Assembly: GCF_004087915.1 (NCBI RefSeq)
Contig: NZ_CP035108.1
Span: 1,488,001-1,552,000 of the forward strand
DNA length: 64,000 bases
DNA from: Geovibrio thiophilus
Lineage (GTDB): Bacteria; Chrysiogenota; Deferribacteres; Deferribacterales; Geovibrionaceae
Direction of reading: 5' to 3'
The position numbers and the translations under genes were made by a program. Every line of letters starts with the position of its first letter. Within the stretch, counting starts at the first letter, position 1. Below are positions 1-64,000 of this stretch, one piece after another. The notes below the pieces were generated by a model that was not told the origin of the DNA, did no database searches, and worked only from the letters and a program-made list of their open reading frames with translations.

Positions 1-1165
1 GCCGCACACACCCTTTCAGGTTTTTCCGCAGAACACTGCGTCTGAGCTGAGGCGCAAGCAGATGCTTCTGGCTGATAAGCTGAAAAGCTACCGCATGCGC
101 CTGAGCTGGCATGATGTTGAACAGAGCGTTATGGAGGGGGTATTCTCCAGAGGTGATGAAAGGCTCGGCAGGGTGCTGGCGCTCGCCGCTGACCGCGGGC
201 TTATGTTTGACGGGTGGAGCGAATGCTTCGACTCAAACGCATGGAAGCAGGTGTTCCGTGATCTTGACCTGACCATGGAGGAATTCGCCTCAAGGGAGTT
301 TCATAAGGGAGATTCTCTTCCGTGGAGCGGTATTGATTCCGGCGTTGAGGTTTCATATTTCGAGGACGAATATGAAAAAGCCCGCACGGAAGCGGTTACC
401 GCAGACTGCCGAGAGGATGCGTGTACAAGCTGCGGAGTGTGCGACTTCAAAAATGTTCTCAATGTTTACGCAGGGGATAAGCTTCCCGAAGAACCCCCTC
501 AGCCGGAGCAGGAAGAGACATTCCATTATGTTTTTTACATAGAGAAGCGCAAGGCGGGCAAGTTCCTCTCAGCGATAGAATCTATCCGTCTTTTTACCCA
601 TGCGGCGAGGATAGCGGAGATAAAACTGGCATTTACTCATGGTTTCAACCCTCAGCCTAAGATGCGTTATCTCATCCCGCCTCCTGTCGGTATCGAATGC
701 GCATGCGATCTCCTTGCCCTTGAATGCGGCAGACTGAACAACTTCGGAGAAGTGCAGAAGAAGATAAACCGGATTCTACCGGACGGTGTGAAGGTGAAGC
801 GCATTATCCCTTACAAGGTGAATGAGAAGAGAGTGAGCTTCGCCGGACGCTACCGTCTCGGCGGAGAGCTTCCTTCCATGCTTGATAAGCTGGCGGCGGA
901 AGACAAGGCGTATTATATTAAGAAGGATAAAAAGGGCAGGGATAAAAAGGTTGAGCTTGCCGAGTTCATGCTCCACCGATCCGGTGATGAGGTCATACTG
1001 CTTTCAGGAGAAACCGGTTCGTTCAACCTGCTTGAGTTTTTCGCTTATCACGGTCTGAGCAGGGCGGAGCTTGATGTGGAACGCAAAAATCTCTATATGT
1101 TCCAGAAACCCAGACCGGAAAAAAGCTCAGGAAGCGAAGACGAAGGAGAAGATGACGAAGGCTGA
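1..1165 (+). CDS. Radical SAM protein with DUF2344 tail, C-terminal part (5' end outside window)
   Basis: The reading frame is open to the left edge, beginning PHTPFQ, a motif typical of the end of the radical-SAM part in the TIGR03960-type B12-binding/radical SAM family, so this is a partial gene. A cysteine cluster CTSCGVC follows, then a glutamate/proline-rich linker and a DUF2344 (radical SAM-linked, TIGR03936) domain from FHYVFYIEKRKAG to about residue 330. The last 15 residues are acidic. The catalytic CxxxCxxC would lie upstream and is not visible. Family members are of unknown function and have been linked by context to tRNA or ribosome chemistry. The 3' end overlaps the next gene by 14 bases, so the two are co-transcribed. 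Confidence 0.85.
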   Translation, partial: PHTPFQVFPQNTASELRRKQMLLADKLKSYRMRLSWHDVEQSVMEGVFSRGDERLGRVLALAADRGLMFDGWSECFDSNAWKQVFRDLDLTMEEFASREFHKGDSLPWSGIDSGVEVSYFEDEYEKARTEAVTADCREDACTSCGVCDFKNVLNVYAGDKLPEEPPQPEQEETFHYVFYIEKRKAGKFLSAIESIRLFTHAARIAEIKLAFTHGFNPQPKMRYLIPPPVGIECACDLLALECGRLNNFGEVQKKINRILPDGVKVKRIIPYKVNEKRVSFAGRYRLGGELPSMLDKLAAEDKAYYIKKDKKGRDKKVELAEFMLHRSGDEVILLSGETGSFNLLEFFAYHGLSRAELDVERKNLYMFQKPRPEKSSGSEDEGEDDEG

Positions 1166-1958
1166 AAGGTTCCGTCCGTTTTTTGAAAGCCTGTACGAAA
1201 AGTACAACAAAGCTGAGTACGTGGGCACGGATCCGATTGTGTATCCCTATACAGTTAAAGGGAATACGGAGTTTGTGGCATTTTGCTCAAGCTGCTTCGC
1301 CTACGGAAACGTGAAGGCGATTCAGGGCTTTCTGATGAGCTTTTTCAGCGAGTTCGGCACAGAACCGTCAGTTCTGGAGGACAAGCCTACCAAGCTTTAC
1401 TACAGGTTTCAGAAACCGTCTGATGTCAGAGCCTTCATACTGACCATGAAGGAGCTTTACGACGGATACGGTTCCATTGAACAGGCTTTTGCCTCTTTGG
1501 GCGGCAGTCTGGAGGAATCGCTGGTAAACTTTGTAATCCACATGAAAAAACGTGGTGCCGCGCACGGCGGTAAAAACGGTTACAACTTCCTCTTTGCAGA
1601 TCCTGTGAAGTCCGGCGCTAAGCGTTTGAGAATGTTTCTCCGTTGGATGGTCAGAAAAGATCAGGTCGATTTCGGCATATGGAAAAATTATGACTGTAAG
1701 GACTTGCATTTTATCATAGACACACATATATTAAGATTCGCATATAAGAACGGGATAATCAAAAATGATTCAGGCACGAGAAAAAATCTTGATACTGTTA
1801 CAGATTTTTTTAGGCAGATGAATCCTGACGATCCCGCTAAATATGACTTTGCAGTATCAAGACTGGGTATAGCCTTCGGCTGCACCTATGGCGCAGATGA
1901 AAAATGTATTTCATGCGCAGAGAAGGATTTGTGTCCGTTTAACGAAGTCTCAGGGTGA
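1152..1958 (+). CDS. TIGR02757/DUF2400 family protein
   Basis: The start is placed at ATG 1152, preceded by AAGGAG, inside the end of the upstream gene. A longer in-frame start at 1071 has no ribosome site. The 268-residue product matches the TIGR02757 family by its opening (RFRPFFESLYEKYN, then DPIVYPY) and by the central LDTHILRF-like segment DTHILRFAYKNGI. Near the C-terminus four cysteines are spaced C-x7-C-x2-C-x5-C, close to the C-x6-C-x2-C-x5-C 4Fe-4S loop of endonuclease III. This raises a helix-hairpin-helix glycosylase-like fold, but function is unproven. No signal peptide or membrane segment is visible. Confidence 0.85.
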   Translation: MTKAERFRPFFESLYEKYNKAEYVGTDPIVYPYTVKGNTEFVAFCSSCFAYGNVKAIQGFLMSFFSEFGTEPSVLEDKPTKLYYRFQKPSDVRAFILTMKELYDGYGSIEQAFASLGGSLEESLVNFVIHMKKRGAAHGGKNGYNFLFADPVKSGAKRLRMFLRWMVRKDQVDFGIWKNYDCKDLHFIIDTHILRFAYKNGIIKNDSGTRKNLDTVTDFFRQMNPDDPAKYDFAVSRLGIAFGCTYGADEKCISCAEKDLCPFNEVSG

Positions 1959-1991
1959 GAATTGAGAGTGAAACAATCTTAATTCCTATGA

Positions 1992-2032
1992 TTGACAAAC
2001 GGATGAATTTGTATAGTATAACTTATAAGTTA
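1992..2032 (+). promoter_or_regulatory. trxA promoter with perfect palindrome
   Basis: A consensus -35 TTGACA lies at 1992-1997. Candidate -10 boxes are TAGTAT (spacer 16) or TATAAC (spacer 19). A perfect 14-base palindrome TAACTTATAAGTTA spans 2019-2032, overlapping the presumed start of transcription and lying directly before the AAGGAGG ribosome site. This is a plausible operator; the regulator is unknown. Confidence 0.5.
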
Positions 2033-2046
2033 TTAAGGAGGAAACA

Positions 2047-2364
2047 ATGGCTGTTGAACTTAATGAGTCAACCTTTCAAACTGACGTGGTAGAGAGCAGC
2101 GTGCCCGTTCTCGTGGATTTCTGGGCTGTGTGGTGCGGACCTTGCAGAATGCTTACTCCCACTGTGGAAGCACTGGCTAATGAATATGCCGGTAAAATAA
2201 AAGTCGGCAAAGTCAATGTGGACGAAAACCAGCAGCTTGCCGCCAAATACGGCATCATGAGCATACCTACGGTCATGGTATTCAAAGACGGCAAGGTGGT
2301 TGAGCAGTTTATCGGTGTTCAGCCCAAAGGCGTTTATGAGGACGCGCTCAAAAGATATATTTAG
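2047..2364 (+). CDS. trxA: Thioredoxin
   Basis: A 105-residue single-domain thioredoxin with the active site WCGPC (Cys30, Cys33), the buried Asp in VDFWAVWC, and the cis-proline loop SIPTVMVFKDG. It reduces cytoplasmic protein disulfides using thioredoxin reductase, which is not in this window. Length and motifs are canonical and there is no export signal. AAGGAGG lies 5-6 bases before the ATG. It has its own promoter, and only 9 bases separate it from the following zinc-ribbon gene, so both are probably on one transcript that ends at the hairpin near 2640. Confidence 0.97.
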   Translation: MAVELNESTFQTDVVESSVPVLVDFWAVWCGPCRMLTPTVEALANEYAGKIKVGKVNVDENQQLAAKYGIMSIPTVMVFKDGKVVEQFIGVQPKGVYEDALKRYI

Positions 2365-2373
2365 GGTGTTTTT

Positions 2374-2583
2374 ATGCCCTTTTATGAATACAGATGCAGA
2401 GATTGCGGCACAGAGTTTTCCCGTTTGGTTTTCAAAGAGGGTGACAAGGTGGAGTGTACGAAGTGTTCGGGGACGGAAACCGTGAGGATTGCCCTCAGCC
2501 ACGCCGGAAACGGCTCGGACGGGTGTACATGCTGTACATCAAAGGGGTGTTTTCCTGCTTCCGGTATTGCGGATAAAGAGTAG
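2374..2583 (+). CDS. FmdB-type zinc ribbon protein
   Basis: A 69-residue protein opening MPFYEYRCRDCG, the hallmark of the FmdB/CxxC_CxxC_SSSS regulatory-protein family. Two CxxC knuckles (CRDC and CTKC) should bind zinc. A second cysteine-rich patch (CTCCTSKGC) near the C-terminus may bind another metal. The family is small, widespread and functionally vague; FmdB was proposed as a regulator of formamidase genes. Its position directly after trxA suggests a redox or metal role, which is inference only. Confidence 0.85.
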   Translation: MPFYEYRCRDCGTEFSRLVFKEGDKVECTKCSGTETVRIALSHAGNGSDGCTCCTSKGCFPASGIADKE

Positions 2584-2628
2584 CGCGGTTTAGCAGCAGT
2601 GTAACCATAAAAGAAAAATAAGAATATG

Positions 2629-2661
2629 AAGCCTTCCGTATCACCGCGGAAGGCTTTTTTT
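2629..2661 (+). terminator. Rho-independent terminator after trxA-fmdB
   Basis: A 10-bp perfect stem, AAGCCTTCCG paired with CGGAAGGCTT, has an 8-base loop and is followed by a T run. It lies 45 bases after the zinc-ribbon stop codon. Confidence 0.9.
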
Positions 2662-2720
2662 ATATCTCCTCCCGGGTTATTCCGGATAGTAATGACAGAT
2701 CGGATGTTTGATGTTATTAA

Positions 2721-2790
2721 TTGACATAGCATGCGCACTGAATTAAAAAATAAATATCTTTTTGACAAAATTTGCGGGCTGCCGTAAAAA
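2721..2790 (+). promoter_or_regulatory. Tandem sigma-70 promoters of the BMP transporter operon
   Basis: Two copies of the same architecture are visible: TTGACA at 2721-2726 with TAAAAA at 2744-2749, and TTGACA at 2762-2767 with TAAAAA at 2785-2790. Both have exact 17-base spacers. The leader before the gene is short (about 40-80 bases), and I could not fold a purine riboswitch in it. Confidence 0.55.
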
Positions 2791-2828
2791 TGCGGTTTTG
2801 CTCCACTAAACCTAGAAGGGGATTGTAC

Positions 2829-3890
2829 ATGAAGAAAATTCTTTTAGCACTTTTAACGGCGGTTCTTTTCACCGCAGGCGCGTCCGCCGCCGACAAGCAG
2901 ATCAAGGCAGGCTTTATCTATGTCGGACCCGTGGGTGACGCAGGCTGGACCTACGCACACGATCAGGGCAGGCTTGAAATGGAAAAGCTCCCTTATGTCG
3001 AAAAATCCACTTATATCGAATCAGTTCCCGAAGGCGCTGACGCCACAAGGATAATCACCGGGCTTGCGAAAAAAGGGCATAACCTGATTTTTACCACCAG
3101 CTTCGGTTATATGGACCCCACCATTGAAGTCGCGAAAAGAAATAAAGACATCATCTTCATGCACTGCTCAGGCTACAAAACAGCAGAGAATGTGGGTACT
3201 TACTTCGGAAGAATGTATCAGCCCCGCTACCTTTCAGGCGTTGTGGCGGGTAAAATGACAAAATCAAACGCAATAGGCTATGTTGCCGCTTTCCCCATCC
3301 CTGAGGTTATCAGAGGAATCAACGCCTTCACACTGGGCGTAAAAAGCGTTAACCCTGCCGCTACTGTAAAAGTTGTCTGGACTCATACGTGGTTCGACCC
3401 GGGCAAAGAGCGTGAGGCAGCGGAAAGCGTGCTTGACGCGGGCGCAGATGTTATAACTATGCATCAGGACACTCCTGCTCCCCTTCAGGCAGCTGAAAAA
3501 AGAGGCGCATACGCCATCGGCTACAATGTGGAAATGAAAAAATTCGCCCCCAAAGCCTACCTCACTTCCCCTGTCTGGAACTGGGCTGCTCTTTACAAAG
3601 TTGTTGCGGAGCAGGTAAGCAAAGGCACTTGGAAAAGCGAACAGATCTGGTGGGGCATGGAGCACGGACTCGTTGATCTCGCTCCCCTCAGCGACCTTGT
3701 TCCCGCAGATGTTAAAAAGATAGTTGAAGAAAGAAAAACAGCAGTTAAAAACGGCACAACCAAAGTATTCACCGGTCCCATCAAAGACCAGTCAGGCAAA
3801 ATTGTCGTGCCCGCGGGCAAAACAATGACAGACGCCGAAATGCTCAGCATGAACTTCTTCGTTGAAGGCGTTCAGGGCTCACCTAAGTAA
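2829..3890 (+). CDS. BMP family ABC transporter substrate-binding protein
   Basis: The start is at ATG 2829, after GAAGGGG; an upstream in-frame start would only add residues before the signal peptide. The first 20 residues (KKILLALLTAVLF...ASA) form a Sec signal with an AxA cleavage site. There is no lipobox cysteine, so this is a soluble periplasmic form. The mature part matches the BMP/PnrA (Med) family, with the signature opening GFIYVGPVGDAGWTYAHDQG. The family binds purine nucleosides or related purines. The operon ends in xanthine phosphoribosyltransferase, supporting a purine ligand (inference). 353 residues is normal. Confidence 0.93.
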   Translation: MKKILLALLTAVLFTAGASAADKQIKAGFIYVGPVGDAGWTYAHDQGRLEMEKLPYVEKSTYIESVPEGADATRIITGLAKKGHNLIFTTSFGYMDPTIEVAKRNKDIIFMHCSGYKTAENVGTYFGRMYQPRYLSGVVAGKMTKSNAIGYVAAFPIPEVIRGINAFTLGVKSVNPAATVKVVWTHTWFDPGKEREAAESVLDAGADVITMHQDTPAPLQAAEKRGAYAIGYNVEMKKFAPKAYLTSPVWNWAALYKVVAEQVSKGTWKSEQIWWGMEHGLVDLAPLSDLVPADVKKIVEERKTAVKNGTTKVFTGPIKDQSGKIVVPAGKTMTDAEMLSMNFFVEGVQGSPK

Positions 3891-3903
3891 TTATAAAATA
3901 AGG

Positions 3904-3940
3904 GCGGCGCAGGGTTTAAAAGCTCTGCGCCGCTTTTTTA
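3904..3940 (+). terminator. Intra-operon terminator or attenuator
   Basis: A strong 9-bp GC stem (GCGGCGCAG with CTGCGCCGC, 12-base loop) is followed by TTTTTT. It lies between the binding-protein gene and the ATPase gene. Partial termination here would give the usual excess of binding protein over the membrane components. Confidence 0.85.
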
Positions 3941-3956
3941 TTTTTAAGGGATCACA

Positions 3957-5474
3957 TTGAAACCGTATCTTAAACTTGAAAATATAACCAAAAGCTTTCC
4001 GGGCGTTAAGGCTCTGGATAATGTTTCTCTGGACTGTTACGAGGGGGAGATTCACACTCTTCTGGGTGAGAACGGGGCAGGCAAGAGTACGCTTATGAGC
4101 GTGCTCGCGGGGCTCTATAAGCCCGAAGCCGGACGCATCTCCGTTAACGGCTCCGAAGTTTCCATATCCTCTCCGTCTGAATCCTTAAAATTCGGCATAG
4201 GAATGGTTTACCAGCATTTTATGCTTGTGAGAAACCATTCTGTCATGGAGAACATACTTCTTTCTCTTGATAACCTCCCGGGGATAATAAACAGGGGTGA
4301 GGTATTTGAAAGGACGAAGAAGATCCTTGCGGATTTCGGGCTTGATATAAACCTGAATGAACCGGTCTGGAAGCTTTCCATAGGCGAACAGCAGTGGGTG
4401 GAGCTTATCAAGCTTCTTGTCCGTGACTGTAAAGTGCTTATTCTGGATGAACCCACGGCGGTGCTTACTCCGCAGGAGGCGGACACTCTTTTCGGGTTCC
4501 TCAAAAAGCTTAAAAGTCAGGGCAAGTCTATCATCTTCATCTCCCACAAGATGCGTGAGGTCATGGAGCTTTCTGACCGTGTCACTGTTCTCAAGAAAGG
4601 AAAGACTGTTAAATCCCTTGTCGCCGGCGAGTTTGACGAGGCTCTGCTCGCAGGGCTTATGATCGGAACCGATGATGTACCACAGTGGGAGAAGGCGGAA
4701 AAAGTCTTTGATGATAAAATTCTGGAAGTGAAAAACCTTTCAGTTGAAAACGATAAAGGACTTTCAGACGTTAAGGGGATCAGTTTCGATCTTTTTAAAG
4801 GCGAGATTCTGGGCATCGCAGGCGTTGCCGGAAACGGACAGAAGGCTCTTGCGGAGGTTCTAACAGGTCTGCGCAGACCCTCAGGCGGACAGATAATCGT
4901 CAGGGGTGAGGACTTCACTGATCATAAGGGCAAAAATCCCTACATCGCAGGCATAGCCCACATTCCTGAGGACAGAAAGGCGTTCGGCATAGCTCCTGAG
5001 ATGAGCGTTGACGAAAACCTGATCCTCAAAAGCTACAAAGACAGCAAATTCAAAAAATTTTTCATACAAAACGCCGGAGCGATCAGGCAGAACGCCAAGG
5101 AGCTCATATCAAAATTCGCCATAAAAACAGGTCCTGCGGGCTCGCCCGTGCGTCTGCTCTCCGGCGGAAACATACAGAAGGTTATCATCGCCCGTGAACT
5201 CTCCCTCAACCCTCTTGTGCTTGTGGCGCTTTACCCCACCAGAGGGCTTGACATAGGCTCGGCGGAATATGTTCATAAGGTTATTATAGACGCAAGGGAA
5301 AACGGAATGAGCACTATCCTTATCTCTGAGGATCTGGATGAGCTTCTCAAGCTTTCCGACCGTGTGGCGGTTATGTTCAGAGGGGTTATAACCGGTGTTG
5401 TCAGACCTGAAACAGCCACCAGAGAAAAGATTGGACTCATGATGAGCGGAGTGAAAAATGCGGATAAGGTTTGA
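3957..5474 (+). CDS. ABC transporter ATPase, sugar/nucleoside (BMP) type
   Basis: The start is TTG 3957, with TAAGGG directly upstream; no better ATG exists nearby. The 505 residues form two tandem ATPase domains. The first has Walker A GENGAGKST, signature LSIGEQQWVE and Walker B LILDEPT. The second has a modified P-loop (GVAGNGQKALAE), signature LSGGNIQKV and Walker B-like VALYPTRGLD lacking the usual Glu. This asymmetric pattern is characteristic of RbsA/NupA-type importers. It energises the two following permeases. It overlaps the next gene by 17 bases, so translation is coupled. Confidence 0.93.
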   Translation: MKPYLKLENITKSFPGVKALDNVSLDCYEGEIHTLLGENGAGKSTLMSVLAGLYKPEAGRISVNGSEVSISSPSESLKFGIGMVYQHFMLVRNHSVMENILLSLDNLPGIINRGEVFERTKKILADFGLDINLNEPVWKLSIGEQQWVELIKLLVRDCKVLILDEPTAVLTPQEADTLFGFLKKLKSQGKSIIFISHKMREVMELSDRVTVLKKGKTVKSLVAGEFDEALLAGLMIGTDDVPQWEKAEKVFDDKILEVKNLSVENDKGLSDVKGISFDLFKGEILGIAGVAGNGQKALAEVLTGLRRPSGGQIIVRGEDFTDHKGKNPYIAGIAHIPEDRKAFGIAPEMSVDENLILKSYKDSKFKKFFIQNAGAIRQNAKELISKFAIKTGPAGSPVRLLSGGNIQKVIIARELSLNPLVLVALYPTRGLDIGSAEYVHKVIIDARENGMSTILISEDLDELLKLSDRVAVMFRGVITGVVRPETATREKIGLMMSGVKNADKV

Positions 5475-6522
5475 AAAAAGACTGGAAGCATCAAGAGCTT
5501 TCCGCATCACTGCCCCGTTTGTCGCCGTTGCGTTTTCGCTCTTCACTGCGGGCATCATAATGCTTTTTGCGGATATAAACCCCCTCGAAGCTTACAGAGA
5601 CATGATCATGGAAGCCCTCGGTACCTCATACGGCATAAGTGAAACCCTCGTTAAGGCGACACCGCTTATCATCTGCGGACTGGGAATATCCGTAGCCTTC
5701 CGCATGCAGCTCTGGAACATAGGCGCTGAGGGGCAGCTGGTGATGGGCGCCATCGGAGCTTCCGGCGTTGCGCTCTTCTCCGGCATAGAAAACCATTTTC
5801 TGATGATCGCTGCTATGATCGCTGCCTCCATGCTCGGCGGAGGTCTGTGGGCTGTGGTATCGGGCTTTCTTAAGGCGAAATACAGGGTAAACGAAATCAT
5901 CGTTACGCTCCTGATGAACTATATAGCCGTATCTATTCTTTCGCTGCTCATATACGGCAGCTGGAAGGATCCCTCAGGTTTCAATTTTCCGCATTCCGCA
6001 CAGTTCACAGAGGCGGCAAGAATGTCATACTATTTTGACTCAAGACTGCACACAGGCTTCTTCATCGCCCTTGTGCTTGTGTTTTTCGTGTATGTGTTCA
6101 TGGAAAAAACTGTTTACGGCTATGAAATAAGAGTAATAGGGGACAACCCCAACGCTGCCAAATACGCAGGAATGAACATAACGGCTGCTATAGTCGGCAC
6201 AATGTTTCTCAGCGGAGCAATTGCGGGCATAGCCGGCTTCAGTGAGGTTTCAGGCGTTCAGTACCGTCTTCAGGAAGGTGTGTCCATCGGCTACGGATAC
6301 ACGGCTATCATAGTCGCGTGGCTGGCAAGAAGGTCTGCTCTTGGGGTTCTGATAGTCTCCCTGATCATGGGCGTTCTTCTCGTCGGCGGGGACAGCTTGC
6401 AGATAATGTGGCAGCTTCCCGTTGCTTTTGTGAATCTGTTTCAGGGGCTGATACTGTTTTTCGTGCTTTCATCGGACTTTTTTATAGCTAATAAAATGCG
6501 TATAATTTGGGGCAGATCATGA
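5458..6522 (+). CDS. BMP-type ABC transporter permease 1
   Basis: A 354-residue integral membrane protein with about 8-10 hydrophobic segments. It belongs to the branched-chain/ribose-like permease family (BPD_transp_2). The cytoplasmic loop IRVIGDNPNAAKYAGMNI is the conserved ATPase-contact region. It pairs with the second permease to form a heterodimeric channel, as in NupPQ/PnrCD-type systems. It overlaps both neighbours (17 bases before, 4 after), consistent with one translation-coupled operon. Confidence 0.92.
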   Translation: MRIRFEKRLEASRAFRITAPFVAVAFSLFTAGIIMLFADINPLEAYRDMIMEALGTSYGISETLVKATPLIICGLGISVAFRMQLWNIGAEGQLVMGAIGASGVALFSGIENHFLMIAAMIAASMLGGGLWAVVSGFLKAKYRVNEIIVTLLMNYIAVSILSLLIYGSWKDPSGFNFPHSAQFTEAARMSYYFDSRLHTGFFIALVLVFFVYVFMEKTVYGYEIRVIGDNPNAAKYAGMNITAAIVGTMFLSGAIAGIAGFSEVSGVQYRLQEGVSIGYGYTAIIVAWLARRSALGVLIVSLIMGVLLVGGDSLQIMWQLPVAFVNLFQGLILFFVLSSDFFIANKMRIIWGRS

Positions 6523-7436
6523 TTGAAGTTCTTCTTGACGCTACGATAAGGGCGGGTACATCGATCCTTTTTGCCACCACAGGGGCTATTATCATGGAGC
6601 GCTCCGGAGTGATCAACCTCGGAATTGAGGGGCTTATGCTCATAGGCGCTCTGGCGGGTTTCGCTACGGCAAATCTTACAGGCAGTCTGTTTCTCGGTGT
6701 CTGCGCTTCATTCCTTGCCGCCCTTGCCGCAGGAGCCATTCATGGCTTCATTACCGTGTATCTCAGAGGCAACCAGATCGTAAGCGGACTTTCTCTCACT
6801 ATGTTCGGTATAGGCTTCACAGCCCTTTTCGGTCAGAAGATGGTCGGCAAGACAATCACAGAGTTTTCAAGGACGGAGATTCCTTTTCTGTCGTCTGTTC
6901 CTTTTATAAATCCGCTTTTCCGGCAGGACATGCTGGTGTATTTCTCCATCATACTTGTAATATGCGTTCATCTTTTCTTCCGCAGAACGAAATGGGGGCT
7001 CTATCTTCGCTCGGTGGGTGAAAACCCCGCAGCGGCGGATACTTCGGGCATAAGCGTTACCAAATACCGCATGATGGCTGTTCTGGTAGGCTCAGGCTTC
7101 GCCGGAATAGGCGGCGCTTATCTTTCTCTCGCATACACTCCCTTCTGGGTGGAGAACATGACTGCGGGCAGGGGATGGATCGCTGTCGCGCTGGTTATTT
7201 TTTCCCAGTGGAACAGCACAAGAGCTGTCTTCGGAGCTTACCTTTTCGGCGGCATAGATGCTCTCCAGCTCAGGATGCAGGCTGTGGGCACTGATATTTC
7301 AGCCCATGTTCTCCAGATGCTTCCGTATATTTTTACCATTATAGTTCTTGTAATTTCCACAATCAGGCTCGGCAAGGGAACTACTCCCGAACCGGAAAGC
7401 CTTGGTATTCCATATGACAGAGAGGACAGAAAATGA
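6519..7436 (+). CDS. BMP-type ABC transporter permease 2
   Basis: The start is at ATG 6519 in an ATGA overlap with the previous gene; a TTG 12 bases upstream is in frame but less likely. The 305 residues contain multiple membrane helices and the coupling loop LRSVGENPAAADTSGISV. It is the shorter partner permease. NupC/Q-like family members typically show exactly this long/short permease pairing. The stop overlaps the xanthine phosphoribosyltransferase start by 4 bases. Confidence 0.92.
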   Translation: MIEVLLDATIRAGTSILFATTGAIIMERSGVINLGIEGLMLIGALAGFATANLTGSLFLGVCASFLAALAAGAIHGFITVYLRGNQIVSGLSLTMFGIGFTALFGQKMVGKTITEFSRTEIPFLSSVPFINPLFRQDMLVYFSIILVICVHLFFRRTKWGLYLRSVGENPAAADTSGISVTKYRMMAVLVGSGFAGIGGAYLSLAYTPFWVENMTAGRGWIAVALVIFSQWNSTRAVFGAYLFGGIDALQLRMQAVGTDISAHVLQMLPYIFTIIVLVISTIRLGKGTTPEPESLGIPYDREDRK

Positions 7437-7969
7437 GAAAAGCAAGCGCGGCTCTGCTTGAAAGAATAAAGAAATACGGAAGTGTAAATGGTGAGGTGGT
7501 CAAGGTTGATAAGTTCATTAACCATCAGGTTGACGTGGAGCTTTTCAGGATCATGGCGGACGATATGGCACATCATTTTAAAGATGCCTGTCTCACCAAG
7601 ATAATCACCGCCGAAACAAGCGGCATAACCATAGCTCACCCTCTGGCGGAGGCTCTGGGCATTCCGTATATCTTTGCCAAAAAGAAGAAGCCGATCACAA
7701 TGGCAGATTTTTACAGTGCTGACAGCTATTCCTTCACTAAACAGGAGAATACTACCCTTTATGTTTCAAAGGAAGTTCTCGGAAGTGAGGACAGAGTTAT
7801 CTATGTGGATGATTTCTTCGCCAGAGGCAACACGCTCAAGGCTGTCAAGCAGATCGTGGCGCAGTCCGGCGCGGAACTTGCGGGCTGTGCGGTTATAATA
7901 GACAAAAAAGGGGAAGAGGGCGTGTATTCGATCCTCACTCTTGATGAGATAAAGAAGGGGCTGGATTAA
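7433..7969 (+). CDS. xpt: Xanthine phosphoribosyltransferase
   Basis: A 178-residue type I phosphoribosyltransferase that converts xanthine plus PRPP to XMP. The PRPP loop is VIYVDDFFARGNT, the Xpt variant in which the usual TG is replaced by a NG-like turn. The upstream ETSGITIAHPLAEALG and KKKKP segments are typical of Bacillus Xpt. It is translationally coupled (4-base overlap) to the second permease, which strongly suggests that the transporter imports a purine base or nucleoside for salvage. It converges tail-to-tail with the MntA gene, overlapping it by 4 bases. Confidence 0.9.
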   Translation: MRKASAALLERIKKYGSVNGEVVKVDKFINHQVDVELFRIMADDMAHHFKDACLTKIITAETSGITIAHPLAEALGIPYIFAKKKKPITMADFYSADSYSFTKQENTTLYVSKEVLGSEDRVIYVDDFFARGNTLKAVKQIVAQSGAELAGCAVIIDKKGEEGVYSILTLDEIKKGLD

Positions 7970-8259
7970 GGCAGCCTCCTTCCTGTTTTTTCTATAACTT
8001 CTTTAAGGCTGTCGGAAAAGCTGTGCCAGTCAGTAATATCAACAAACACAGGTATATCTGATGCGGAGAGCTCGTCCTTGATTTTTCCCAGAGTCAGAAT
8101 ATCAGCCGGAGCATTCCTTTTCACAGCAATATCCAGATCCGGAAACTCTTTCGCTTTTCCTGTGGTTCTTGAACCGAAGGCTATTATCTCGCAGCCGCTG
8201 AGGTGTTTTTTTATTATTCGGGTTATTGTATTGAGATATTCTTCACTGATGTTAATCAT
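7966..8259 (-). CDS. MntA-like nucleotidyltransferase antitoxin
   Basis: A 97-residue minimal nucleotidyltransferase. The motif GS-x10-DxD is exact: Gly29-Ser30, then Asp41 and Asp43. In characterised HepT/MntA (type VII) toxin-antitoxin pairs, MntA AMPylates a tyrosine beside the HEPN active site. The gene overlaps its partner by 8 bases, toxin first. The third catalytic Asp may be in VFVDITDW. Alternatively it is an HI0073-type nucleotidyltransferase of unknown substrate. Confidence 0.85.
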   Translation of the reverse strand: MINISEEYLNTITRIIKKHLSGCEIIAFGSRTTGKAKEFPDLDIAVKRNAPADILTLGKIKDELSASDIPVFVDITDWHSFSDSLKEVIEKTGRRLP

Positions 8260-8671
8260 TTATCTGCTCAAGAGCGGAAAGGAGCTTTTTGGCGTCAAAC
8301 AGAAATCTGCCTGCCGCACTGTATATGTAATCTGCGTTTTTTGAATTGTATGTATGAGCGGAAAGGTTTCTGGCTTCGGCATATGAAAACCATGGAAGCG
8401 GGTCTGCGATCAGATTTTCTCTGGCAACCATTCTGAAAATGTCTTTTTTGGTTCTGATGCTTTCAGCTTCATCCGGGCTGCGGTTTTCTTTGAACCATCT
8501 CTGAATAAATTTCCAGCAGAGCTCGTAGGTCACTTCAAAATTCTGGATGACCCCAGCTCTTGCAGCTTCAAGAATGTCCTCTCCCAGAATTTCCTTATTA
8601 TGCTCCACCGCATTTATTGCTCTCTCAAGAGCGTTCACAGAGTCTTTGAGAGGAGGTAAGTCCAGAATCAT
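8252..8671 (-). CDS. HEPN-domain protein (HepT/HI0074 type toxin)
   Basis: A 139-residue all-helical protein of the HI0074 (nucleotidyltransferase substrate-binding, TIGR01987) family. It carries a perfect HEPN RNase motif R-x4-H-x-Y at Arg101, His106 and Tyr108 (RNLSAHTY). HepT proteins with this motif cleave RNA and are silenced by tyrosine AMPylation by MntA, and the matching MntA gene follows in overlap. The gene starts only 9 bases after the sigma-factor stop codon, so the pair may ride on stress-induced transcripts. Confidence 0.85.
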   Translation of the reverse strand: MILDLPPLKDSVNALERAINAVEHNKEILGEDILEAARAGVIQNFEVTYELCWKFIQRWFKENRSPDEAESIRTKKDIFRMVARENLIADPLPWFSYAEARNLSAHTYNSKNADYIYSAAGRFLFDAKKLLSALEQIND

Positions 8672-8680
8672 CAGCCCGCT

Positions 8681-9619
8681 TTAGTTCAGAAAATCATGCA
8701 GCTTTTTGCGCATGGCTTTCTTTCTGAGCTTGGCAAGTGCTCTGGCTTCAAGCTGGCGCACACGCTCGCGGCTTATTTTCAGCATGTCGCCAATCTCTTC
8801 CAGAGTTTTCGGCGCATCACCTTCTATGCCGAAGCGCAGTTCGATTATCTTTGCCTCGCGCTCGGTGAGTTCGTCTATAATATCTCCCAAAGACTGTTTC
8901 AGAGTCTTTGAAATAATATCGTCTTCAATGCTTTTTGAGCCGGAGTCCAGTAGGTCTATGAACGAGCGGTCTTCACCGTCCTTGATGGGGGCTTCAAGGG
9001 AGAGATAGTTTCTGGAAACACGGAGAACGTTTTCTATGTCCGGCTCTTCCATACCGAGATATTCGGCAAGCTCACTGTTTGTCGCCTCACGTCCCAGCTG
9101 CTTGCTGAGCTTTTCTATGGCTCCGTTTATCTTGTAGAGTATGCCCGCCTGTTTGATGGGCAGCTTAACCGTGCCGGACTGCTCAGCCAGAGCCTGAATA
9201 ATAGCCTGACGTATCCACCATACGGCGTAAGATATAAACTTGACCCCTTTGGTATGGTCGAAGCGCTTGGCGGCTTCCACAAGCCCCAGATTACCCTGAT
9301 TTATAAGGTCGGAAATGGGCAGACCCGTGTTTCTGTAGCGGTTTGCTATGGAAACAACGAATTTGAGGTTTGAGAGTATAAGAGTATTGAGAGCTTCCGT
9401 GTCGCCCTTCTGTATTCTTTCCCCGATTTCAAACTCCTGATCTTTTGTCATCGGCTTATATCTGCTGATGCCGTTGAGATAGTGCTTCAGCGTGTTTTCG
9501 CTCACAGGAGGCGGGGCATCTGTTTGAATTACTTCCTCAACCTCTGCGGATTCAGCAGTGCTTTCCGTTTCGTCGGTCTCTTCCTGCTCTTCCTGAAGGT
9601 CGTCAAGTTCATGATCCAT
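8681..9619 (-). CDS. RNA polymerase sigma factor, group 2 sigma-70 (RpoS/RpoD-like)
   Basis: A 312-residue sigma-70 lacking region 1.1, with an acidic N-terminus (runs of Glu/Asp to about residue 30). Region 1.2 begins LKHYLNGISRYKPMT. Region 2 contains LIQ-like DLINQGNLGLVEAAKRFD and the -10-reading YAVWWIRQAI. Region 3 runs to SLEAPIKDGEDRSF, and region 4.2 has the helix-turn-helix LEEIGDMLKISRERVRQLE. It lacks the RpoH box (QRKLFFNLR), so an RpoS-like or alternative vegetative role is more likely than RpoH. It follows clpB on the same strand, with a terminator between them. Confidence 0.85.
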   Translation of the reverse strand: MDHELDDLQEEQEETDETESTAESAEVEEVIQTDAPPPVSENTLKHYLNGISRYKPMTKDQEFEIGERIQKGDTEALNTLILSNLKFVVSIANRYRNTGLPISDLINQGNLGLVEAAKRFDHTKGVKFISYAVWWIRQAIIQALAEQSGTVKLPIKQAGILYKINGAIEKLSKQLGREATNSELAEYLGMEEPDIENVLRVSRNYLSLEAPIKDGEDRSFIDLLDSGSKSIEDDIISKTLKQSLGDIIDELTEREAKIIELRFGIEGDAPKTLEEIGDMLKISRERVRQLEARALAKLRKKAMRKKLHDFLN

Positions 9620-9726
9620 TTTCAGCCTTTAACCCTTATAGTTCCGAAAGTATATCAAATATATCACATTTTGGAACAAAAATCATTTCTATATATCGTT
9701 TATCCGCAACTGATTTTTAACTAATA

Positions 9727-9754
9727 TAAAAAAGGCGGGGGTGTCGCCCCGCCC
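9727..9754 (-). terminator. Terminator of clpB (minus strand)
   Basis: GGCGGGG pairs with CCCCGCC around a short loop. On the minus strand it follows the clpB stop by a few bases and is followed by seven T residues. The plus-strand side also carries six T residues, so it could act in both directions. Readthrough would feed the sigma gene. Confidence 0.9.
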
Positions 9755-9759
9755 TTTTT

Positions 9760-12366
9760 TCAGGAGGTTGTACTGAAGTTCATGCCGTTTTGACCGTAGG
9801 TCAGCTTTATCTTCTGCTCTGCTTTTATGTCGCCTTTGATCAGTGCTTCCGCCAGCTTGTTTTCCACGAGCTTTCTTATGGTCCGCTTCATGGGTCTTGC
9901 GCCGAAAGCAGGGTCGAAACCCGCTTTTACTATTTCTGTAATGACAGAATCATCCCACACAAGTTCAACAGAATTTTCACGCATCCTCGCGGCAAAGTCT
10001 CTCATTAGCATTTCCGCAATATTATGAAGATGTTCCTTATCCAGCGGGTGGAAGACTATTATATCATCCAGCCTGTTGAGGAACTCCGGCTTGAAGAAGG
10101 ATGAGAGCCTGTTCATTACGACATTATCGATGAACATGTATTTCTGCTCCGTTGAGCCTTCTTTAGTGAACTCTTCCTGTATCTCCTGTGAGGCTATGTT
10201 TGATGTCATTATCACCACACTGTTTTTAAAGCTTACTGTCCTGCCTTTGGAATCGGTAAGCCTGCCGTCGTCCAGCATCTGAAGCAGGATATTGAATACA
10301 TCCGGATGCGCCTTCTCTATCTCGTCCATGAGTATGACGGAGTAAGGCTTGCGGCGCACTCTTTCTGTCAGCTGTCCGCCTTCGTCGTAGCCCACATATC
10401 CGGGAGGCGCTCCGATCAGCTTTGCCACCGCGTGCTTTTCCATGTATTCACTCATGTCTATGCGTGTGAGCGCGTCTTCGGAGTCAAACATAAACTCGGC
10501 AAGCGCTTTCGCCAGCTCTGTTTTACCCACACCTGTGGGTCCTAAGAATATAAACGAGCCTATGGGTCTGTTAGGATCGCCGAGACCCGCCCTGTTTCTG
10601 CGGACTGCTTCGCTTACCGCTCTGATTGCTCTGTCCTGTCCTATTACTCTTTTATGGAGGTAAGCTTCCATATTGATCAGTTTGTCCGCTTCTTCCTGCA
10701 TGAGTTTGGTCACAGGTATACCTGTCCATTTGGAGACGATGGCGGCTATGTCCTCTTCGTCCACCTCTTCCTTGAGCATCCTTTTGCCGCTCTGGATTTC
10801 GGTGAGCTCAGAGTTTGCTTTCTCCAGCTCCTTATCAAGCTGAACAAGCCTGCTGTATTTTATCTCAGAGGCGAGGGCAAAGTTGCCTTCACGCTCCGCC
10901 TTCTGCATCAGGTGTTTTTCTTCCTCTATCTTTTCCTTTATCTCTCTGGATTTTTTTATAAGCTCTTTTTCATTGCTCCAGTGTGCCCTGAGCCCGTCCG
11001 CCTCTGCTTTGATGTTGGCAAGCTCTTCTTCAAGCTTAACGAGACGGTTTTTGCTTACGTTGTCAGATTCACGCTTGAGCGCCTGTTTCTCTATCTCAAG
11101 CTGGGTTATCCTGCGTTCCGTTTCATCAAGCTCAGTGGGGAGGCTGTCTATCTCCATTCTCAGTTTCGCCGTGGCTTCGTCAATAAGGTCTATTGCCTTG
11201 TCCGGCATGAAGCGGTCACTGATATATTTTTTAGCCAGATGCGCCGCTGCCACAAGGGCGGAATCCTTTATGCGCACACCGTGGTGAACCTCATATTTCT
11301 CTTTAAGTCCCCGGAGGATCGATACAGTGTCCTCAACGCTCGGCTCCTTCACCATTACCGGTTGGAAGCGCCTTTCAAGTGCGGCGTCTTTTTCTATATG
11401 TTTTTTATACTCATCAAGGGTTGTTGCGCCTATACAGTGCAGATCGCCTCTTGCCAGCGCCGGTTTAAGGAGGTTAGCCGCGTCCATCGCTCCTTCCGCA
11501 GCTCCGGCGCCCACGAGTGTGTGCATTTCGTCTATGAAGAGGATTATCTCGCCTTCCTTCTCCTTTATCTGGGTAAGGATAGCCTTAAGCCTTTCTTCAA
11601 ACTCGCCTCTGAACTTGGTTCCGGCTATGAGAGCTCCCATGTCGAGGGAGGCGACAGTCTTGTCCTTCAGAGAATCCGGCACGTCGCCGTTGACTATTCT
11701 GTGAGCAAGACCTTCCGCAATTGCGGTTTTCCCCACGCCGGGCTCGCCTATGAGCACGGGGTTGTTCTTTGTCCTGCGGGAAAGCACATGGACAACACGC
11801 CTTATCTCCTCATCACGCCCGATTACGGGGTCAAGCTTGCCCTCTCTGGCGAGGCTTGTGAGGTTGATAGTGTATTTGTCTATGGCGTTCATTTTCCCTT
11901 CAGGGTTCTGGTCTGTGACCTTGGATGAACCTCTGATCTCTTTGATCGCTTTTTCCACCGCTTTTTTGTCAGTTCCGGTCTGTGAGAGCAGAGTGCGCAG
12001 TTTGTAGCCTGCGTTGTCTATTATCCCTAGGAGTATATGCTCGGTGGAGACATATTCGTCCCCAAAGTCTTTTATTATCTTAAATGCCTTTTCCAGCGCC
12101 TTGTTGCAGTCGGGCGAGAAATACTGCTGTCCCGCGCCGCTCACTGTGGGCAGAGTTCTGACTATCTCTTCCGTTCCGTTCTCAAGTGCGCTGACATTTG
12201 TTCCTGCCTTCTGGAGAAGGGGTTTCACAAGCCCGTCCTCCTGCTTAAGGAGTGCAAGGAGAAAATGCTCAGGCTCTATCTGCTGCTGGCTTTTTTCAGA
12301 GGCGAGAGCGAGTGCCTGTTCTGCCGCCTCCTGCGCTTTTATCGTCATTTTATTGAAGTTAATCAT
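9760..12366 (-). CDS. clpB: ATP-dependent disaggregase ClpB
   Basis: An 868-residue Hsp100 with the full ClpB layout. The N domain opens [19 protein letters not shown]1 has Walker [17 protein letters not shown] long coiled-coil middle domain spans about residues 400-520, and NBD2 has Walker [17 protein letters not shown] and Walker [11 protein letters not shown]. With DnaK/DnaJ it extracts and refolds aggregated proteins. A perfect AAGGAGG lies 8 bases before the ATG. It lies downstream of hspR in the same orientation, an arrangement seen in HspR-controlled chaperone clusters. Confidence 0.98.
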
Positions 12367-12409
12367 TGTGCTTTACCTCCTTCTGAGGCTTATGCCTTGA
12401 TTTAATAAT

Positions 12410-12548
12410 CAGAAAAACTACATCCAGTGTTTTTCTGATACACGCTTGTGCCTTGATAAACAAAGCTTTTCAGTAAGCTCGGTACAGAAATCGCCGAAAT
12501 CAAAATGGCGGTTTTGCTTCGCACGGCGCAGTCCCATCCTTGGGACTG
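12410..12548 (-). repeat. Dispersed modular hairpin repeat, single copy between hspR and clpB
   Basis: Read on the minus strand, a hairpin CAGTCCCA-AGGA-TGGGACTG (12529-12548) leads into the linker CGCCGTGCGAAGC. A diverged middle follows, then ACAAGCGTGTAT and a 9-bp hairpin CAGAAAAAC/GTTTTTCTG with loop ACTGGATGTA (12410-12437). The same linkers recur near 15.7, 40.1 and 63.2 kb with different but still self-complementary stems. It occupies most of the gap between hspR and clpB. Confidence 0.8.
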
Positions 12549-12564
12549 TAAACAACAAAAAGTA

Positions 12565-12945
12565 CTACCCTTTCTCTATGCGTACTTTTATAATTTCTTT
12601 AGGCGGGGAGGGGACAAGCGCTTTTTCCGCTTCTTTTGCCTTCATTTCCTCACCCAGACGCTGGCGGATATATTCCTTCATCCCGTCAAGCTGGGCGTGG
12701 AGCGTTTCTATCTGCTCACGCATATTCAATATTATCTCTACTCCCGCAAGGTTCACTCCCATGTCTTTTGAGAGGGTCATTATAAATTTCAGCCTCTCAA
12801 TATCCTCATCGGAGTAAAGTCTTGTGTTGCCCACCGTGCGTGAAGGGGTCACAAGTCCCATGCGTTCATACTGGCGCAGTGTCTGCGGGTGAAGCTCCAG
12901 CATTTCCGATACTATGCTTATTACATACAGAGGTTTGTTAGCCAT
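12565..12945 (-). CDS. hspR: Heat-shock repressor HspR (MerR family)
   Basis: The start is at ATG 12945 after AAGGA; an upstream in-frame extension to 13023 runs into a repeat and is unlikely. The 126 residues open with the HspR signature PLYVISIVSEMLELHPQTLR, then QYERMGLVTPSRT. This is a MerR winged-helix domain followed by a coiled coil and a lysine/glutamate-rich tail. HspR binds HAIR operators (CTTGAGT-N7-ACTCAAG) with DnaK as co-repressor. A HAIR-like site is visible upstream of hsp20. Neighbours dnaJ and clpB are classical HspR targets. Confidence 0.95.
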   Translation of the reverse strand: MANKPLYVISIVSEMLELHPQTLRQYERMGLVTPSRTVGNTRLYSDEDIERLKFIMTLSKDMGVNLAGVEIILNMREQIETLHAQLDGMKEYIRQRLGEEMKAKEAEKALVPSPPKEIIKVRIEKG

Positions 12946-12970
12946 GTTATTTTCCTTGTTTTCATTTTGA

Positions 12971-13042
12971 ATCCCCCTCTGGCTCCTTTTTACAAAAGTG
13001 GATGAAAACTCCCTCCTTTTCAAAGGAGGGCAGGGGAGGATT
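12971..13042. repeat. CCCTCC palindromic repeat upstream of hspR
   Basis: A nearly perfect palindrome, CCCTCCTTT-TC-AAAGGAGGG (13011-13030), is flanked by polypurine/polypyrimidine tracts. It resembles the common interspersed repeat of the form CTCCTTTnnAAAGGAGGGCAGGGG seen in many bacterial genomes. It lies between dnaJ and hspR and could act as a processing or partial termination site. Just after it, 13059-13080 contains a short TTCC-ACGGA-GGAA hairpin on the minus strand that may be a relic of the modular hairpin family. Confidence 0.6.
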
Positions 13043-13082
13043 TATTTATATTCCTGTCGTGAACGGTTCCTTCCGTGGAAGC

Positions 13083-14192
13083 CTATATTTTTCCCTTCTT
13101 AAGCAATTCCTCGCGTACATTCGTAGCATATTTTTTCATCATTTCTCTGAGGGTTTCCCTGTCGGCTTCGTAAGCGACGGCAGGGATTTTTACGTTCATC
13201 ACCAGATATAAGTCGCCTGTTCCGCCGCCTTTGAGCATAGGAACGCCTTTTCCTTTAAGCCTGAATTTCTGTCCGGGCTGTGTGCCTGCGGGGATGTTCA
13301 GTGTCACGGCTCCGTAAGGAGTGGGAGCTTCGATTTTTTCGCCCAGCGCCGCCTCAAACATATCCATTTCCACATCAACATAAAGGTTGTCACCCTCACG
13401 CCTGTAGACCGGATGATCCTGCACATTGGTAACTATATACAGGTCGCCGGACGCGCCGCCGTTAAGCCCTGCGTTTCCTTTCCCCGGCACACGTATCTTG
13501 GAATTTTTATCAACACCTTTCGGAATACGCACCTTGATGCGTTCCTTGCTTTCAACCTGTCCTCTGCCGTGGCAAGTGCCGCATTGCTTCACTGTTACCT
13601 GCCCTGAGCCGCCGCAGCTTGAACACACGCTGCTGACGAAGAAGCCGCCCTTATTACGGGAGGTTTGCCCTGTGCCGCCGCAGGTAGGGCATGCTTTCTT
13701 TTCGCCGCCTTTGCCGCCGCATTCCGAACAGGTTACAGAGTGGCTGACGTTCAGTTCGTATTCGTTGCCGTTTATTACATCATAAAAGGGCACACGCAAA
13801 TTGTAGTAGAGGTCGTCTCCGCGCATTACCCTGTTTCTGTTTGCGGAAGCACGCCTGTTGCCGCCGCCGAAAATATCGCCGAAAATGTCGTCAAAGTCGA
13901 AACCGCCGCCGAAGGTGTTTCTTATGTCCTCAAAGTTCGCGCCGGAGAAGTCATACCCCTGACCGCCGGATACAAAGGCATCGTGCCCTACCGAGTCATA
14001 CTGCCTGCGTTTCTCTTCATTGCTGAGAACACCGTATGCTTCTGAGATTTTTTTAAATCTGTCCTCTGCGGTCTTATCTCCCGGATTAACGTCCGGATGA
14101 TATTTGCGGGCAAGCTTTCTGTATGCCTTCTTTATTTCATCGGCACCGGCGCCGCGCTGGACGCCCAGCTCCTCATAGTAGTCCTTAGCCAT
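13083..14192 (-). CDS. dnaJ: Chaperone protein DnaJ
   Basis: A 369-residue type I DnaJ. It has a J domain with the HPD motif (YHPDVNPGDK), a Gly/Phe region (GGGFDFDDIFGDIFGG) and a zinc-binding domain with four repeats, CSECGGKG, CPTCGGTG, CSSCGGSG and CGTCHGRG. The C-terminal substrate-binding domains are complete. It stimulates DnaK ATPase and delivers clients. It lies 29 bases downstream of hsp20 on the same strand and precedes hspR. No dnaK is present in this window. Confidence 0.97.
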   Translation of the reverse strand: MAKDYYEELGVQRGAGADEIKKAYRKLARKYHPDVNPGDKTAEDRFKKISEAYGVLSNEEKRRQYDSVGHDAFVSGGQGYDFSGANFEDIRNTFGGGFDFDDIFGDIFGGGNRRASANRNRVMRGDDLYYNLRVPFYDVINGNEYELNVSHSVTCSECGGKGGEKKACPTCGGTGQTSRNKGGFFVSSVCSSCGGSGQVTVKQCGTCHGRGQVESKERIKVRIPKGVDKNSKIRVPGKGNAGLNGGASGDLYIVTNVQDHPVYRREGDNLYVDVEMDMFEAALGEKIEAPTPYGAVTLNIPAGTQPGQKFRLKGKGVPMLKGGGTGDLYLVMNVKIPAVAYEADRETLREMMKKYATNVREELLKKGKI

Positions 14193-14221
14193 TTTTCACC
14201 TTCGTTATTGTTTAAGCGGCG

Positions 14222-14659
14222 TTACTCTGTCTCAACCTTTATCACCGTTGGCTTAATCTCCGCACGTTTTTTAAGGGCGATTTTGAGAACTCCGTCTTTC
14301 AGATTAGCTTTTATCGAGTTCATATCTATAGTGTTCGGCACGGCGAACGAGCGCTGAAACTTGCCGTAGGCCCGTTCAAGCCTGTAATAATTGTCGGATT
14401 CCCTGTCCAGAGGATATTTTTTTTCACCCTTAAGAGTAAGCACTCCCTCGGATACCTGAATATCCATGTCGTTTTCGTCTATCCCGGGCAGTTCGGAAAC
14501 GACAACAATCTCATCCTCCGTTTCGTAGATGTCCACAGGGGGCATCCATTCGCCGTATGAGGGCGCGTTCTGCTTGTCGAAGGAGTCGTTGAACATCTTG
14601 TTGATTCTGTCGTGCATCGCCATAAGATCCTTAAGCGGATCCCATCTTACAATTGCCAT
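14222..14659 (-). CDS. Small heat-shock protein Hsp20
   Basis: A 145-residue alpha-crystallin-type chaperone. The N-terminus is MAIVRWDPLKDLMAMHDRINKMF. The alpha-crystallin domain runs from about residue 38 (MPPVDIYETEDEIVVVSELPG) to a conserved A-x-LKDGVLKIALKK. The C-terminal tail IKPTVIKVE supplies the IxI-like oligomerisation motif. It holds unfolding proteins for the DnaJ/ClpB machinery encoded next to it. GGAGG precedes the ATG, and a well-formed sigma-70 promoter with an HspR-type operator lies upstream. Confidence 0.95.
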   Translation of the reverse strand: MAIVRWDPLKDLMAMHDRINKMFNDSFDKQNAPSYGEWMPPVDIYETEDEIVVVSELPGIDENDMDIQVSEGVLTLKGEKKYPLDRESDNYYRLERAYGKFQRSFAVPNTIDMNSIKANLKDGVLKIALKKRAEIKPTVIKVETE

Positions 14660-14693
14660 AGAAAACCTCCGTAGAAAATTTTATCTGATTTAA

Positions 14694-14723
14694 TTAATAA
14701 TATTTGAGCCAGTTCGTGTCAAG
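14694..14723 (-). promoter_or_regulatory. hsp20 promoter with HAIR-like HspR operator
   Basis: On the minus strand, -35 TTGACA (14717-14722) and -10 TATTAA (14694-14699) have a 17-base spacer. Overlapping the -35, CTTGACA-N7-GCTCAAA (14703-14723) fits the HspR operator CTTGAGT-N7-ACTCAAG in spacing and in the TTGA-N11-TCAA core. Repression by the HspR encoded downstream would be direct autoregulation of the cluster. Confidence 0.65.
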
Positions 14724-14830
14724 TGTTTTGATACGGATTTTATTATGGAACAAAAACGGGTGGAGGCTGTCTTATGTATCAAAGTGTTTTGGGCACTTGA
14801 TTTAATAAGGAATTGACTATAATTATAAAA

Positions 14831-15691
14831 ATGAACTCAAGACTCGCATGGTTTTTGCTGATTTCGGCTGTGCTCCACCTTATGCTTTTCATGTTTATCA
14901 AGCTTGATGAACCGGAGAAGAAGGAGAGACCGATCAGCGTGGAAATAATAGAGAAAGAAAAAGAGACTCCGCCGCCTCCGCAGGTGAGGCAGACGCCTCC
15001 TCCCCCTGTGCCCCGTCCGCAGCCTCAGCCTGAAACACAGCCGGAAAAAGAGATAGTGAAGGTGACGCCGGAGGATCGGGCTCCGGCGAAATCCGCGGAG
15101 AAGCAGCAGGCTGGTTCCCCAAAAGATCAACAGCGGAGAAATGAACAGCCGGGCAGACAGCAGCCCGCTCCCGCACCCAGAGATCAGGTCACACGCAGAA
15201 CGGAGCCTGATCCATTGACAAAACCCGAGCTTCCTAAAATGGATTTTCCGCAGAGGGACAGTATTCAGGGGCTTGACCGAAAGACAATAGACAGGATTCT
15301 GAACCCGAAGGACATCATAAACAGAACAGCGGAAAGCGGCGGTGACAGGGAAGGGGAAGACACCGTTTCCATGCAGGAGGTCAAAACCCGCTATACGTCA
15401 TATTTTTATAAATTCCGCCGCCAGCTTTATCAGACATGGAGCTACCCTTACTCCGCCGCAATGCGGGGGGAACAGGGGACTGTGCGTATCAAGTTTGCCA
15501 TACATAAGGATGGGCGTATAACCGATGTTCAGGTGGTAAAAAGCAGCGGATACCCGGATCTTGATAATGAGGCTGTGCGTGCCCTGCGCAACATGGGCGG
15601 CGTTCCTCTGCCCGATACCTACGACCTTCAGGTGCTCCGTGTCGACGGTTATTTCATATATTATCTCAGCGGGGCAATCGATATTTATTAG
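14831..15691 (+). CDS. TonB-like energy transducer
   Basis: The start is uncertain. ATG 14831 gives a classic short N-tail plus one membrane helix (RLAWFLLISAVLHLMLFMFI); TTG 14813 is the alternative, but AAGGA is too close to it. After the helix comes a proline/glutamate/glutamine-rich periplasmic linker (about residues 40-140) and a C-terminal TonB domain (GTVRIKFAIHKDGRITDVQVVKSSGYPDLDNEAVRAL). It would carry proton-motive force from ExbB/ExbD to outer-membrane receptors, or act in a Tol-like system. No exbBD or receptor gene is nearby. A perfect TATAAT at 14818-14823 would give an almost leaderless transcript if the ATG at 14831 is used. Confidence 0.88.
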   Translation: MNSRLAWFLLISAVLHLMLFMFIKLDEPEKKERPISVEIIEKEKETPPPPQVRQTPPPPVPRPQPQPETQPEKEIVKVTPEDRAPAKSAEKQQAGSPKDQQRRNEQPGRQQPAPAPRDQVTRRTEPDPLTKPELPKMDFPQRDSIQGLDRKTIDRILNPKDIINRTAESGGDREGEDTVSMQEVKTRYTSYFYKFRRQLYQTWSYPYSAAMRGEQGTVRIKFAIHKDGRITDVQVVKSSGYPDLDNEAVRALRNMGGVPLPDTYDLQVLRVDGYFIYYLSGAIDIY

Positions 15692-15918
15692 GCTTCCATG
15701 GATGGAAGTCTCGCCGTGCGAAGCGAAGCCGCATTTACTGCGGCGCGAGCGTGTGCGCCTTTCCGACAGGATGTGCGGAAAGGCGGGCAGTCAAGATGTA
15801 ATTTATTAGGCTTCCATGGATGGAAGTCTCGTCGTGCGAAGCGAAGCCGCATTTACTGCGGCGCGAGCGTGTGCGCCTTTCCGACAGGATGTGCGGAAAG
15901 GCGGGCAGTCAAGATGTA
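15683..15918 (+). repeat. Two tandem 118-bp copies of the modular hairpin repeat after the tonB-like gene
   Basis: Period 118: the unit begins with ATTTATTAG, which in copy 1 is the last two codons plus stop of the tonB-like gene. Copy 1 holds hairpin CTTCC-ATGGAT-GGAAG (15693-15708), linker CGCCGTGCGAAGCGAA, hairpin GCCGCA-TTTAC-TGCGGC (15728-15744), linker GCGAGCGTGTGC and hairpin GCCTTTCCG/CGGAAAGGC with loop ACAGGATGTG (15757-15784). Copy 2 differs by single bases. This fills most of the 311-base gap before the next gene; the remaining about 85 bases hold the next gene's leader, with an inverted repeat GATGTAAT (15936) / ATTACATC (15973). Confidence 0.92.
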
Positions 15919-16002
15919 AAAATTGTTTCCGAGGCGATGTAATACTTGTTTAATCTTTTTTAAGATAATATCATTACATCAATCGAAATATATGGAGCTG
16001 AC

Positions 16003-17073
16003 ATGAGCAAACAGTGGGAACTTAAATGGATGGCATGGGAAGTAACCAGAAAATGCAACATGAATTGCGTTCACTGCCGTTCAAATTCAACAATAGAGTC
16101 TGCGGAGGGCAACCTCACGTTTGACAAATGCCAATCTCTCATGGATGAGATAGGCGAGCACGCCAAACCGGTTATAGTTATCTCCGGCGGCGAACCCCTT
16201 TTAAGAAAAGATGTTTTCGATATAGCCGCATACGGCACTGAAAAAGGTTTCCGTATGGCAATGGCGACAAACGGCATGCTTGTGGATGATGAAGTCTGTA
16301 AAAATATGAAGCAGTCCGGCATCCGCATAGTCTCCCTCAGCCTTGATGGAGCAACAAAAGATGTGCACGACAACTTCCGTGGTCAGGAAGGCGCATACGA
16401 AAGCGTGATGAACGCTGCGGAGTATTTCAGAAAGCATGAGATCAAGTTCATAGTTAACTCATCCTTCACTAAAAGGAATCAGAACCAGATAGAGGGCACA
16501 TACAAGCTTGCCAAGAAGATCGGCGCTACTGCGTGGTACATGTTCCTTATCGTTCCCACCGGAAGAGGGGAAGAGGTTATGAAGGAGCTTGTTTCCAAAG
16601 AGGATTACGAAGACCTCCTCAACTGGCACTACGACATGGAGCGTGAGGAGCAGGATATACTCGTCCGTCCCACATGCGCGCCTCAGTACTACCGCATATG
16701 GCATGAGCGCAGCAAGGCGGAAGGGCTTGATCCCGAACGCAGAAGCCTTTCCTTCGGCACAGGCGGCGGCAAAGGCTGTATAGCCGGACAGTCTATCTGT
16801 CTTCTCAACCACGAGGGGGATGTTTACCCTTGCTCATACTTCCCCATGGCTGCCGGAAATGTTTTCAAGCAGGGCTTCTGGGAGATATGGAACAACTCCG
16901 AGCTTTTCAGGGATATGCGCAGCTTCAAGGACTATGAAGGCAAATGCGGCGTCTGTAAATATCTGGGCGTATGCGGCGGATGCCGTGCCAGATCATACGC
17001 AGTCAGCGGATCATATATGGAAGAGGAACCTTTCTGCGATTATATTCCGACTAACTATAAACCCTGCGGCTGA
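16003..17073 (+). CDS. Radical SAM/SPASM enzyme, AhbD-like (heme b synthase)
   Basis: A 356-residue radical SAM protein with the cluster motif CNMNCVHC at the N-terminus and the SAM-binding GGEPLLR. A SPASM-type C-terminal domain follows ([28 protein letters not shown]). The opening AWEVTRKCN and the [10 protein letters not shown]...[10 protein letters not shown] pattern resemble AhbD, which decarboxylates Fe-coproporphyrin III to heme b in the siroheme-dependent pathway. Related heme-d1 or peptide-modifying SPASM enzymes are the alternatives. No other ahb gene is in the window. It is monocistronic, with a terminator after it. Confidence 0.75.
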
Positions 17074-17100
17074 TAATTATTAATAATAAGCAATAGACAA

Positions 17101-17135
17101 AAAAGCCGGAGCGTTCAGCGTTCCGGCTTTTTTCA
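17101..17135 (+). terminator. Terminator after AhbD-like gene
   Basis: A perfect 10-bp stem, AAAAGCCGGA with TCCGGCTTTT, has an 11-base loop and is followed by further T residues, 28 bases after the stop codon. Confidence 0.92.
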
Positions 17136-17247
17136 TTTTTTATTCCCGCTGTTTTAAAATCAAACGTGTTTCATTATTAGAAAAGCGAATAATCCCCATA
17201 TGGCGGCATTGTCCGCTCAAAGTTAATAATTTTCATATGTCTTTATA

Positions 17248-17285
17248 TTGAACTGCTTGACATGGTTCAAATTCTGTTTTATTAT
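17248..17285 (+). promoter_or_regulatory. Promoter of the nitrilase/CoA-transferase genes with inverted repeat
   Basis: TTGACA (17257-17262), a 17-base spacer and TATTAT (17280-17285) make one of the best sigma-70 promoters in the window. The -35 is bracketed by TTGAAC (17248) and GTTCAA (17265), a 6-N11-6 inverted repeat that could be an operator. Confidence 0.65.
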
Positions 17286-17308
17286 CACCGAAGTTTAAGA
17301 GGGGCTGA

Positions 17309-18091
17309 ATGCGGGTACTATCTCTTCAGCTTCCGATGATTCTCGGGGATATGAAATCCAACAGGGACAAATTCCTATCTGTTTTGTCGGAAGTTATTGA
17401 TGAACAACCTTCAATTATTATCCTGCCTGAGATGTGGGCGACAGGTTTCGACTATGAGAATCTTAACAGATTCAGCAGGCAGACTGAAGAGATTTGTAAC
17501 GATATTTCCGAAAGGCTTAATGAAAATACGCTGGTAATTTCTACTCTGCCGGAATGGAATTATAACAAGGTTTATAACACGGTATATGCGGTTTCATCCT
17601 CAGGTGTTATAGCCTCCTATCGCAAGAATTTTCTGTTTACCCCTCTGAATGAGCATGTATATATCGATAACGGTAAAGGTATTACTGTTTTTGAATTCAT
17701 GGGTGTCAGGGTCGGGCTTCTCCTCTGCTATGAAATCCGTTTTCCCGAGCTTTTCCGCATGACTGCCCGTGCCGGAGCGGAGCTTATAACCGTTCCCGCT
17801 GTATGGGGCGCAATGAAAAAGGATCACTGGCTGACACTTCTGCGCGCACGTGCCATAGAGAACCAGTGCTATATAGCCGGATGTAATACCAGCGTTATGC
17901 ACGGCCGCAAGGATATGCCCTGCGGCTATTCCGCCATGTTTGACCCATGGGGCGAGGCGGTTTATGAGCCTGCGCCTGAGGAAGGTGTGTACACCGGCAT
18001 TGCGGAGCCTGCGAAGGTTGCAGAGATAAGAGAAAAGATTCCGAGTTTCAACGATGCTTTAAACGCTTTTGTAATAGAGAGAAAAAACTAA
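17309..18091 (+). CDS. Nitrilase-superfamily amidohydrolase (omega-amidase-like)
   Basis: A 260-residue single-domain carbon-nitrogen hydrolase. The catalytic Glu lies in IILPEMWATGF, the Lys in YRKNFLF and the nucleophilic Cys in LLLCYEIRFPELFR. The YRKNFLF...E spacing and short length fit the YafV/omega-amidase branch, which hydrolyses alpha-ketoglutaramate or similar dicarboxylate amides; the exact substrate is unknown. It is cytoplasmic, with no signal peptide. It lies 30 bases upstream of the CoA-transferase gene, which has its own strong AAAGGAGG site, so the two are probably co-transcribed. Confidence 0.88.
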   Translation: MRVLSLQLPMILGDMKSNRDKFLSVLSEVIDEQPSIIILPEMWATGFDYENLNRFSRQTEEICNDISERLNENTLVISTLPEWNYNKVYNTVYAVSSSGVIASYRKNFLFTPLNEHVYIDNGKGITVFEFMGVRVGLLLCYEIRFPELFRMTARAGAELITVPAVWGAMKKDHWLTLLRARAIENQCYIAGCNTSVMHGRKDMPCGYSAMFDPWGEAVYEPAPEEGVYTGIAEPAKVAEIREKIPSFNDALNAFVIERKN

Positions 18092-18121
18092 AATAATGAC
18101 ATTAAGCTAAAGGAGGAAAGA

Positions 18122-19681
18122 ATGTCTGAACTTCAGAGCAGGGTTCGTGATAAGAGCCTTCACCATCTTTTTATGAAACCTGAGGACACTATCAAGTTTT
18201 TCAAAGATGCCGACAACAGGGTTATGGATCTCGGCTGGTCCGGTTTCACACCAGTTGGCTATCCTAAAGTTGTACCCATTGCCCTTGCTGACTATGTTGA
18301 AAAAAACAGCCTTCAGGGAAAATGGAAGTTCAACCTTTTCATAGGCGCGTCAGTCGGTTCTGAAACCGAAAACAGATGGGCAACACTCGATATGATCGAC
18401 AGAAGATGGCCGTACCAGACGGGTAAGGACATCGGAAAGGGGATCAACTCCGGTAAAATCAGAATGGGCGACAAACACCTCTCCATGTTCGCTCAGGATC
18501 TCAGATACGGCTTCTACACCAAAGACAGAGGCGGTAAGCTTGACGTTGCCATCATTGAGGCAACCGCAATCACGGAAAACGGTGATATAATCCTTGCCGG
18601 TTCTGTGGGTGCTGCTCCTGAAATCATTGACATAGCTGATAAAATAATCATCGAAATCAATACCGGCATGCCCTCTCTGGAAGGTATGCACGACATTATG
18701 ATGACAGATCTTCCTCCTTACAGAAAGATCATCCCCATCACTGACGTGCGTCAGCGCTGCGGAACGCCCTTTGTTCCCACAAATAAAAGCAAAATCGTTG
18801 CTATAGTTGAGTCCAAGCTTCCTGACAACGGACGCGCGCTCAGAGGAACTGACGATGTTGCTCAGGCTATCGCCGACAACATAGTTGACTTCTTCAGCCA
18901 CGAAGTGAAAGCCGGACGTCTGCCTAAAAACCTTCTGCCTCTTCAGTCAGGCGTCGGTTCAATCGCAAATGCGGTTGTGGGCGGTCTTACAGCTTCTCCC
19001 TTTGAGGATCTCGTTGTTTTCACAGAAGTTCTTCAGGACACTTTCCTTCCCTTCCTTGACTCCGGAAAGTGCAAATACATCAACTGCACATCTCTTTCAC
19101 TTTCAGCGGAAGGCTTCAAAGAGTGGTGGGAAAAATTCGAGTTCTACAAAGACAAAGTTCTTATGAGACCTCAGCAGATCTCCAACAACCCCGAACTTAT
19201 CAGAAGACTCGGCGTTATAGGCATGAACACTCCCCTTGAGTTCGACATATACGCTCACGCCAACTCAACCTGCGCAGGCGGTACAAAAATGCTTAACGGT
19301 ATCGGCGGTTCCGGAGACTTCCTCAGAAACGCTTACCTGTCTATCATGCACTGCCCGTCAGTCCGTGAGTCCAAAACTGACGAATTCGGTATATCAGGCG
19401 TTGTTACAAAAGCTCCCCACGTTGACCACACCGAGGCGGATCTTGACGTTCTGGTTACAGAACAGGGTCTTGCTGACCTTCGCGGACTCGCTCCGAAGGA
19501 CAGAGCGCGCGAAATCATCAAAAAATGCGCTCACCCCGCTTACAAAGATTATCTCACTGACTACCTTGAGAGATCGGAGAAGGCGACCGGTTATCACCAT
19601 GAACCCCACATACTCTCCGAAGCGTACAAAATGCACATCAACCTTGCCGAAAACGGCACAATGCGCTTCTGGAACAAATAA
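18122..19681 (+). CDS. Acetyl-CoA hydrolase/transferase family protein (succinyl-CoA:acetate CoA-transferase-like)
   Basis: A 519-residue class I CoA-transferase of the AarC/Ach1 type. The oxyanion-loop region reads SGVGSIANAVVGGL and the catalytic glutamate lies in VFTEVLQD. A C-terminal GISGVVTKAPHVDHTEADLDVLVTEQG segment closes the fold. Such enzymes activate acetate with succinyl-CoA and replace succinyl-CoA synthetase in acetate-oxidising TCA cycles. Aconitase and malic enzyme in the window fit that role, but hydrolase activity cannot be excluded. AAAGGAGG precedes the ATG, and a terminator follows. Confidence 0.88.
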   Translation: MSELQSRVRDKSLHHLFMKPEDTIKFFKDADNRVMDLGWSGFTPVGYPKVVPIALADYVEKNSLQGKWKFNLFIGASVGSETENRWATLDMIDRRWPYQTGKDIGKGINSGKIRMGDKHLSMFAQDLRYGFYTKDRGGKLDVAIIEATAITENGDIILAGSVGAAPEIIDIADKIIIEINTGMPSLEGMHDIMMTDLPPYRKIIPITDVRQRCGTPFVPTNKSKIVAIVESKLPDNGRALRGTDDVAQAIADNIVDFFSHEVKAGRLPKNLLPLQSGVGSIANAVVGGLTASPFEDLVVFTEVLQDTFLPFLDSGKCKYINCTSLSLSAEGFKEWWEKFEFYKDKVLMRPQQISNNPELIRRLGVIGMNTPLEFDIYAHANSTCAGGTKMLNGIGGSGDFLRNAYLSIMHCPSVRESKTDEFGISGVVTKAPHVDHTEADLDVLVTEQGLADLRGLAPKDRAREIIKKCAHPAYKDYLTDYLERSEKATGYHHEPHILSEAYKMHINLAENGTMRFWNK

Positions 19682-19684
19682 TTG

Positions 19685-19717
19685 CAAGGGCGGCTCTGAA
19701 AAGGGCTGCCCTTTTTT
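19685..19717 (+). terminator. Terminator after CoA-transferase gene
   Basis: An imperfect stem, AAGGGC with GCCCTT extended by a G-T wobble and two GC pairs, ends in seven T residues, a few bases after the stop codon. Confidence 0.85.
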
Positions 19718-19773
19718 TCATTTCAGCCATATTTTCCGTAACTTCATCTCCGTATTCTGTTTTCCGATAATGC

Positions 19774-19800
19774 TCAAGTTTTTTCCGTTTTAGCCGATAA
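19774..19800 (+). promoter_or_regulatory. Sigma-28 (FliA) promoter upstream of the DUF5610 gene
   Basis: TCAAGTTT (19774-19781), exactly 11 bases, then GCCGATAA (19793-19800). The flagellar sigma-28 consensus is TAAAGTTT-N11-GCCGATAA, so the match is 15 of 16 with ideal spacing. It lies 187 bases before the start codon. The rest of the 306-base gap holds the previous terminator and an untranslated leader in which I see no gene. Confidence 0.75.
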
Positions 19801-19987
19801 TATACACATGCCGCGGAAGAAGGAAGTGACGCGCCTTTAGGTTCGCCGCATATGCGAAGCTTCGTCATTAAACATCGATGTAACCCTCACAATTCAAAGG
19901 ATTGAAAAGCCCTTTTTTATTGCGGATATTTTTGCGTCCGTTTTCAAAGAGGGCAGGACTAAGGACAGTATTTACGGAGGTAATATC

Positions 19988-20662
19988 ATGCAGTCGATGA
20001 CACTGAGCATGACGAGCACCCGCTTTGAGGCGACAGCCTATTCATCAAAACGCGGATCATCAAACAGGGAAGCGGCAAGCGCTCCCGCATACCAGACCGG
20101 CAATAAGGCAGGCAGCAGATATGTAAGCAGCGGTTCCGCTTTCATACTTGATATAGCAGGGCTGAAAGAAGGAGCGCAGAGCTTCGCTTCCTATCTCAAC
20201 AGTGAAACTTCTCAGAATGAGAGCCTGAATTATCAGGGCTTCAAAATGAAGATTCAGTCTGTTACCATCGAAGCCTTCTCCGAACAGAACAGAGAGCATG
20301 CGAGAATAAGCGAAGGTTTCAGATTCAGCTATACTTCGATTGAGATTTCCATGGAACAGAGCTCATCTGCGGAAGAGCCGTCAGACCTTTACGACAGCTA
20401 TTTCGGCGATGAAGCGTACTGGGGCGCTGAGAAAACATCCGGAAGGATAATGGATTTCATCAAATCCATAGCCGGAGGCGATCCGGAAAGACTTGAGCAG
20501 GCAAAAAACGGTGCCGTAAAAGGCTATAAAAGCGTGGAAAGTCAGCTTGGGCAGATGCCGCAGGTTTGCGTGGATACTCTGGAACTCCTCATGGAGAAAA
20601 TAGACGTCTATAAGGAAGAGATAACAGCAGCAGTACAGCAGCCCGTTGATTTGACTGCATAG
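19988..20662 (+). CDS. DUF5610-domain protein, probable motility-regulon member
   Basis: A 224-residue protein with a Ser/Thr-rich, low-complexity N-terminal half and no signal peptide. The C-terminal part (KTSGRIMDFIKSIAGGDPERLE..., then KGYKSVESQLGQMPQV) matches the pattern of DUF5610, a domain of unknown function common in flagellated bacteria. An ideal ACGGAGG ribosome site precedes the ATG. The only recognisable upstream promoter is of the sigma-28 type, implying expression together with late flagellar genes. It is monocistronic and shares a bidirectional terminator with aconitase. Confidence 0.75.
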   Translation: MQSMTLSMTSTRFEATAYSSKRGSSNREAASAPAYQTGNKAGSRYVSSGSAFILDIAGLKEGAQSFASYLNSETSQNESLNYQGFKMKIQSVTIEAFSEQNREHARISEGFRFSYTSIEISMEQSSSAEEPSDLYDSYFGDEAYWGAEKTSGRIMDFIKSIAGGDPERLEQAKNGAVKGYKSVESQLGQMPQVCVDTLELLMEKIDVYKEEITAAVQQPVDLTA

Positions 20663-20670
20663 AAAAAAAT

Positions 20671-20702
20671 AAGCCCCGCGGAAATATGCTCCCGCGGGGC
20701 TT
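20671..20702. terminator. Bidirectional terminator between the DUF5610 gene and acnA
   Basis: An 11-bp perfect GC-rich stem, AAGCCCCGCGG with CCGCGGGGCTT, has a 10-base loop between two convergent stop codons. An A run lies on the left side, giving T residues for minus-strand termination. Confidence 0.88.
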
Positions 20703-20708
20703 GTGTGA

Positions 20709-23354
20709 TCAGATCATCAGTTTTCTTAAAACGAAATCCAGAATTCCGCCGTGTTTGAAGTATTCGATCTCTATGTCGGTGTCAAGTCTGCACATGGTGT
20801 CAAACTCAGTCACCTTGCCGTCCGGCTTAACAGCCTTCACTTTAATTGTGCATCTGGGGGTTACGTCGGGCAATCCTTCTATTGTGAAGGTCTCCGAACC
20901 GTCCAGACCTAGGTTTTTCCAGCCCTGATCATTCTTAAAGACCAGCGGCAGAACGCCCATTCCCGCAAGGTTGCTTCTGTGTATTCTCTCAAAACTTTCG
21001 GCTATGACAGCCCTTATTCCCAGAAGCTTGGTTCCCTTCGCTGCCCAGTCACGGGATGAACCTGTGCCGTATTCCTTGCCACCGAGGATAACTGTAGGTA
21101 TTCCTGATTCAATGTATTTCATTGAGGCGTCATAGATGAACATCTCTTCGCCTGTGGGCACATATTTTGTATATCCGCCTTCTTTCGGCTCCACGAGCTT
21201 GTTTTTGATCCTCACATTGCCGAATGTTCCGCGCATCATAACCTCATGGTTGCCCCTTCTGGAGCCGTAGGAGTTGAAGTCATCCTTGGCGTTGCCGTGG
21301 GCTATGAGATACTGGCCTGCGGGATAATCGGGCATTATCGAACCTGCGGGGCTGATGTGGTCTGTGGTTACCGAATCTCCGAGCAGCGCTATCACTCTTG
21401 CGTTTCTTATGTCCGTTATGGGAGCAGGCACCGGTTTGAAGCCTTCAAAGAATGGAGGTCTGCGGATGTACGTGGAGTCCTTCTGCCAGTCGAAGATTTC
21501 GCTCTGGTTGGCGGAAAGCGCAGCCCAGAACTTGTCTCCTTCGAGTATACGTCCGTATTCCTTGAGGTAGTCATCGCTGGAAAGGCTTGATTCCACAAGA
21601 GCCCATATCTCTTCCGATGTAGGCCATATGTCTTTGAGATACACGGGCTCATCATTCGGGTTGAAGGCTATGGGGTCGGTGTCCATGTTGATGTTTACGG
21701 TTCCGGCGAGAGCATAAGCCACAACAAGCATCGGCGAGGCGAGGAAATTCGCACGGACATTGGCGTGAATGCGCGCCTCAAAGTTTCTGTTGCCGGAAAG
21801 AACTGCGGCTACGGACATTTTATTGTCCTTAACTGTTTTTTCGATGATAGGATGAAGCGGACCGGAGTTGCCTATGCAGGTGGTACAGCCGAACCCTGCG
21901 GTATGGAATCTAAGCGCCTGAAGGTAAGGCATGAGACCCGATTTTTCAAGATAGTCGGTGACTACCTTTGAGCCCGGGGCTAAGCTTGTCTTCACATATG
22001 CGGGAACACGCAGTCCCCTCATCACGGCTTTCTTCGCCACCAGTCCGGCGCCAATCATAACAAACGGGTTTGATGTGTTTGTACATGAAGTGATGGCGGC
22101 TATGACAACGGAACCGTTTTTAAGCGTAAAGTTTTCACCCTGAAGAGTGAGCGGTACTTCCGCGCCTTTGCCGGCGTAGTCGTCCATGACTTTAGGCAGA
22201 TCTTTAAGGATTATCCTGTCCTGAGGTCTGGCAGGACCGGCGACACATGGTTTAATAGTGGAAAGGTCAAGCTCAACTACCTTGGTATATTCGGGCGTAA
22301 CGGAATCATCATAGAAAAGTCCGTTCGCTTTGGTATATTTCTCAACAAGATCAGCTTCTTCGACTCTGCCTGTGAATCGGAGATAACGCAGTGTTTCTGC
22401 GTCAACAGGGAAAAATGTCATTGTAGCGCCGAACTCAGGACTCATGTTGGATATTGTGGCTCTGTCCGGTATTTTAAGGGCTTTTATGCCGGGACCGAAG
22501 GCCTCAACAAATTTCTCAACCACTTTATGCTTCCGGAGGAGCTCGGTTATTGTAAGGATAACATCCGTTCCGGTGATTCCTTCGGCGATTGTTCCTGTGA
22601 GCTTAAGCCCTATAACCTCGGGAATGGGCATATAGTAAGGCTGACCGAGCATTACCGCCTCTGCCTCGATTCCCCCGACACCCCAGCCCATGACTCCGAT
22701 TGCGTTGATCATGGGCGTGTGTGAGTCTGTGCCGACCAGAGTATCGCAAATGGCTACCGTCTCGCCGTCTATCTGGCGTGTGTCAATCACTTTGCCGAGA
22801 TACTCAAGGTTCACCTGATGACAGATCCCCGAGCTGGGCGGAACTATGCGTACATTGAGAAACGCTTTCTGAGCCCACTTGAGCACAGCGTAGCGTTCGC
22901 CGTTGCGTCTGTATTCACAGTCAACGTTTTTATCAAGACTGTCCTCACTGCCGAAATAGTCCACCTGAACGGAGTGGTCAACGATGAGATCCACAGGGAC
23001 AAGCGGATTGATAACGGAAGGATTTTTGCCCGCTTCATTAACTGCGTCTCTCATTGCGGCGAGATCAACTATGCCGGGTATGCCTGTGTAATCCTGCATT
23101 ATAACCCTTGCAGGGTGATACGGAATTTCCTTCGGAGCATCGTATGTGGGCTTCCAGTTCGCCACATCCAGAACATCCTCTTCGGTGACAATATGCCCGT
23201 CAAGCTTTCTGAGCATATTTTCAACAAGAACCCTGATGGAGTAGGGGAGTCTTTTGATATTTGCCAGACCGTTCTTCTCCAGCTTGGTAATGTCGTACAT
23301 GACGACTTTGCCCTTTGAGGTTTCCAGAATCTTCTTGTAATCCGATTTGAGCAT
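20709..23354 (-). CDS. acnA: Aconitate hydratase A
   Basis: An 881-residue AcnA/IRP1-type aconitase interconverting citrate and isocitrate. The 4Fe-4S ligands are in TSCTNTSNP and in CTTCIGNSG. The C-terminal swivel domain contains YGTGSSRDWAAKG, with the catalytic Ser of GSSRD. Length is standard. It lies 11 bases after the slipin gene on the same strand, and GGAGG precedes the ATG. With the CoA-transferase upstream and malic enzyme at 60 kb it indicates a working TCA cycle. Confidence 0.97.
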   Translation of the reverse strand: MLKSDYKKILETSKGKVVMYDITKLEKNGLANIKRLPYSIRVLVENMLRKLDGHIVTEEDVLDVANWKPTYDAPKEIPYHPARVIMQDYTGIPGIVDLAAMRDAVNEAGKNPSVINPLVPVDLIVDHSVQVDYFGSEDSLDKNVDCEYRRNGERYAVLKWAQKAFLNVRIVPPSSGICHQVNLEYLGKVIDTRQIDGETVAICDTLVGTDSHTPMINAIGVMGWGVGGIEAEAVMLGQPYYMPIPEVIGLKLTGTIAEGITGTDVILTITELLRKHKVVEKFVEAFGPGIKALKIPDRATISNMSPEFGATMTFFPVDAETLRYLRFTGRVEEADLVEKYTKANGLFYDDSVTPEYTKVVELDLSTIKPCVAGPARPQDRIILKDLPKVMDDYAGKGAEVPLTLQGENFTLKNGSVVIAAITSCTNTSNPFVMIGAGLVAKKAVMRGLRVPAYVKTSLAPGSKVVTDYLEKSGLMPYLQALRFHTAGFGCTTCIGNSGPLHPIIEKTVKDNKMSVAAVLSGNRNFEARIHANVRANFLASPMLVVAYALAGTVNINMDTDPIAFNPNDEPVYLKDIWPTSEEIWALVESSLSSDDYLKEYGRILEGDKFWAALSANQSEIFDWQKDSTYIRRPPFFEGFKPVPAPITDIRNARVIALLGDSVTTDHISPAGSIMPDYPAGQYLIAHGNAKDDFNSYGSRRGNHEVMMRGTFGNVRIKNKLVEPKEGGYTKYVPTGEEMFIYDASMKYIESGIPTVILGGKEYGTGSSRDWAAKGTKLLGIRAVIAESFERIHRSNLAGMGVLPLVFKNDQGWKNLGLDGSETFTIEGLPDVTPRCTIKVKAVKPDGKVTEFDTMCRLDTDIEIEYFKHGGILDFVLRKLMI

Positions 23355-23365
23355 ACAGCCTCCTC

Positions 23366-24115
23366 CTACTTGGGTAATCTATCCATAAACTTGCTTATCA
23401 GATCAATAGGCAGCGGGAACACAATAGTTGAGTTCTTTTCGGATGCTATCTCCGTGAGTGTCTGCAAATATCTTAACTGTATTGTAACAGGGTTTTTGGA
23501 CATTATCTCGCTTGCCTCGGCGAGCTTTTCCGCAGACTGCATTTCACCTTGAGCGTGTATGATTTTGGCTCTTCTTTCCCTTTCGGCTTCCGCCTGTTTC
23601 GCCATAGCTCTCTGCATTTCGCTGGGCAGGTCTACATGCTTCATCTCAACGGAACTGACCTTAACCCCCCAAGGGTCGGTCTGCTTATCGATAACTGTCT
23701 GAAGTTCATCGTTGATCTGCTCACGGTTGGAGAGAAGGTCATCAAGCTCAAACTGACCCAGAATGCTTCTCAGGGTTGTCTGCGCGAGCTGGCTTGTGGC
23801 GTAGTAGTAATCCTCTACTTCAAGAACAGCATTTTCAGGCTTGAGAATCCGGAAATAGATAACCGCGTTGACTTTAACGGAAACATTGTCTTTTGTGATT
23901 ATATCCTGCGGAGGAACGTCCATGACCACCGTACGGAGGTTAACCTTTGCCATTTTCTCCAGAACGGGTATCAGGATGATAAGCCCGGGACCTCTTACGC
24001 CGGAAAATCTTCCGAGCCGGAAAATAACCCCGCGCTCGTATTCTTTAAGCACTCTGACAGAGTTTGCCAGCAATACGACTGCTAAGAGCACCAGCACGCC
24101 TAAGGATGGAAACAT
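23366..24115 (-). CDS. Slipin/stomatin-like SPFH membrane protein
   Basis: The start is at ATG 24115 with GGAGG five bases upstream; a TTG four codons earlier is in frame. The 249 residues begin with one membrane helix ([18 protein letters not shown]), then the SPFH domain ([21 protein letters not shown]) with the slipin motif [17 protein letters not shown], and a coiled coil rich in Ala/Glu/Lys ([18 protein letters not shown]). Slipins scaffold membrane microdomains and usually pair with an NfeD protease partner, which is absent here. Its coupling to acnA is unusual and functionally unexplained. Confidence 0.92.
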
Positions 24116-24194
24116 ATTGACCTCCAAATTCTATTTCTGTATCATTTTACACTCAATATCAAAAATTTGCCACACCCGTAAGGAGAAAAATTCC

Positions 24195-25070
24195 ATGGGC
24201 ATAAAAAGTATGACAGGCTACGGAAAAGGTATTTCCGTTTCAGAGAGCTGCGATATAAAGATCGAGATAAAGAGTGTGAACAGCAAGTATCTTGATCTTA
24301 ACATCAGAATGCCCAAATATCTATCCTTTATCGAAATTTCAGTGAAAAACCTCATAAGGGAACGCCTTGAAAGAGGGAAGGTTGATGTCTTTGTTGATGT
24401 AAGTCTTAAAAAATCACAGTATAAGCCGAAGCTTAACAAAGAACTTCTTCAGGGATATATCAACGCGCTTAACGCCGCTAAGGATGAGTTTTCGCTTGAC
24501 GGAAGCCTTTCTCTGGATCATGTTATCTCCCTTCCTGACGTTATCGGGACGGAAGAGGACGACAGCCTCGGCGATACGGCGGGCAAGGTGCTTATGGACG
24601 CTCTGAAAGCAGCCCTTGACGGGCTGGAAGCCATGAGAATGAACGAAGGACAGGCGCTTAAGGCGGATCTCCTTGAACGTATAGCGATTCTGGAAGAAAT
24701 GAATCGTGAGATTGATGAAAACCGCAAAGATGTTTATAATTACTGGTATGATAAGTATACGGCAAGGGTCAGGGAGCTTCTGCCTGAAGGCTTCTCCGAC
24801 GAGAGGATAATTCAGGAAGCCGCTCTTTACGCTGAAAGAAGCGATATAAGCGAAGAAGTTACCCGGATATACGCCCACGCTGAGCATATGCGGCAGATAG
24901 TGAATTCCAAAACCGCCTGCGGCAAAAAGCTGGACTTCCTCTGTCAGGAGTTCAACAGGGAGTTCAATACAATCGGCTCAAAAAGCAGTAAAATAGGCAT
25001 AATCAATAATGTTGTCAGGGCTAAAAGCGAGCTTGACAGAATCCGCGAGCAGGTGCAGAACATTGTATGA
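24195..25070 (+). CDS. YicC family endoribonuclease
   Basis: The start is ATG 24195 after AGGAG. The upstream in-frame extension overlaps the divergent slipin gene and is rejected. The 291 residues open with KSMTGYGKG, the invariant YicC signature. The C-terminal DUF1732 part ends FLCQEFNREFNTIGSKSS. E. coli YicC is an endoribonuclease that promotes degradation of the sRNA RyhB. Here it heads a conserved yicC-gmk-rpoZ-coaBC cluster. Its TGA overlaps the gmk start. The 79-base gap to the slipin gene must hold both divergent promoters. Confidence 0.93.
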   Translation: MGIKSMTGYGKGISVSESCDIKIEIKSVNSKYLDLNIRMPKYLSFIEISVKNLIRERLERGKVDVFVDVSLKKSQYKPKLNKELLQGYINALNAAKDEFSLDGSLSLDHVISLPDVIGTEEDDSLGDTAGKVLMDALKAALDGLEAMRMNEGQALKADLLERIAILEEMNREIDENRKDVYNYWYDKYTARVRELLPEGFSDERIIQEAALYAERSDISEEVTRIYAHAEHMRQIVNSKTACGKKLDFLCQEFNREFNTIGSKSSKIGIINNVVRAKSELDRIREQVQNIV

Positions 25071-25689
25071 CAGAAAAAGATTCAGGCAGGGCAAGCTTTT
25101 TGTGGTGAGCGCTCCCAGCGGAGCGGGCAAGACTACCCTGTGCAGTAAGCTTCTGGAAAACAACAAGGCGCTTCGGTACTCCATTTCGTACACCACCAGA
25201 AAACCCAGATTTGATGAAGCGCACGCGGCGGACTATTTCTTCGTTGATGTCCCTGAGTTCAGACGCATGATTGATGAAGGCGAATTTATCGAATGGGCTG
25301 AGGTGCACGGCAACTATTACGGCACCTCAAGACGCACTGTTGAAGGCATAATAGACGAAGGCGGCGACGTTCTGCTTGATATAGATCCGCAGGGCGCACG
25401 TCAGCTTAAAGCCACTCTCGGCTATGGCGTATATATATTCATAACCGCTCCCAGTATTAAGGAACTTGAAAAACGCCTTAGAAACCGCCGAACCGAACCG
25501 GAAGACGTTATGCGGCTTCGCCTTGATAATGCCCGCAAAGAACTTCGCCTTTTCAGCGAATATGACTATATTATAATGAACAGAGACTTTGAAGAAGCAT
25601 ACAAACATCTTGAATCAGTCTATATTGCCGAACATCTCAGGACAAAAGATGTCAGGGACATATACGAGTTGATGGAAGAGGAGGAGTAG
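25063..25689 (+). CDS. gmk: Guanylate kinase
   Basis: No ATG is available in frame. TTG 25063, overlapping the yicC stop, gives 208 residues, the normal length. The P-loop SAPSGAGKTT is followed by the GMP-binding segment SISYTTRKPR and by YFFVDVPEFRRMIDEGEFIEWAEVHGNYYGT, which contains the GMP-contacting residues. It phosphorylates GMP to GDP. Position between yicC and rpoZ is strongly conserved in bacteria. Confidence 0.95.
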   Translation: MYDRKRFRQGKLFVVSAPSGAGKTTLCSKLLENNKALRYSISYTTRKPRFDEAHAADYFFVDVPEFRRMIDEGEFIEWAEVHGNYYGTSRRTVEGIIDEGGDVLLDIDPQGARQLKATLGYGVYIFITAPSIKELEKRLRNRRTEPEDVMRLRLDNARKELRLFSEYDYIIMNRDFEEAYKHLESVYIAEHLRTKDVRDIYELMEEEE

Positions 25690-25694
25690 ATTTT

Positions 25695-25907
25695 ATGCCA
25701 ATGCTCGACATTGAGAAGAGAATTAAGGATGACAAGATGAAAAGCCGCTTTAAGCTTGTGAGACTTGCCGGCATCCGCGCGAAACAGCTTAACAGAATGA
25801 AGGACGGTGACATACCTGCCAAGCTTGAGAGATACCACAAAGTTACAACTAACGCTCTTGATGAAATAATCGAGAAAGCAATAGACTTCGAGGAGACAGA
25901 TGGCTAA
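25695..25907 (+). CDS. rpoZ: RNA polymerase omega subunit
   Basis: A 70-residue protein. The central segment SRFKLVRLAGIRAKQLN corresponds to the conserved omega motif (ryrLV..aakRArql), and KVTTNALDEI follows. It assists RNA polymerase assembly and ppGpp responses. Its place directly after gmk and overlapping coaBC by 8 bases is the textbook order. The N-terminus (MPMLDIEKRIKDDK) is slightly unusual but in line with delta-type homologues. Confidence 0.9.
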   Translation: MPMLDIEKRIKDDKMKSRFKLVRLAGIRAKQLNRMKDGDIPAKLERYHKVTTNALDEIIEKAIDFEETDG

Positions 25908-27075
25908 CATTCTCATCGGAGTGAGCGGAGGAATTGCCTGCTACAAGATACCCACCCTTTGCAGGCTGTTTAAAAAAGAAGGGCATGACGTTAAGGTGAT
26001 CCTTACCGAGAATGCCTCAAAATTTGTCACTCCGCTTACCTTTGAGTCTGTAACCGGAAACAGAGCCTACACGGGTGAGTTTGATCCGGGGCTTGATCCG
26101 GAAATCATTGAACATATTGACCTTGCAGGCTGGGCGGATAAATTTGTCATTGCTCCCGCAACGGCTAATCTTACAGCAAAGGCGGCTTGCGGCATTGCTG
26201 ACAATCTTCTTACGTCCACTCTGCTGGTGTATACAAAACCCGTAATCTTTGTTCCTGCCATGAATACAAATATGTTCAATCATCCCGCTACTCAGGAAAA
26301 TCTCAAAACCCTTGAGAAAAGAGGACACATCATCATAGAACCGGACAGCGGCGAACTTGCGTGCGGAACAAGCGGCAAGGGCAGAATGAAGGAGCCGGAG
26401 GAGCTTTTCAGGCTTATAGAAGGGGAACGCCCGCTTGCGGGTCTTCGTGTTTTGGTTACAGCCGGAGCCACTGTCGAGCCTATTGACCCTGTCCGCTACA
26501 TCTCCAACTACTCCAGCGGTAAAATGGGACTCGCAGTTGCCTCAAAGGCGAGGGAACTCGGGGCCGAGGTGAAGGTGATCGCAGGGAGCATAAGCGCTGA
26601 CTGCTCAGAGTTTGACACTGTTTATGTGAAATCCGCAGAGGATATGCTGAACGCCGTGAGGGAACATGTCGGCTCATGCGATATTCTCATAAAAGCCGCT
26701 GCCGTGGCGGATTATGCTCCGGTAGAAGCCGCAGTGCAGAAAATCAAGAAGAATGACGGAGAGCTTGTTATCCGCCTGAAAAAAAATCCCGATATTTTAA
26801 AAGAGATCGCACCTCTGAAAAAGCACTCTCAGGTGTTCTGCGGTTTTGCTGCGGAGAGTGAAAACCTCAATAAAAACGCGATCCGGAAACTTAATGAAAA
26901 GAAGCTGGATATGATTGTCGCAAACGATATTTCCAGAAAAGATATAGGCTTCGGCTCTGATGACAATGAGGCGGAGATCTTCTTCGCGGACGGTTCATCC
27001 GAACACTTCAGTAAAGGCTCCAAAAAACTGCTTGCCGAAATGATTCTTATACGCGCGGCAGGGCTTCTGAAATGA
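25900..27075 (+). CDS. coaBC: Bifunctional phosphopantothenoylcysteine decarboxylase / phosphopantothenate-cysteine ligase
   Basis: A 391-residue two-domain enzyme of coenzyme A synthesis. The N-terminal flavin decarboxylase (CoaC) begins ILIGVSGGIACYK and contains the PAMNTNMFNHP and GELACGTSGKGRM substrate loops. The CoaB synthetase half begins VLVTAGATVEPIDPVRYISNYSSGKMG, then AAAVADYAP with the conserved KIKK. Overlaps on both sides (8 and 4 bases) indicate a tightly coupled operon. Confidence 0.97.
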   Translation: MANILIGVSGGIACYKIPTLCRLFKKEGHDVKVILTENASKFVTPLTFESVTGNRAYTGEFDPGLDPEIIEHIDLAGWADKFVIAPATANLTAKAACGIADNLLTSTLLVYTKPVIFVPAMNTNMFNHPATQENLKTLEKRGHIIIEPDSGELACGTSGKGRMKEPEELFRLIEGERPLAGLRVLVTAGATVEPIDPVRYISNYSSGKMGLAVASKARELGAEVKVIAGSISADCSEFDTVYVKSAEDMLNAVREHVGSCDILIKAAAVADYAPVEAAVQKIKKNDGELVIRLKKNPDILKEIAPLKKHSQVFCGFAAESENLNKNAIRKLNEKKLDMIVANDISRKDIGFGSDDNEAEIFFADGSSEHFSKGSKKLLAEMILIRAAGLLK

Positions 27076-27713
27076 GCTCCTTCGGCAAAAACCCGATAGA
27101 GGAAATATACGGCGTCAGCCACATTCTGAAACCTGCCGTTCCCGCAAAACAGGAGACTGAGGACGATATGAAAACCCTTGCGGAAAAAGTCGCCGTTTGT
27201 GAGAAATGCGGACTTTCCAAAGGGAGAACAAACTCAGTTTTTTCCGACGGTGATGAAAACGCCGATCTGATGTTTATCGGCGAGGGACCCGGCTATGACG
27301 AGGATATGCAGGGTAAGCCTTTCGTGGGTAAAGCCGGTAAGCTGCTCACAAAAATGATTGAGGCTATGCAGTTTAAGCGTGAGGAAGTTTATATCGCTAA
27401 CATAGTCAAATGCCGTCCGCCCGATAACCGAGCTCCCTTCAGAGAGGAGGCGGAAGCCTGTATCCCGTACCTTTACCGTCAGATAGAGTATGTTAAGCCG
27501 AAGGTCATTGTCTGTCTCGGCAGCGTGGCAACTCAGTACCTGCTTAAAACCACGGCGAGCATTTCCAAAATAAGGGGCGAATTTGTTGATATGAACGGAA
27601 TAATGGTCATGCCGACTTATCATCCTGCTTATCTTCTCCGCAGTCCGAACATGAAAAAGCCGGCTTGGGATGACCTTCAGAAGGTTATGTCTGTTCTTGG
27701 CAAAAAAAGTTAG
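27072..27713 (+). CDS. Family 4 (type a) uracil-DNA glycosylase
   Basis: A 213-residue 4Fe-4S uracil-DNA glycosylase that removes uracil from DNA. The active-site motif is GEGPGYDEDMQGKPFVG and the second motif is TYHPAYLLR. Cluster cysteines are in CEKCGLSKGR, KCRPP and the later EEAEACIPYL. The 40-residue N-terminal extension before CEKCG is short and poorly conserved. An ATGA overlap with coaBC makes it the last gene of the yicC-gmk-rpoZ-coaBC operon. Confidence 0.93.
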   Translation: MSSFGKNPIEEIYGVSHILKPAVPAKQETEDDMKTLAEKVAVCEKCGLSKGRTNSVFSDGDENADLMFIGEGPGYDEDMQGKPFVGKAGKLLTKMIEAMQFKREEVYIANIVKCRPPDNRAPFREEAEACIPYLYRQIEYVKPKVIVCLGSVATQYLLKTTASISKIRGEFVDMNGIMVMPTYHPAYLLRSPNMKKPAWDDLQKVMSVLGKKS

Positions 27714-27788
27714 CCTGAATACATAATTTTCCGTTGCATAAACAGGAAACATGTTAAAATTTATCATTACTCAATTCGAGGTGTGGTG

Positions 27789-28988
27789 ATGAGAAGAGTT
27801 ATTTTACTTGCCCTTGCGGCGGCAGTCGCGGGCTGTACAGGAGGGGGACCCAATGTGGATCCGATGTCTGCTCAGGTTAGCTCGGCAGATGCAGAGATGG
27901 TTGTTATCCCCGAAGTATGCAAAAGTTATTACAAGTTTGACAAGCCCAGAGTCGCTGTCGCTCAGTTTATGAACAACACTTCATATGGAAAAATGACTGC
28001 GGCTAACACAAGCTTCGCGGGCAAGTCCACAACCAAGCGCACCAGTGCCGGCGTTGCAGGAGTGGTTGTTGCTCCCGGAGCAGTCGGAGTAGGTCATGTG
28101 GGAGCTTCCAAGACTGATGTTACGTCTTCAGGTCAGGTTGATACCTACATGAGGGAAGTTGCGCCGAAGATAGGCGAATACGCCCAGTCAGCGACGGAAA
28201 ACATTGTGGCTAACATAGGCGGAATGAGCATCTTTGACAGATCAAGCCTTGAAAGCATACTCAGCGAACAGAAATTTCAAATGGCAATAGCCGATCCTGA
28301 TACAGCAGTCAGGGCAGGCAAGCTTGCCGGCGTTCAGTATATTTTCGCAGGCACTGTGGACAGCATAAGCGCCAAATACATTGCTCCGGACAACAATAAA
28401 ACCTCTGATACCGGCAATGCGTGGGCTAACCTTGCTCTTGCTTTAGGTAAAGCCGCCGCTAATACCCAGACAGGCTGGATCGTCAATATTGAAATGACTG
28501 TAAAGATGATCGAAGTTGAAACCGGTCAGGTTATAATCAACACTAAAGTCAAAGGTCGCGAAGTTGCGGGCGGAGGGCAGGGTCTTAACCCCGAACTCAT
28601 AGCAGAAGCCGCTAAAAAAGCCATGGGCGAAGCCATAGACGATGTTAAGCCCGATCTTTCCCAGAGATTTTCCCCAAAAGGCTACATAAAGCAGATACGA
28701 GGCAATAAGACTCTCGCTCTTGTTAACATGGGCAGCGACGCTGGAGTAAAATCAGGGGAGAAGCTTGAGGCTTACGAATTCATAGAAATCTCCGATCCGT
28801 TTACAGGGCAGAAGTCATGCAATATGGCAAAAATTCCAGTGGAGCTGACTATCTCCGATCAGATAGCTCAGGATCAGGCATGGGCTAAAATAGACGGTAA
28901 ACCCGAAGCCCTCGCCAGAGTTAAAACAGGCTCTATCATCAAGCGTGAAAAGCTTGAAGGTCAGAGCATGTTCAAGAAGATGTTTTAA
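27789..28988 (+). CDS. CsgG-family outer-membrane lipoprotein
   Basis: The start is at ATG 27789, although two GTG codons sit immediately upstream. A lipoprotein signal ends VAGC (Cys16) with Thr at +2, predicting outer-membrane sorting. The 399-residue product has the CsgG-type core (KPRVAVAQFMNNTSYG..., then YAQSATENIVANIGGMSIFDRSSLESILSEQ and AGKLAGVQYIFAGTV). A glycine/valine-rich insert lies at about residues 85-115. CsgG forms the curli secretion pore, but no curlin genes are near; related HfaB-like proteins serve other surface structures. The following two secreted proteins are candidate partners. Confidence 0.85.
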   Translation: MRRVILLALAAAVAGCTGGGPNVDPMSAQVSSADAEMVVIPEVCKSYYKFDKPRVAVAQFMNNTSYGKMTAANTSFAGKSTTKRTSAGVAGVVVAPGAVGVGHVGASKTDVTSSGQVDTYMREVAPKIGEYAQSATENIVANIGGMSIFDRSSLESILSEQKFQMAIADPDTAVRAGKLAGVQYIFAGTVDSISAKYIAPDNNKTSDTGNAWANLALALGKAAANTQTGWIVNIEMTVKMIEVETGQVIINTKVKGREVAGGGQGLNPELIAEAAKKAMGEAIDDVKPDLSQRFSPKGYIKQIRGNKTLALVNMGSDAGVKSGEKLEAYEFIEISDPFTGQKSCNMAKIPVELTISDQIAQDQAWAKIDGKPEALARVKTGSIIKREKLEGQSMFKKMF

Positions 28989-29000
28989 TAACCTTTAAAG

Positions 29001-29043
29001 GAAGAAGACCGGATGCTGAAATTCGGTTTTCTTCTTTCTTTTC
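29001..29043 (+). terminator. Probable terminator after CsgG-like gene
   Basis: GAAGAAGACCG pairs with CGGTTTTCTTC (one G-T wobble), with a 12-base loop and a T-rich tail (TTTCTTTTC). The tail is imperfect, so partial readthrough is likely. Confidence 0.6.
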
Positions 29044-29152
29044 ATAAAAGTTTAATCCGCTCCGCGCAGGTTTCCTTTCAAATGTGTTTTTTACCTTGTT
29101 AAGTCTTTTCATCAAAGTTAAAATCATAAAAAGCCCAGCGGGAGGAACAGCC

Positions 29153-29911
29153 ATAAATCCGAAGAATTTGCTTCTGTGTTTTCTGTTCATATTTTCGACC
29201 GCCGCCTACGGAGCGGACAGTGCATTTCCGCCCGAGACTCTCAGTCATCTTGATATACTCAACAGCGGCAGGATCACCGTTATCGGTTCATCCCCCGAAG
29301 GGCTGAAAGTAAATGACGCTCTGAGACGAGCGAGGATAGAGGCTGAGGAAAAAGCCCATGCCATACTCTCCGATCTTCCCGTGAGCGGACTCAGAACATT
29401 AGAGGACGCGGCGCTTTTTGACAATGAATCGGAGCATGTTTTCAGGGAGCTGCTCTCCTCTCTTTCATCATGTAAGAGCAAAGGAATTTACGACAAAGCG
29501 AAGAAAAAAGGCTATTATTGTTTAACAGGAAGGATTGATCCGCTTGAGATTCTGGCAGAGAAGTCCTCCGCTGCCGTGAAATCAGAGCCGGACGGCACTG
29601 CCGCTGAATACGACTCCGTGATAATAAACGCTGCTGTCGGCGTATTCGTTCCCGCTCTTATGAACAGGATATATGCCGCTGACGGAACGGAGATATGGAA
29701 CAGAGCCTTCGGTCATCCGGTTTATGTGACCGATATGCCGGATGCTGTGACTCTGCTTTTTCAGGAAGGCAGACGTAAGCCGCTTTCTCTGAACGCTGAA
29801 AGAGTGGCTTCTTACACGGATGTTTATCTCGGCAAAACCGCGTCCGATGAACTGAAAAGACTGCTTTCAGCCGGAACGGATGTTAAAATTGTATTTGCAT
29901 TTCTCAAATAA
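29153..29911 (+). CDS. Exported protein of unknown function, possible AUA start
   Basis: No family recognised. The frame has only GTG 29084 (no ribosome site) and internal TTGs as standard starts. A strong GGGAGG, however, sits 7 bases before ATA 29153, and translation from there gives a perfect signal peptide (NPKNLLLCFLFIFSTAAYGA, cleavage AYGA|DS). The mature protein of about 230 residues is partly helical, with an early segment LKVNDALRRARIEAEEKAHAIL resembling FlgT/LPP20-like N-terminal domains of the next gene. It is probably periplasmic. It lies 20 bases before the next gene, so they form one operon. Confidence 0.7.
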   Translation: MNPKNLLLCFLFIFSTAAYGADSAFPPETLSHLDILNSGRITVIGSSPEGLKVNDALRRARIEAEEKAHAILSDLPVSGLRTLEDAALFDNESEHVFRELLSSLSSCKSKGIYDKAKKKGYYCLTGRIDPLEILAEKSSAAVKSEPDGTAAEYDSVIINAAVGVFVPALMNRIYAADGTEIWNRAFGHPVYVTDMPDAVTLLFQEGRRKPLSLNAERVASYTDVYLGKTASDELKRLLSAGTDVKIVFAFLK

Positions 29912-29931
29912 ATTGCTCAAACGAGGTTTGT

Positions 29932-31035
29932 ATGAAAAAACTGATTATGCTGCTTGCAGCCGTTTTTATGTGCGGCGCTGTTTATGCCCAGCCTGTAAAG
30001 GTCAGTGCCATAGGTGAGGCTGATATAACGGGCGGTGACACCGCTTCGGCAAGGACAATCGCCATAGCCAGAGCAAAATGGGCAGCCCTTGAGGAAGCCG
30101 CAGGGGTCAAAGTCAAGTCAGATGCTATACTCCAGAACGCCGTGCTTGTGGATGAAGCCATCAAAACCGAGGTTCAGGGTGTTATCAAAAGCTTTAACAT
30201 AACCGGAGAAGAGAAGGACAGCTCCATATACAGAGTTCAGATCTCCGCCATGGTTGAGAAAACAAAGGCGGAAAGCGCTGTGGGTGTGGTATCCAAAAAT
30301 ACGACCATCTCCGTTATGCTGCCTGTTGTTTTCCCGAACGGCAGGGTTGAGGAATCCAGCGCTCTTTCAGAGAATGTGATAAACGAGCTCACCTCACGCA
30401 ATATGGAAGTAGTGGATATGGCGGGCGGAAACGGCTTCGGAGTGAAGGAACTCGAAAGAGCCATGAAGTCGAACGATTATCTCGCGCTGAGAAATGCCGC
30501 TTTCAAAAACCTGTCCAACACTATTCTCATCGGCAAAGTTGAAACCACCGCTACCGCACAGCAGGGAACGGACATAGGCTACGGCGTCTCATTGCCTTTT
30601 AATGTTGTAACGGGCAGGCTCACTTACAGGCTCATAACCGAGAAATACGGCAACAGGGTTATTCTCGCCAGCGGGTACATCCCCGTGAGAGGGCAGGGCA
30701 CAACCATTGAGGACGCAACCTTCAGGATGACGGAAAATCTCCGTGATTCCGTTGCCAATACCCTTGTCGGCATAGTGATGGAAAAAATGCAGGGCGCGAA
30801 CAGCAGGATGGTCACTGTCCGGCTCATGGGCAGGACAGATATAGATAAGCTCATGCAGCTTAAACAGATGCTCACCTACACAAGCTGGGTGCTTGAGGTG
30901 AAGGATCAGGGTGTTGACGCCCTTGCGGTTACTTATCCCGAAAAATCGCTGTACCTTGCTACCTCAATAAACGGCAGGGGCGGCTTCAAAGTGGAAAAAT
31001 TCTCAGACTATGAAATAGCAGTATCTCCCCAATAA
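29932..31035 (+). CDS. Exported FlgT/LPP20-like protein of unknown function
   Basis: A 367-residue protein with a clear signal peptide (KKLIMLLAAVFMCGAVYA). Directly after it comes a GEADITGGDTASARTIAIARAKWAALEEAAGVKVKS segment with the pattern of the N-terminal domain of FlgT and LPP20-type proteins. Then follows a mixed domain (NTTISVMLPVVFPNGR...) recalling the CsgG/TolB-N fold. No membrane helix is visible after the signal, so it is probably periplasmic or outer-membrane associated. The neighbourhood with the CsgG-like lipoprotein suggests a shared envelope complex. Function is unknown. Confidence 0.75.
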   Translation: MKKLIMLLAAVFMCGAVYAQPVKVSAIGEADITGGDTASARTIAIARAKWAALEEAAGVKVKSDAILQNAVLVDEAIKTEVQGVIKSFNITGEEKDSSIYRVQISAMVEKTKAESAVGVVSKNTTISVMLPVVFPNGRVEESSALSENVINELTSRNMEVVDMAGGNGFGVKELERAMKSNDYLALRNAAFKNLSNTILIGKVETTATAQQGTDIGYGVSLPFNVVTGRLTYRLITEKYGNRVILASGYIPVRGQGTTIEDATFRMTENLRDSVANTLVGIVMEKMQGANSRMVTVRLMGRTDIDKLMQLKQMLTYTSWVLEVKDQGVDALAVTYPEKSLYLATSINGRGGFKVEKFSDYEIAVSPQ

Positions 31036-31056
31036 ATCATAAACCGGCGGTAGCTT

Positions 31057-33144
31057 ATGAAGATTATTCCATCATTCTTAAGGAATTATAAATTCGGGCT
31101 TCTGGTCGGTTTTCTTGTTTTTTCGGCACTTCTTTTCGGCTTTCAGCCCGGGTTCATAGACAAGTTCGCTCTCGGTATTGAAGACGGTAAGTTCCACTTC
31201 CGTTCCGCAGTCGGCATGACACCGAAGCCCTATGAGGACATGGTGATAGTAACCGTGGACGAATACAGCGTAAACAAGCTGGGGCGCTGGCCTTGGCGCA
31301 GGGATGTCATAGGGGATCTTTTCTACAATCTCCGAAACGCCGGCGTGGTCACCTTGGATATTGTTTTTTCCGAACACACGGAGCCCGAGCGTGATAACTA
31401 TCTGGCGGAAAAGATTCTGGATGCGGATAACATTGTCCTCGGTTTCTTCATGCGGGATGATGCCACTCAGGAAACCACTGAGGACACCATATATGCCCTT
31501 GAGGACTGCGCTTATCTCTCATTCAAGATGCTGGACAACACCACTGCGGTTAAGGAATTTCCTTTCGCCGAAGTAAATATAGACGAAATAGCCCACATGG
31601 GGCTGACATGCGCCTACTTCAACACGGAAGCCGACGCTGACGGTCTCTACAGACGATACCCCATAACATACATCCACAAGGGCTATCTGTTTTCGCCGTT
31701 GGGGATTCAGGCGCTGCGCTATTACCTGAATCAGGATGTGGAGCTTGTAATTGATAAAAACGGGGTGAAGAAGTTTGCTCTCGGCGATATAGTTTTCAAT
31801 AACCAGAGCTACTTTAAGCTCAATTACTATGATGATGTAAAATATGTCTCTGCGTATGATGTTTATTCCGGCAAGATTCCGCCTGAATTCTTCGATAATA
31901 AGATAGTCGTCGTGGGAGTCACGGAAACGGCTGTTTACGATATGCGTCCCACACCCATAAGCCCAATCACCCCCGGGGTGTCGCTCCATTACACAGCGAT
32001 AAGCAACCTGCTTCAGGGGCATCTTATCAAGTGGCACAATGCTTGGGATTATATGCTTATTATCCCCGTGCTTATTATCATCTTTGCTCTCAGCTTCATA
32101 AAAAAGCAGTACCTGCGGTGGTCATTGTATGTTCTGGCTCTGGGTTCGGTTTTTGCCGTTTCCTACAGTGTTTTCATCTATTTCAATATATGGCTGAGAG
32201 AGTTCTACGCTTTGTTCCCTGCCGTGCTGATGATCGTGGGTACTGAGGCGGTGGCCTTCTTCAAGACGGAGCTTCATGCCCTTGAGGTGAAAAAGGCTTT
32301 CGGCTCATATGTTTCACCCGAGCTTGTGGAGGAGATACTAAATAATCCCGACGGGCTTGAGCTTGGCGGTCAGGAAAGGGATCTTACGATTCTTTTCTCC
32401 GATATACGGGGGTTCACAACCCTTTCGGAAAGTCTTACCCCTACTGCGCTTGTATCCATGCTGAACAGGCTTCTTGATCCGATGACAAACGTCATTCTCA
32501 AAAACAGAGGCATGCTTGATAAATACATCGGCGATGCGATGATGGCAGTTTTCAACACTCCCGTTGATGTGCCGGATCATCCCGACAAGGCTGTGAAAAG
32601 CGCTCTTGAGTTGCTGGAAACATTGAAAGTGGTGAACGCTGAGTTCGCTAAAGAGGGCATACCTGTGGTGGACATAGGCATAGGAGTAAACACCGGAACA
32701 GTAGTCGTGGGCAACATGGGCTCAAAGGTGCGCTTTGAGTACACGGCGATAGGCGACAGCGTTAACCTTGCCTCCCGTTTGGAAGGACTGTGCAAGCAGT
32801 ACAAAAACAGAATAGTGATCAGCGAATTTACCCGAAACAGACTCACGCTTCCGTTGATATGCCGTGTGCTGGACAAAGTGCGGGTGAAGGGCAAGCACAA
32901 GCCGGTGGAGATTTTCGAGCCCATGGCTGACACGCCGGAGAACAGGGAAATTAAAGACAGCTTTGAAAAAGCCCTTGATAAATATTTCAACATGAATTTC
33001 AATGAAGCGCTTGCCATTTTTCGTGACATAGCGGAAAAATTTTCAGACGGTCCTTCAGAGGTTTTTGCGGAAAGATGCGCGGATTTCCTTAAGGAGCCGC
33101 CCGAAAAAGACTGGGACGGAGTGTACACTCTGAAATCAAAATAG
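31057..33144 (+). CDS. CHASE2-domain class III adenylate/guanylate cyclase
   Basis: A 695-residue membrane sensor cyclase. One N-terminal helix (about 12-32) is followed by a large extracytoplasmic CHASE2 domain (VTVDEYSVNKLGRWPWRRDV...) to about residue 320, then three closely spaced membrane helices (about 325-400). The class III catalytic domain contains FSDIRGFTTLSE (metal Asp), DKYIGDAMMAVFN (second Asp) and TAIGDSVNLASRLE (transition-state Asn/Arg). It makes cAMP (or cGMP) in response to an unknown envelope signal. It is 21 bases after the secreted-protein gene, so the signal may come from that system. Confidence 0.93.
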   Translation: MKIIPSFLRNYKFGLLVGFLVFSALLFGFQPGFIDKFALGIEDGKFHFRSAVGMTPKPYEDMVIVTVDEYSVNKLGRWPWRRDVIGDLFYNLRNAGVVTLDIVFSEHTEPERDNYLAEKILDADNIVLGFFMRDDATQETTEDTIYALEDCAYLSFKMLDNTTAVKEFPFAEVNIDEIAHMGLTCAYFNTEADADGLYRRYPITYIHKGYLFSPLGIQALRYYLNQDVELVIDKNGVKKFALGDIVFNNQSYFKLNYYDDVKYVSAYDVYSGKIPPEFFDNKIVVVGVTETAVYDMRPTPISPITPGVSLHYTAISNLLQGHLIKWHNAWDYMLIIPVLIIIFALSFIKKQYLRWSLYVLALGSVFAVSYSVFIYFNIWLREFYALFPAVLMIVGTEAVAFFKTELHALEVKKAFGSYVSPELVEEILNNPDGLELGGQERDLTILFSDIRGFTTLSESLTPTALVSMLNRLLDPMTNVILKNRGMLDKYIGDAMMAVFNTPVDVPDHPDKAVKSALELLETLKVVNAEFAKEGIPVVDIGIGVNTGTVVVGNMGSKVRFEYTAIGDSVNLASRLEGLCKQYKNRIVISEFTRNRLTLPLICRVLDKVRVKGKHKPVEIFEPMADTPENREIKDSFEKALDKYFNMNFNEALAIFRDIAEKFSDGPSEVFAERCADFLKEPPEKDWDGVYTLKSK

Positions 33145-33156
33145 GAAGTGCTTAAT

Positions 33157-33831
33157 ATGTCAAAGAAAAAAGCTGTTGTTCTCGTAAGCGGAGGCATGGA
33201 CAGCTGTGTTACCGCCGCTGTTGCCGCACAGAATTACGAGCCTTGCTTTCTCCATGTAAATTACGGTCAGAAAACAGAAAACAGGGAATCTAAAGCCTTT
33301 GAGGCTCTTTGTCTGGCTTACGGAATAAAAAGAAAACTTGTTGTGGACATCAGCTATCTCAGGGAGATAGGCGGCTCATCGCTCACTGACGACGCCATAG
33401 AGGTTGAAGAGGGCGAGCTGGACAGGCAGGGGATACCGAAGACTTATGTCCCTTTCCGCAATGCGAATATACTCTCCATCGCCGCAAGCTGGGCGGAGGT
33501 TCTTGAAGCCTCAGCTATTTTTATAGGCGCAGTGGAGGAGGACGGCAGCGGCTATCCGGACTGCCGCAGGGTGTTCTACGATGCTTTCGAGGCGGCGATA
33601 GACGCCGGAACCAGACCTGAAACGAAAATTAAAATTGAAACTCCGCTCATTTCCATGAAAAAATGCGATATAGTTAAACTGGGCAAGGAACTCGGCGCGC
33701 CCCTTGAGCTTTCATGGTCATGCTATAAAAGCGAGGATGAGGCGTGCGGCGAGTGCGACAGCTGCCTCCTGCGCCTGAGAGGGTTTAAGCAGGCGGGTTA
33801 CGAAGATCCCATCCCCTATAAAAAAAGATAA
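33157..33831 (+). CDS. queC: 7-cyano-7-deazaguanine synthase
   Basis: The start is at ATG 33157 with AGGAAG upstream; a GTG three codons earlier is in frame. The 224-residue ATP-pyrophosphatase converts 7-carboxy-7-deazaguanine to preQ0 for queuosine tRNA modification. The PP-loop is VLVSGGMDS. The zinc site is C-terminal (SWSC, then [10 protein letters not shown]). [15 protein letters not shown] is the conserved central segment. No other que genes are in view. It follows the cyclase by 12 bases. Confidence 0.96.
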
Positions 33832-33843
33832 TGGTGTGAACCG

Positions 33844-34806
33844 ATGAAAAAGATTGCCGTTATGACCAGCGGAGGCGACAGCCCCGGAATGAACGCCGCC
33901 ATCAGAAGCGTTGTGAGAACAGGACTAGCCAATGGTATCGAGGTTTTCGGAATCGAGCAGGGCTACAAGGGCTTGATCGAAAACAGGATGCGCAGCCTTT
34001 CCAGCAAGGATGTTTCCAATATGGTTTACAGAGGCGGAACATTCCTCCGAAGTGCCAGATGTCTGGAGTTTAAAACTGAGGAAGGGCAGAAACTCGCTGT
34101 CAGCAGCCTTGAAAAAAACGGCATAGATGGGCTGGTTGTCATAGGCGGCGACGGTTCACTCACCGGAGCTAAAATCCTTGCGGAAAACTACGGCGTGAAA
34201 GTCATAGGTCTGCCGGGCTCAATAGATAACGATATATACGGAACAAACACTTCCATAGGTGTTGATACGGCGCTGAACAATATAGTCCACGCCATAGACA
34301 CCATAAACGACACCGCAAGCTCCCATGACAGAACCTTTATAATAGAGGTGATGGGAAGAAACTGCGGCTATCTCGCAGTGATGTCCGCCATAGCAGGCGG
34401 GGCGGAGACTGCGCTTATTCCGGAGGTTCCGTATCATTTGGAAAGCATAATAGCCAAAATTAAGAAGAGATACGAGGAAGGCAAGACCAGAAGCGTTATC
34501 ATTCTGGCGGAGGGTGTCGGTTCCGCTTACGATTTCGGCAAAACCTTTGAGCTTATCGGAGGATTCGAGACACGGATCATCGTTCTCGGACACATACAGA
34601 GAGGCGGCAGCCCCACATACTTTGACCGCATACTCGCCACCAGAATGGGCGACGCAGCGGTGAGAGGGCTTATGAACGGCAAAACATCCTGCATGACTGC
34701 ACTTACCGGAAGAGAGATAGAGCTTATGCCTCTGTCCGAAATAATAGGGAGGAAAAAGGTGTTCGACGCCGCATTGCTGAAAATGGCGGAAGATTTAAGC
34801 ACATAG
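33844..34806 (+). CDS. pfkA: ATP-dependent 6-phosphofructokinase
   Basis: A 320-residue PfkA of bacterial length. The ATP site has TSGGDSPGMNAAIR and GGDGSLTGA; the glycine after GGD favours ATP over pyrophosphate. The catalytic loop is PGSIDNDIYGTNTSIG with Asp as the base, and the fructose-phosphate contacts lie in MGRNCGYLA and HIQRGGSPT. It commits fructose 6-phosphate to glycolysis. It sits 12 bases after queC in the long operon, an unusual neighbour. Confidence 0.97.
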   Translation: MKKIAVMTSGGDSPGMNAAIRSVVRTGLANGIEVFGIEQGYKGLIENRMRSLSSKDVSNMVYRGGTFLRSARCLEFKTEEGQKLAVSSLEKNGIDGLVVIGGDGSLTGAKILAENYGVKVIGLPGSIDNDIYGTNTSIGVDTALNNIVHAIDTINDTASSHDRTFIIEVMGRNCGYLAVMSAIAGGAETALIPEVPYHLESIIAKIKKRYEEGKTRSVIILAEGVGSAYDFGKTFELIGGFETRIIVLGHIQRGGSPTYFDRILATRMGDAAVRGLMNGKTSCMTALTGREIELMPLSEIIGRKKVFDAALLKMAEDLST

Positions 34807-34815
34807 GAGAGATCC

Positions 34816-35319
34816 ATGAGCGTTACCACAAAGACGGGAGACAAAGGGCAGACCTCTCTTTACACAGGGGAGAGAGTGGACAAGGATGATCCGGTTATGG
34901 AGTTTCTCGGAACCGGAGACGAGCTTGTATCAAATCTCGGGGAACTGCGTCTGAGAGTGAGCGCTCATGCCGAGGATATTCTGCGGATACAGAAGACAAT
35001 TTTTCGCATAAACTCATACGCCGCCACGAAGAAAGGACGGGAAAGGTTCCTGATTCCGCAGGAAGAGGTGGATTTTCTGGAAGGAAAAACCAAGGAGTTT
35101 GAGGGCATAACCGGAGAGCTTCACGGATTCATCATACCTTCGGAAAATCTCAACGCGTCCAAGGCGGATATATGCCGGACTGTGGCAAGAAGATATGAAA
35201 GAAGATTGATAACTTTGTCTGCTTATGTTAATTTTGACACTGTCGTCAGAAAGTATGTTAACAGGCTGTCCGACATGCTTTTTATGATGGCGAGAGTGAT
35301 AGGAAAGGAGAAAGACTGA
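34816..35319 (+). CDS. PduO-type cob(I)alamin adenosyltransferase
   Basis: A 167-residue trimeric ATP:cob(I)alamin adenosyltransferase. Conserved features are the N-terminal ATP loop TKTGDKGQTSLYTGERVDKDD, the segment containing ELRLRVSAH, and the helix CRTVARRYERRL, whose arginines bind ATP. It makes adenosylcobalamin for B12-dependent enzymes. GGAGAG precedes the ATG, and it is closely spaced on both sides (9 and 2 bases). Confidence 0.93.
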   Translation: MSVTTKTGDKGQTSLYTGERVDKDDPVMEFLGTGDELVSNLGELRLRVSAHAEDILRIQKTIFRINSYAATKKGRERFLIPQEEVDFLEGKTKEFEGITGELHGFIIPSENLNASKADICRTVARRYERRLITLSAYVNFDTVVRKYVNRLSDMLFMMARVIGKEKD

Positions 35320-35321
35320 AA

Positions 35322-35780
35322 ATGAGCCTCAAAGACACAATAACCGATGACATGAAAACATATATGAGAGAGAAAAACCAGATAGCCCTCGATACGGTGC
35401 GTATGCTCCGTTCGGATATTAAGAATGTGGAGATCAATAACAGACCCGCAGGCGAGCTGGACGATGAAGGCGTGCTGAAGGTAATCGCCTCCTCCGTGAA
35501 AAAACGCAGGGATGCCGCCTCTCAGTACAGAGACGCCGGCAGACCCGAGCTTGCCGAGAAGGAAGAACTTGAGATCACATTCCTTGAGAAATACATGCCC
35601 GCCCAGATGGGTGAGGAAGAAATAAGAAAAATCGTAGCTGAAGCCGCCGAAGGTGTGGACGTGAGCGATAAAAAGAACTTCGGCGCCGTGATGAAGAAGG
35701 TTATGGAAAAAACAAAAAACAAGGCGGACGGCAAGCTTGTCAACGAGCTTGTGAAGGCAGTGTTTGATGGAAATAACTGA
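35322..35780 (+). CDS. GatB/YqeY domain protein
   Basis: A 152-residue protein of the YqeY family, related to the tRNA-binding tail of GatB. It opens MSLKDTITDDMKTYMREKNQIALDTVRMLRSDIKN. The closing KNFGAVMKKVMEKTKNKADGKLVNELVK is the family's terminal helical domain. Function is unknown; a tRNA-related role is presumed from the domain. It starts 2 bases after the adenosyltransferase gene and its stop overlaps the cvpA start by 14 bases. Confidence 0.92.
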   Translation: MSLKDTITDDMKTYMREKNQIALDTVRMLRSDIKNVEINNRPAGELDDEGVLKVIASSVKKRRDAASQYRDAGRPELAEKEELEITFLEKYMPAQMGEEEIRKIVAEAAEGVDVSDKKNFGAVMKKVMEKTKNKADGKLVNELVKAVFDGNN

Positions 35781-36474
35781 CATTGTACTGCTGATAATTA
35801 TCGGCGCTTTTGCAGTGCGCGGGCTGATAAAAGGGCTTGTGCACGAGCTTTTCGGCATAGCGGCTATAGTAATAGGCTATCTTGCGGCTTATAAATATTC
35901 CCTGACGGTGGGAAGCCTTTTCAAATCATTCGATTTATCGGAGAAATCCTTAAGCGCGCTGGGTTTTGTGATTGTTTTCGTTGTCGCATACCTGATTGTG
36001 ATGATAGTTGCCGTGTTCATAAGCAAAATCATAAAGAACGTGTCCCTCTCGGAAGTTAACAGAGGCGGCGGAATGGTTTTCGGCGCTTTCAAGGCGGCTG
36101 TTATTCTTTCCGTTATTCTCACATCTTTTATCTCTTTCATGCCGAAGGAGTCGGGATTTGTGAAAACAACCGAAAGCGGCGCTGTTTCCGGCTTTCTCAT
36201 TAAACTTTCCCCCGTTATATACGACATAGTGAACAAGTTCGGCGGCTCGCAGGTAAACCCTTTCCGTGAGGAGAAGATAGAGCTTGAGCCTGTTGATATT
36301 TTCGGCGGCGACCCCGGGCAGAAGGCTCTGGAAAAGGTCAGGGAATCTGCCGAAAACATCAAGGACGGTGCAGAGGAAAAATCCGGCGACATCATGGATA
36401 AAATAAAAGACATGACCAGAGAGGAAAAAGACGCTCTGGCGGAGAAGCTCCTCGCTCCTAAGACCGATCAGTAA
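35767..36474 (+). CDS. CvpA family membrane protein
   Basis: The start is ATG 35767; a TTG one codon upstream is possible. The 235 residues contain four N-terminal membrane helices (EITDIVLLIIIGAFAVRGLIKGL is the family hallmark) followed by a charged cytoplasmic tail from about residue 150, predicted partly coiled. CvpA proteins affect colicin V export, purine-related phenotypes and envelope homeostasis. In many genomes cvpA directly precedes mutS2, exactly as here. Confidence 0.88.
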   Translation: MEITDIVLLIIIGAFAVRGLIKGLVHELFGIAAIVIGYLAAYKYSLTVGSLFKSFDLSEKSLSALGFVIVFVVAYLIVMIVAVFISKIIKNVSLSEVNRGGGMVFGAFKAAVILSVILTSFISFMPKESGFVKTTESGAVSGFLIKLSPVIYDIVNKFGGSQVNPFREEKIELEPVDIFGGDPGQKALEKVRESAENIKDGAEEKSGDIMDKIKDMTREEKDALAEKLLAPKTDQ

Positions 36475-36489
36475 ATCCGGTGAAATACT

Positions 36490-38775
36490 TTGACAGACTC
36501 CCATATTGAATCATTAGAGTTTCCCTTATTCAGACAGTATCTCAGAGGTTCCTTCATATCAAGCCTTTCTGCCGCCGTGCTGGAAAAGCTTGAGCCCTTC
36601 GGGGATTACGGAACCGTAAAAATGCGTCAGGATGTTATGGAAGAGGCATTGAGCCTTGTGAAATCCATAAACATAAGCATTCAGAGAGATGAAGACTACC
36701 TTGCGGTTTATCCGCGCATAAACGATCCACTTGCTTTCTTTGAGCCTCAGGAACTGATGGAGATACGCAAGTTTCTGCTGAGCGCTGCCGCACTTAAGAC
36801 AGCGCTCATTGATGCCGGTGCAGTTCATATGAAGGCTTATCTGAAAGGCATGTCAGCGCTTACGGACATCACCGCAGCCATAGGCGAGGTGCTGAACGAT
36901 AAGGGCGACATACGTGATGATGCCTCCGCCAGACTCAGGGAGATAAGAAACGAGCTCCAGTCGGTGAGAAAGAAGATACACAACGCCCTCAACTCCGTGC
37001 TTTACAGCCTGAACGCCGAGAAGTTTATTCAGGAACTTGTCATAACGGAGCGCAGCGGGCGTTTTACTCTTCCATGTAAGAGCAACTTCCGGCAGTACAT
37101 CGACGGCATAGTTCATGACCGTTCAGCAAGCGGACAGACTCTCTTTGTGGAGCCTGAATCAACCGTTTCCATGAACAATACTCACCACGAACTTAAGGCT
37201 GAGGAGCGCAAAGAGATTTTCCGCATTCTCAGCTCTATTATCCGCAGTATATATGAAAAACGCAGAGAAATACGTTCCACAACAGAGAACTACGGCGAGG
37301 TGGCGTTCCTGCTGGAAACCGCCCGCTTTTACAAGCCAAAGCCGCACTGCATGCCTGTTTTCGGTGATGTGCTTGAATTTGACCGTGTTCATCATCCGAT
37401 CATCCTCCTTGAAAAGAAGGGTGAGTCAGTTCCGCTGAATATAAGGATGGAGAAGGGCGAGCGCATCGGCGTTATCTCCGGCCCCAACACCGGCGGCAAG
37501 ACGGCTGCTCTTAAGTCTATGGGACTTAACCATATTATCGCTTCCTGCGGGCTGCCGCTCATGGGCAAATCCGCCAAGCTGTACAGCGTGAAGAAGGTTT
37601 TGGCGGACATAGGCGATCATCAGTCGCTGGTGATGGATCTCAGTACATTTTCATCTCACATGGTAAATATCAGAGATATTATAAACGCCGCGGATGAAAA
37701 AAGTCTGGTGCTTATGGATGAGCTTGGAACGGGAACCGAACCGAGAGAAGGCGCGGCTATAGCCGTTGCCGTATGTGAAAGTCTGGCGGAAAAAGGAGCG
37801 GTTACTTTTATTACCACACACTTTGCGGAGATAAAGAACTTTGCTCTTTCAAGGACTGATTCCGCTATATTCGCCGTTGAGTTCGATTATAAAACCTTTG
37901 AGCCGAAATACAGCCTCCAGAAAGGTATTGCAGGTAAATCCGACCCCCTTGTTATTTCCAAGCGCCTCGGCTTCCCCGAAGCCGTTGTGAGGCGTGCGGA
38001 AGAGCTTATCGAAGAGGCTAAAAACTCTCTTGAAATAGGCATAGAGGAGGTTAACAGGCTTAAATCAGAGCTGATAAAAGAGAAGGAAACCTACCGTGGG
38101 CGAAGGCTGGAGCTCCTTGAGCGTCAGGCGGTTTTTGAGGAGAAGGAAAAGGCTCTTAAGCAGAGACTGGATAAAAAAGAAACAGAGCTTCTGGAAGAGG
38201 CGATGCGGCTTTTTGAGCGCGCAAAACGTCTGGCCGGAGAGAAGCAGGGGAAAATAGACAAGACCGAAGCCCTTGAAGGAATGGAGAAATCTGCCGAAAA
38301 GCTCACCGTTCTCAAAAAGAAACTTAAACCTGTGCGGGATATTCAGGTGGGTGACATTATCTTTCTTGAGAAGTATGAGAAGAGCGGCAAAATTACAGCC
38401 ATAGAAGGAAGCACCGTTTCTCTTGATCTGGGCGGGCTTAAGATAAAGATGAAGCGTGCCGACATCATAGGAAAAAAACTTCAGGAAGAGGAAAGGGTGA
38501 GGGACGTTAAGCTCAGCACTGACGCCGCCCCTGCCGTGCGCAGAGAGATTCTGCTTGTGGGCAGGAGGGTTGAGGAAGCAATAGACGAGCTTGATAAATT
38601 TATGGACGAATCGCTCCTGAGCGGGTTCGACAAGATATACATAGTGCACGGAAGAGGAACAGGGCAGCTCCGCAGAGGCTTGCATGAATACATGCGTAAC
38701 GACCGCAGAGTAAAAAAATACGCTATCGCCTCAAACGAAGAGGGCGGGCAGGCGGTAACAGTCGCCGAGTTTTAG
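36490..38775 (+). CDS. mutS2: Endonuclease MutS2
   Basis: The start is TTG 36490; no ATG is available near it. The 761 residues show helical clamp and lever regions, then the MutS ATPase (Walker A GPNTGGKTAALKS; Walker B LVLMDELGTGTEP). A coiled-coil stretch (about 510-600) follows, then a C-terminal Smr nuclease domain with the HGRGTGQLR motif. MutS2 acts on recombination intermediates and on collided ribosomes rather than in mismatch repair. The first mismatch-binding domain of true MutS is absent, as expected. Its end overlaps the convergent receiver gene by 4 bases. Confidence 0.95.
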   Translation: MTDSHIESLEFPLFRQYLRGSFISSLSAAVLEKLEPFGDYGTVKMRQDVMEEALSLVKSINISIQRDEDYLAVYPRINDPLAFFEPQELMEIRKFLLSAAALKTALIDAGAVHMKAYLKGMSALTDITAAIGEVLNDKGDIRDDASARLREIRNELQSVRKKIHNALNSVLYSLNAEKFIQELVITERSGRFTLPCKSNFRQYIDGIVHDRSASGQTLFVEPESTVSMNNTHHELKAEERKEIFRILSSIIRSIYEKRREIRSTTENYGEVAFLLETARFYKPKPHCMPVFGDVLEFDRVHHPIILLEKKGESVPLNIRMEKGERIGVISGPNTGGKTAALKSMGLNHIIASCGLPLMGKSAKLYSVKKVLADIGDHQSLVMDLSTFSSHMVNIRDIINAADEKSLVLMDELGTGTEPREGAAIAVAVCESLAEKGAVTFITTHFAEIKNFALSRTDSAIFAVEFDYKTFEPKYSLQKGIAGKSDPLVISKRLGFPEAVVRRAEELIEEAKNSLEIGIEEVNRLKSELIKEKETYRGRRLELLERQAVFEEKEKALKQRLDKKETELLEEAMRLFERAKRLAGEKQGKIDKTEALEGMEKSAEKLTVLKKKLKPVRDIQVGDIIFLEKYEKSGKITAIEGSTVSLDLGGLKIKMKRADIIGKKLQEEERVRDVKLSTDAAPAVRREILLVGRRVEEAIDELDKFMDESLLSGFDKIYIVHGRGTGQLRRGLHEYMRNDRRVKKYAIASNEEGGQAVTVAEF

Positions 38776-39167
38776 CAGCATTTGTTATTTATCTTGTCCG
38801 CCATGGAAGGATGATTGAGAAGAGTTTTCAGCATGCGTTCGAGCAGAAGCTTCGGTTTGAACGCATCCCCGCCGATGTTTTTCTGGAGCATTTTGTCAGC
38901 TCCAGTTGCAAAAAGTACATGCGGCATAACCCCGTCAAGAGAGTTTATCACGCTCTTCAGCTCTTCATGAGTGATGAATTTGCAGTGCATATCCATCACA
39001 ATGAGGTAGAAGTTTTCCCCGTCCTGATGTTTTTTCTCAAGGCAGTAGAAAACTTCGCCCTTGCAGTTTGCCGTGGCGGCTCCTATGCCCGCTTTTTCAA
39101 GCTCGGCTTTAACTGTATCTGTGAAGGATTTTTCGTCATCTATTAAAAGAACGTCATAAGCTTTCAT
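38772..39167 (-). CDS. Stand-alone response-regulator receiver protein
   Basis: A 131-residue CheY-like receiver with no output domain. The acidic pocket is Asp10-Asp11, the phosphoacceptor Asp59 (LIVMDMH), the switch Thr88 and the conserved Lys104-Pro105 (DAFKPK). All key residues are present, so it should be phosphorylatable. It is longer than CheY in the loop EKKHQDGENFY. No histidine kinase is adjacent. It could be a chemotaxis-type shuttle or a phosphorelay intermediate. Confidence 0.87.
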   Translation of the reverse strand: MKAYDVLLIDDEKSFTDTVKAELEKAGIGAATANCKGEVFYCLEKKHQDGENFYLIVMDMHCKFITHEELKSVINSLDGVMPHVLFATGADKMLQKNIGGDAFKPKLLLERMLKTLLNHPSMADKINNKCC

Positions 39168-39342
39168 AAAAGCCTCCCTAAAAGCGGCACCGCAGAATGA
39201 GCGGTTTGAAATTGTCTGAAATCTGTGTGCATATTCTCATACTTTACGAAACAATGGAAGTGGCTTTTCACATTTTTATTTAGCTGACATAGATTTTGAG
39301 TATATTATGTAAGTCTGTTTTATATTTTTCTCATGATAATAG

Positions 39343-39371
39343 TTGACAATTGTCCATGTTTTAAATATACC
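39343..39371 (+). promoter_or_regulatory. Promoter of the XRE-cupin gene with palindromic operator
   Basis: TTGACA (39343-39348), a 17-base spacer and TATACC (39366-39371). The perfect palindrome GACAATTGTC (39345-39354) overlaps the -35, a typical position for self-repression by an XRE regulator. The upstream 39168-39342 stretch is AT-rich and also holds the start region of the divergent receiver gene. Confidence 0.55.
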
Positions 39372-39411
39372 TTAACAAAGGTTGATTAAATTTAACGAGC
39401 AAAGGTGGGAG

Positions 39412-40005
39412 ATGGCAGAGCAAGTCATTAAAATCGGAGAGCGAGTCAGAAAAATCAGGAACCAGAGAGGTCTTACCCTACAGGATGTCGCCTCATACAC
39501 AGGTTTCTCCAAGGCTCTTATCTCTCAGATAGAAAACAATGTTGTCACTCCTCCCATAAATACTCTCTCAAAAATTGCAAAGGTTCTGAACGTAAAAATG
39601 ACTTATTTCTTTGAAGAGGAAATAGATTATAACGATTATCATATTGTCAGAAGGAACGACCGCAAACTTATCTTCCGTGAGGGTGTAAAGCACGGCTATA
39701 TTTACGAGGAGCTGGCTAAGGTGCACGGCTTTGAAAACCTTGAGATATACATGGTCACCATCAAGGAATCGGGCAGCGATAAAAAACTCTTCAACCACGA
39801 AGGCTATGAATATATATATCTGAAAAGAGGCAAGATTAATCTCTATCTGAACAATGAAGTAATTGAAGTCGAAGAAGGTGATTCCATCGCCTTTAATTCA
39901 CGCATCCCCCATTACCTTGAGTGCCCTGAAGGCGAAGCCAAGGTTATCGGCATTCTGCTCAAAACCGAAGGGCTGAAGGAACATCTCGAAAAACAGGCAA
40001 AATAA
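39412..40005 (+). CDS. XRE-family transcriptional regulator with cupin domain
   Basis: The start is ATG 39412, preceded by AAAGGTGGGAG. The 197 residues have an N-terminal XRE helix-turn-helix (IGERVRKIRNQRGLTLQDVASYTGFSKALISQIENN) and a C-terminal cupin_2 barrel (FNHEGYEYIYLKRGKINLYLNNE, then GDSIAFNSRIPHYLEC). This layout is typical of small-molecule-sensing repressors of the PuuR/SutR type; the ligand is unknown. It probably regulates itself through the palindrome in its promoter. It is followed by a repeat array, so no operon partner. Confidence 0.92.
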   Translation: MAEQVIKIGERVRKIRNQRGLTLQDVASYTGFSKALISQIENNVVTPPINTLSKIAKVLNVKMTYFFEEEIDYNDYHIVRRNDRKLIFREGVKHGYIYEELAKVHGFENLEIYMVTIKESGSDKKLFNHEGYEYIYLKRGKINLYLNNEVIEVEEGDSIAFNSRIPHYLECPEGEAKVIGILLKTEGLKEHLEKQAK

Positions 40006-40020
40006 ACCATCTGACTTGAT

Positions 40021-40389
40021 AACATCGAACAACACATCCTGTCTGTTTGGTGTGCACGCTCGCGCCGAACTTGGTTCGGCTTCGCTTCGCACGGCGCAGC
40101 AATCTGTCTTGCCGCTCCAACTACATCCTGTGTTTTTTCCGCACACGCTCACGCCGAACTTGGTTCGGCTTCGCTTCGCACGGCGCAGCATCTGTCCTGC
40201 CGCTCCAAAAACTACATCCTGTGTTTTTTCCGCACACGCTCGCGCCGAACTTGGTTCGGCTTCGCTTCGCACGGCGCAGCATCTGTCCTGCCGCTCCAAA
40301 AACTACATCCTGTGTTTTTTCCGCACACGCTCGCGCCGAACTTGGTTCGGCTTCGCTTCGCACGGCGCAGTCCCGTCCGTGGGACTGTT
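40021..40389 (-). repeat. Four tandem modular hairpin repeats (period 89-91) after the XRE-cupin gene
   Basis: Units begin with ACATCCTGT-type motifs at 40034, 40123, 40214 and 40305. Read on the minus strand each unit has the linker CGCCGTGCGAAGCGAA, the 7-bp hairpin GCCGAAC-CAA-GTTCGGC, the linker GCGAGCGTGTGC (one copy GTGAGCGTGTGC) and, in units 2-4, a stem AAAAAC/GTTTTT with loop ACAGGATGTA. Spacers between units fold as GCGGC/GCTGC. The outermost hairpin (40369-40388) is CAGTCCC-ACGGAC-GGGACTG. Reading frames through the array are low-complexity artefacts. Confidence 0.92.
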
Positions 40390-40500
40390 TACGTCAGTAT
40401 ATTTAGAGACTGCCGCGTCGCTTCGCTCCTCGCAGTGACATAAACTGCTGTCATTGCGAACCCTGAAAGGGTGAAGCAATCACTCATCTGATAATATCAA
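40390..40500. repeat. GTCATTGCGA-type interspersed repeat
   Basis: Contains CTCCTCGCAGTGAC, CTGTCATTGCGAACCCTG and GGGTGAAGCAATCA, the arrangement of the widespread bacterial repeat whose translations read CHCEE...AIS. A partial second copy with the same GAGACTGCC...CTCCTCGCAGTGAC block recurs at 40567-40602. It is a different family from the modular hairpins but interleaved with them. Confidence 0.7.
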
Positions 40501-40695
40501 ACTGCACATCCTTTTTGTTTGGTGTACACGCCCTCGCCGGAATGAACCCGCCCGCACGGAGTTTCAGAGACTGCCACGTCGCCGTGCTCCTCGCAGTGAC
40601 ACTGTAATACGCATCCTGTCTGTTTGACGCACACGCTCTCGCCGCACGGCGGATTTGCGTCCATGGAAACCCGCAAACCGTGGTTTTTAATCATA
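40501..40695 (-). repeat. Two degenerate copies of the modular hairpin repeat
   Basis: A first remnant (about 40503-40560) keeps ACATCC, a GTACACGCCCTCGCCGG linker and CCGCACGG. A second (about 40611-40680) keeps GCATCCTGT, GCACACGCTCTCGCC, GCACGGCGG and a GTCCATGGA loop region, but has lost the middle hairpin. They flank the second GTCATTGCGA-type block. Their divergence contrasts with the near-identical array before them. Confidence 0.65.
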
Positions 40696-41061
40696 TTCTC
40701 ATGTTATCATTGTATTTATAACAACATATGCTTCTTGTTTTATGCACAATATATACTAAAAAATAAGTATAACGCCTTTATATGTTTTCCTGTTCATTTG
40801 CTTTCTAAACATAACCTGAAAAGTCTGAATTATTAGTACACACATCATAAGTGACTGAATTAACACACTATATTTTTTGGGTATGATGGTCAGTCCTCTT
40901 GACAAATTTAAACATTGTTTTATCAAATAGGTGCTATAAGGAGTGTAAATATATATATTGACAGAGGTTTTCCCTTTTTGTTAAATTCCCTTCAAATTTT
41001 TATTAATTAAAATGAAATAATGTTCATCCATGATTGATGATCAGAAATACAAGGGGGATCA
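40696..41061 (+). promoter_or_regulatory. AT-rich leader and promoter of the hydrogenase-chemoreceptor operon
   Basis: A 366-base AT-rich gap. TTGACA (40958-40963) with TTAAAT (40981-40986) at a 17-base spacing is the best promoter, giving a leader of about 70 bases. CAAGGGGGA provides the ribosome site just before ATG 41062. I see no gene, no sigma-54 or sigma-28 element and no terminator hairpin in this gap. Confidence 0.5.
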
Positions 41062-42504
41062 ATGGCTCGCATTTTATCCGTAGACCCTGTTTCCAGAATA
41101 GAGGGACACCTTAAAATAGAAACAGAGATTGATTCAGGAGTTGTCACACGCGCACGTGTGGCGGGGAACATGTACAGAGGTTTTGAACGGATGCTTCTGG
41201 GCAGGCATCCCGTGGATTCCGCCAGAATTGCCCAGCGCATTTGCGGTGTATGCCACGAGGTTCACGGGGTTTCCTCTGTGATGGCTCTTGAAGAGATCTA
41301 TAAGGTTACTCCGCCCGAAAACGGACTTGTTCTCAGGGATATGATCTTAGGGCTTCATATAGTAACGGATCATCTGCTCCATTTTTATAATCTCTGTCTT
41401 CCTGATTACGCCGATTTATCGGTCGCCGCAACCTACAGCGGCAGTGACACCCGCCTGAAAGAGATAGCAGGATGGATAAGAAACTCCGGTACGGGTTTCA
41501 TAGGCGGAGCGGCAGAAGGCGATTATATAAAGGATAAGGACGCTGTTTACAGGCTGACGCTCCATTATTTCGAGGCGCTTAAGATACGCAGTGAGGCTGC
41601 CTCGGGGCTTGCTCTTCTCGGTGGTAAGGTTCCGTTTATCCATGCGCTTCTTCCGGGCGGCATAACCACGGAAATAACCGCCGATACACTGATGAAATAC
41701 TATCATGTCCTTGAGAAAACGGCTGATTTCGTAAACAACTCCTTTCTGCCGGACGCTCTGGAGATTGCCCGCCGCTATCCTCAGTACTTTAAAATAGGCG
41801 AGACGTACAACGCATTCTATGCTCACTCATCCTTCAAAAACGCGAAAGGCGCCAGCCTCTTTAACGCAGGTGTGATAATAAACGGTGAGAGGAAAAACTT
41901 CGATTACTCAAAGGTGAAGGAGCTTCTTAACGCCTCATTCTATGATAATTCCGGCAAACCAGATGAAAATAAAAAAGGAGCGTACAGTTGGATAAAGGCT
42001 CCGAGATATGAAGGTTTTCCCCTTGAGGTGGGTCCGGTGGCAAGGTTTGCTGTCAATAATGACGCAGGCTTCAAATCACTTCTCGGGAGGTTCGGCAGCT
42101 CAGGCGTAACCTCCTCAACTATGTCCAGAATACTCGCCAGAGCCTACGAATCTGTAAGACTCTGCAATTATCTCTTTGAGCGCTCAGAGGATTTCAGGCT
42201 GGATGAACCCACAATCCGTCCTGTAGATCTTCAGGCTCCGATAACTGGTCAGGGTGTAGGCTTTTCCGTTGCCGCCAGAGGGGCACTTGTGCACCACATA
42301 ACGGCGGACAAAGGCAAGGTTACGGATTATAAAATGATTGTTCCCTCCACATGGAACTTCGGTCCCGCCGCTGACGGCAGGGCTGGAGTGGTCGAAAAAG
42401 CTATAACAGGAACTCCGGTACGCTTCGGCGGCGAGGGCGGTTCCGTAGAAGTGGGCAGAGTTGTGCGCAGTTTCGACCCCTGCACAGCCTGCTCTGTTCA
42501 TTAA
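41062..42504 (+). CDS. [NiFe] hydrogenase large subunit without C-terminal extension (probable H2 sensor)
   Basis: A 480-residue catalytic subunit. The nickel ligands are Cys61 and Cys64 (RICGVCHEVH) and Cys474 and Cys477 (DPCTACSVH). The conserved N-terminal RIEGHLKIE is present. The protein ends exactly at His480; the peptide that a HyaD/HybD-type protease normally removes after this His is absent. Regulatory hydrogenases (HoxC, HupV) share this trait, whereas most respiratory enzymes do not. H2 oxidation chemistry should be intact. It starts an operon with the small subunit (9-base gap) and a chemoreceptor. No hyp maturation genes are in the window. Confidence 0.95.
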   Translation: MARILSVDPVSRIEGHLKIETEIDSGVVTRARVAGNMYRGFERMLLGRHPVDSARIAQRICGVCHEVHGVSSVMALEEIYKVTPPENGLVLRDMILGLHIVTDHLLHFYNLCLPDYADLSVAATYSGSDTRLKEIAGWIRNSGTGFIGGAAEGDYIKDKDAVYRLTLHYFEALKIRSEAASGLALLGGKVPFIHALLPGGITTEITADTLMKYYHVLEKTADFVNNSFLPDALEIARRYPQYFKIGETYNAFYAHSSFKNAKGASLFNAGVIINGERKNFDYSKVKELLNASFYDNSGKPDENKKGAYSWIKAPRYEGFPLEVGPVARFAVNNDAGFKSLLGRFGSSGVTSSTMSRILARAYESVRLCNYLFERSEDFRLDEPTIRPVDLQAPITGQGVGFSVAARGALVHHITADKGKVTDYKMIVPSTWNFGPAADGRAGVVEKAITGTPVRFGGEGGSVEVGRVVRSFDPCTACSVH

Positions 42505-42513
42505 GGTGCTTTG

Positions 42514-43473
42514 ATGTTAAGCAGAAGAGACTTTCTTAAAAGATGCAGAGATATATCAGTCATGGCTTTCGGTGCGGACATATTCGGTGCCGACATTGCC
42601 GAAGGATTCATGAAGATAGCCGCTTCAAACAGACCTCTCGTATCCTTCATACAGGGGCAGAGCTGCACCGGCTGCTCAATCTCGCTCACATACGGCAACG
42701 AGACAAACTTCATAGATTTCATAATGAAGCTGATAAGGCTTCAGGTTCACCCGAATCTCTCCTTCAGTCAGGGTGAAAGCTATCTGAAAATGCTGGATTC
42801 AGTGTCGGAAAAGGGCGGTCATGTTCTTGTCGTGGAAGGCAGTATTCCGGTTAAGATGAAAAAGGCCTGCATGCTGGGTGAGCACACTCTTTATGACGAG
42901 CTCAAAAAGCATATGGAAAAAGCATCGGCAATTATTGCCTGCGGCTCCTGCTCCTGCTTCGGCGGAATACCCGCCTCCGGCATGAATGAAACCGGCGCCG
43001 TTTCCGTTGAGAAATATATGAGCATGGCGGGCATAAAAAAGCCCGTTGTCAAGATTCCCGGCTGCCCCATCCAGCCCGACAGGTTCATGGGCACTGTCGC
43101 CTATCTGATCGCCACAGGCAAGCTTCCCGCTATGAAGGACGGCATACCCACACAGTATTTCGGTGAGCTGATTCACAACAACTGCACCAGATTCCAGTAT
43201 TTTTCGCAGGATATTTACCTTGACGACTTCAACAAGGACAAGCACGCCTGCCTGCTTAAAAAAGGGTGCAGAGGAACCATCACCAAGGCGGACTGCCCCA
43301 CAAGGCGCTGGAACGGCAGTGTTAATGTCTGTGTGGAGAGCAATGCTCCCTGTATAGGCTGCGTTAACGAAAAATGGCCTTTTACATCTGATATATACAT
43401 TGAAGCCAAGAATGTTGAGGATGTTCCGTGGAGCGACTTTAAAAAGTACTCCGAGAAGAGGGGACGCAAATGA
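42514..43473 (+). CDS. [NiFe] hydrogenase small subunit with Tat signal
   Basis: The start is ATG 42514, with AAGGTG five bases upstream. The N-terminus has a twin-arginine motif SRRDFLK (Arg4-Arg5), so the folded heterodimer should be exported to the periplasm. The proximal cluster uses Cys51 and Cys54 (SCTGCS) plus cysteines in GSCSCFGG and PGCPIQPD. The distal cluster has HNNC as its His/Cys pair. Later cysteines (KKGCRG, ADCP, APCIGC) complete the distal and medial clusters. The 319 residues end without a membrane helix, so there is no self-anchor and no cytochrome b gene follows. Confidence 0.95.
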
Positions 43474-45398
43474 GCATGAAAAGTTTAATATATTATCTGG
43501 ACGGGCTTTCCCTTAAGGTTAAGATGGCAATAGCCTCCTCGCTTCTGGTGGCGATCACTGTTTTCGGAGTTCTCGTGCTGGACAGTATAAGGCTCCACAG
43601 AGTCGAAACAGCGCTGACAAGCTACATGAACCAGCTTAAGGATATGATCTTCATGTCCACTTACGATTCTCTCAAGAAAGGTAACATGCACGTTTTCAAA
43701 AATATGATTGCTGAAATCGGCAAGTATCACGATGTCGCCGAGTTTTCCCTTGTTCATACGGACGGACTTGTGGCTTACTCTTCAAACCCTGAGAAAGTGG
43801 GACAGAAGGTTGAGCATGAGTTCAACCCCGAGCATGAGGAAAGCTTCACCGACAACGGCAACATGGTTTATCATTTTCCGGTTAAAACCATAGGCTACTG
43901 CCTGCGCTGCCATACAGACTGGCGGGAGGACACTGTAAACTCATACTATCTCGTAAAGCTTAAACGGGATGCTCTGATCAGTGTTCAGCGCATGTCATAT
44001 ATATCCGACATTTTCGTCCTTATCTGCGGTACGTTACTGGTTTTCATAATATATTTCCTTGTGAATAAACTCGTTATCAGAAATGTGGACAAACTCCAGA
44101 ACACGATCGTATGCGCTTCGGAAAACTTGGATCTCAGCCTCAAATCCGACATCTCCTCCCGCGATGAAATGGGTGAAATAGCCGCCAGATACAACAAATT
44201 CATGGAGATCATCGGGCGTGACATAACCGGAACCTTCAAATCCATATCAAATGTTATGGAGCAGGTGCTTCCGCTCTCCCTTTCCGCTATGCGGATTAAG
44301 AAGATGAATGACGAGACTCTCCGCCTCGCGGGGGAAGTGGCTGCCGCCAGTGAGGAGGTCAGCGCCTCTGTGAGAGATTCTGCCGAGAATATACAGAATT
44401 CATCCACAAAAGCGGATGAAACACTGCGTCTTTCCGAAGACGGAGGCATCGCAATGCAGGAAACGACTAAGCTTGCCTCAAACGTCAGCGGACTTGTGAA
44501 TACACTTTCCGAGGAGATGCAGGAACTGCTGAAATCCTCCGTTGAGGTCGGCGAAATAGTCAGAGTGATCACGGATATTACAGAGCAGACAAACCTTCTT
44601 GCGCTGAATGCGGCGATAGAGGCGGCAAGGGCAGGGGAAGCGGGCAGAGGCTTTGCCGTGGTTGCGGACGAGGTGCGCAAGCTGGCTGAAAAAACACATA
44701 ATTCGGCGGCTGATATAACAAATGTTGTAAGCTCCATGCAGACAAAGGTTCAGGCAGCGGTGAACAACGCCGGAAAAGCCCTTGAGATAGTAAATCTTCA
44801 GGGGAGCAAGGTTGTTACCGCCAATGAGAAATTCATGGACATCAAGGCTTCCGTGGATGAGCTTAACGGGCTCCTTATGCACATAGCGTCCGCAGTTCAG
44901 CAGCAGTCGGCGGCTACTTCGCAGATAGCTGTTAATATCGAAGATGTGGCGAAAATGAGCGAAATGAACTCCGGCGGCATCGACAAGATGGTTAAAGGTG
45001 TCGAAATCGTGGTTCAGCAGCTTGACGAATCCGAATCAGAGCTTAAAAAGTTTACTCTGGACGCTAAAATCATTCCATTCATCCACGCCAAGGCGAGCCA
45101 TGTTCTTATGATGAAATCTGTTTATCACGGATATATGTACAACGGACGTGTGGAGATAAAATCCTTTGAGGACTGCGACTTTACAAAATTCGTCAGAAAT
45201 GAGGGAGAGAAGGAATTCGGGCGTGATCCCGATTTTGCCGCTCTGGACGCTCCGCACAGGAGCATTCACTCGCTTGCGCAAAAGATAAAACATATGCTTG
45301 AGAAGAGGGAAAACCCCGCGAACGAGCTTGAAGCTCTTCAGTCGGAGATAGAAAACTTCATAGGCAAGCTGAATATTATGATAGAGAAGTATTCATGA
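43470..45398 (+). CDS. Methyl-accepting chemotaxis protein with periplasmic heme-c domain and CZB domain
   Basis: A 642-residue transducer starting in an ATGA overlap with the hydrogenase small subunit. TM1 is about residues 17-39. A periplasmic domain of about 140 residues carries a heme-c motif CLRCH (144-148), and TM2 is about 180-203. A HAMP-like region precedes the canonical signalling hairpin tip ([22 protein letters not shown]), which contacts CheA/CheW. From about residue 545 a CZB zinc domain follows, with His in AKASHVLMM, Cys in FEDCDF and two His in PHRSIHS. Heme-c chemoreceptors (DcrA, Geobacter MCPs) are known. Coupling to a hydrogenase points to H2 sensing (inference). Confidence 0.95.
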
Positions 45399-45428
45399 GA
45401 TAACGTGGCGGTGTTTTGCGGGTGCTTT

Positions 45429-46475
45429 TCAGCTTCTGTAGAACACCGCAAGCTCATCCAGCCTTGAGAGGCAGCGCTTCAGCTTCTTTTCAAAGGGTGA
45501 TTCCAGCATAGCCGCCGAGAACAGATCTTTAAGCTCATATTCAGATTTTATGAAAAGCTTCGTGTTGTAGTAATAACAGTGATCTATAAGGTGGTTGAAG
45601 CGCAGGGCGCTGTTCAGCTCCTTAAACGGCAGAAGTCCGTCAATAAAAATCGCCTCACAGTTTGAGGGAATCATGAAATACCTGAAAGGGTGATTGTCCT
45701 CAAGGATCTTCATGAGTTTGTCAAAATCCGTGCGGCTTTTCGCCTTGGATTCGCAAATACAGTTTGTAAAAGCGTCAAAGAATGATTCCGTGGATACGTT
45801 CCGTTTCCATGCCTTATGCTTTTTGCGGTAGTCCTCACCCTCAACCACGACGGTTTTGAAGGACGAGGCTATCACGCCCATCTCCTTCTCGAACCTGTCC
45901 ACCTGAAAGCGGAGCTTTCCAAGCTCGGTGGGAAGTGTGTTTGATGTGGTGACTATCAGCGTATCTTTATTAACTTCCTTAAAAAAACGCACCATTATCA
46001 GACACATTGCCGGGTCATCCAGCTCAAACTCATCCACAAGAAGAAGATCAAGCTTGGAAAATTCCTCAATACATTTCTCAACGCCGAGGTAATGGAAAAA
46101 GTAGTTCATCTCGGAAAAGCTCATGAAAGCTTTTTTCATGTCCGTCATGTTATATGTGGCGCTGAGAAGGTGAGTCTTGCCGATTCCGTAGCTGCCGTCT
46201 ATATAGATGTTGAGAGGTTTCTGAAACACAGGCTTGGGCTTGAAGAACGAAAATCCTTTTTTGACAGGCTTTTCATACTTTTTTTTCATGATCTCGGCTG
46301 TTTCTTTCAGCAGATTTTTGATATAGTGCTGAGAGGGGTAATTTTCATCCGGTATGTAATTGTCAAAGGTGCATCCGGAGAACTTCGGGTGCGGCTTCAG
46401 ATTGGCGAAACATTCCTCTATGGATACATTGAAGCTTAGTTTGCTTATGTCGATGTAGTTTCCGGCGCTGGTCAA
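45429..46475 (-). CDS. AFG1/ZapE-like ATPase
   Basis: A 348-residue P-loop ATPase of the AFG1 family. Walker A is GSYGIGKTH, Walker B is LLLVDEFELDDPA, sensor-like IVTTSNTLPTELG follows, and FIDGLLPFKELNSALRFNHLID is the characteristic C-terminal part. Proteobacterial ZapE binds FtsZ during cytokinesis; mitochondrial AFG1 aids membrane-protein quality control. The start is TTG 46475, preceded by GGGGGA on the minus strand. It converges with the chemoreceptor gene 30 bases away and is not part of that operon. Confidence 0.82.
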   Translation of the reverse strand: MTSAGNYIDISKLSFNVSIEECFANLKPHPKFSGCTFDNYIPDENYPSQHYIKNLLKETAEIMKKKYEKPVKKGFSFFKPKPVFQKPLNIYIDGSYGIGKTHLLSATYNMTDMKKAFMSFSEMNYFFHYLGVEKCIEEFSKLDLLLVDEFELDDPAMCLIMVRFFKEVNKDTLIVTTSNTLPTELGKLRFQVDRFEKEMGVIASSFKTVVVEGEDYRKKHKAWKRNVSTESFFDAFTNCICESKAKSRTDFDKLMKILEDNHPFRYFMIPSNCEAIFIDGLLPFKELNSALRFNHLIDHCYYYNTKLFIKSEYELKDLFSAAMLESPFEKKLKRCLSRLDELAVFYRS

Positions 46476-46568
46476 GGCAATAATCCCCCGTCAATAACAG
46501 ATTTGAGAAATTAGCGGAAAGGTTTGATTTCTGCAAGTGTTAAATTATTAAAATTTTCAGGAGGAAGC

Positions 46569-47330
46569 ATGGAAGAGTTGATTAAAGCCGCTCTCGAAGC
46601 GGGTGAAATTATAAAAGACGGTTTTAAAAAGACTAAGGACGTTAAATACAAGGGGAGTATAGATCTGGTTACCGAATATGATGTGGCGGTGGAAAACTTT
46701 CTCAAGAAAAAACTTTCGCCCCTTTTTCCTGAACATGTGATAATAGGCGAGGAGTCCTCCACAGGCAGAGAGGAGCCGGAAAAGGCAATCTATATCGACC
46801 CTATAGACGGCACGACAAATTTTGTGCATTCATTTCCGTTTGTTTCCGTCTCCATCGGTTTTTATGAAAATGGCGAGGCTGTGCGCGGTCTGGTTTACAA
46901 TCCGGTTATGGATGAAATGTTCTGCGCTGAGAAGGGAGCGGGTGCGTTCCTGAACAATGAGCGCATACGTGTTTCAGAAACACAGGAAACAAAAAAGTCG
47001 CTGATCGCCACAGGCTTCCCTTACTCTATTGTTGAAAGCAGATGTCCGGATGTTCTCTCCATGCTGGGCAAGGTTCTCAGCAATACCAGAGGGATACGCA
47101 GGGCAGGCTCTGCGGCGCTGGATTTGTGTTATACTGCTAAAGGAACCTTTGACTGCTATTACGAGTTTAACCTTAAGCCGTGGGATGTGGCAGGCGGAAT
47201 ATGCGTTGTTCAGGAAGCGGGCGGACAGGTGAGCGGACTGGACGGTAAAAAGCACCGCATTACCGGTGACTTCATCATAGCGTCCAACGGGATTGTTCAC
47301 GAGGACATGCTCGGACTCATAAAATGCTGA
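46569..47330 (+). CDS. Inositol monophosphatase family protein
   Basis: The start is ATG 46569 with an ideal CAGGAGG; upstream in-frame codons are non-coding. The 253 residues carry all metal-site motifs: GEESS, DPIDGTTNFVHSFPF and a late WDVAGG. It is a Mg-dependent phosphatase acting on inositol-1-phosphate or related sugar phosphates; the family also includes fructose-1,6-bisphosphatases and the SuhB regulator, and sequence alone cannot separate these. It is monocistronic, divergent from the ZapE-like gene with a shared 93-base promoter region. Confidence 0.92.
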   Translation: MEELIKAALEAGEIIKDGFKKTKDVKYKGSIDLVTEYDVAVENFLKKKLSPLFPEHVIIGEESSTGREEPEKAIYIDPIDGTTNFVHSFPFVSVSIGFYENGEAVRGLVYNPVMDEMFCAEKGAGAFLNNERIRVSETQETKKSLIATGFPYSIVESRCPDVLSMLGKVLSNTRGIRRAGSAALDLCYTAKGTFDCYYEFNLKPWDVAGGICVVQEAGGQVSGLDGKKHRITGDFIIASNGIVHEDMLGLIKC

Positions 47331-47521
47331 AAATAACTGAGGATGTTTGATTATTTAATCGACTGTTCAGTTATAATTTATTTATTTCAGCCATCGTGTT
47401 AAGTGTGCCGTGATTAATTTTAATATGGCTAAAATTGCTTTGACTTGGACAGAACGCCGTGTTAACTTTTGCCATAATTCATTTTTACGGCTGTCTCAGC
47501 CGTTTACGGTCGGGGAAGTAT

Positions 47522-48304
47522 ATGGAAAAAAAGCCTTTATTAAATGTGGACAACATTTACCTCAGCTTCGGCGGGATACAGGCAATAGCCGGAGTTCGGT
47601 TTCAGGTTTATGAGGGTGAAATCTTCTCCATAATCGGTCCCAACGGCGCGGGGAAAACGAGTATCCTCAATACCATCACGGGCATCTATCCGCCCACCAA
47701 AGGAAAAATAATCTACGACGGAGCAGACATTACGGCAGCGCCTGTGCACAAGCGCCCGCAGATGGGCATAGTGCGCACATTTCAGAACCTTGAGCTCTTC
47801 AAGGGGATGACAGTTCTGGACAACCTCATGCTCTCCCGACACATTTTCATAAAATACGGTCTGCTGTCCTCAATGCTTTACTTCGGAAAAGCAAGAAAAG
47901 AGGAGATAGAGCACCGCAAGCGGGTGGAAAAGGTCATAGACTTCCTCCGTCTCACTCATATACGCAAAAAGCATGTCTACGAGCTCTCCTACGGTCTCCA
48001 GAAGCGTGTGGAACTTGCCCGTGCCCTCTGCCTTGAGCCGAGGCTTCTTCTCCTTGACGAGCCTATGGCGGGCATGAACAGCGAAGAGACCGAGGATATG
48101 GCAAGATTCATAATCGATATAAACGAGGAGGCGGGCGTGACTGTTATCCTCATAGAGCATGACATGAAAGTGGTCATGGATATATCAACCAGAGTAGTAG
48201 CCGTTAACTTCGGCGAAAAGATTTGCAGGGAGGGCACACCGGAGGAGATTTCATCACATCCGGACGTGATAGCCGCTTATCTCGGGGAGGAGCAATGGGT
48301 TTAG
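47522..48304 (+). CDS. livG: Branched-chain amino acid-type ABC transporter ATPase LivG
   Basis: The start is ATG 47522 after GGGGAAG. The 260-residue ATPase has Walker A GPNGAGKTS, signature ELSYGLQKRVELARAL, Walker B LLLDEPMAGMN and the LivG-type C-terminus ending in ISSHPDVIAAYLGEE. It is the first gene of a seven-gene cluster and overlaps the acyl-CoA ligase start by 10 bases. Liv systems import branched-chain amino acids but, with acyl-CoA ligases in the operon, frequently serve aromatic or fatty carboxylates. Confidence 0.92.
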   Translation: MEKKPLLNVDNIYLSFGGIQAIAGVRFQVYEGEIFSIIGPNGAGKTSILNTITGIYPPTKGKIIYDGADITAAPVHKRPQMGIVRTFQNLELFKGMTVLDNLMLSRHIFIKYGLLSSMLYFGKARKEEIEHRKRVEKVIDFLRLTHIRKKHVYELSYGLQKRVELARALCLEPRLLLLDEPMAGMNSEETEDMARFIIDINEEAGVTVILIEHDMKVVMDISTRVVAVNFGEKICREGTPEEISSHPDVIAAYLGEEQWV

Positions 48305-50193
48305 ACAGAACTCTTCCCTATTATCTCTATAAAAACTTCATGGAACAGCCCGCCAAGACCGCCGTCCGTGAGAAGGACTTAGGAATCTGGCAGGAGTCCG
48401 ACTGGAAGGACTACGCTGGCGATGTGGTTAAGCTTGCCCTTTACTTTGAGCATATAGGCATTAAGCCCGAGGACAGGGTGGCTGTAATCGGGGACAACAA
48501 GCCCGAATGGGTTTATGCGGAGCTTGCCGCCCAGCTTGTGGGGGCTATACCTTTCGGCATATATCAGGATTCCGTTACGGAAGAGGTGAAGTACCTTCTC
48601 CAAACCTCAGAAACCTCCCTAGTGATAGCAGAAGATCAGGAGCAGACGGACAAGATACTTGAGCTCCTGCCGGAACTGCCCGCTGTTAAGAAAATAATCT
48701 ATTATGATAATAAAGGGATGTATCAGTATGATGATCCGAAGCTGGTATATTTCAAGGATATTCTCGCCCGTGAAAAAGTGGGGAGCGAGTGGATAAAGCG
48801 TTATATGGAAGGGCGGCTCAAAAGCATTTCCGAAAACGATGCGGCTGTGATGTGCACCACCTCAGGCACTACAGGGCACCCCAAGCTTGCCATGCTCACT
48901 CACAAGAACCTGCTCACAATGGCGGAAAGCCTTGCAGAAGCCGATCCGAAGAACGACAGGGATGAGTTTGTCTCCTTCCTTCCCCTGCCGTGGATAGGAG
49001 AGCAGATGATGTGCGTGGTCAGCGCTCTGCGTTTCCGCTTCACGGTGAATTTTCCCGAAAGCACAGATACGGTACAGGCGGATATGAAAGAGATAGGTCC
49101 CGATTTTGTATTCTCACCGCCGAGAGTGTGGGAGAATATGGCGTCTACGGTTCAGGTTAAGATAATGGACGCGACGCCGTTCAAACGTTTAGTATATAAC
49201 AGACTGCTCCCCGTGGGCTATGAATACGCCGATGCGAAGTTCAGCAAAAAACAGCCGTCACTGATGCTTAAGCTGCGTTACGCCTTTGCCTATCAGATGC
49301 TTTTCCGCAAGCTCAAGGAGCGCATGGGGTTCAGCAACCTCAGAAGCGCCATGACGGGCGGTGCGGCTCTGGGACCGGATACGTTCAGGTTCTTCCACGC
49401 TCTGGGCATCAACCTAAAGCAGATCTACGGTCAGACGGAGATCTCAGGCATTTCCTGCATTCACAGAAGTGATGACGTGGACTTCACGTCGGTAGGCGCT
49501 CCCATAAAAGGAACCGAAATCAGAATCACCGACGAAGGTGAGATAATCTCCCGCAGCGACGCTGTATTCACAGGCTATTACGGCAACAGCGAGGCAACGG
49601 CGGAATCACTGCGTGACGGCTGGCTGTATTCCGGTGATGCGGGCTATTTTGATGAGAACGGAAAGCTCGTGGTCATTGACCGTATGAAGGATCTCATGCG
49701 CTTGAAAGACGGAACGGGGTTCTCGCCGCAATTCATTGAAAACAAGATAAAATTCAGTCCGTACATCAAAGAGGCGGTGACTCTTGGCGACAGACGGGAC
49801 TACATAACGCTTATTCTCAACATTGACATGGGCATTGTAGGAAAATGGGCGGAGAACAGCAAAATCGCCTATACCACTTACACAGACCTTTCCGCCAAAG
49901 AAGAGGTTTACGCTCTTGTGGCAGGGGAATTGAAAGCGGTGAACGCCCAGCTTTTGCCGGAGATGAGAGTAAAGAAATTTGTTTTGCTGTACAAAGAGCT
50001 TGATGCCGATGACGGTGAGCTCACCAGAACCCGTAAGGTGCGCCGGAGCTTCATAGAGGAGAAATACTGTGAAATCACAAAGGCATTGTATGAAGATACT
50101 GAATCTGTTCATATAAAAGCGGTTATCAAGCTTCAGGACGGCAGGGAACGAGCTGTCGAGACTGATATGCGTCTTTACCTGATGGAGAATTAG
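48295..50193 (+). CDS. AMP-dependent acyl-CoA synthetase (long-chain type)
   Basis: The start is ATG 48295, inside the end of livG and behind GGAGGAG. The 632-residue adenylate-forming enzyme has the P-loop TTSGTTGHPKLAMLTHKN, the A5 motif YGQTEISGISC and the A7-A8 stretch YSGDAGYFDENGKLVVIDRMKD. The last conserved lysine region reads LTRTRKVRRSF. It should activate a fatty or aromatic carboxylate to its CoA ester, presumably the imported solute, trapping it in the cell (inference from operon position between livG and livH). Confidence 0.92.
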   Translation: MGLDRTLPYYLYKNFMEQPAKTAVREKDLGIWQESDWKDYAGDVVKLALYFEHIGIKPEDRVAVIGDNKPEWVYAELAAQLVGAIPFGIYQDSVTEEVKYLLQTSETSLVIAEDQEQTDKILELLPELPAVKKIIYYDNKGMYQYDDPKLVYFKDILAREKVGSEWIKRYMEGRLKSISENDAAVMCTTSGTTGHPKLAMLTHKNLLTMAESLAEADPKNDRDEFVSFLPLPWIGEQMMCVVSALRFRFTVNFPESTDTVQADMKEIGPDFVFSPPRVWENMASTVQVKIMDATPFKRLVYNRLLPVGYEYADAKFSKKQPSLMLKLRYAFAYQMLFRKLKERMGFSNLRSAMTGGAALGPDTFRFFHALGINLKQIYGQTEISGISCIHRSDDVDFTSVGAPIKGTEIRITDEGEIISRSDAVFTGYYGNSEATAESLRDGWLYSGDAGYFDENGKLVVIDRMKDLMRLKDGTGFSPQFIENKIKFSPYIKEAVTLGDRRDYITLILNIDMGIVGKWAENSKIAYTTYTDLSAKEEVYALVAGELKAVNAQLLPEMRVKKFVLLYKELDADDGELTRTRKVRRSFIEEKYCEITKALYEDTESVHIKAVIKLQDGRERAVETDMRLYLMEN

Positions 50194-50195
50194 GG

Positions 50196-51080
50196 ATGGA
50201 ATTTTTTGTTCAGCTTATAATAACCGGAACGGTGATAGGGAGTATTTATGCGCTCCTCGCCCTCGGCTTTACGCTTATATACAAAGCGACAGATGTTGTT
50301 AACTTCGCTCAGGGCGAGCTTTTGATGGTCGGCGCTTATGTATGCCTGCATCTCACCGTGAGTTATAATGTTCCTTTCTGGGCATCTTTCCTTATAACCC
50401 TCGTGTTTTCCTTCACTATGGGCTTTTTCATCGAAAAGGTCTTTCTGCGCAGAATGATAGGCGAACCGATAATCTCAATCATAATGCTCACCATCGGGCT
50501 TTCATCCGTTATGAAGGCGGTTGTTCAGATCTTCTGGGGAACCGACACACGCACATATCCGCAGGTGTTCTCTCAGGAACCGTTTATGATAGCCAGTCTG
50601 AGCATCAGTAGGGTTTATATCTATTCCATTGCGGCGGTTGCTGTTTTTCTCATACTTTTTTCAATCTTCTTCAAAAAGTCAAAAGTCGGCGTGGCGATGC
50701 GTGCTGTCGCCAGCGATCAGCAGGCGGCGCTTTCCATGGGCATAGATGTTAAAAAAATCTTCGCTCTCTCTTGGGGCATAGCCGCGGTGGTTTCCTCGGT
50801 CGGCGGCATATTCCTCGGCAATATCAACGGTATAAACACTACTCTCTCCCACTTTGGGCTTAAGGTTTTTCCCGTGGTTATCCTCGGCGGGCTGGACAGC
50901 ATAGTCGGCGCTATTGTGGGCGGACTGATAATCGGCATACTGGAAAACCTTGCCGGCGGATACATCGACCCCCTTATCGGCGGCGGGGCGAAGGAGATTT
51001 TCCCCTATGTGGTTATGATAGCCGTGCTTATGATTAAGCCCTACGGTCTTTTCGGAACCAAGGCAGTGGAGAAGGTATGA
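50196..51080 (+). CDS. livH: Liv-type ABC transporter permease LivH
   Basis: A 294-residue membrane protein with about eight helices. The opening IITGTVIGSIYALLALGFTLIYKATDVVNFAQGE is the LivH signature, and MRAVASDQQAALSMGIDVKK is the ATPase-coupling loop. It lies 2 bases after the acyl-CoA synthetase and overlaps livM by 4 bases. Confidence 0.94.
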   Translation: MEFFVQLIITGTVIGSIYALLALGFTLIYKATDVVNFAQGELLMVGAYVCLHLTVSYNVPFWASFLITLVFSFTMGFFIEKVFLRRMIGEPIISIIMLTIGLSSVMKAVVQIFWGTDTRTYPQVFSQEPFMIASLSISRVYIYSIAAVAVFLILFSIFFKKSKVGVAMRAVASDQQAALSMGIDVKKIFALSWGIAAVVSSVGGIFLGNINGINTTLSHFGLKVFPVVILGGLDSIVGAIVGGLIIGILENLAGGYIDPLIGGGAKEIFPYVVMIAVLMIKPYGLFGTKAVEKV

Positions 51081-52129
51081 GCTACGTCAACTGCGGAAAC
51101 TTCAAAACCTCTTATGAAAAGGACGCCGAGCTTTTCCAGACAAGGCTTTCCAAGTTTCTTATATACGCATTCGTAACGGCGCTTTTTGCCGTTCCGTTCT
51201 TCCTCGGCGATTATCTGCTGTATGTTATGAACCTTATCTTCATAGCAGTGATAGGCGCCGTGGGGCTTAACATACTCACGGGCTTCACGGGGCTTATCTC
51301 CCTCGGTCAGGGGGCGTTTATGGGTGTGGGCGCTTATGCGGCGGGGTATCTGTCACTCACGTACGGACTGCCGTTCTTCCTCGCTATCCCCGCTGCGGGG
51401 CTTGTTACAGCCGTTTTCGGCGCGTTCTTCGGCATTCCCTCTCTGCGGCTCAAGGGGCTTTATCTTTCAATAGCCACCCTTGCCGCACAGTTTATCATCG
51501 AGTTCGGCTTCATCAGGCTTGAGTTTATAACGGGCGGTGTCACAGGGCTTTCCATTGATTACGCAAGCTTCCTAGGTCATGAGATAGACAGCGACTTTTC
51601 CTTCTATTTCCTTGCGCTTGTGCTGTGCATCATTATGACCCTAGCTGGTGTAAACATGATGCGCACCAGAGCGGGCAGGGCGTTTCTTTCCATACGTGAC
51701 AACTACATAGCAGCGGAAGCAATGGGCATAAACCTGTTCCGCTACAAACTCATCTCCTTTGCCGTAAGCTCGTTTTACGCAGGCGTGGCGGGTTCCCTCT
51801 GGGCATACTACACCACAATCATCACACCGGAGAACTTCACCATCGGCGTTTCAATACAGTATCTCTCAATGATCATCATCGGCGGTCTGGGCAGCATACT
51901 GGGCAGCATTTTCGGCGCTGTGTTCATAGTTATTCTTCCCGAGGTTCTGCAAAGCTTCTCCGACTGGGCGGGAGGCTACTACCCCAACCTCACGCAGATA
52001 ATAGGCTCAATCAAGGAAGGGGTTTTCGGGCTTGTGATAATCCTTTTTCTGATGTTTGAGCCTGAGGGGATGGTTAGAAGATGGAGACTGATAAAGGCCT
52101 ACTGGAAATTGTGGCCATTTTCATACTGA
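51077..52129 (+). CDS. livM: Liv-type ABC transporter permease LivM
   Basis: A 350-residue permease with about ten helices. Family hallmarks are GLNILTGFTGLISLGQGAFMGVGAYAAGYL, the coupling loop IRDNYIAAEAMGINLFRYK and the GGLGSILGSIFGAVF segment near the end. A hydrophilic N-terminal tail of about 25 residues precedes the first helix. It pairs with LivH to form the translocation channel. It ends 19 bases before the binding-protein gene. Confidence 0.94.
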   Translation: MSYVNCGNFKTSYEKDAELFQTRLSKFLIYAFVTALFAVPFFLGDYLLYVMNLIFIAVIGAVGLNILTGFTGLISLGQGAFMGVGAYAAGYLSLTYGLPFFLAIPAAGLVTAVFGAFFGIPSLRLKGLYLSIATLAAQFIIEFGFIRLEFITGGVTGLSIDYASFLGHEIDSDFSFYFLALVLCIIMTLAGVNMMRTRAGRAFLSIRDNYIAAEAMGINLFRYKLISFAVSSFYAGVAGSLWAYYTTIITPENFTIGVSIQYLSMIIIGGLGSILGSIFGAVFIVILPEVLQSFSDWAGGYYPNLTQIIGSIKEGVFGLVIILFLMFEPEGMVRRWRLIKAYWKLWPFSY

Positions 52130-52148
52130 TTTGTAAGGAGGAAGTTTT

Positions 52149-53294
52149 ATGAAAAAGCTTGCGTTACTTTTTATGGTTTTTGCGCTGCTCACCGGAACCG
52201 CATTTGCTGCCAAGCCGGTTAAAATCGGTGTTCTGGTGGATGAATCCGGTGGAACGGGCGATGTGGGCAAACCCTACGGCGAAGGGATTAAGGACTGCGT
52301 GCGCTGGTTCAACGAGAACGGCGGCATAAACGGCGTTCCCGTTGAAATTTTGTACGTTGACTACGGCTATAAGATTCCCGCCGCGCTCAGCGCATACAAA
52401 AAGTTCATGCGTGAAGGCGTTGTCGCTGTCCACGGCTGGGGCACGGGCGACACGGAGAATCTCGTGAAAATGGTCACAAAAGACAAGATGCCTTACTTCT
52501 CCGCATCCTACTCCGAGCACATAACAGACCCTAAAACAGCTCCGTATAACTTCATAGTGGGCGCGACTTACTCCGATCAGGTTCGCGCGGCTCTCAAGTA
52601 TATCAAGTCGCAGGGCGGCAATACTGACGTTGCGTTTATCTATAATGATTCCGGCTTCGGTCGTTCACCCTTCTTCCCTGACGGTGAAAACAGCGCTAAA
52701 GAGCTGGGGATTAAGCTTGTTGACAATCAGGTTGTTGACCTCAAGGCTCTGGACGCCACAAGCCAGCTTCTTAACATGAACAAGAAGAACCCCGGCTACG
52801 CCTTCATTCAGCAGACATACATGGCAACGTCCACAATCCTCAAGGATGCGAAAAAGCTGAACATCCCCACCAAGTTCATCGGGCTTAACTGGACGTTCGG
52901 CAAAAAGCTTGTGGAGATGACCGGAGCGGATTCCGAAGGATTCATCGGCACGAACGCCTTCACTCTTTGGAACGATACAAATGCGGAAGGGATCAAGTTC
53001 CTTCGTGATCTCAACAAAAAATACCATCCTGAGGTTAAATACAGAGAGGTTAATTACATTCAGGGATTCTCCTCAATGTATGTGCTGCTCAGCGGTCTTA
53101 AAATGTCAAAGGGCAACTACAGCGGCGAGAACATAAAGAAGAGTCTGGAAACAATGAAAAACTTCAGCACAATGGGACTTACCGCACCTGTTACGTTTAC
53201 TCCGCAGAGTCACAAGGGTGTGCGGGCGCTCAAGCTGTATCAGGTTAAGGGCGGTGAGCTTGTGCCGTTTACTGACTACATATCGGCGGACTGA
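52149..53294 (+). CDS. Liv-type periplasmic substrate-binding protein
   Basis: A 381-residue protein with a Sec signal (KKLALLFMVFALLTGTAFA) and a mature Leu/Ile/Val-binding-protein fold (VKIGVLVDESGGTGDVGKPYGEGIKD, then GVPVEILYVDYGYKIPAAL). The strong TAAGGAGG site suggests high expression. Ligand choice cannot be read from sequence; the two CoA ligases in the operon argue for a carboxylate other than leucine. It overlaps livF by 1 base. Confidence 0.92.
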   Translation: MKKLALLFMVFALLTGTAFAAKPVKIGVLVDESGGTGDVGKPYGEGIKDCVRWFNENGGINGVPVEILYVDYGYKIPAALSAYKKFMREGVVAVHGWGTGDTENLVKMVTKDKMPYFSASYSEHITDPKTAPYNFIVGATYSDQVRAALKYIKSQGGNTDVAFIYNDSGFGRSPFFPDGENSAKELGIKLVDNQVVDLKALDATSQLLNMNKKNPGYAFIQQTYMATSTILKDAKKLNIPTKFIGLNWTFGKKLVEMTGADSEGFIGTNAFTLWNDTNAEGIKFLRDLNKKYHPEVKYREVNYIQGFSSMYVLLSGLKMSKGNYSGENIKKSLETMKNFSTMGLTAPVTFTPQSHKGVRALKLYQVKGGELVPFTDYISAD

Positions 53295-54076
53295 TGCTTA
53301 AAATCAACAACATAGAAGTTGTTTACAATGACGTTATCCTTGTATTGAAAGGACTTTCCCTTGAAGTGGAGCAGGGTAGGATAGCCGCCCTGCTCGGCTC
53401 TAACGGGGCGGGCAAGACTACCACCCTTAAGGCGGTGAGCGGTCTTCTGCGTCCTGATGACGGAGAAATAACTGACGGCGAAATCTGGTTTGACGGACAG
53501 AGGATAGATAAGAAAGACGCATCGGACATTGTGAAATCCGGCATTTTTCAGGTGATGGAGGGCAGGCGGGTTTTCAAAGACCTTACCGTTGAGGAAAACC
53601 TCATAGCCGGTGCTTACACCCGTCCGGGAAACACTGTCTCCACCGGAATCGAGCGGGTTTACAACTACTTTCCCCGCCTTAAGGACAGGCGCAGCCAGCT
53701 TGCAGGCTATATGAGCGGCGGCGAACAGCAGATGCTTGCCATAGGCAGGGCTATCATGGCTGCCCCGAAGCTTATTCTCATGGATGAGCCCTCTCTCGGG
53801 CTTGCGCCGCTTCTGGTCAAGGAGATCTTCAACATCATCACCACTCTCAACAGAGAAGAGGGGACAACGATCCTCCTTGTTGAGCAGAACGCCAATATGG
53901 CTCTCTCCGCAGCGCATTACGGATATATAATGGAAAACGGGCGTGTGGTTCTGGACGGAGCGACGGAAGAACTCAAGGCGAATGACGATGTTAAGGAGTT
54001 TTACCTCGGTCTCTCGGAGAAGAAGAGCTTCCGTGAAGTCAAGCATTACAGGAGAAGAAAAAGATGGCTTTCCTAG
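53294..54076 (+). CDS. livF: Liv-type ABC transporter ATPase LivF
   Basis: A 260-residue ATPase with Walker A GSNGAGKTTTLK, signature YMSGGEQQMLAIGRA and Walker B LILMDEPSLGLAP. NANMALSAAHYGYIMENGRVV is the typical LivF ending. The C-terminal tail (FREVKHYRRRKRWLS) is longer and more basic than usual. It overlaps the following ligase gene by 13 bases. Confidence 0.93.
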   Translation: MLKINNIEVVYNDVILVLKGLSLEVEQGRIAALLGSNGAGKTTTLKAVSGLLRPDDGEITDGEIWFDGQRIDKKDASDIVKSGIFQVMEGRRVFKDLTVEENLIAGAYTRPGNTVSTGIERVYNYFPRLKDRRSQLAGYMSGGEQQMLAIGRAIMAAPKLILMDEPSLGLAPLLVKEIFNIITTLNREEGTTILLVEQNANMALSAAHYGYIMENGRVVLDGATEELKANDDVKEFYLGLSEKKSFREVKHYRRRKRWLS

Positions 54077-55200
54077 GCAATTTTCAGCGGGTTCTGGAAT
54101 TTATAAGGGAAAACTCCGCGCATCCTCTTGTTCAGAATGCCTTCGTGCGTTCGGAAATCTCACCTTCTCTCGTTACCGATTATGAAACCTTTCAGTTTAT
54201 AAATCCCCTTACCAAGCAGAAGCTTTCGGAAATGCACATGGGCGGCGCTCTTCTGCCGCTTATTCTTGCAGGCGGCTATGTTTCCAAAATTTTTACATCA
54301 CCGGGTCCCGTCTACAATGTGAAGGGTGAAAGGTGGGAGCACTACAGGTTTTATAAGGCTCTGGAAGCGGCAGGGTTTATTGACGGCGATGTGGCTGTAA
54401 ACACCTTCTCATACCACGGCAGCCCCGCCGGGGACATGGCTGAGGAGGCATGCGAAAAGTGCGGCTGCGCAGTTTATCCCCTTGGTCCCGCTGACAGCGG
54501 CAAGGGAGCGGAAACGATCCTCGCCGTGGATGCAAACGCTTTTATCGGCACTAAGACATACCTCTTCAAATGCCTCGAAAAACTTGAGGGCAGAGGGCGG
54601 CTTGAGAAGGCTTTTCTCATGGCGGAAAAGCTCACTGAGGACGACAAGGCGGTGCTTTTCGCGGAACACGGCATAAAGGCTTTTCAGGCATACGGAACGG
54701 CGGAAGCGGGGCTCATAGCCTATGAAACAGCCGGAGGAACAGGGATGAAGGCGGATACGGACGCTCTTTTCATCGAAATACTGGACGCGGACGGAAAACC
54801 CGCAGGAGAAGGGGAAACCGGTGAAGTAGTTGTGACGTTCATGAACGGAACAACCCCTTTCATACGTCTTGCCACGGGCGATCTCTCATTTACCGAAAAC
54901 GGACGTCTGGCAGGAGTTTTTGGCAGGACGGATTCATCCGTGAAATTCAAGGGCGTATTCGTACATTTCTGGGTGCTTGAAAAACTCTGCGCCGAATGCA
55001 GGGTTTCAGGCAGACTTGATATTTCCAATACTCCGGACGGGGCGGACTCCATGTGTCTGAGTGTTTCAGGAGGTGATACGGATATGATCCGCTCCTCATT
55101 TTACAAGGCTTTCGGATTGCGTTTGCCTGAAATCAAAGTTGATGATACTATTTCAGAAACTGCTGTACAGGACACAAGAAAACAGCTTAATCGCAGGTAG
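54064..55200 (+). CDS. Phenylacetate-CoA ligase-like adenylate-forming protein with altered P-loop
   Basis: A 378-residue PaaK-like protein, shorter than the roughly 430-residue enzymes. The ATP-binding loop is not the usual SSGTTG-PK but TSPGPVYN, a variant found in a subset of PaaK homologues near Liv transporters. Later motifs are recognisable: YGTAEAGLIAYE (A5) and RLATGDLSF (A7-like). It may ligate CoA to an aromatic or branched acid, or have lost adenylation and act as a regulator. It is the last gene of the liv operon proper, 9 bases before the CBS-ACT gene. Confidence 0.8.
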   Translation: MAFLGNFQRVLEFIRENSAHPLVQNAFVRSEISPSLVTDYETFQFINPLTKQKLSEMHMGGALLPLILAGGYVSKIFTSPGPVYNVKGERWEHYRFYKALEAAGFIDGDVAVNTFSYHGSPAGDMAEEACEKCGCAVYPLGPADSGKGAETILAVDANAFIGTKTYLFKCLEKLEGRGRLEKAFLMAEKLTEDDKAVLFAEHGIKAFQAYGTAEAGLIAYETAGGTGMKADTDALFIEILDADGKPAGEGETGEVVVTFMNGTTPFIRLATGDLSFTENGRLAGVFGRTDSSVKFKGVFVHFWVLEKLCAECRVSGRLDISNTPDGADSMCLSVSGGDTDMIRSSFYKAFGLRLPEIKVDDTISETAVQDTRKQLNRR

Positions 55201-55209
55201 GTGCTCTTT

Positions 55210-55887
55210 ATGTTCGTAAAAAACTGGATGAGAAGAGAAGTTATTACAATTTCCCCGGACGAGACAATCCTTGATGCCAAACACATTATGAAGGAGAACG
55301 GCATAAGACGTCTGCCTGTGGTGGAAAAGAACAAACTTGCGGGCATAATCACCGAAAAGGATATAAAAGAATATTCTCCCTCCAAGGCAAGCTCCCTTGA
55401 TGTTTACGAACTCAAACGTCTTCTTGCCAAAACGTTGGTAAAAGATGCGATGAACGTGAACGTTATTACTGTACATCCCGAAACACCGATCGAAAAAGCG
55501 GCGCTCATTCTCCGTGATAAACGCTTCGGCGGTCTGCCTGTTGTGAATGATTCCGGTGAGCTATCCGGAATTATTACTGCGGTGGATTTATTTGATATAT
55601 TTGTGGAATCCATGGGTTTCTCCCACCAGAGCACAAGGATCGCGATCCTGCTGGAGGACAGAAAGGGAGCCCTTGCCGAAATGACACGGATTATCGACAG
55701 TCACGAGTTGAATATTGTCAGTTTAGCAACTTTCTTCCTGAAAAACACGGAAGGAGGAGCGCGTGATGTGGTGATCAGAGTTAACGGTGAGCAGAGTAAA
55801 ATTGATGCCGCCGTCAGAGACCTTCGTTCTGCTGACTTTAACCTTGTAAGCATTATAGAAATGAACGATATTATGAACGATGTTTAA
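55210..55887 (+). CDS. CBS-pair plus ACT domain protein (AcuB-like)
   Basis: The start is ATG 55210. The 225 residues contain two CBS repeats (VKNWMRREVITISPDETILDAKHIMKENGIRRLPVV and VKDAMNVNVITVHPETPIEKAALILRDKRFGGLPVV) followed by an ACT-like domain (RIAILLEDRKGALAEMTRIIDSHELNIVSLATF). This order matches AcuB-type proteins, which sense adenine nucleotides and tune acetyl-CoA synthetase or ligase activity. Here it could regulate the two acyl-CoA ligases of the same cluster (inference). Confidence 0.87.
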   Translation: MFVKNWMRREVITISPDETILDAKHIMKENGIRRLPVVEKNKLAGIITEKDIKEYSPSKASSLDVYELKRLLAKTLVKDAMNVNVITVHPETPIEKAALILRDKRFGGLPVVNDSGELSGIITAVDLFDIFVESMGFSHQSTRIAILLEDRKGALAEMTRIIDSHELNIVSLATFFLKNTEGGARDVVIRVNGEQSKIDAAVRDLRSADFNLVSIIEMNDIMNDV

Positions 55888-55900
55888 ATATTCAGTTAAC

Positions 55901-55953
55901 CGGTTTTCACTCCTGCTTCGGTCTGCCTGAGAGGATTAAAACCGTCTTTTTTT
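55901..55953 (+). terminator. Probable terminator of the liv cluster
   Basis: CGGTTTT (55901) pairs with AAAACCG (55938) across a 30-base region, followed by TCTTTTTTT. The long loop makes it weaker than others in the window. The following AT-rich stretch contains an inverted repeat TTAACA (56044) / TGTTAA (56055) upstream of the LuxR gene. Confidence 0.5.
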
Positions 55954-56141
55954 CACATATAGAAAATCTTTGTCTTTTCTTTTCAGGCTCTTGTACCTGC
56001 CTCTCTGCACCTGCACTAAAACTGACGCTGTTTTGCTTGTTTTTTAACAAATTATGTTAAAATACAGTTTTTTGAGGATTTACACATATCTTGAATACAT
56101 CTATCTTTTAAGCAGAAAAGCATTTTATGTTTTGGTGGGGT

Positions 56142-56720
56142 ATGAAAAATTTTATAATATTCAGTGCCAATACCGTCTATAGGGAAACTATTGCGGCTAT
56201 GGCAGTTGATTTTGGCTTAAATTGCCTTGCATCTGAATCAATTAATACAAAGATGCAGATTTCAATCAAGGAAATAACCCCGGAAATTGTGATTATTGAT
56301 ATTTTTTCCAGAGGAGCGACTGATGATTTCGTCGCAATGGTCAGAGAAATATTTTTAACAGCCAGATTTATTTTCATAGTTTCGGAGGATAACCCGCTTT
56401 TAAGTTATTTTGTCCAGAAATACAACGTAAGTGACCTTTTATTCGTTGAGGATGACACAGAAAGAACACGGAGCAATCTGGAAAGGATATTGAAATCAAA
56501 AAATAACGGAGGTATGTCTTGCCATAACGGAAATCTTACTTTGAGAGAGTGCGAGGTATTGAAACTGATAGCCGCTGGAAAAACCAGCAGGGAAATAGCG
56601 GAAGAACTGTTTATCAGTAAAAACACGGTGGATACCCACAGAAATAAAATGCTTCAGAAACTGAATTTATCCAACTCCGCCTCTCTTGTGACGTATGCCT
56701 GCAAGTCGGGACTTTTATAA
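56142..56720 (+). CDS. LuxR-type regulator with degenerate receiver-like domain
   Basis: The start is ATG 56142 (GGTGGGG upstream); ATG 56127 is possible. The C-terminal LuxR/GerE helix-turn-helix is canonical (LTLRECEVLKLIAAGKTSREIAEELFISKNTVDTHRNKM). The N-terminal 120 residues look like a receiver fold, but the Asp pair and conserved Lys are not recognisable; only an IIDIFSRG strand sits where the phosphoacceptor would be. It is probably a phosphorylation-independent orphan regulator. AT-rich flanks and monocistronic context give no target hint. Confidence 0.83.
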   Translation: MKNFIIFSANTVYRETIAAMAVDFGLNCLASESINTKMQISIKEITPEIVIIDIFSRGATDDFVAMVREIFLTARFIFIVSEDNPLLSYFVQKYNVSDLLFVEDDTERTRSNLERILKSKNNGGMSCHNGNLTLRECEVLKLIAAGKTSREIAEELFISKNTVDTHRNKMLQKLNLSNSASLVTYACKSGLL

Positions 56721-56993
56721 AATTTATTAATTAAATACGTGCTTCTATCCTGTTTTCTGCATGTTGAGGTCAGCAGAAAAAGCGCTGCTTTTATTTCATA
56801 CCTTATTGTTGCGTCCAATGTTAAGAAATGTAAAAAGAAATGATTGCAAATAAATTTAGTCTTGCCTCAGTATGTGTTTTTTGACATATTAAAAATACAT
56901 AAAACTTAGTATAAATTCGCCTGCTTCCCGCCGTTTAGCTTTGTTTTTCACTGATGTTGAGAGTGATTATGTATTTTAAGGGGAACTATAATT

Positions 56994-57623
56994 ATGGCCA
57001 GAAAAAAGAAAGACACTAAATTACGGATTCTTGAGCTTAGCGCGGCACTGTTTGCTGACAAAGGGAAGGATGCCGTGGGAATAAGAGAAATTGCCGAAAA
57101 ATCAGGTGTTTCTCTAAATACTGTAATGTATCACTTCTCCTCCAAGGAAAATCTCCACCATGAGACAATAAAGTATCTTCTTGCAAACGGAATCAATTTT
57201 GGTGAAATTTTCAGGAAGAAAAGCGAAAATACCAGCTGCGACTGCCCTGCTGAGATGTTCAGGGGCATAATCTCCGAGATTTTCGCCGAAGGGCTTAAGC
57301 CCAAATACGCCACATACATCAATATGATTTCAAAAGTTATATTCAGCAGAGACAAAACCCAGCTCACATATCTTCTTGAGAGCTTTCAGGAGACGGAACT
57401 GCATTTCACCGGATTTTTTGAAAAAACCGGCATAGAAGCAGATGAAAAGGAGATGTCTTTCCTCATGGGGCTTTTCTGGACACAGCTTCTCTACTCCGCT
57501 GGAGCAAGAAAGCTCGCCGAGCTTGAGTCTGTCCATGACGATTCGGCAGATTATGCCGCAAAAGCCACTGCGGATATTTTTCTGCAAAGGCTAGGGGTGA
57601 GACAGGCTTCCGGCGTGCGTTAG
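56994..57623 (+). CDS. TetR family transcriptional regulator
   Basis: A 209-residue regulator. The N-terminal helix-turn-helix reads KLRILELSAALFADKGKDAVGIREIAEKSGVSLNTVMYHFSSKENL, with the basic opening ARKKKDTK. The C-terminal ligand domain is helical and contains a Cys pair (TSCDCP). No efflux pump or enzyme gene is adjacent, so the target is unknown. TAAGGGGAA gives a good ribosome site. The 273 bases before it are AT-rich and contain TTGACA at 56881 but no convincing -10. The stop codon lies within the terminator hairpin. Confidence 0.92.
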   Translation: MARKKKDTKLRILELSAALFADKGKDAVGIREIAEKSGVSLNTVMYHFSSKENLHHETIKYLLANGINFGEIFRKKSENTSCDCPAEMFRGIISEIFAEGLKPKYATYINMISKVIFSRDKTQLTYLLESFQETELHFTGFFEKTGIEADEKEMSFLMGLFWTQLLYSAGARKLAELESVHDDSADYAAKATADIFLQRLGVRQASGVR

Positions 57624-57647
57624 GATACGCACACGCCGGCTGAATTT
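57610..57647. terminator. Bidirectional terminator between the tetR-like and DUF255 genes
   Basis: CCGGCGTGCGT pairs with ACGCACACGCCGG (two-base bulge) around a 6-base loop. The stem starts before the TetR stop codon, and a short T run follows on the plus strand. Confidence 0.7.
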
Positions 57648-59342
57648 TTACACTGTAAATGCGCTGAGCACTGTCGAGTGCGCTGTGGGATATTTTACAA
57701 CCCTGTCGGCGAGAAAATTCTCAGTCTCACCGGAGAGGTTCAGCCCCAGACGCTCTTTATTGTGAATAATAAGCTCTGCAATTAGTCCCGCTGCGGAAGG
57801 CATAGAATCATCAAAGGTTTCCAGCACTTTTCCCGCTCTGTCCAGATGAAGAAGCCCCTCATGAGTAAAATCCTCCAGAGCCTCCTCAAGTAAGGATTTC
57901 GCCTTTACCAGAAAACCTTTCTCCGACGTTATATCAAAAAACTTCATGTACATATCCGCAGTGAAGGCATAATCCTCCAATGTGGCATAGCTGAAAATAT
58001 CGCCGGAGTAGTTGATTCTGTTCAGGTGCGTTTCGTCTATGAGGAAATGCTCAAGCTTGCCGAGGAGCATTTTTGCCTGCTCAAAGTAATACTCATCTCC
58101 CGAAGTTTCGCTGTATTCCAGAAGCGCCTTGCAGAAGAGGGCATTCTGGGAGAGGATGATTTTATTGTCCTTCGCCGGCTTTTCTTTGTACGCGGCGCCT
58201 GCTTTCAGTTTATCAATGAGAGGCTGCACGGCTATTCTGCTTTCGTAATCCGCCCCTGCAAAAGCCGCTACGCCTTCAAAAGGGAAGATATACTCAAACA
58301 TCTTCTTCTTGTCTTCCTCACTGAAAAGCACCATGTCACGGTTGAATATTTTATAGTAGAAGCCTTCGGACAGCTTTCCTTTGGAATCAAGGCTGTCCGC
58401 ATCCATTGAGGAGATAAGCCCGAACTCGGTGTTGAATTCGTCCAGTATGAAGTCTATTGCCTTTCCTGCTGTGTGGAGATACAGCCTGTTGTCTGTTATG
58501 CTGAACATGCGTGTCAGAAATATGGCATTCAGTGCGTTGTCGTAAAGCATTTTTTCAAAATGGGGTGTGCGCCATTCTTTATCCACTGTATATCTGAAAA
58601 AGCCGCCGTTTATATGGTCGCATATTCCGCCGGAACAGAGAATGTCGGCAGTTTTTGTGAGAAATTTATTTACTCTCTCCTTTTCAAAGCGTTTCAGCAG
58701 ATAAAGCAGGGAGGGAATCTGAGGGAAACGGGCTCCCACGCCGAAACCGCCGTTTTCCGTATCCATAATGCGGTAAAACTCATTATCAAAAGCGCTGAGC
58801 GGAGTGGATTCAAAGTGTTCAAGGTCAAACTTAACCTCCCTGAATTCTTCCAGAAAACTCAGATAGTTTTTCGCCGTCTGCCGCACATGGGCACGGTCTG
58901 TGCGGTAGAGTTCGCCTATTTTCTCAAGTATCTCCCTGAAGGCGGGCAGTCCGTGTCCGGGTTCCTTAGGATAGTATGTTCCGCCGTAGAACGGGGTTCC
59001 GTCGGGCAGAAGAAAGCAGTTCAGAGGCCAGCCTCCGTTTACTCCTGTGGACTGAAGATAAAACTGGTAGCGTTTGTCCACATCAGGATACTCCTCTCTG
59101 TCGACTTTTACGGGGATAAAGTATCTGTTTATAACAGCCGCCATTTCAGGATCTTCAAACGACTCATGTTCCATAACATGGCACCAGTGACAGGCGGAGT
59201 AGCCCACGCTGACCATTATCGGTTTATCCTGCTCCTGAGCGAGTTTCAAAGTCGCATCACTCCACGGCTGCCAAGCTACCGGGTTGTCTTTATGCTGAAG
59301 GAGGTAAAGGCTTCTTTCGTTTTTAAGAATATTTTCGAGCAA
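57648..59342 (-). CDS. DUF255 thioredoxin-domain protein (YyaL/SSP411 family)
   Basis: The start is chosen at TTG 59342 with AAGGTG six bases upstream; a GTG three codons earlier is also in frame. The roughly 564 residues begin with a thioredoxin-like domain whose active site is CHWCH (VGYSACHWCHVMEHESFEDPEMA). An (alpha/alpha)6-type helical domain resembling glycoside-hydrolase or N-acylglucosamine epimerase folds fills the rest. The usual family length is 600-690 residues, so the C-terminus is short. Function is unknown despite wide conservation. It is transcribed alone. Confidence 0.88.
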   Translation of the reverse strand: MLENILKNERSLYLLQHKDNPVAWQPWSDATLKLAQEQDKPIMVSVGYSACHWCHVMEHESFEDPEMAAVINRYFIPVKVDREEYPDVDKRYQFYLQSTGVNGGWPLNCFLLPDGTPFYGGTYYPKEPGHGLPAFREILEKIGELYRTDRAHVRQTAKNYLSFLEEFREVKFDLEHFESTPLSAFDNEFYRIMDTENGGFGVGARFPQIPSLLYLLKRFEKERVNKFLTKTADILCSGGICDHINGGFFRYTVDKEWRTPHFEKMLYDNALNAIFLTRMFSITDNRLYLHTAGKAIDFILDEFNTEFGLISSMDADSLDSKGKLSEGFYYKIFNRDMVLFSEEDKKKMFEYIFPFEGVAAFAGADYESRIAVQPLIDKLKAGAAYKEKPAKDNKIILSQNALFCKALLEYSETSGDEYYFEQAKMLLGKLEHFLIDETHLNRINYSGDIFSYATLEDYAFTADMYMKFFDITSEKGFLVKAKSLLEEALEDFTHEGLLHLDRAGKVLETFDDSMPSAAGLIAELIIHNKERLGLNLSGETENFLADRVVKYPTAHSTVLSAFTV

Positions 59343-59458
59343 TGTAATCACCTTTTGATATGATTTCCATTTAATTAAACATAAGAATATGCGAAATTCA
59401 AGATAATAAAGCTTAACAGTGATGTATGTTCATGAACTGGGCCTTGCGGAGGAAGAAA

Positions 59459-59480
59459 AAAGGAGCCCGCAGGCTCCTTT
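59459..59480 (-). terminator. Terminator of the malic enzyme gene
   Basis: A perfect 9-bp stem, AAAGGAGCC with GGCTCCTTT, has a 4-base loop. On the minus strand it follows the stop codon by about 20 bases and runs into TTTTTT-rich sequence. The plus-strand side also ends in T residues. Confidence 0.9.
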
Positions 59481-59502
59481 TTACTAATGGGTGAGGCAGG
59501 AA

Positions 59503-61776
59503 TTATTTTGATTTTTCAATGCAGTCAACGACTGCAATAGCGGCCAGATTTACTATATCGGTTACGTCTACTCCTCTCTGGAGAACGTGCACCGAATGTT
59601 TGAAGCCCTGAAGAATCGGTCCTATGGCTATACCGCTTCCGAGTCTCCACAGAAGCTTGTATGCGCTGTTGCCCGCTTCAAGGTTGGGGAATACGAGTAC
59701 GTTTGCATCTCCTTTGATTTTTGAGAAGGGGAAGGCTTCTCTGGCGATGGGCGGGTAAACTGCCGTGTCTGCCTGCATATCCCCGTCTATTACGAGCTTA
59801 GGCTCGGTTTCATTAACAAGCTTGATCGCTTTTTCCACCTTGATGGTTCTTTCCATGCGGACTGAGCCGAAGTTGGAGAAGGAAAGCATAGCCACTCTGG
59901 GTTCGATCTGGAACTTTCTCAGCGTGTCAGCGGACTGGAGAGCGATCTGGGCGAGCTGCTCCGCCGTTGGGTCTATGTTTACTGTGGTGTCGGCGCAGAG
60001 CACCATTCTGTCCTTAAACAGCATGAAGTATGAGCCTGAGGGGGTAGTATAGTTTTTCTCCAGAGGCAGAATCTCAAGCAGGGGCTTGATGGCATCGGGA
60101 TAGTTTCTGGAATAGCCGTTTACGAGGCAGTCCGCATCGCCGTGTTTAACCATCATTGCCGCGAAGTAGTCTGTTATTTTGGATATGCGCCTTGTGGCTT
60201 CGGCAAGTGTCATGCCTTTTCTGCTGCGTATTTCAAAAAGCTGCGCCGCATAAGTGTCAATCTTGTCTGAGCATCTGGGGTCAACTATTTCTATGCCTGC
60301 AAGGTCAACATTAATTTCTGCGGCAAGCTTCTTGATCCTCTCAACATCTCCGAGCAGGATAGGCTGGGCGATTCCTTCCAGTACGATTCTGTTAGCGGCT
60401 CTTATCACTTTTTCGTAGTCGCCTTCGGGGAACACGAGTTTTTTCGGGCTCTGTCTCGCAACGGAGATTACCTGACGGGTGAATTCCTTAGCGAATGAAA
60501 GCCTTGATTCAAGCTGATCTCTGTATGCTTCAAAGTCTTTTATGGGAAGCTTCGCAACGCCTGTTTCCATGGCAGCCTTCGCAACTGCGGGGGCAACCCA
60601 TGTAAGAACTCTGGGGTCGAATGGTTTGGGGATGATATAATCCTTGCCGAATTCGATTTTTTCAACGCCGTAGGCTTTGCAGACGTTTTCGGGCACATCT
60701 TCTCTGGTCAGTTTTTTAAGGGCGTAAACTGCTGCCAGCTTCATTTCCTCGTTGATGGCTGAAGCTCTGACGTCAAGCGCGCCTCTGAAAATGAAGGGGA
60801 AGCCGAGAACGTTGTTAACCTGATTGGGGTAATCTGAGCGTCCTGTGGCGACGATAGCGTCACCTCTGACTTCCTCAACCTCCTCGGGAGTGATTTCGGG
60901 GTCGGGGTTTGCCATAGCCATGATGATCGGCGTTCTCGCCATGGTTTTAACCATGGATTTTGAAAGAGCGCCTTTGGCTGAGAGACCGAGAAAAACGTCT
61001 GCGCCGTCAACAGCCTCATCAAGAGTGCGTTTATCTGTTACGAGTGCGAACTCCTCTTTGTATTTGTTCATGCCTTCTTTTCTGCCGACATAAACAATAC
61101 CCTTAGTGTCACACATAAATATATTCTCTTTCTTGGCGCCGACAAGAAGCATAAGCTTGCCGATGGCGATGCCCGCTGCTCCGGCTCCGTTGATTACCGT
61201 AACAACATCCTCTATTTTTTTATCCACGATCTCAAGAGCGTTCAGAAGAGCGGCTATGCAGATGATCGCTGTTCCGTGCTGGTCATCATGGAAAACGGGT
61301 ATGCTGAGTTTCTTTTTGACTTCTTCTTCTATATAGAAGCAGTCGGGCGCTTTAATATCCTCAAGGTTAATGCCCCCGAAGGTGGGCTCAAGAAGCTCAC
61401 ATGCCTTGATAACATCATCGGGATTCTCGGAGTTGATTTCTATGTCGAAGACGTCAACATCGGCAAACCTTTTGAAAAGAACGCCTTTTCCTTCCATAAC
61501 AGGCTTGCCCGCCGCCGCTCCGATGTTTCCGAGACCGAGGACTGCCGTTCCGTTGGAAAGAACCGCCACCAGATTTCCTTTGGATGTATAGTCGTAAACG
61601 GCTTCGGGATTTTTTTCGATCACACGGCAGGGTTCAGCGACACCGGGCGTGTATGCAAGGGAAAGGTCTCTCTGCGTGAAGCAGGGTTTCGTAGGAACAA
61701 CTTCGATTTTACCGGGGCGGCTGCCCTTATGGTATTCGAGAGCTTCCTCTAAAGTGATTTTTTCATGTTTGCTCAT
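59503..61776 (-). CDS. maeB: NADP-dependent malic enzyme fused to phosphotransacetylase-like domain
   Basis: A 757-residue MaeB-type protein. The N-terminal malic enzyme (about 1-420) has YTPGVAEPCR, the catalytic FHDDQHGTAI and the dinucleotide site INGAGAAGIAIGKL. The C-terminal part (about 430-757) is a phosphotransacetylase homologue (KLVFPEGDYEKVIRAANRIV...) that in MaeB is catalytically inactive and senses acetyl-CoA. It decarboxylates malate to pyruvate, feeding gluconeogenesis during growth on acetate. AGGAGGAG precedes the ATG. Own promoter and terminator. Confidence 0.96.
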   Translation of the reverse strand: MSKHEKITLEEALEYHKGSRPGKIEVVPTKPCFTQRDLSLAYTPGVAEPCRVIEKNPEAVYDYTSKGNLVAVLSNGTAVLGLGNIGAAAGKPVMEGKGVLFKRFADVDVFDIEINSENPDDVIKACELLEPTFGGINLEDIKAPDCFYIEEEVKKKLSIPVFHDDQHGTAIICIAALLNALEIVDKKIEDVVTVINGAGAAGIAIGKLMLLVGAKKENIFMCDTKGIVYVGRKEGMNKYKEEFALVTDKRTLDEAVDGADVFLGLSAKGALSKSMVKTMARTPIIMAMANPDPEITPEEVEEVRGDAIVATGRSDYPNQVNNVLGFPFIFRGALDVRASAINEEMKLAAVYALKKLTREDVPENVCKAYGVEKIEFGKDYIIPKPFDPRVLTWVAPAVAKAAMETGVAKLPIKDFEAYRDQLESRLSFAKEFTRQVISVARQSPKKLVFPEGDYEKVIRAANRIVLEGIAQPILLGDVERIKKLAAEINVDLAGIEIVDPRCSDKIDTYAAQLFEIRSRKGMTLAEATRRISKITDYFAAMMVKHGDADCLVNGYSRNYPDAIKPLLEILPLEKNYTTPSGSYFMLFKDRMVLCADTTVNIDPTAEQLAQIALQSADTLRKFQIEPRVAMLSFSNFGSVRMERTIKVEKAIKLVNETEPKLVIDGDMQADTAVYPPIAREAFPFSKIKGDANVLVFPNLEAGNSAYKLLWRLGSGIAIGPILQGFKHSVHVLQRGVDVTDIVNLAAIAVVDCIEKSK

Positions 61777-61803
61777 TTAGCTCCTCCTGACTTATCTGGG
61801 TTA

Positions 61804-61832
61804 ATATTAATTTTGCGTTTATACATAGTCAA
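61804..61832 (-). promoter_or_regulatory. maeB promoter
   Basis: On the minus strand, TTGACT (61827-61832) and TAATAT (61804-61809) with a 17-base spacer, 28 bases before the start codon. Confidence 0.55.
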
Positions 61833-62283
61833 CAAGAATTTTCATATTACAATCATATGTTCATTTAATTCTTTGCATGCTGAGCAGATTATTAATTTTA
61901 AGTATAATAGATAAAAACTATAACAATGATTTTAATATTAAGAACATAGTTTGACAACAAATATTACACGCTTATTGTATTAAGTATGTATTGCCTAATA
62001 TTATAGAAAAATTCAATTATAAAATAATATTATTATTAATATATTAACTTTATTTTGGCTTGTGCTATGTATTTTAGTATTATGTTCAATTTTTATGCTT
62101 TCTATGATCTGAATGACAATTTATGATTATTTCATAATTGCGCATATGTCAGTTTTATGGTGAAAGGAGTCTGATGTCAGGTTAAAGAGTGTCCGGTTAG
62201 TTAACAATGAAATTTTTTTTATTTTGATCCCAGTGCCGAGAAAGCCTCATTGCTCCTTTGTATTTGATATGGTAAAAGTGATC
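61833..62283. other. AT-rich intergenic stretch between maeB and the recombinase gene
   Basis: About 450 bases, strongly AT-rich from 61840 to 62160. No gene, repeat unit or RNA recognised. It must contain the recombinase promoter, but so many AT-rich hexamers occur that no single one stands out. The base composition contrasts with the surrounding coding DNA. Confidence 0.6.
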
Positions 62284-63186
62284 ATGGAGAAAGATAAGCA
62301 TACCAAGGCTTTTGAGTCGTTTCTGAAATACGAGTACTCGGCAAGTTCAAATACTGTGGAAGCCTATGTGCATGATGTTAAAGACTTTCATCAGTTTACT
62401 GCCGGAAGGGATGATCCTTATTCCCTGAAGGAAGTCATAGGTTTCATGACGGAGCTGAGGATAAGAGGCAACTCTGTTGAGACTCTTTTGCGGCGGCTTT
62501 CAGGGCTGAGCACCTTTTTTGATTTTCTCATAAAAGAAAAGGAACTGAAGGTTAATCCCGTTACTCTGGTAACCAAACCGAAAAAGTGGGAGAAGCTGCC
62601 TGCCTTTTTGGATTTCTCTGAGGTTGATGAGTTGCTGAGAGCTCCTGATGTTTCAACTCATTTGGGTTTCAGAGATCAGATAATGCTTGAGACAATGTAC
62701 TCCTCCGGCATAAGGGTGAGCGAGCTTGTGAATATAAAGCTGAATGACATAGATATGAAAAGAGGAATATTTAAAGTAACCGGTAAGGGGAGCAAGCAGC
62801 GTATCGTGCCGTTTTATGAAAGCCTAAGAGAGAAAATGGAAAGCTATCTGACTGTGCGGAAGGAATATTTTGTGAAGGAATCCGATAATGGCTACCTGTT
62901 CCTCAGCCGCACCGGAAATAAGATTGACAGGGAATACTTTTGGATGTTGGTTAAAAAATACTGCGAGAAAACAGGGATAAAGAAACATGTATCCCCTCAC
63001 ACTCTCCGCCACTCATTCGCCACGCATATGCTTACCAACGGAGCGGATCTCCGCACCATCCAGCTTTTTCTCGGTCACTCCGACTTAAGCACAACCGAGA
63101 TATATACCCATGTAACAACAGACAAGGCGAGAAATATAATGAATGAGTGCCATCCGAGATTTTCCCGAAACAGAGGCAAGCAATGA
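62284..63186 (+). CDS. Tyrosine recombinase XerC/XerD
   Basis: The start is taken at ATG 62284, giving 300 residues, the usual Xer length; upstream in-frame starts add up to 20 residues. The N-terminal core-binding domain spans about 4-90. The catalytic set is complete: Arg144 (SGIRVSEL), Lys168 (GKGSKQR), His239 and Arg242 (HTLRHSFATH), His265 (LGHSDLSTTEIY) and the Tyr274 nucleophile. It may resolve chromosome dimers at dif, or be a stand-alone integrase. Its last 22 codons form the start of a 191-base unit repeated three more times downstream. Confidence 0.93.
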   Translation: MEKDKHTKAFESFLKYEYSASSNTVEAYVHDVKDFHQFTAGRDDPYSLKEVIGFMTELRIRGNSVETLLRRLSGLSTFFDFLIKEKELKVNPVTLVTKPKKWEKLPAFLDFSEVDELLRAPDVSTHLGFRDQIMLETMYSSGIRVSELVNIKLNDIDMKRGIFKVTGKGSKQRIVPFYESLREKMESYLTVRKEYFVKESDNGYLFLSRTGNKIDREYFWMLVKKYCEKTGIKKHVSPHTLRHSFATHMLTNGADLRTIQLFLGHSDLSTTEIYTHVTTDKARNIMNECHPRFSRNRGKQ

Positions 63187-63204
63187 CACCGTCTGTTGTT
63201 ACAT
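63110..63204. repeat. 14-bp perfect inverted repeat around the end of the recombinase gene
   Basis: ATGTAACAACAGAC (63110-63123, coding for part of HVTTD) has an exact reverse complement GTCTGTTGTTACAT at 63191-63204, separated by 67 bases that include the stop codon. Only the right arm is carried in the downstream tandem units. Confidence 0.8.
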
Positions 63205-63884
63205 CCGCTCCCAAGGAAGGGAGCGCGCCGTGCGGAGCGAAGCCTTGCCTAGCAAGGCGCGAGCGTGTATCCGAAATTTCCATGGATGGGAAATTTTGGA
63301 TAATGGGATCCGACAAGGTGAGAAATATAATGAATGAGTGCCACCCGAGATTTTCCCGAAACAGAGGCAAGCAATGACACCGTCTGTTGTTACATCCGCT
63401 CCCAAGGAAGGGAGCGCGCCGTGCGGAGCGAAGCCTTGCCTAGCAAGGCGCGAGCGTGTATCCGAAATTTCCATGGATGGAAAATTTTGGATAATGGGAT
63501 CCGACAAGGCGAGAAATATAATGAATGATTGCCATCCGAGATTTTCCCGAAACAGAGGCAAGCAATGACACCGTCTGTTGTTACATCCGCTCCCAAGGAA
63601 GGGAGCGCGCCGTGCGGAGCGAAGCCTTGCCTAGCAAGGCGCGAGCGTGTATCCGAAATTTCCATGGATGGAAAATTTTGGATAATGGGATCCGACAAGG
63701 CGAGAAATATAATGAATGATTGCCATCCGAGATTTTCCCGAAACAGAGGCAAGCAATGACACCGTCTGTTGTTACATCCGCTCCCAAGGAAGGGAGCGCG
63801 CCGTGCGGAGCGAAGCCTTGCCTAGCAAGGCGCGAGCGTGTATCCGAAATTTCCATGGATGGAAAATTTTGGATAATAAAAACA
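63121..63884 (+). repeat. Four tandem 191-bp units containing the recombinase tail plus a modular hairpin repeat
   Basis: Units start with GACAAGG at 63121, 63312, 63503 and 63694 and are nearly identical. Each carries about 66 bases matching the recombinase 3' end, then CGCTCCC-AAGGAA-GGGAGCG, the linker GCGCCGTGCGGAGCGAA, hairpin GCCTTGC-CTA-GCAAGGC, the linker GCGAGCGTGTAT and a 14-bp stem (TATCC...TTTCC with GGAAA...GGATA) around ATGGAT. The last unit loses its final bases. The whole 733-base gap to the next gene is this array; no gene is inside. Confidence 0.95.
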
Positions 63885-63919
63885 AATGAGGGATCTCAAA
63901 TAGTTTCCGGTGCTGCTGC

Positions 63920-64000
63920 ATGAAACTCCTTAAAGATATAAAAAAAGCGGTTATAACCCATAAAACCCCGGATTTTGACGCTCTCGCCAGCGCATGTGCC
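63920..64000 (+). CDS. DHH-family phosphoesterase / tRNA nucleotidyltransferase-like protein, N-terminus only
   Basis: Only the first 27 codons are in the window, starting at ATG 63920. The segment AVITHKTPDFDALASA carries the DxDALxS motif I of DHH phosphoesterases. Similar openings are found in proteins fusing DHH, CBS and poly(A) polymerase/CCA-adding domains, but the rest lies beyond the edge. The upstream bases (CCGGTG) give only a weak ribosome site. Confidence 0.6.
   Translation, partial: MKLLKDIKKAVITHKTPDFDALASACA

Follow-up and report, generated by a model that had tools for sequence, protein, structure and literature searches.

A candidate periplasmic H2 sensor composed of an exported [NiFe] hydrogenase and a heme-bearing chemoreceptor in Geovibrio thiophilus

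Three-gene unit and class of its hydrogenase

What is the role of a [NiFe] hydrogenase that shares its operon with a chemoreceptor? The window, by which we mean the whole stretch of DNA analysed, covers 64,000 nucleotides of the closed Geovibrio thiophilus chromosome (2,997,552 bases), whose kinship is with Deferribacterota. In our assessment, the three genes described below quite likely constitute a dedicated periplasmic sensor of H2 (H2/H+ redox) with an interchangeable output, and we treat them as a candidate for such a system. An earlier note on this DNA had reported a large subunit, a small subunit and a methyl-accepting chemotaxis protein (MCP) in one operon, with a 9-base gap followed by an ATGA overlap. 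The coordinates agree with this: the last base of the large-subunit stop codon is 42504, the small subunit starts with its ATG at 42514, and the MCP ATG at 43470 shares bases with the small-subunit TGA. The features are as follows.

41062..42504, plus strand: [NiFe]-hydrogenase large subunit, 480 aa, no C-terminal extension (PF00374, E 6.5e-95)
41236..41253, plus strand: large-subunit L1 motif RICGVC with Ni ligands C61 and C64, followed by HEVHG (alignment of 14)
42475..42501, plus strand: large-subunit L2 motif DPCTACSVH (C474, C477), stop codon directly after
42514..43473, plus strand: small subunit, 319 aa, with Tat motif and ligands for three [4Fe-4S] clusters (PF01058 and PF14720)
42520..42540, plus strand: small-subunit twin-arginine motif SRRDFLK, R4 and R5 invariant
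43470..45398, plus strand: MCP, 642 aa, with periplasmic c-heme sensor
43686..43688, plus strand: Met73 of the MCP, in a K/R-G-N/E/Q-M motif, candidate distal heme ligand
43899..43913, plus strand: CLRCH of the MCP, c-type heme attachment (C144, C147, H148)
44475..44957, plus strand: MCP signalling domain (PF00015, 141 bits)
45099..45287, plus strand: CZB-like zinc-binding domain at the MCP C-terminus (27.9 bits, cut-off 29.4)

The first gene downstream of the unit (45429-46475) is on the opposite strand, and within the three genes there is no cytochrome b, no protease gene and no cytochrome or quinone-reducing partner. The heme-c motif that the earlier note had placed in the periplasmic domain of the MCP is indeed found there, at residues 144-148, and is flanked on both sides by a predicted membrane helix. 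With this periplasmic domain, its two membrane helices, its MCPsignal domain and a CheA encoded in the same genome, the protein has the features of a chemoreceptor. The CZB-like domain, which scores just below the cut-off, had escaped the earlier note.

The genome encodes two further [NiFe] hydrogenases elsewhere, each extended by 15 residues, and one of them adjoins Hyb-type FeS and NrfD membrane genes as well as a gene for a HycI protease. Also encoded are HypD, cytochrome c assembly genes, flagellin and about 30 MCPs, three of which carry a CxxCH motif.

The large subunit is a PF00374 [NiFe] enzyme and not an H-cluster enzyme like [FeFe] group C2. It has all four active-site cysteines, and the active-site ligands are complete in all 14 aligned large subunits, with C61, C64, H65, E66, V67, H68 and G69 invariant. 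C474 in L2 is specified by a Cys codon; the selenocysteine of the [NiFeSe] class is not present. In the small subunit, the cluster ligands are conserved except at position 54, which is Asp or Glu in 8 of 46 sequences, and no C-terminal membrane anchor was seen. The distal cluster is assigned to H221, C224, C246 and C252. At the medial cluster, the fourth ligand is a Cys in the place of Pro in 44/44 members of the lineage, compared with 23/64 relatives with an extension.

By nearest matches, rather than by direct HydDB assignment, both subunits belong with the group 1 periplasmic enzymes. The Geovibrio enzyme has the Tat-type small subunit and the sequence of a group 1 respiratory hydrogenase, but neither the C-terminal extension that a protease removes nor a cytochrome or quinone partner in its operon. 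The known [NiFe] sensory hydrogenases of group 2b are cytoplasmic. The twin-arginine motif is invariant among the relatives of the Geovibrio small subunit, which marks an enzyme of the export type, unlike group 2b. A large subunit without a C-terminal extension is what the Geovibrio enzyme has in common with group 2b; membership of that group was rejected on the export signal and the group-1-like sequence.

Conservation of the unit and the missing maturation extension

Of 51 Deferribacterota genomes, 13 encode large subunits of the lineage, 17 in all, with identities of 43-100%. The order large subunit, small subunit, sensor protein holds in all 17 loci, and the N-terminal part of each sensor is homologous to that of the Geovibrio MCP. 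When 84,980 species were scanned, the lineage also turned up in Desulfuromonas, in Thermosulfurimonas/Thermodesulfobacteriaceae and in Desulfobulbus-like MAGs; here an identity gap set the members (at least 41%) apart from ordinary hydrogenases (at most 36%). Deeper members came from 395 genomes searched within the Desulfuromonas phylum. Altogether there are 44 distinct loci with the triad, 17 in Deferribacterota and 27 elsewhere (Desulfuromonas/Desulfobacterota group). At the thresholds used, samples of Nitrospirota (296 genomes) and Bacillota (398) held no member, and the best large subunits there all had an extension.

The order of the triad is conserved across genera, and its recurrence in 17 Deferribacterota and 27 other loci excludes a chance neighbourhood. 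An ordinary respiratory hydrogenase with an MCP beside it by accident is ruled out by these 44 loci and by the reverse search from the sensor given below. The reading would have been undermined by relatives lacking the partner or carrying a cytochrome b gene in the operon; what the relatives show is a retained sensor partner and no cytochrome b.

All large subunits of the lineage stop exactly at DPCxxCxxH and so have no C-terminal maturation extension. According to the literature, this extension is also missing from the hydrogenases of groups 2b and 2d that sense H2, and from some group 4 enzymes (PMC7294309). Among 36 distinct loci with an extension-less large subunit (L079 and L100 are one locus and were counted once), 34 had a CxxCH signalling partner, and the two exceptions lie at contig ends, with 351 and 469 nt downstream. 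By comparison, no such partner accompanied any of 68 large subunits with an extension of 7-31 aa, a control set that includes some short flanks (Fisher 8e-28, with no correction for kinship). The same association appears from the other side. A search of the 395 genomes with the sensor profile placed 21 of 26 matches inside a triad, and the large subunits newly met in this way all lacked the extension (10/10). Two genomes (G402 and G384) encode both kinds; in each, the extended enzyme has no sensor and the extension-less enzyme has one. In the large-subunit tree, the extension-less set occupies one side of a single branch (SH-aLRT 94). The large-subunit gene comes first in the members, unlike in most of the ordinary loci examined.

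The heme sensor and its variable output

Within an alignment of 28 sensors, identity to the Geovibrio MCP falls to 16%, and the residues that never vary are C144, C147, H148, W151, L68, G71, M73, F76, L94 and S104. Loci outside this alignment also have the Met motif and CxxCH. The AlphaFold model of the sensor is confident (pLDDT 87.7). A long membrane helix at the N-terminus leads into a Cache-like sheet, the last strand of which is immediately preceded by the CxxCH helix, and a second membrane helix follows. The CxxCH helix (144-147) sits between strands 131-139 and 156-165, which is the placement seen in sCache_heme domains, where CxxCH lies on a short helix preceding the last strand (PMC12889525). 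In a Foldseek search, the Cache domains of WalK ranked highest, and the Geobacter heme sensors GSU0935 and GSU0582 were matched weakly. Searching PDB sequences with a profile of the sensor gave no useful match. Classing the sensor as a plain member of Pfam Tll0287/PF11845 (sCache_heme) was also tried and rejected; there was no significant match (best E 0.046, 9/28 members).

The GSU0935 heme, in a heme-c MCP sensor, has His/Met ligation (PMC8396549), and by sequence M73 may well be the second heme ligand in the Geovibrio MCP. Sensors of this kind are seldom found apart from the hydrogenase: 17 of 19 strong matches in Deferribacterota are inside the unit. Of the other two, one is in a MAG that is 64% complete and one adjoins pyruvate kinase, as the second Denitrovibrio copy does, so its hydrogenase genes have probably been lost. 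In the Desulfuromonas phylum, the sensors outside triads are a lone one (L271) and four weak matches, some of them near CheA-like genes.

The domain that follows the sensor varies. By Pfam, most loci have an MCP output, three Desulfuromonas loci (L091-L093) have PAS-HisKA-HATPase, and two others (L077, from Flexistipes sinusarabici, and L078) have PAS-GGDEF-EAL; the second Denitrovibrio copy has a PAS-GGDEF output and a separate EAL gene. Two output changes suffice on the large-subunit tree. Flagellin is encoded in 24 of 25 genomes with an MCP output and in none of the 5 genomes with only a histidine kinase or GGDEF output. For example, Flexistipes is described as non-motile (PMC3236037). Denitrovibrio acetiphilus, which has the MCP form, is recorded as motile. 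The type of output tracks flagella, a match that is only suggestive because just two independent swaps lie behind it, too few pairs for significance.

These observations bear on the claim that the hydrogenase is dedicated to a chemoreceptor. Dedication itself is strengthened by the absent extension, the swappable outputs and the match between output and flagella. The partner, however, has to be redefined: the unit is a hydrogenase with a heme sensor, and an MCP is present in only part of the family.

Mechanism, rival readings and relation to known systems

We moderately favor a mechanism in which the exported hydrogenase, of a lineage whose nearest relatives are respiratory, passes electrons from H2 directly to the heme of the chemoreceptor, or of a kinase or c-di-GMP enzyme, as a modular periplasmic H2 sensor that would give true H2-taxis. 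Both hydrogenase subunits would need no protease for maturation and would be exported together by means of the Tat signal on the small subunit. In a physical complex with the receptor, H2 oxidation at the NiFe site would send electrons through the three [4Fe-4S] clusters to the c-heme of the periplasmic Cache-like domain. The altered redox and ligand state of this heme, probably ligated by His/Met, would then shift the membrane helices. In Geovibrio the output would be the MCP, acting on CheA and biasing the flagellar motor (H2-taxis), and a response to H2, with a given direction, would be the behavioral outcome; in relatives, the same front end would address a histidine kinase or a GGDEF-EAL protein. 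The potential of H2 is about -414 mV at pH 7. With heme potentials of -156 mV for GSU0582 and -251 mV for GSU0935 (PMC8396549), reduction of such a heme by H2 would be downhill.

Other readings of the same genes have to be weighed. The receptor could respond to H2 as a by-product of energy taxis, with a respiratory uptake hydrogenase feeding soluble periplasmic c-type cytochromes and the receptor heme reporting how reduced that pool is. Among solved structures, the nearest relatives are periplasmic respiratory [NiFeSe]/[NiFe] hydrogenases, and sensing of redox and O2 has been described for heme-c MCPs such as DcrA (PMC8396549). We nevertheless regard this as unlikely, given that the extension is absent in every member, that the pairing is near-strict, that outputs were swapped while the hydrogenase was kept, and that separate respiratory-type hydrogenases exist in the genome. 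The retention of CxxCH in all sensors, even where the identity of the domain drops to 16%, indicates an electron-accepting role, and it speaks against signalling by contact as in HoxBC-HoxJ. There, H2 would reshape the hydrogenase and the signal would pass from protein to protein, leaving the heme as a structural element or as the reader of a second signal; although in the known [NiFe] regulatory hydrogenases a bound kinase does relay the signal and the extension is likewise missing (PMC7294309; PMC6978683), we consider this decidedly improbable here.

The heme might also bind NO, CO or O2, and the receptor would then help cells to avoid gases toxic to the neighboring hydrogenase. NO-sensor behavior has been reported for related heme Cache domains of the sCache_heme family fused to signalling modules (PMC12889525), to which the Geovibrio sensor has weak profile and fold similarity, and its fold is like that of Cache domains that bind gases or ligands. 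However, such a role gives no account of a partner that is restricted to extension-less hydrogenases and absent from ordinary ones in the same genomes, and the invariant Met would fill the sixth site, so that we give this reading very little credence.

The preferred reading, direct reduction of the sensor heme by the exported hydrogenase, has to be set against known systems. The earlier note's statement that no unit of this kind had been described proved too strong. HydDB lists, besides the kinase-linked [NiFe] group 2b and the periplasmic respiratory group 1a, a diguanylate cyclase-linked [NiFe] group 2c (putative) and the [FeFe] groups C1, C2 and C3, of which C2 is called chemotactic (putative) (PMC5037454). 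C2, 2c and the Geovibrio unit share the concept of H2 sensing that is passed on to an MCP or to c-di-GMP signalling. However, [FeFe] group C2 is a different metal enzyme of the PAS-bearing group C (PMC13104023), and neither C2 nor 2c is entered as exported and heme-coupled in the HydDB table (PMC5037454). HoxBC/HupUV with HoxJ resembles the Geovibrio unit in its role as an H2 sensor tied to a signalling protein and in its extension-less large subunit, but is cytoplasmic and acts on a PAS histidine kinase, whereas the Geovibrio unit combines a Tat motif and group-1-like sequence with a membrane receptor bearing a periplasmic c-heme.

The group 1 periplasmic hydrogenases, including the [NiFeSe] enzyme HysAB, are the closest in sequence and have Tat export and three FeS clusters in common with the lineage, which differs from them in having Cys rather than Sec, no extension, the large gene before the small one, and an operon without a cytochrome partner or protease. 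Among heme sensors, GSU0582/GSU0935, DcrA and sCache_heme (DUF3365/Tll0287) share the periplasmic Cache/PAS-like domain, the CxxCH helix before the last strand and the MCP output; unlike for the Geovibrio sensor family, no dedicated enzyme partner is described for them in the literature found. Our literature search, whose coverage mostly excluded subscription journals, returned no exported heme-coupled [NiFe] sensor and no [NiFe] hydrogenase-chemoreceptor system. An MCP entry in a published table of hydrogenase neighborhoods was not linked to the Geovibrio lineage (PMC12727194). Relative to the sensory hydrogenases proposed earlier, the candidate would thus be new in being [NiFe], group-1-like, exported and heme-coupled.

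If this is correct, the periplasmic, heme-coupled type would add a novel mode of sensing extracellular H2, and H2-taxis would gain a molecular candidate. The absence of the extension offers a simple sequence test for spotting such sensors, and group-1-like genes without it should then not be counted as evidence of H2 respiration.

Flanking DNA and C-terminus of the chemoreceptor

Upstream of the hydrogenase large-subunit gene, a tandem repeat array lies between that gene and a regulator gene, and the MCP carries a further domain:

39382-40005, HTH-cupin regulator gene
40030-40391, tandem repeat of 91 nt, four copies
45099-45287, C-terminal CZB-like zinc-binding domain of the MCP

The D. acetiphilus orthologue of this MCP and an orphan sensor MCP (locus L210) carry the CZB-like domain too; it could possibly serve as a second input.

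Denitrovibrio loci

At one locus (L067, 5533-6954; genome G018, probably Denitrovibrio acetiphilus), the last residues of the small subunit differ and a DDE transposase gene separates it from the MCP gene, so that the hydrogenase-MCP unit may be broken there. The second Denitrovibrio copy encodes the sensor-GGDEF protein and the EAL protein as two separate genes (L079, 3682-6784), and in another genome it is a single fused orphan gene with no hydrogenase (L209, 6628-9306).

Small subunits, cytochrome c assembly and other hydrogenase loci

Among the 46 members whose large subunit has no C-terminal extension, 8, all deep loci, have Asp or Glu at position 54 of the small subunit, a ligand position of the proximal cluster. 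A CcsA-like cytochrome c assembly match on contig C1 of genome G000 (514030-514587) is listed with one or two in-frame TAG codons, as are its counterparts in G015, G018, G019, G024 and G027 (six related genomes in all); the alignments may extend beyond a stop.

Seven loci (L146, L150, L153, L155, L157, L158 and L161) encode Thermodesulfovibrio-type large subunits with a short extension of 7-9 residues, each followed ~1 kb downstream by a histidine kinase lacking CxxCH. These loci possibly represent another hydrogenase-kinase association.
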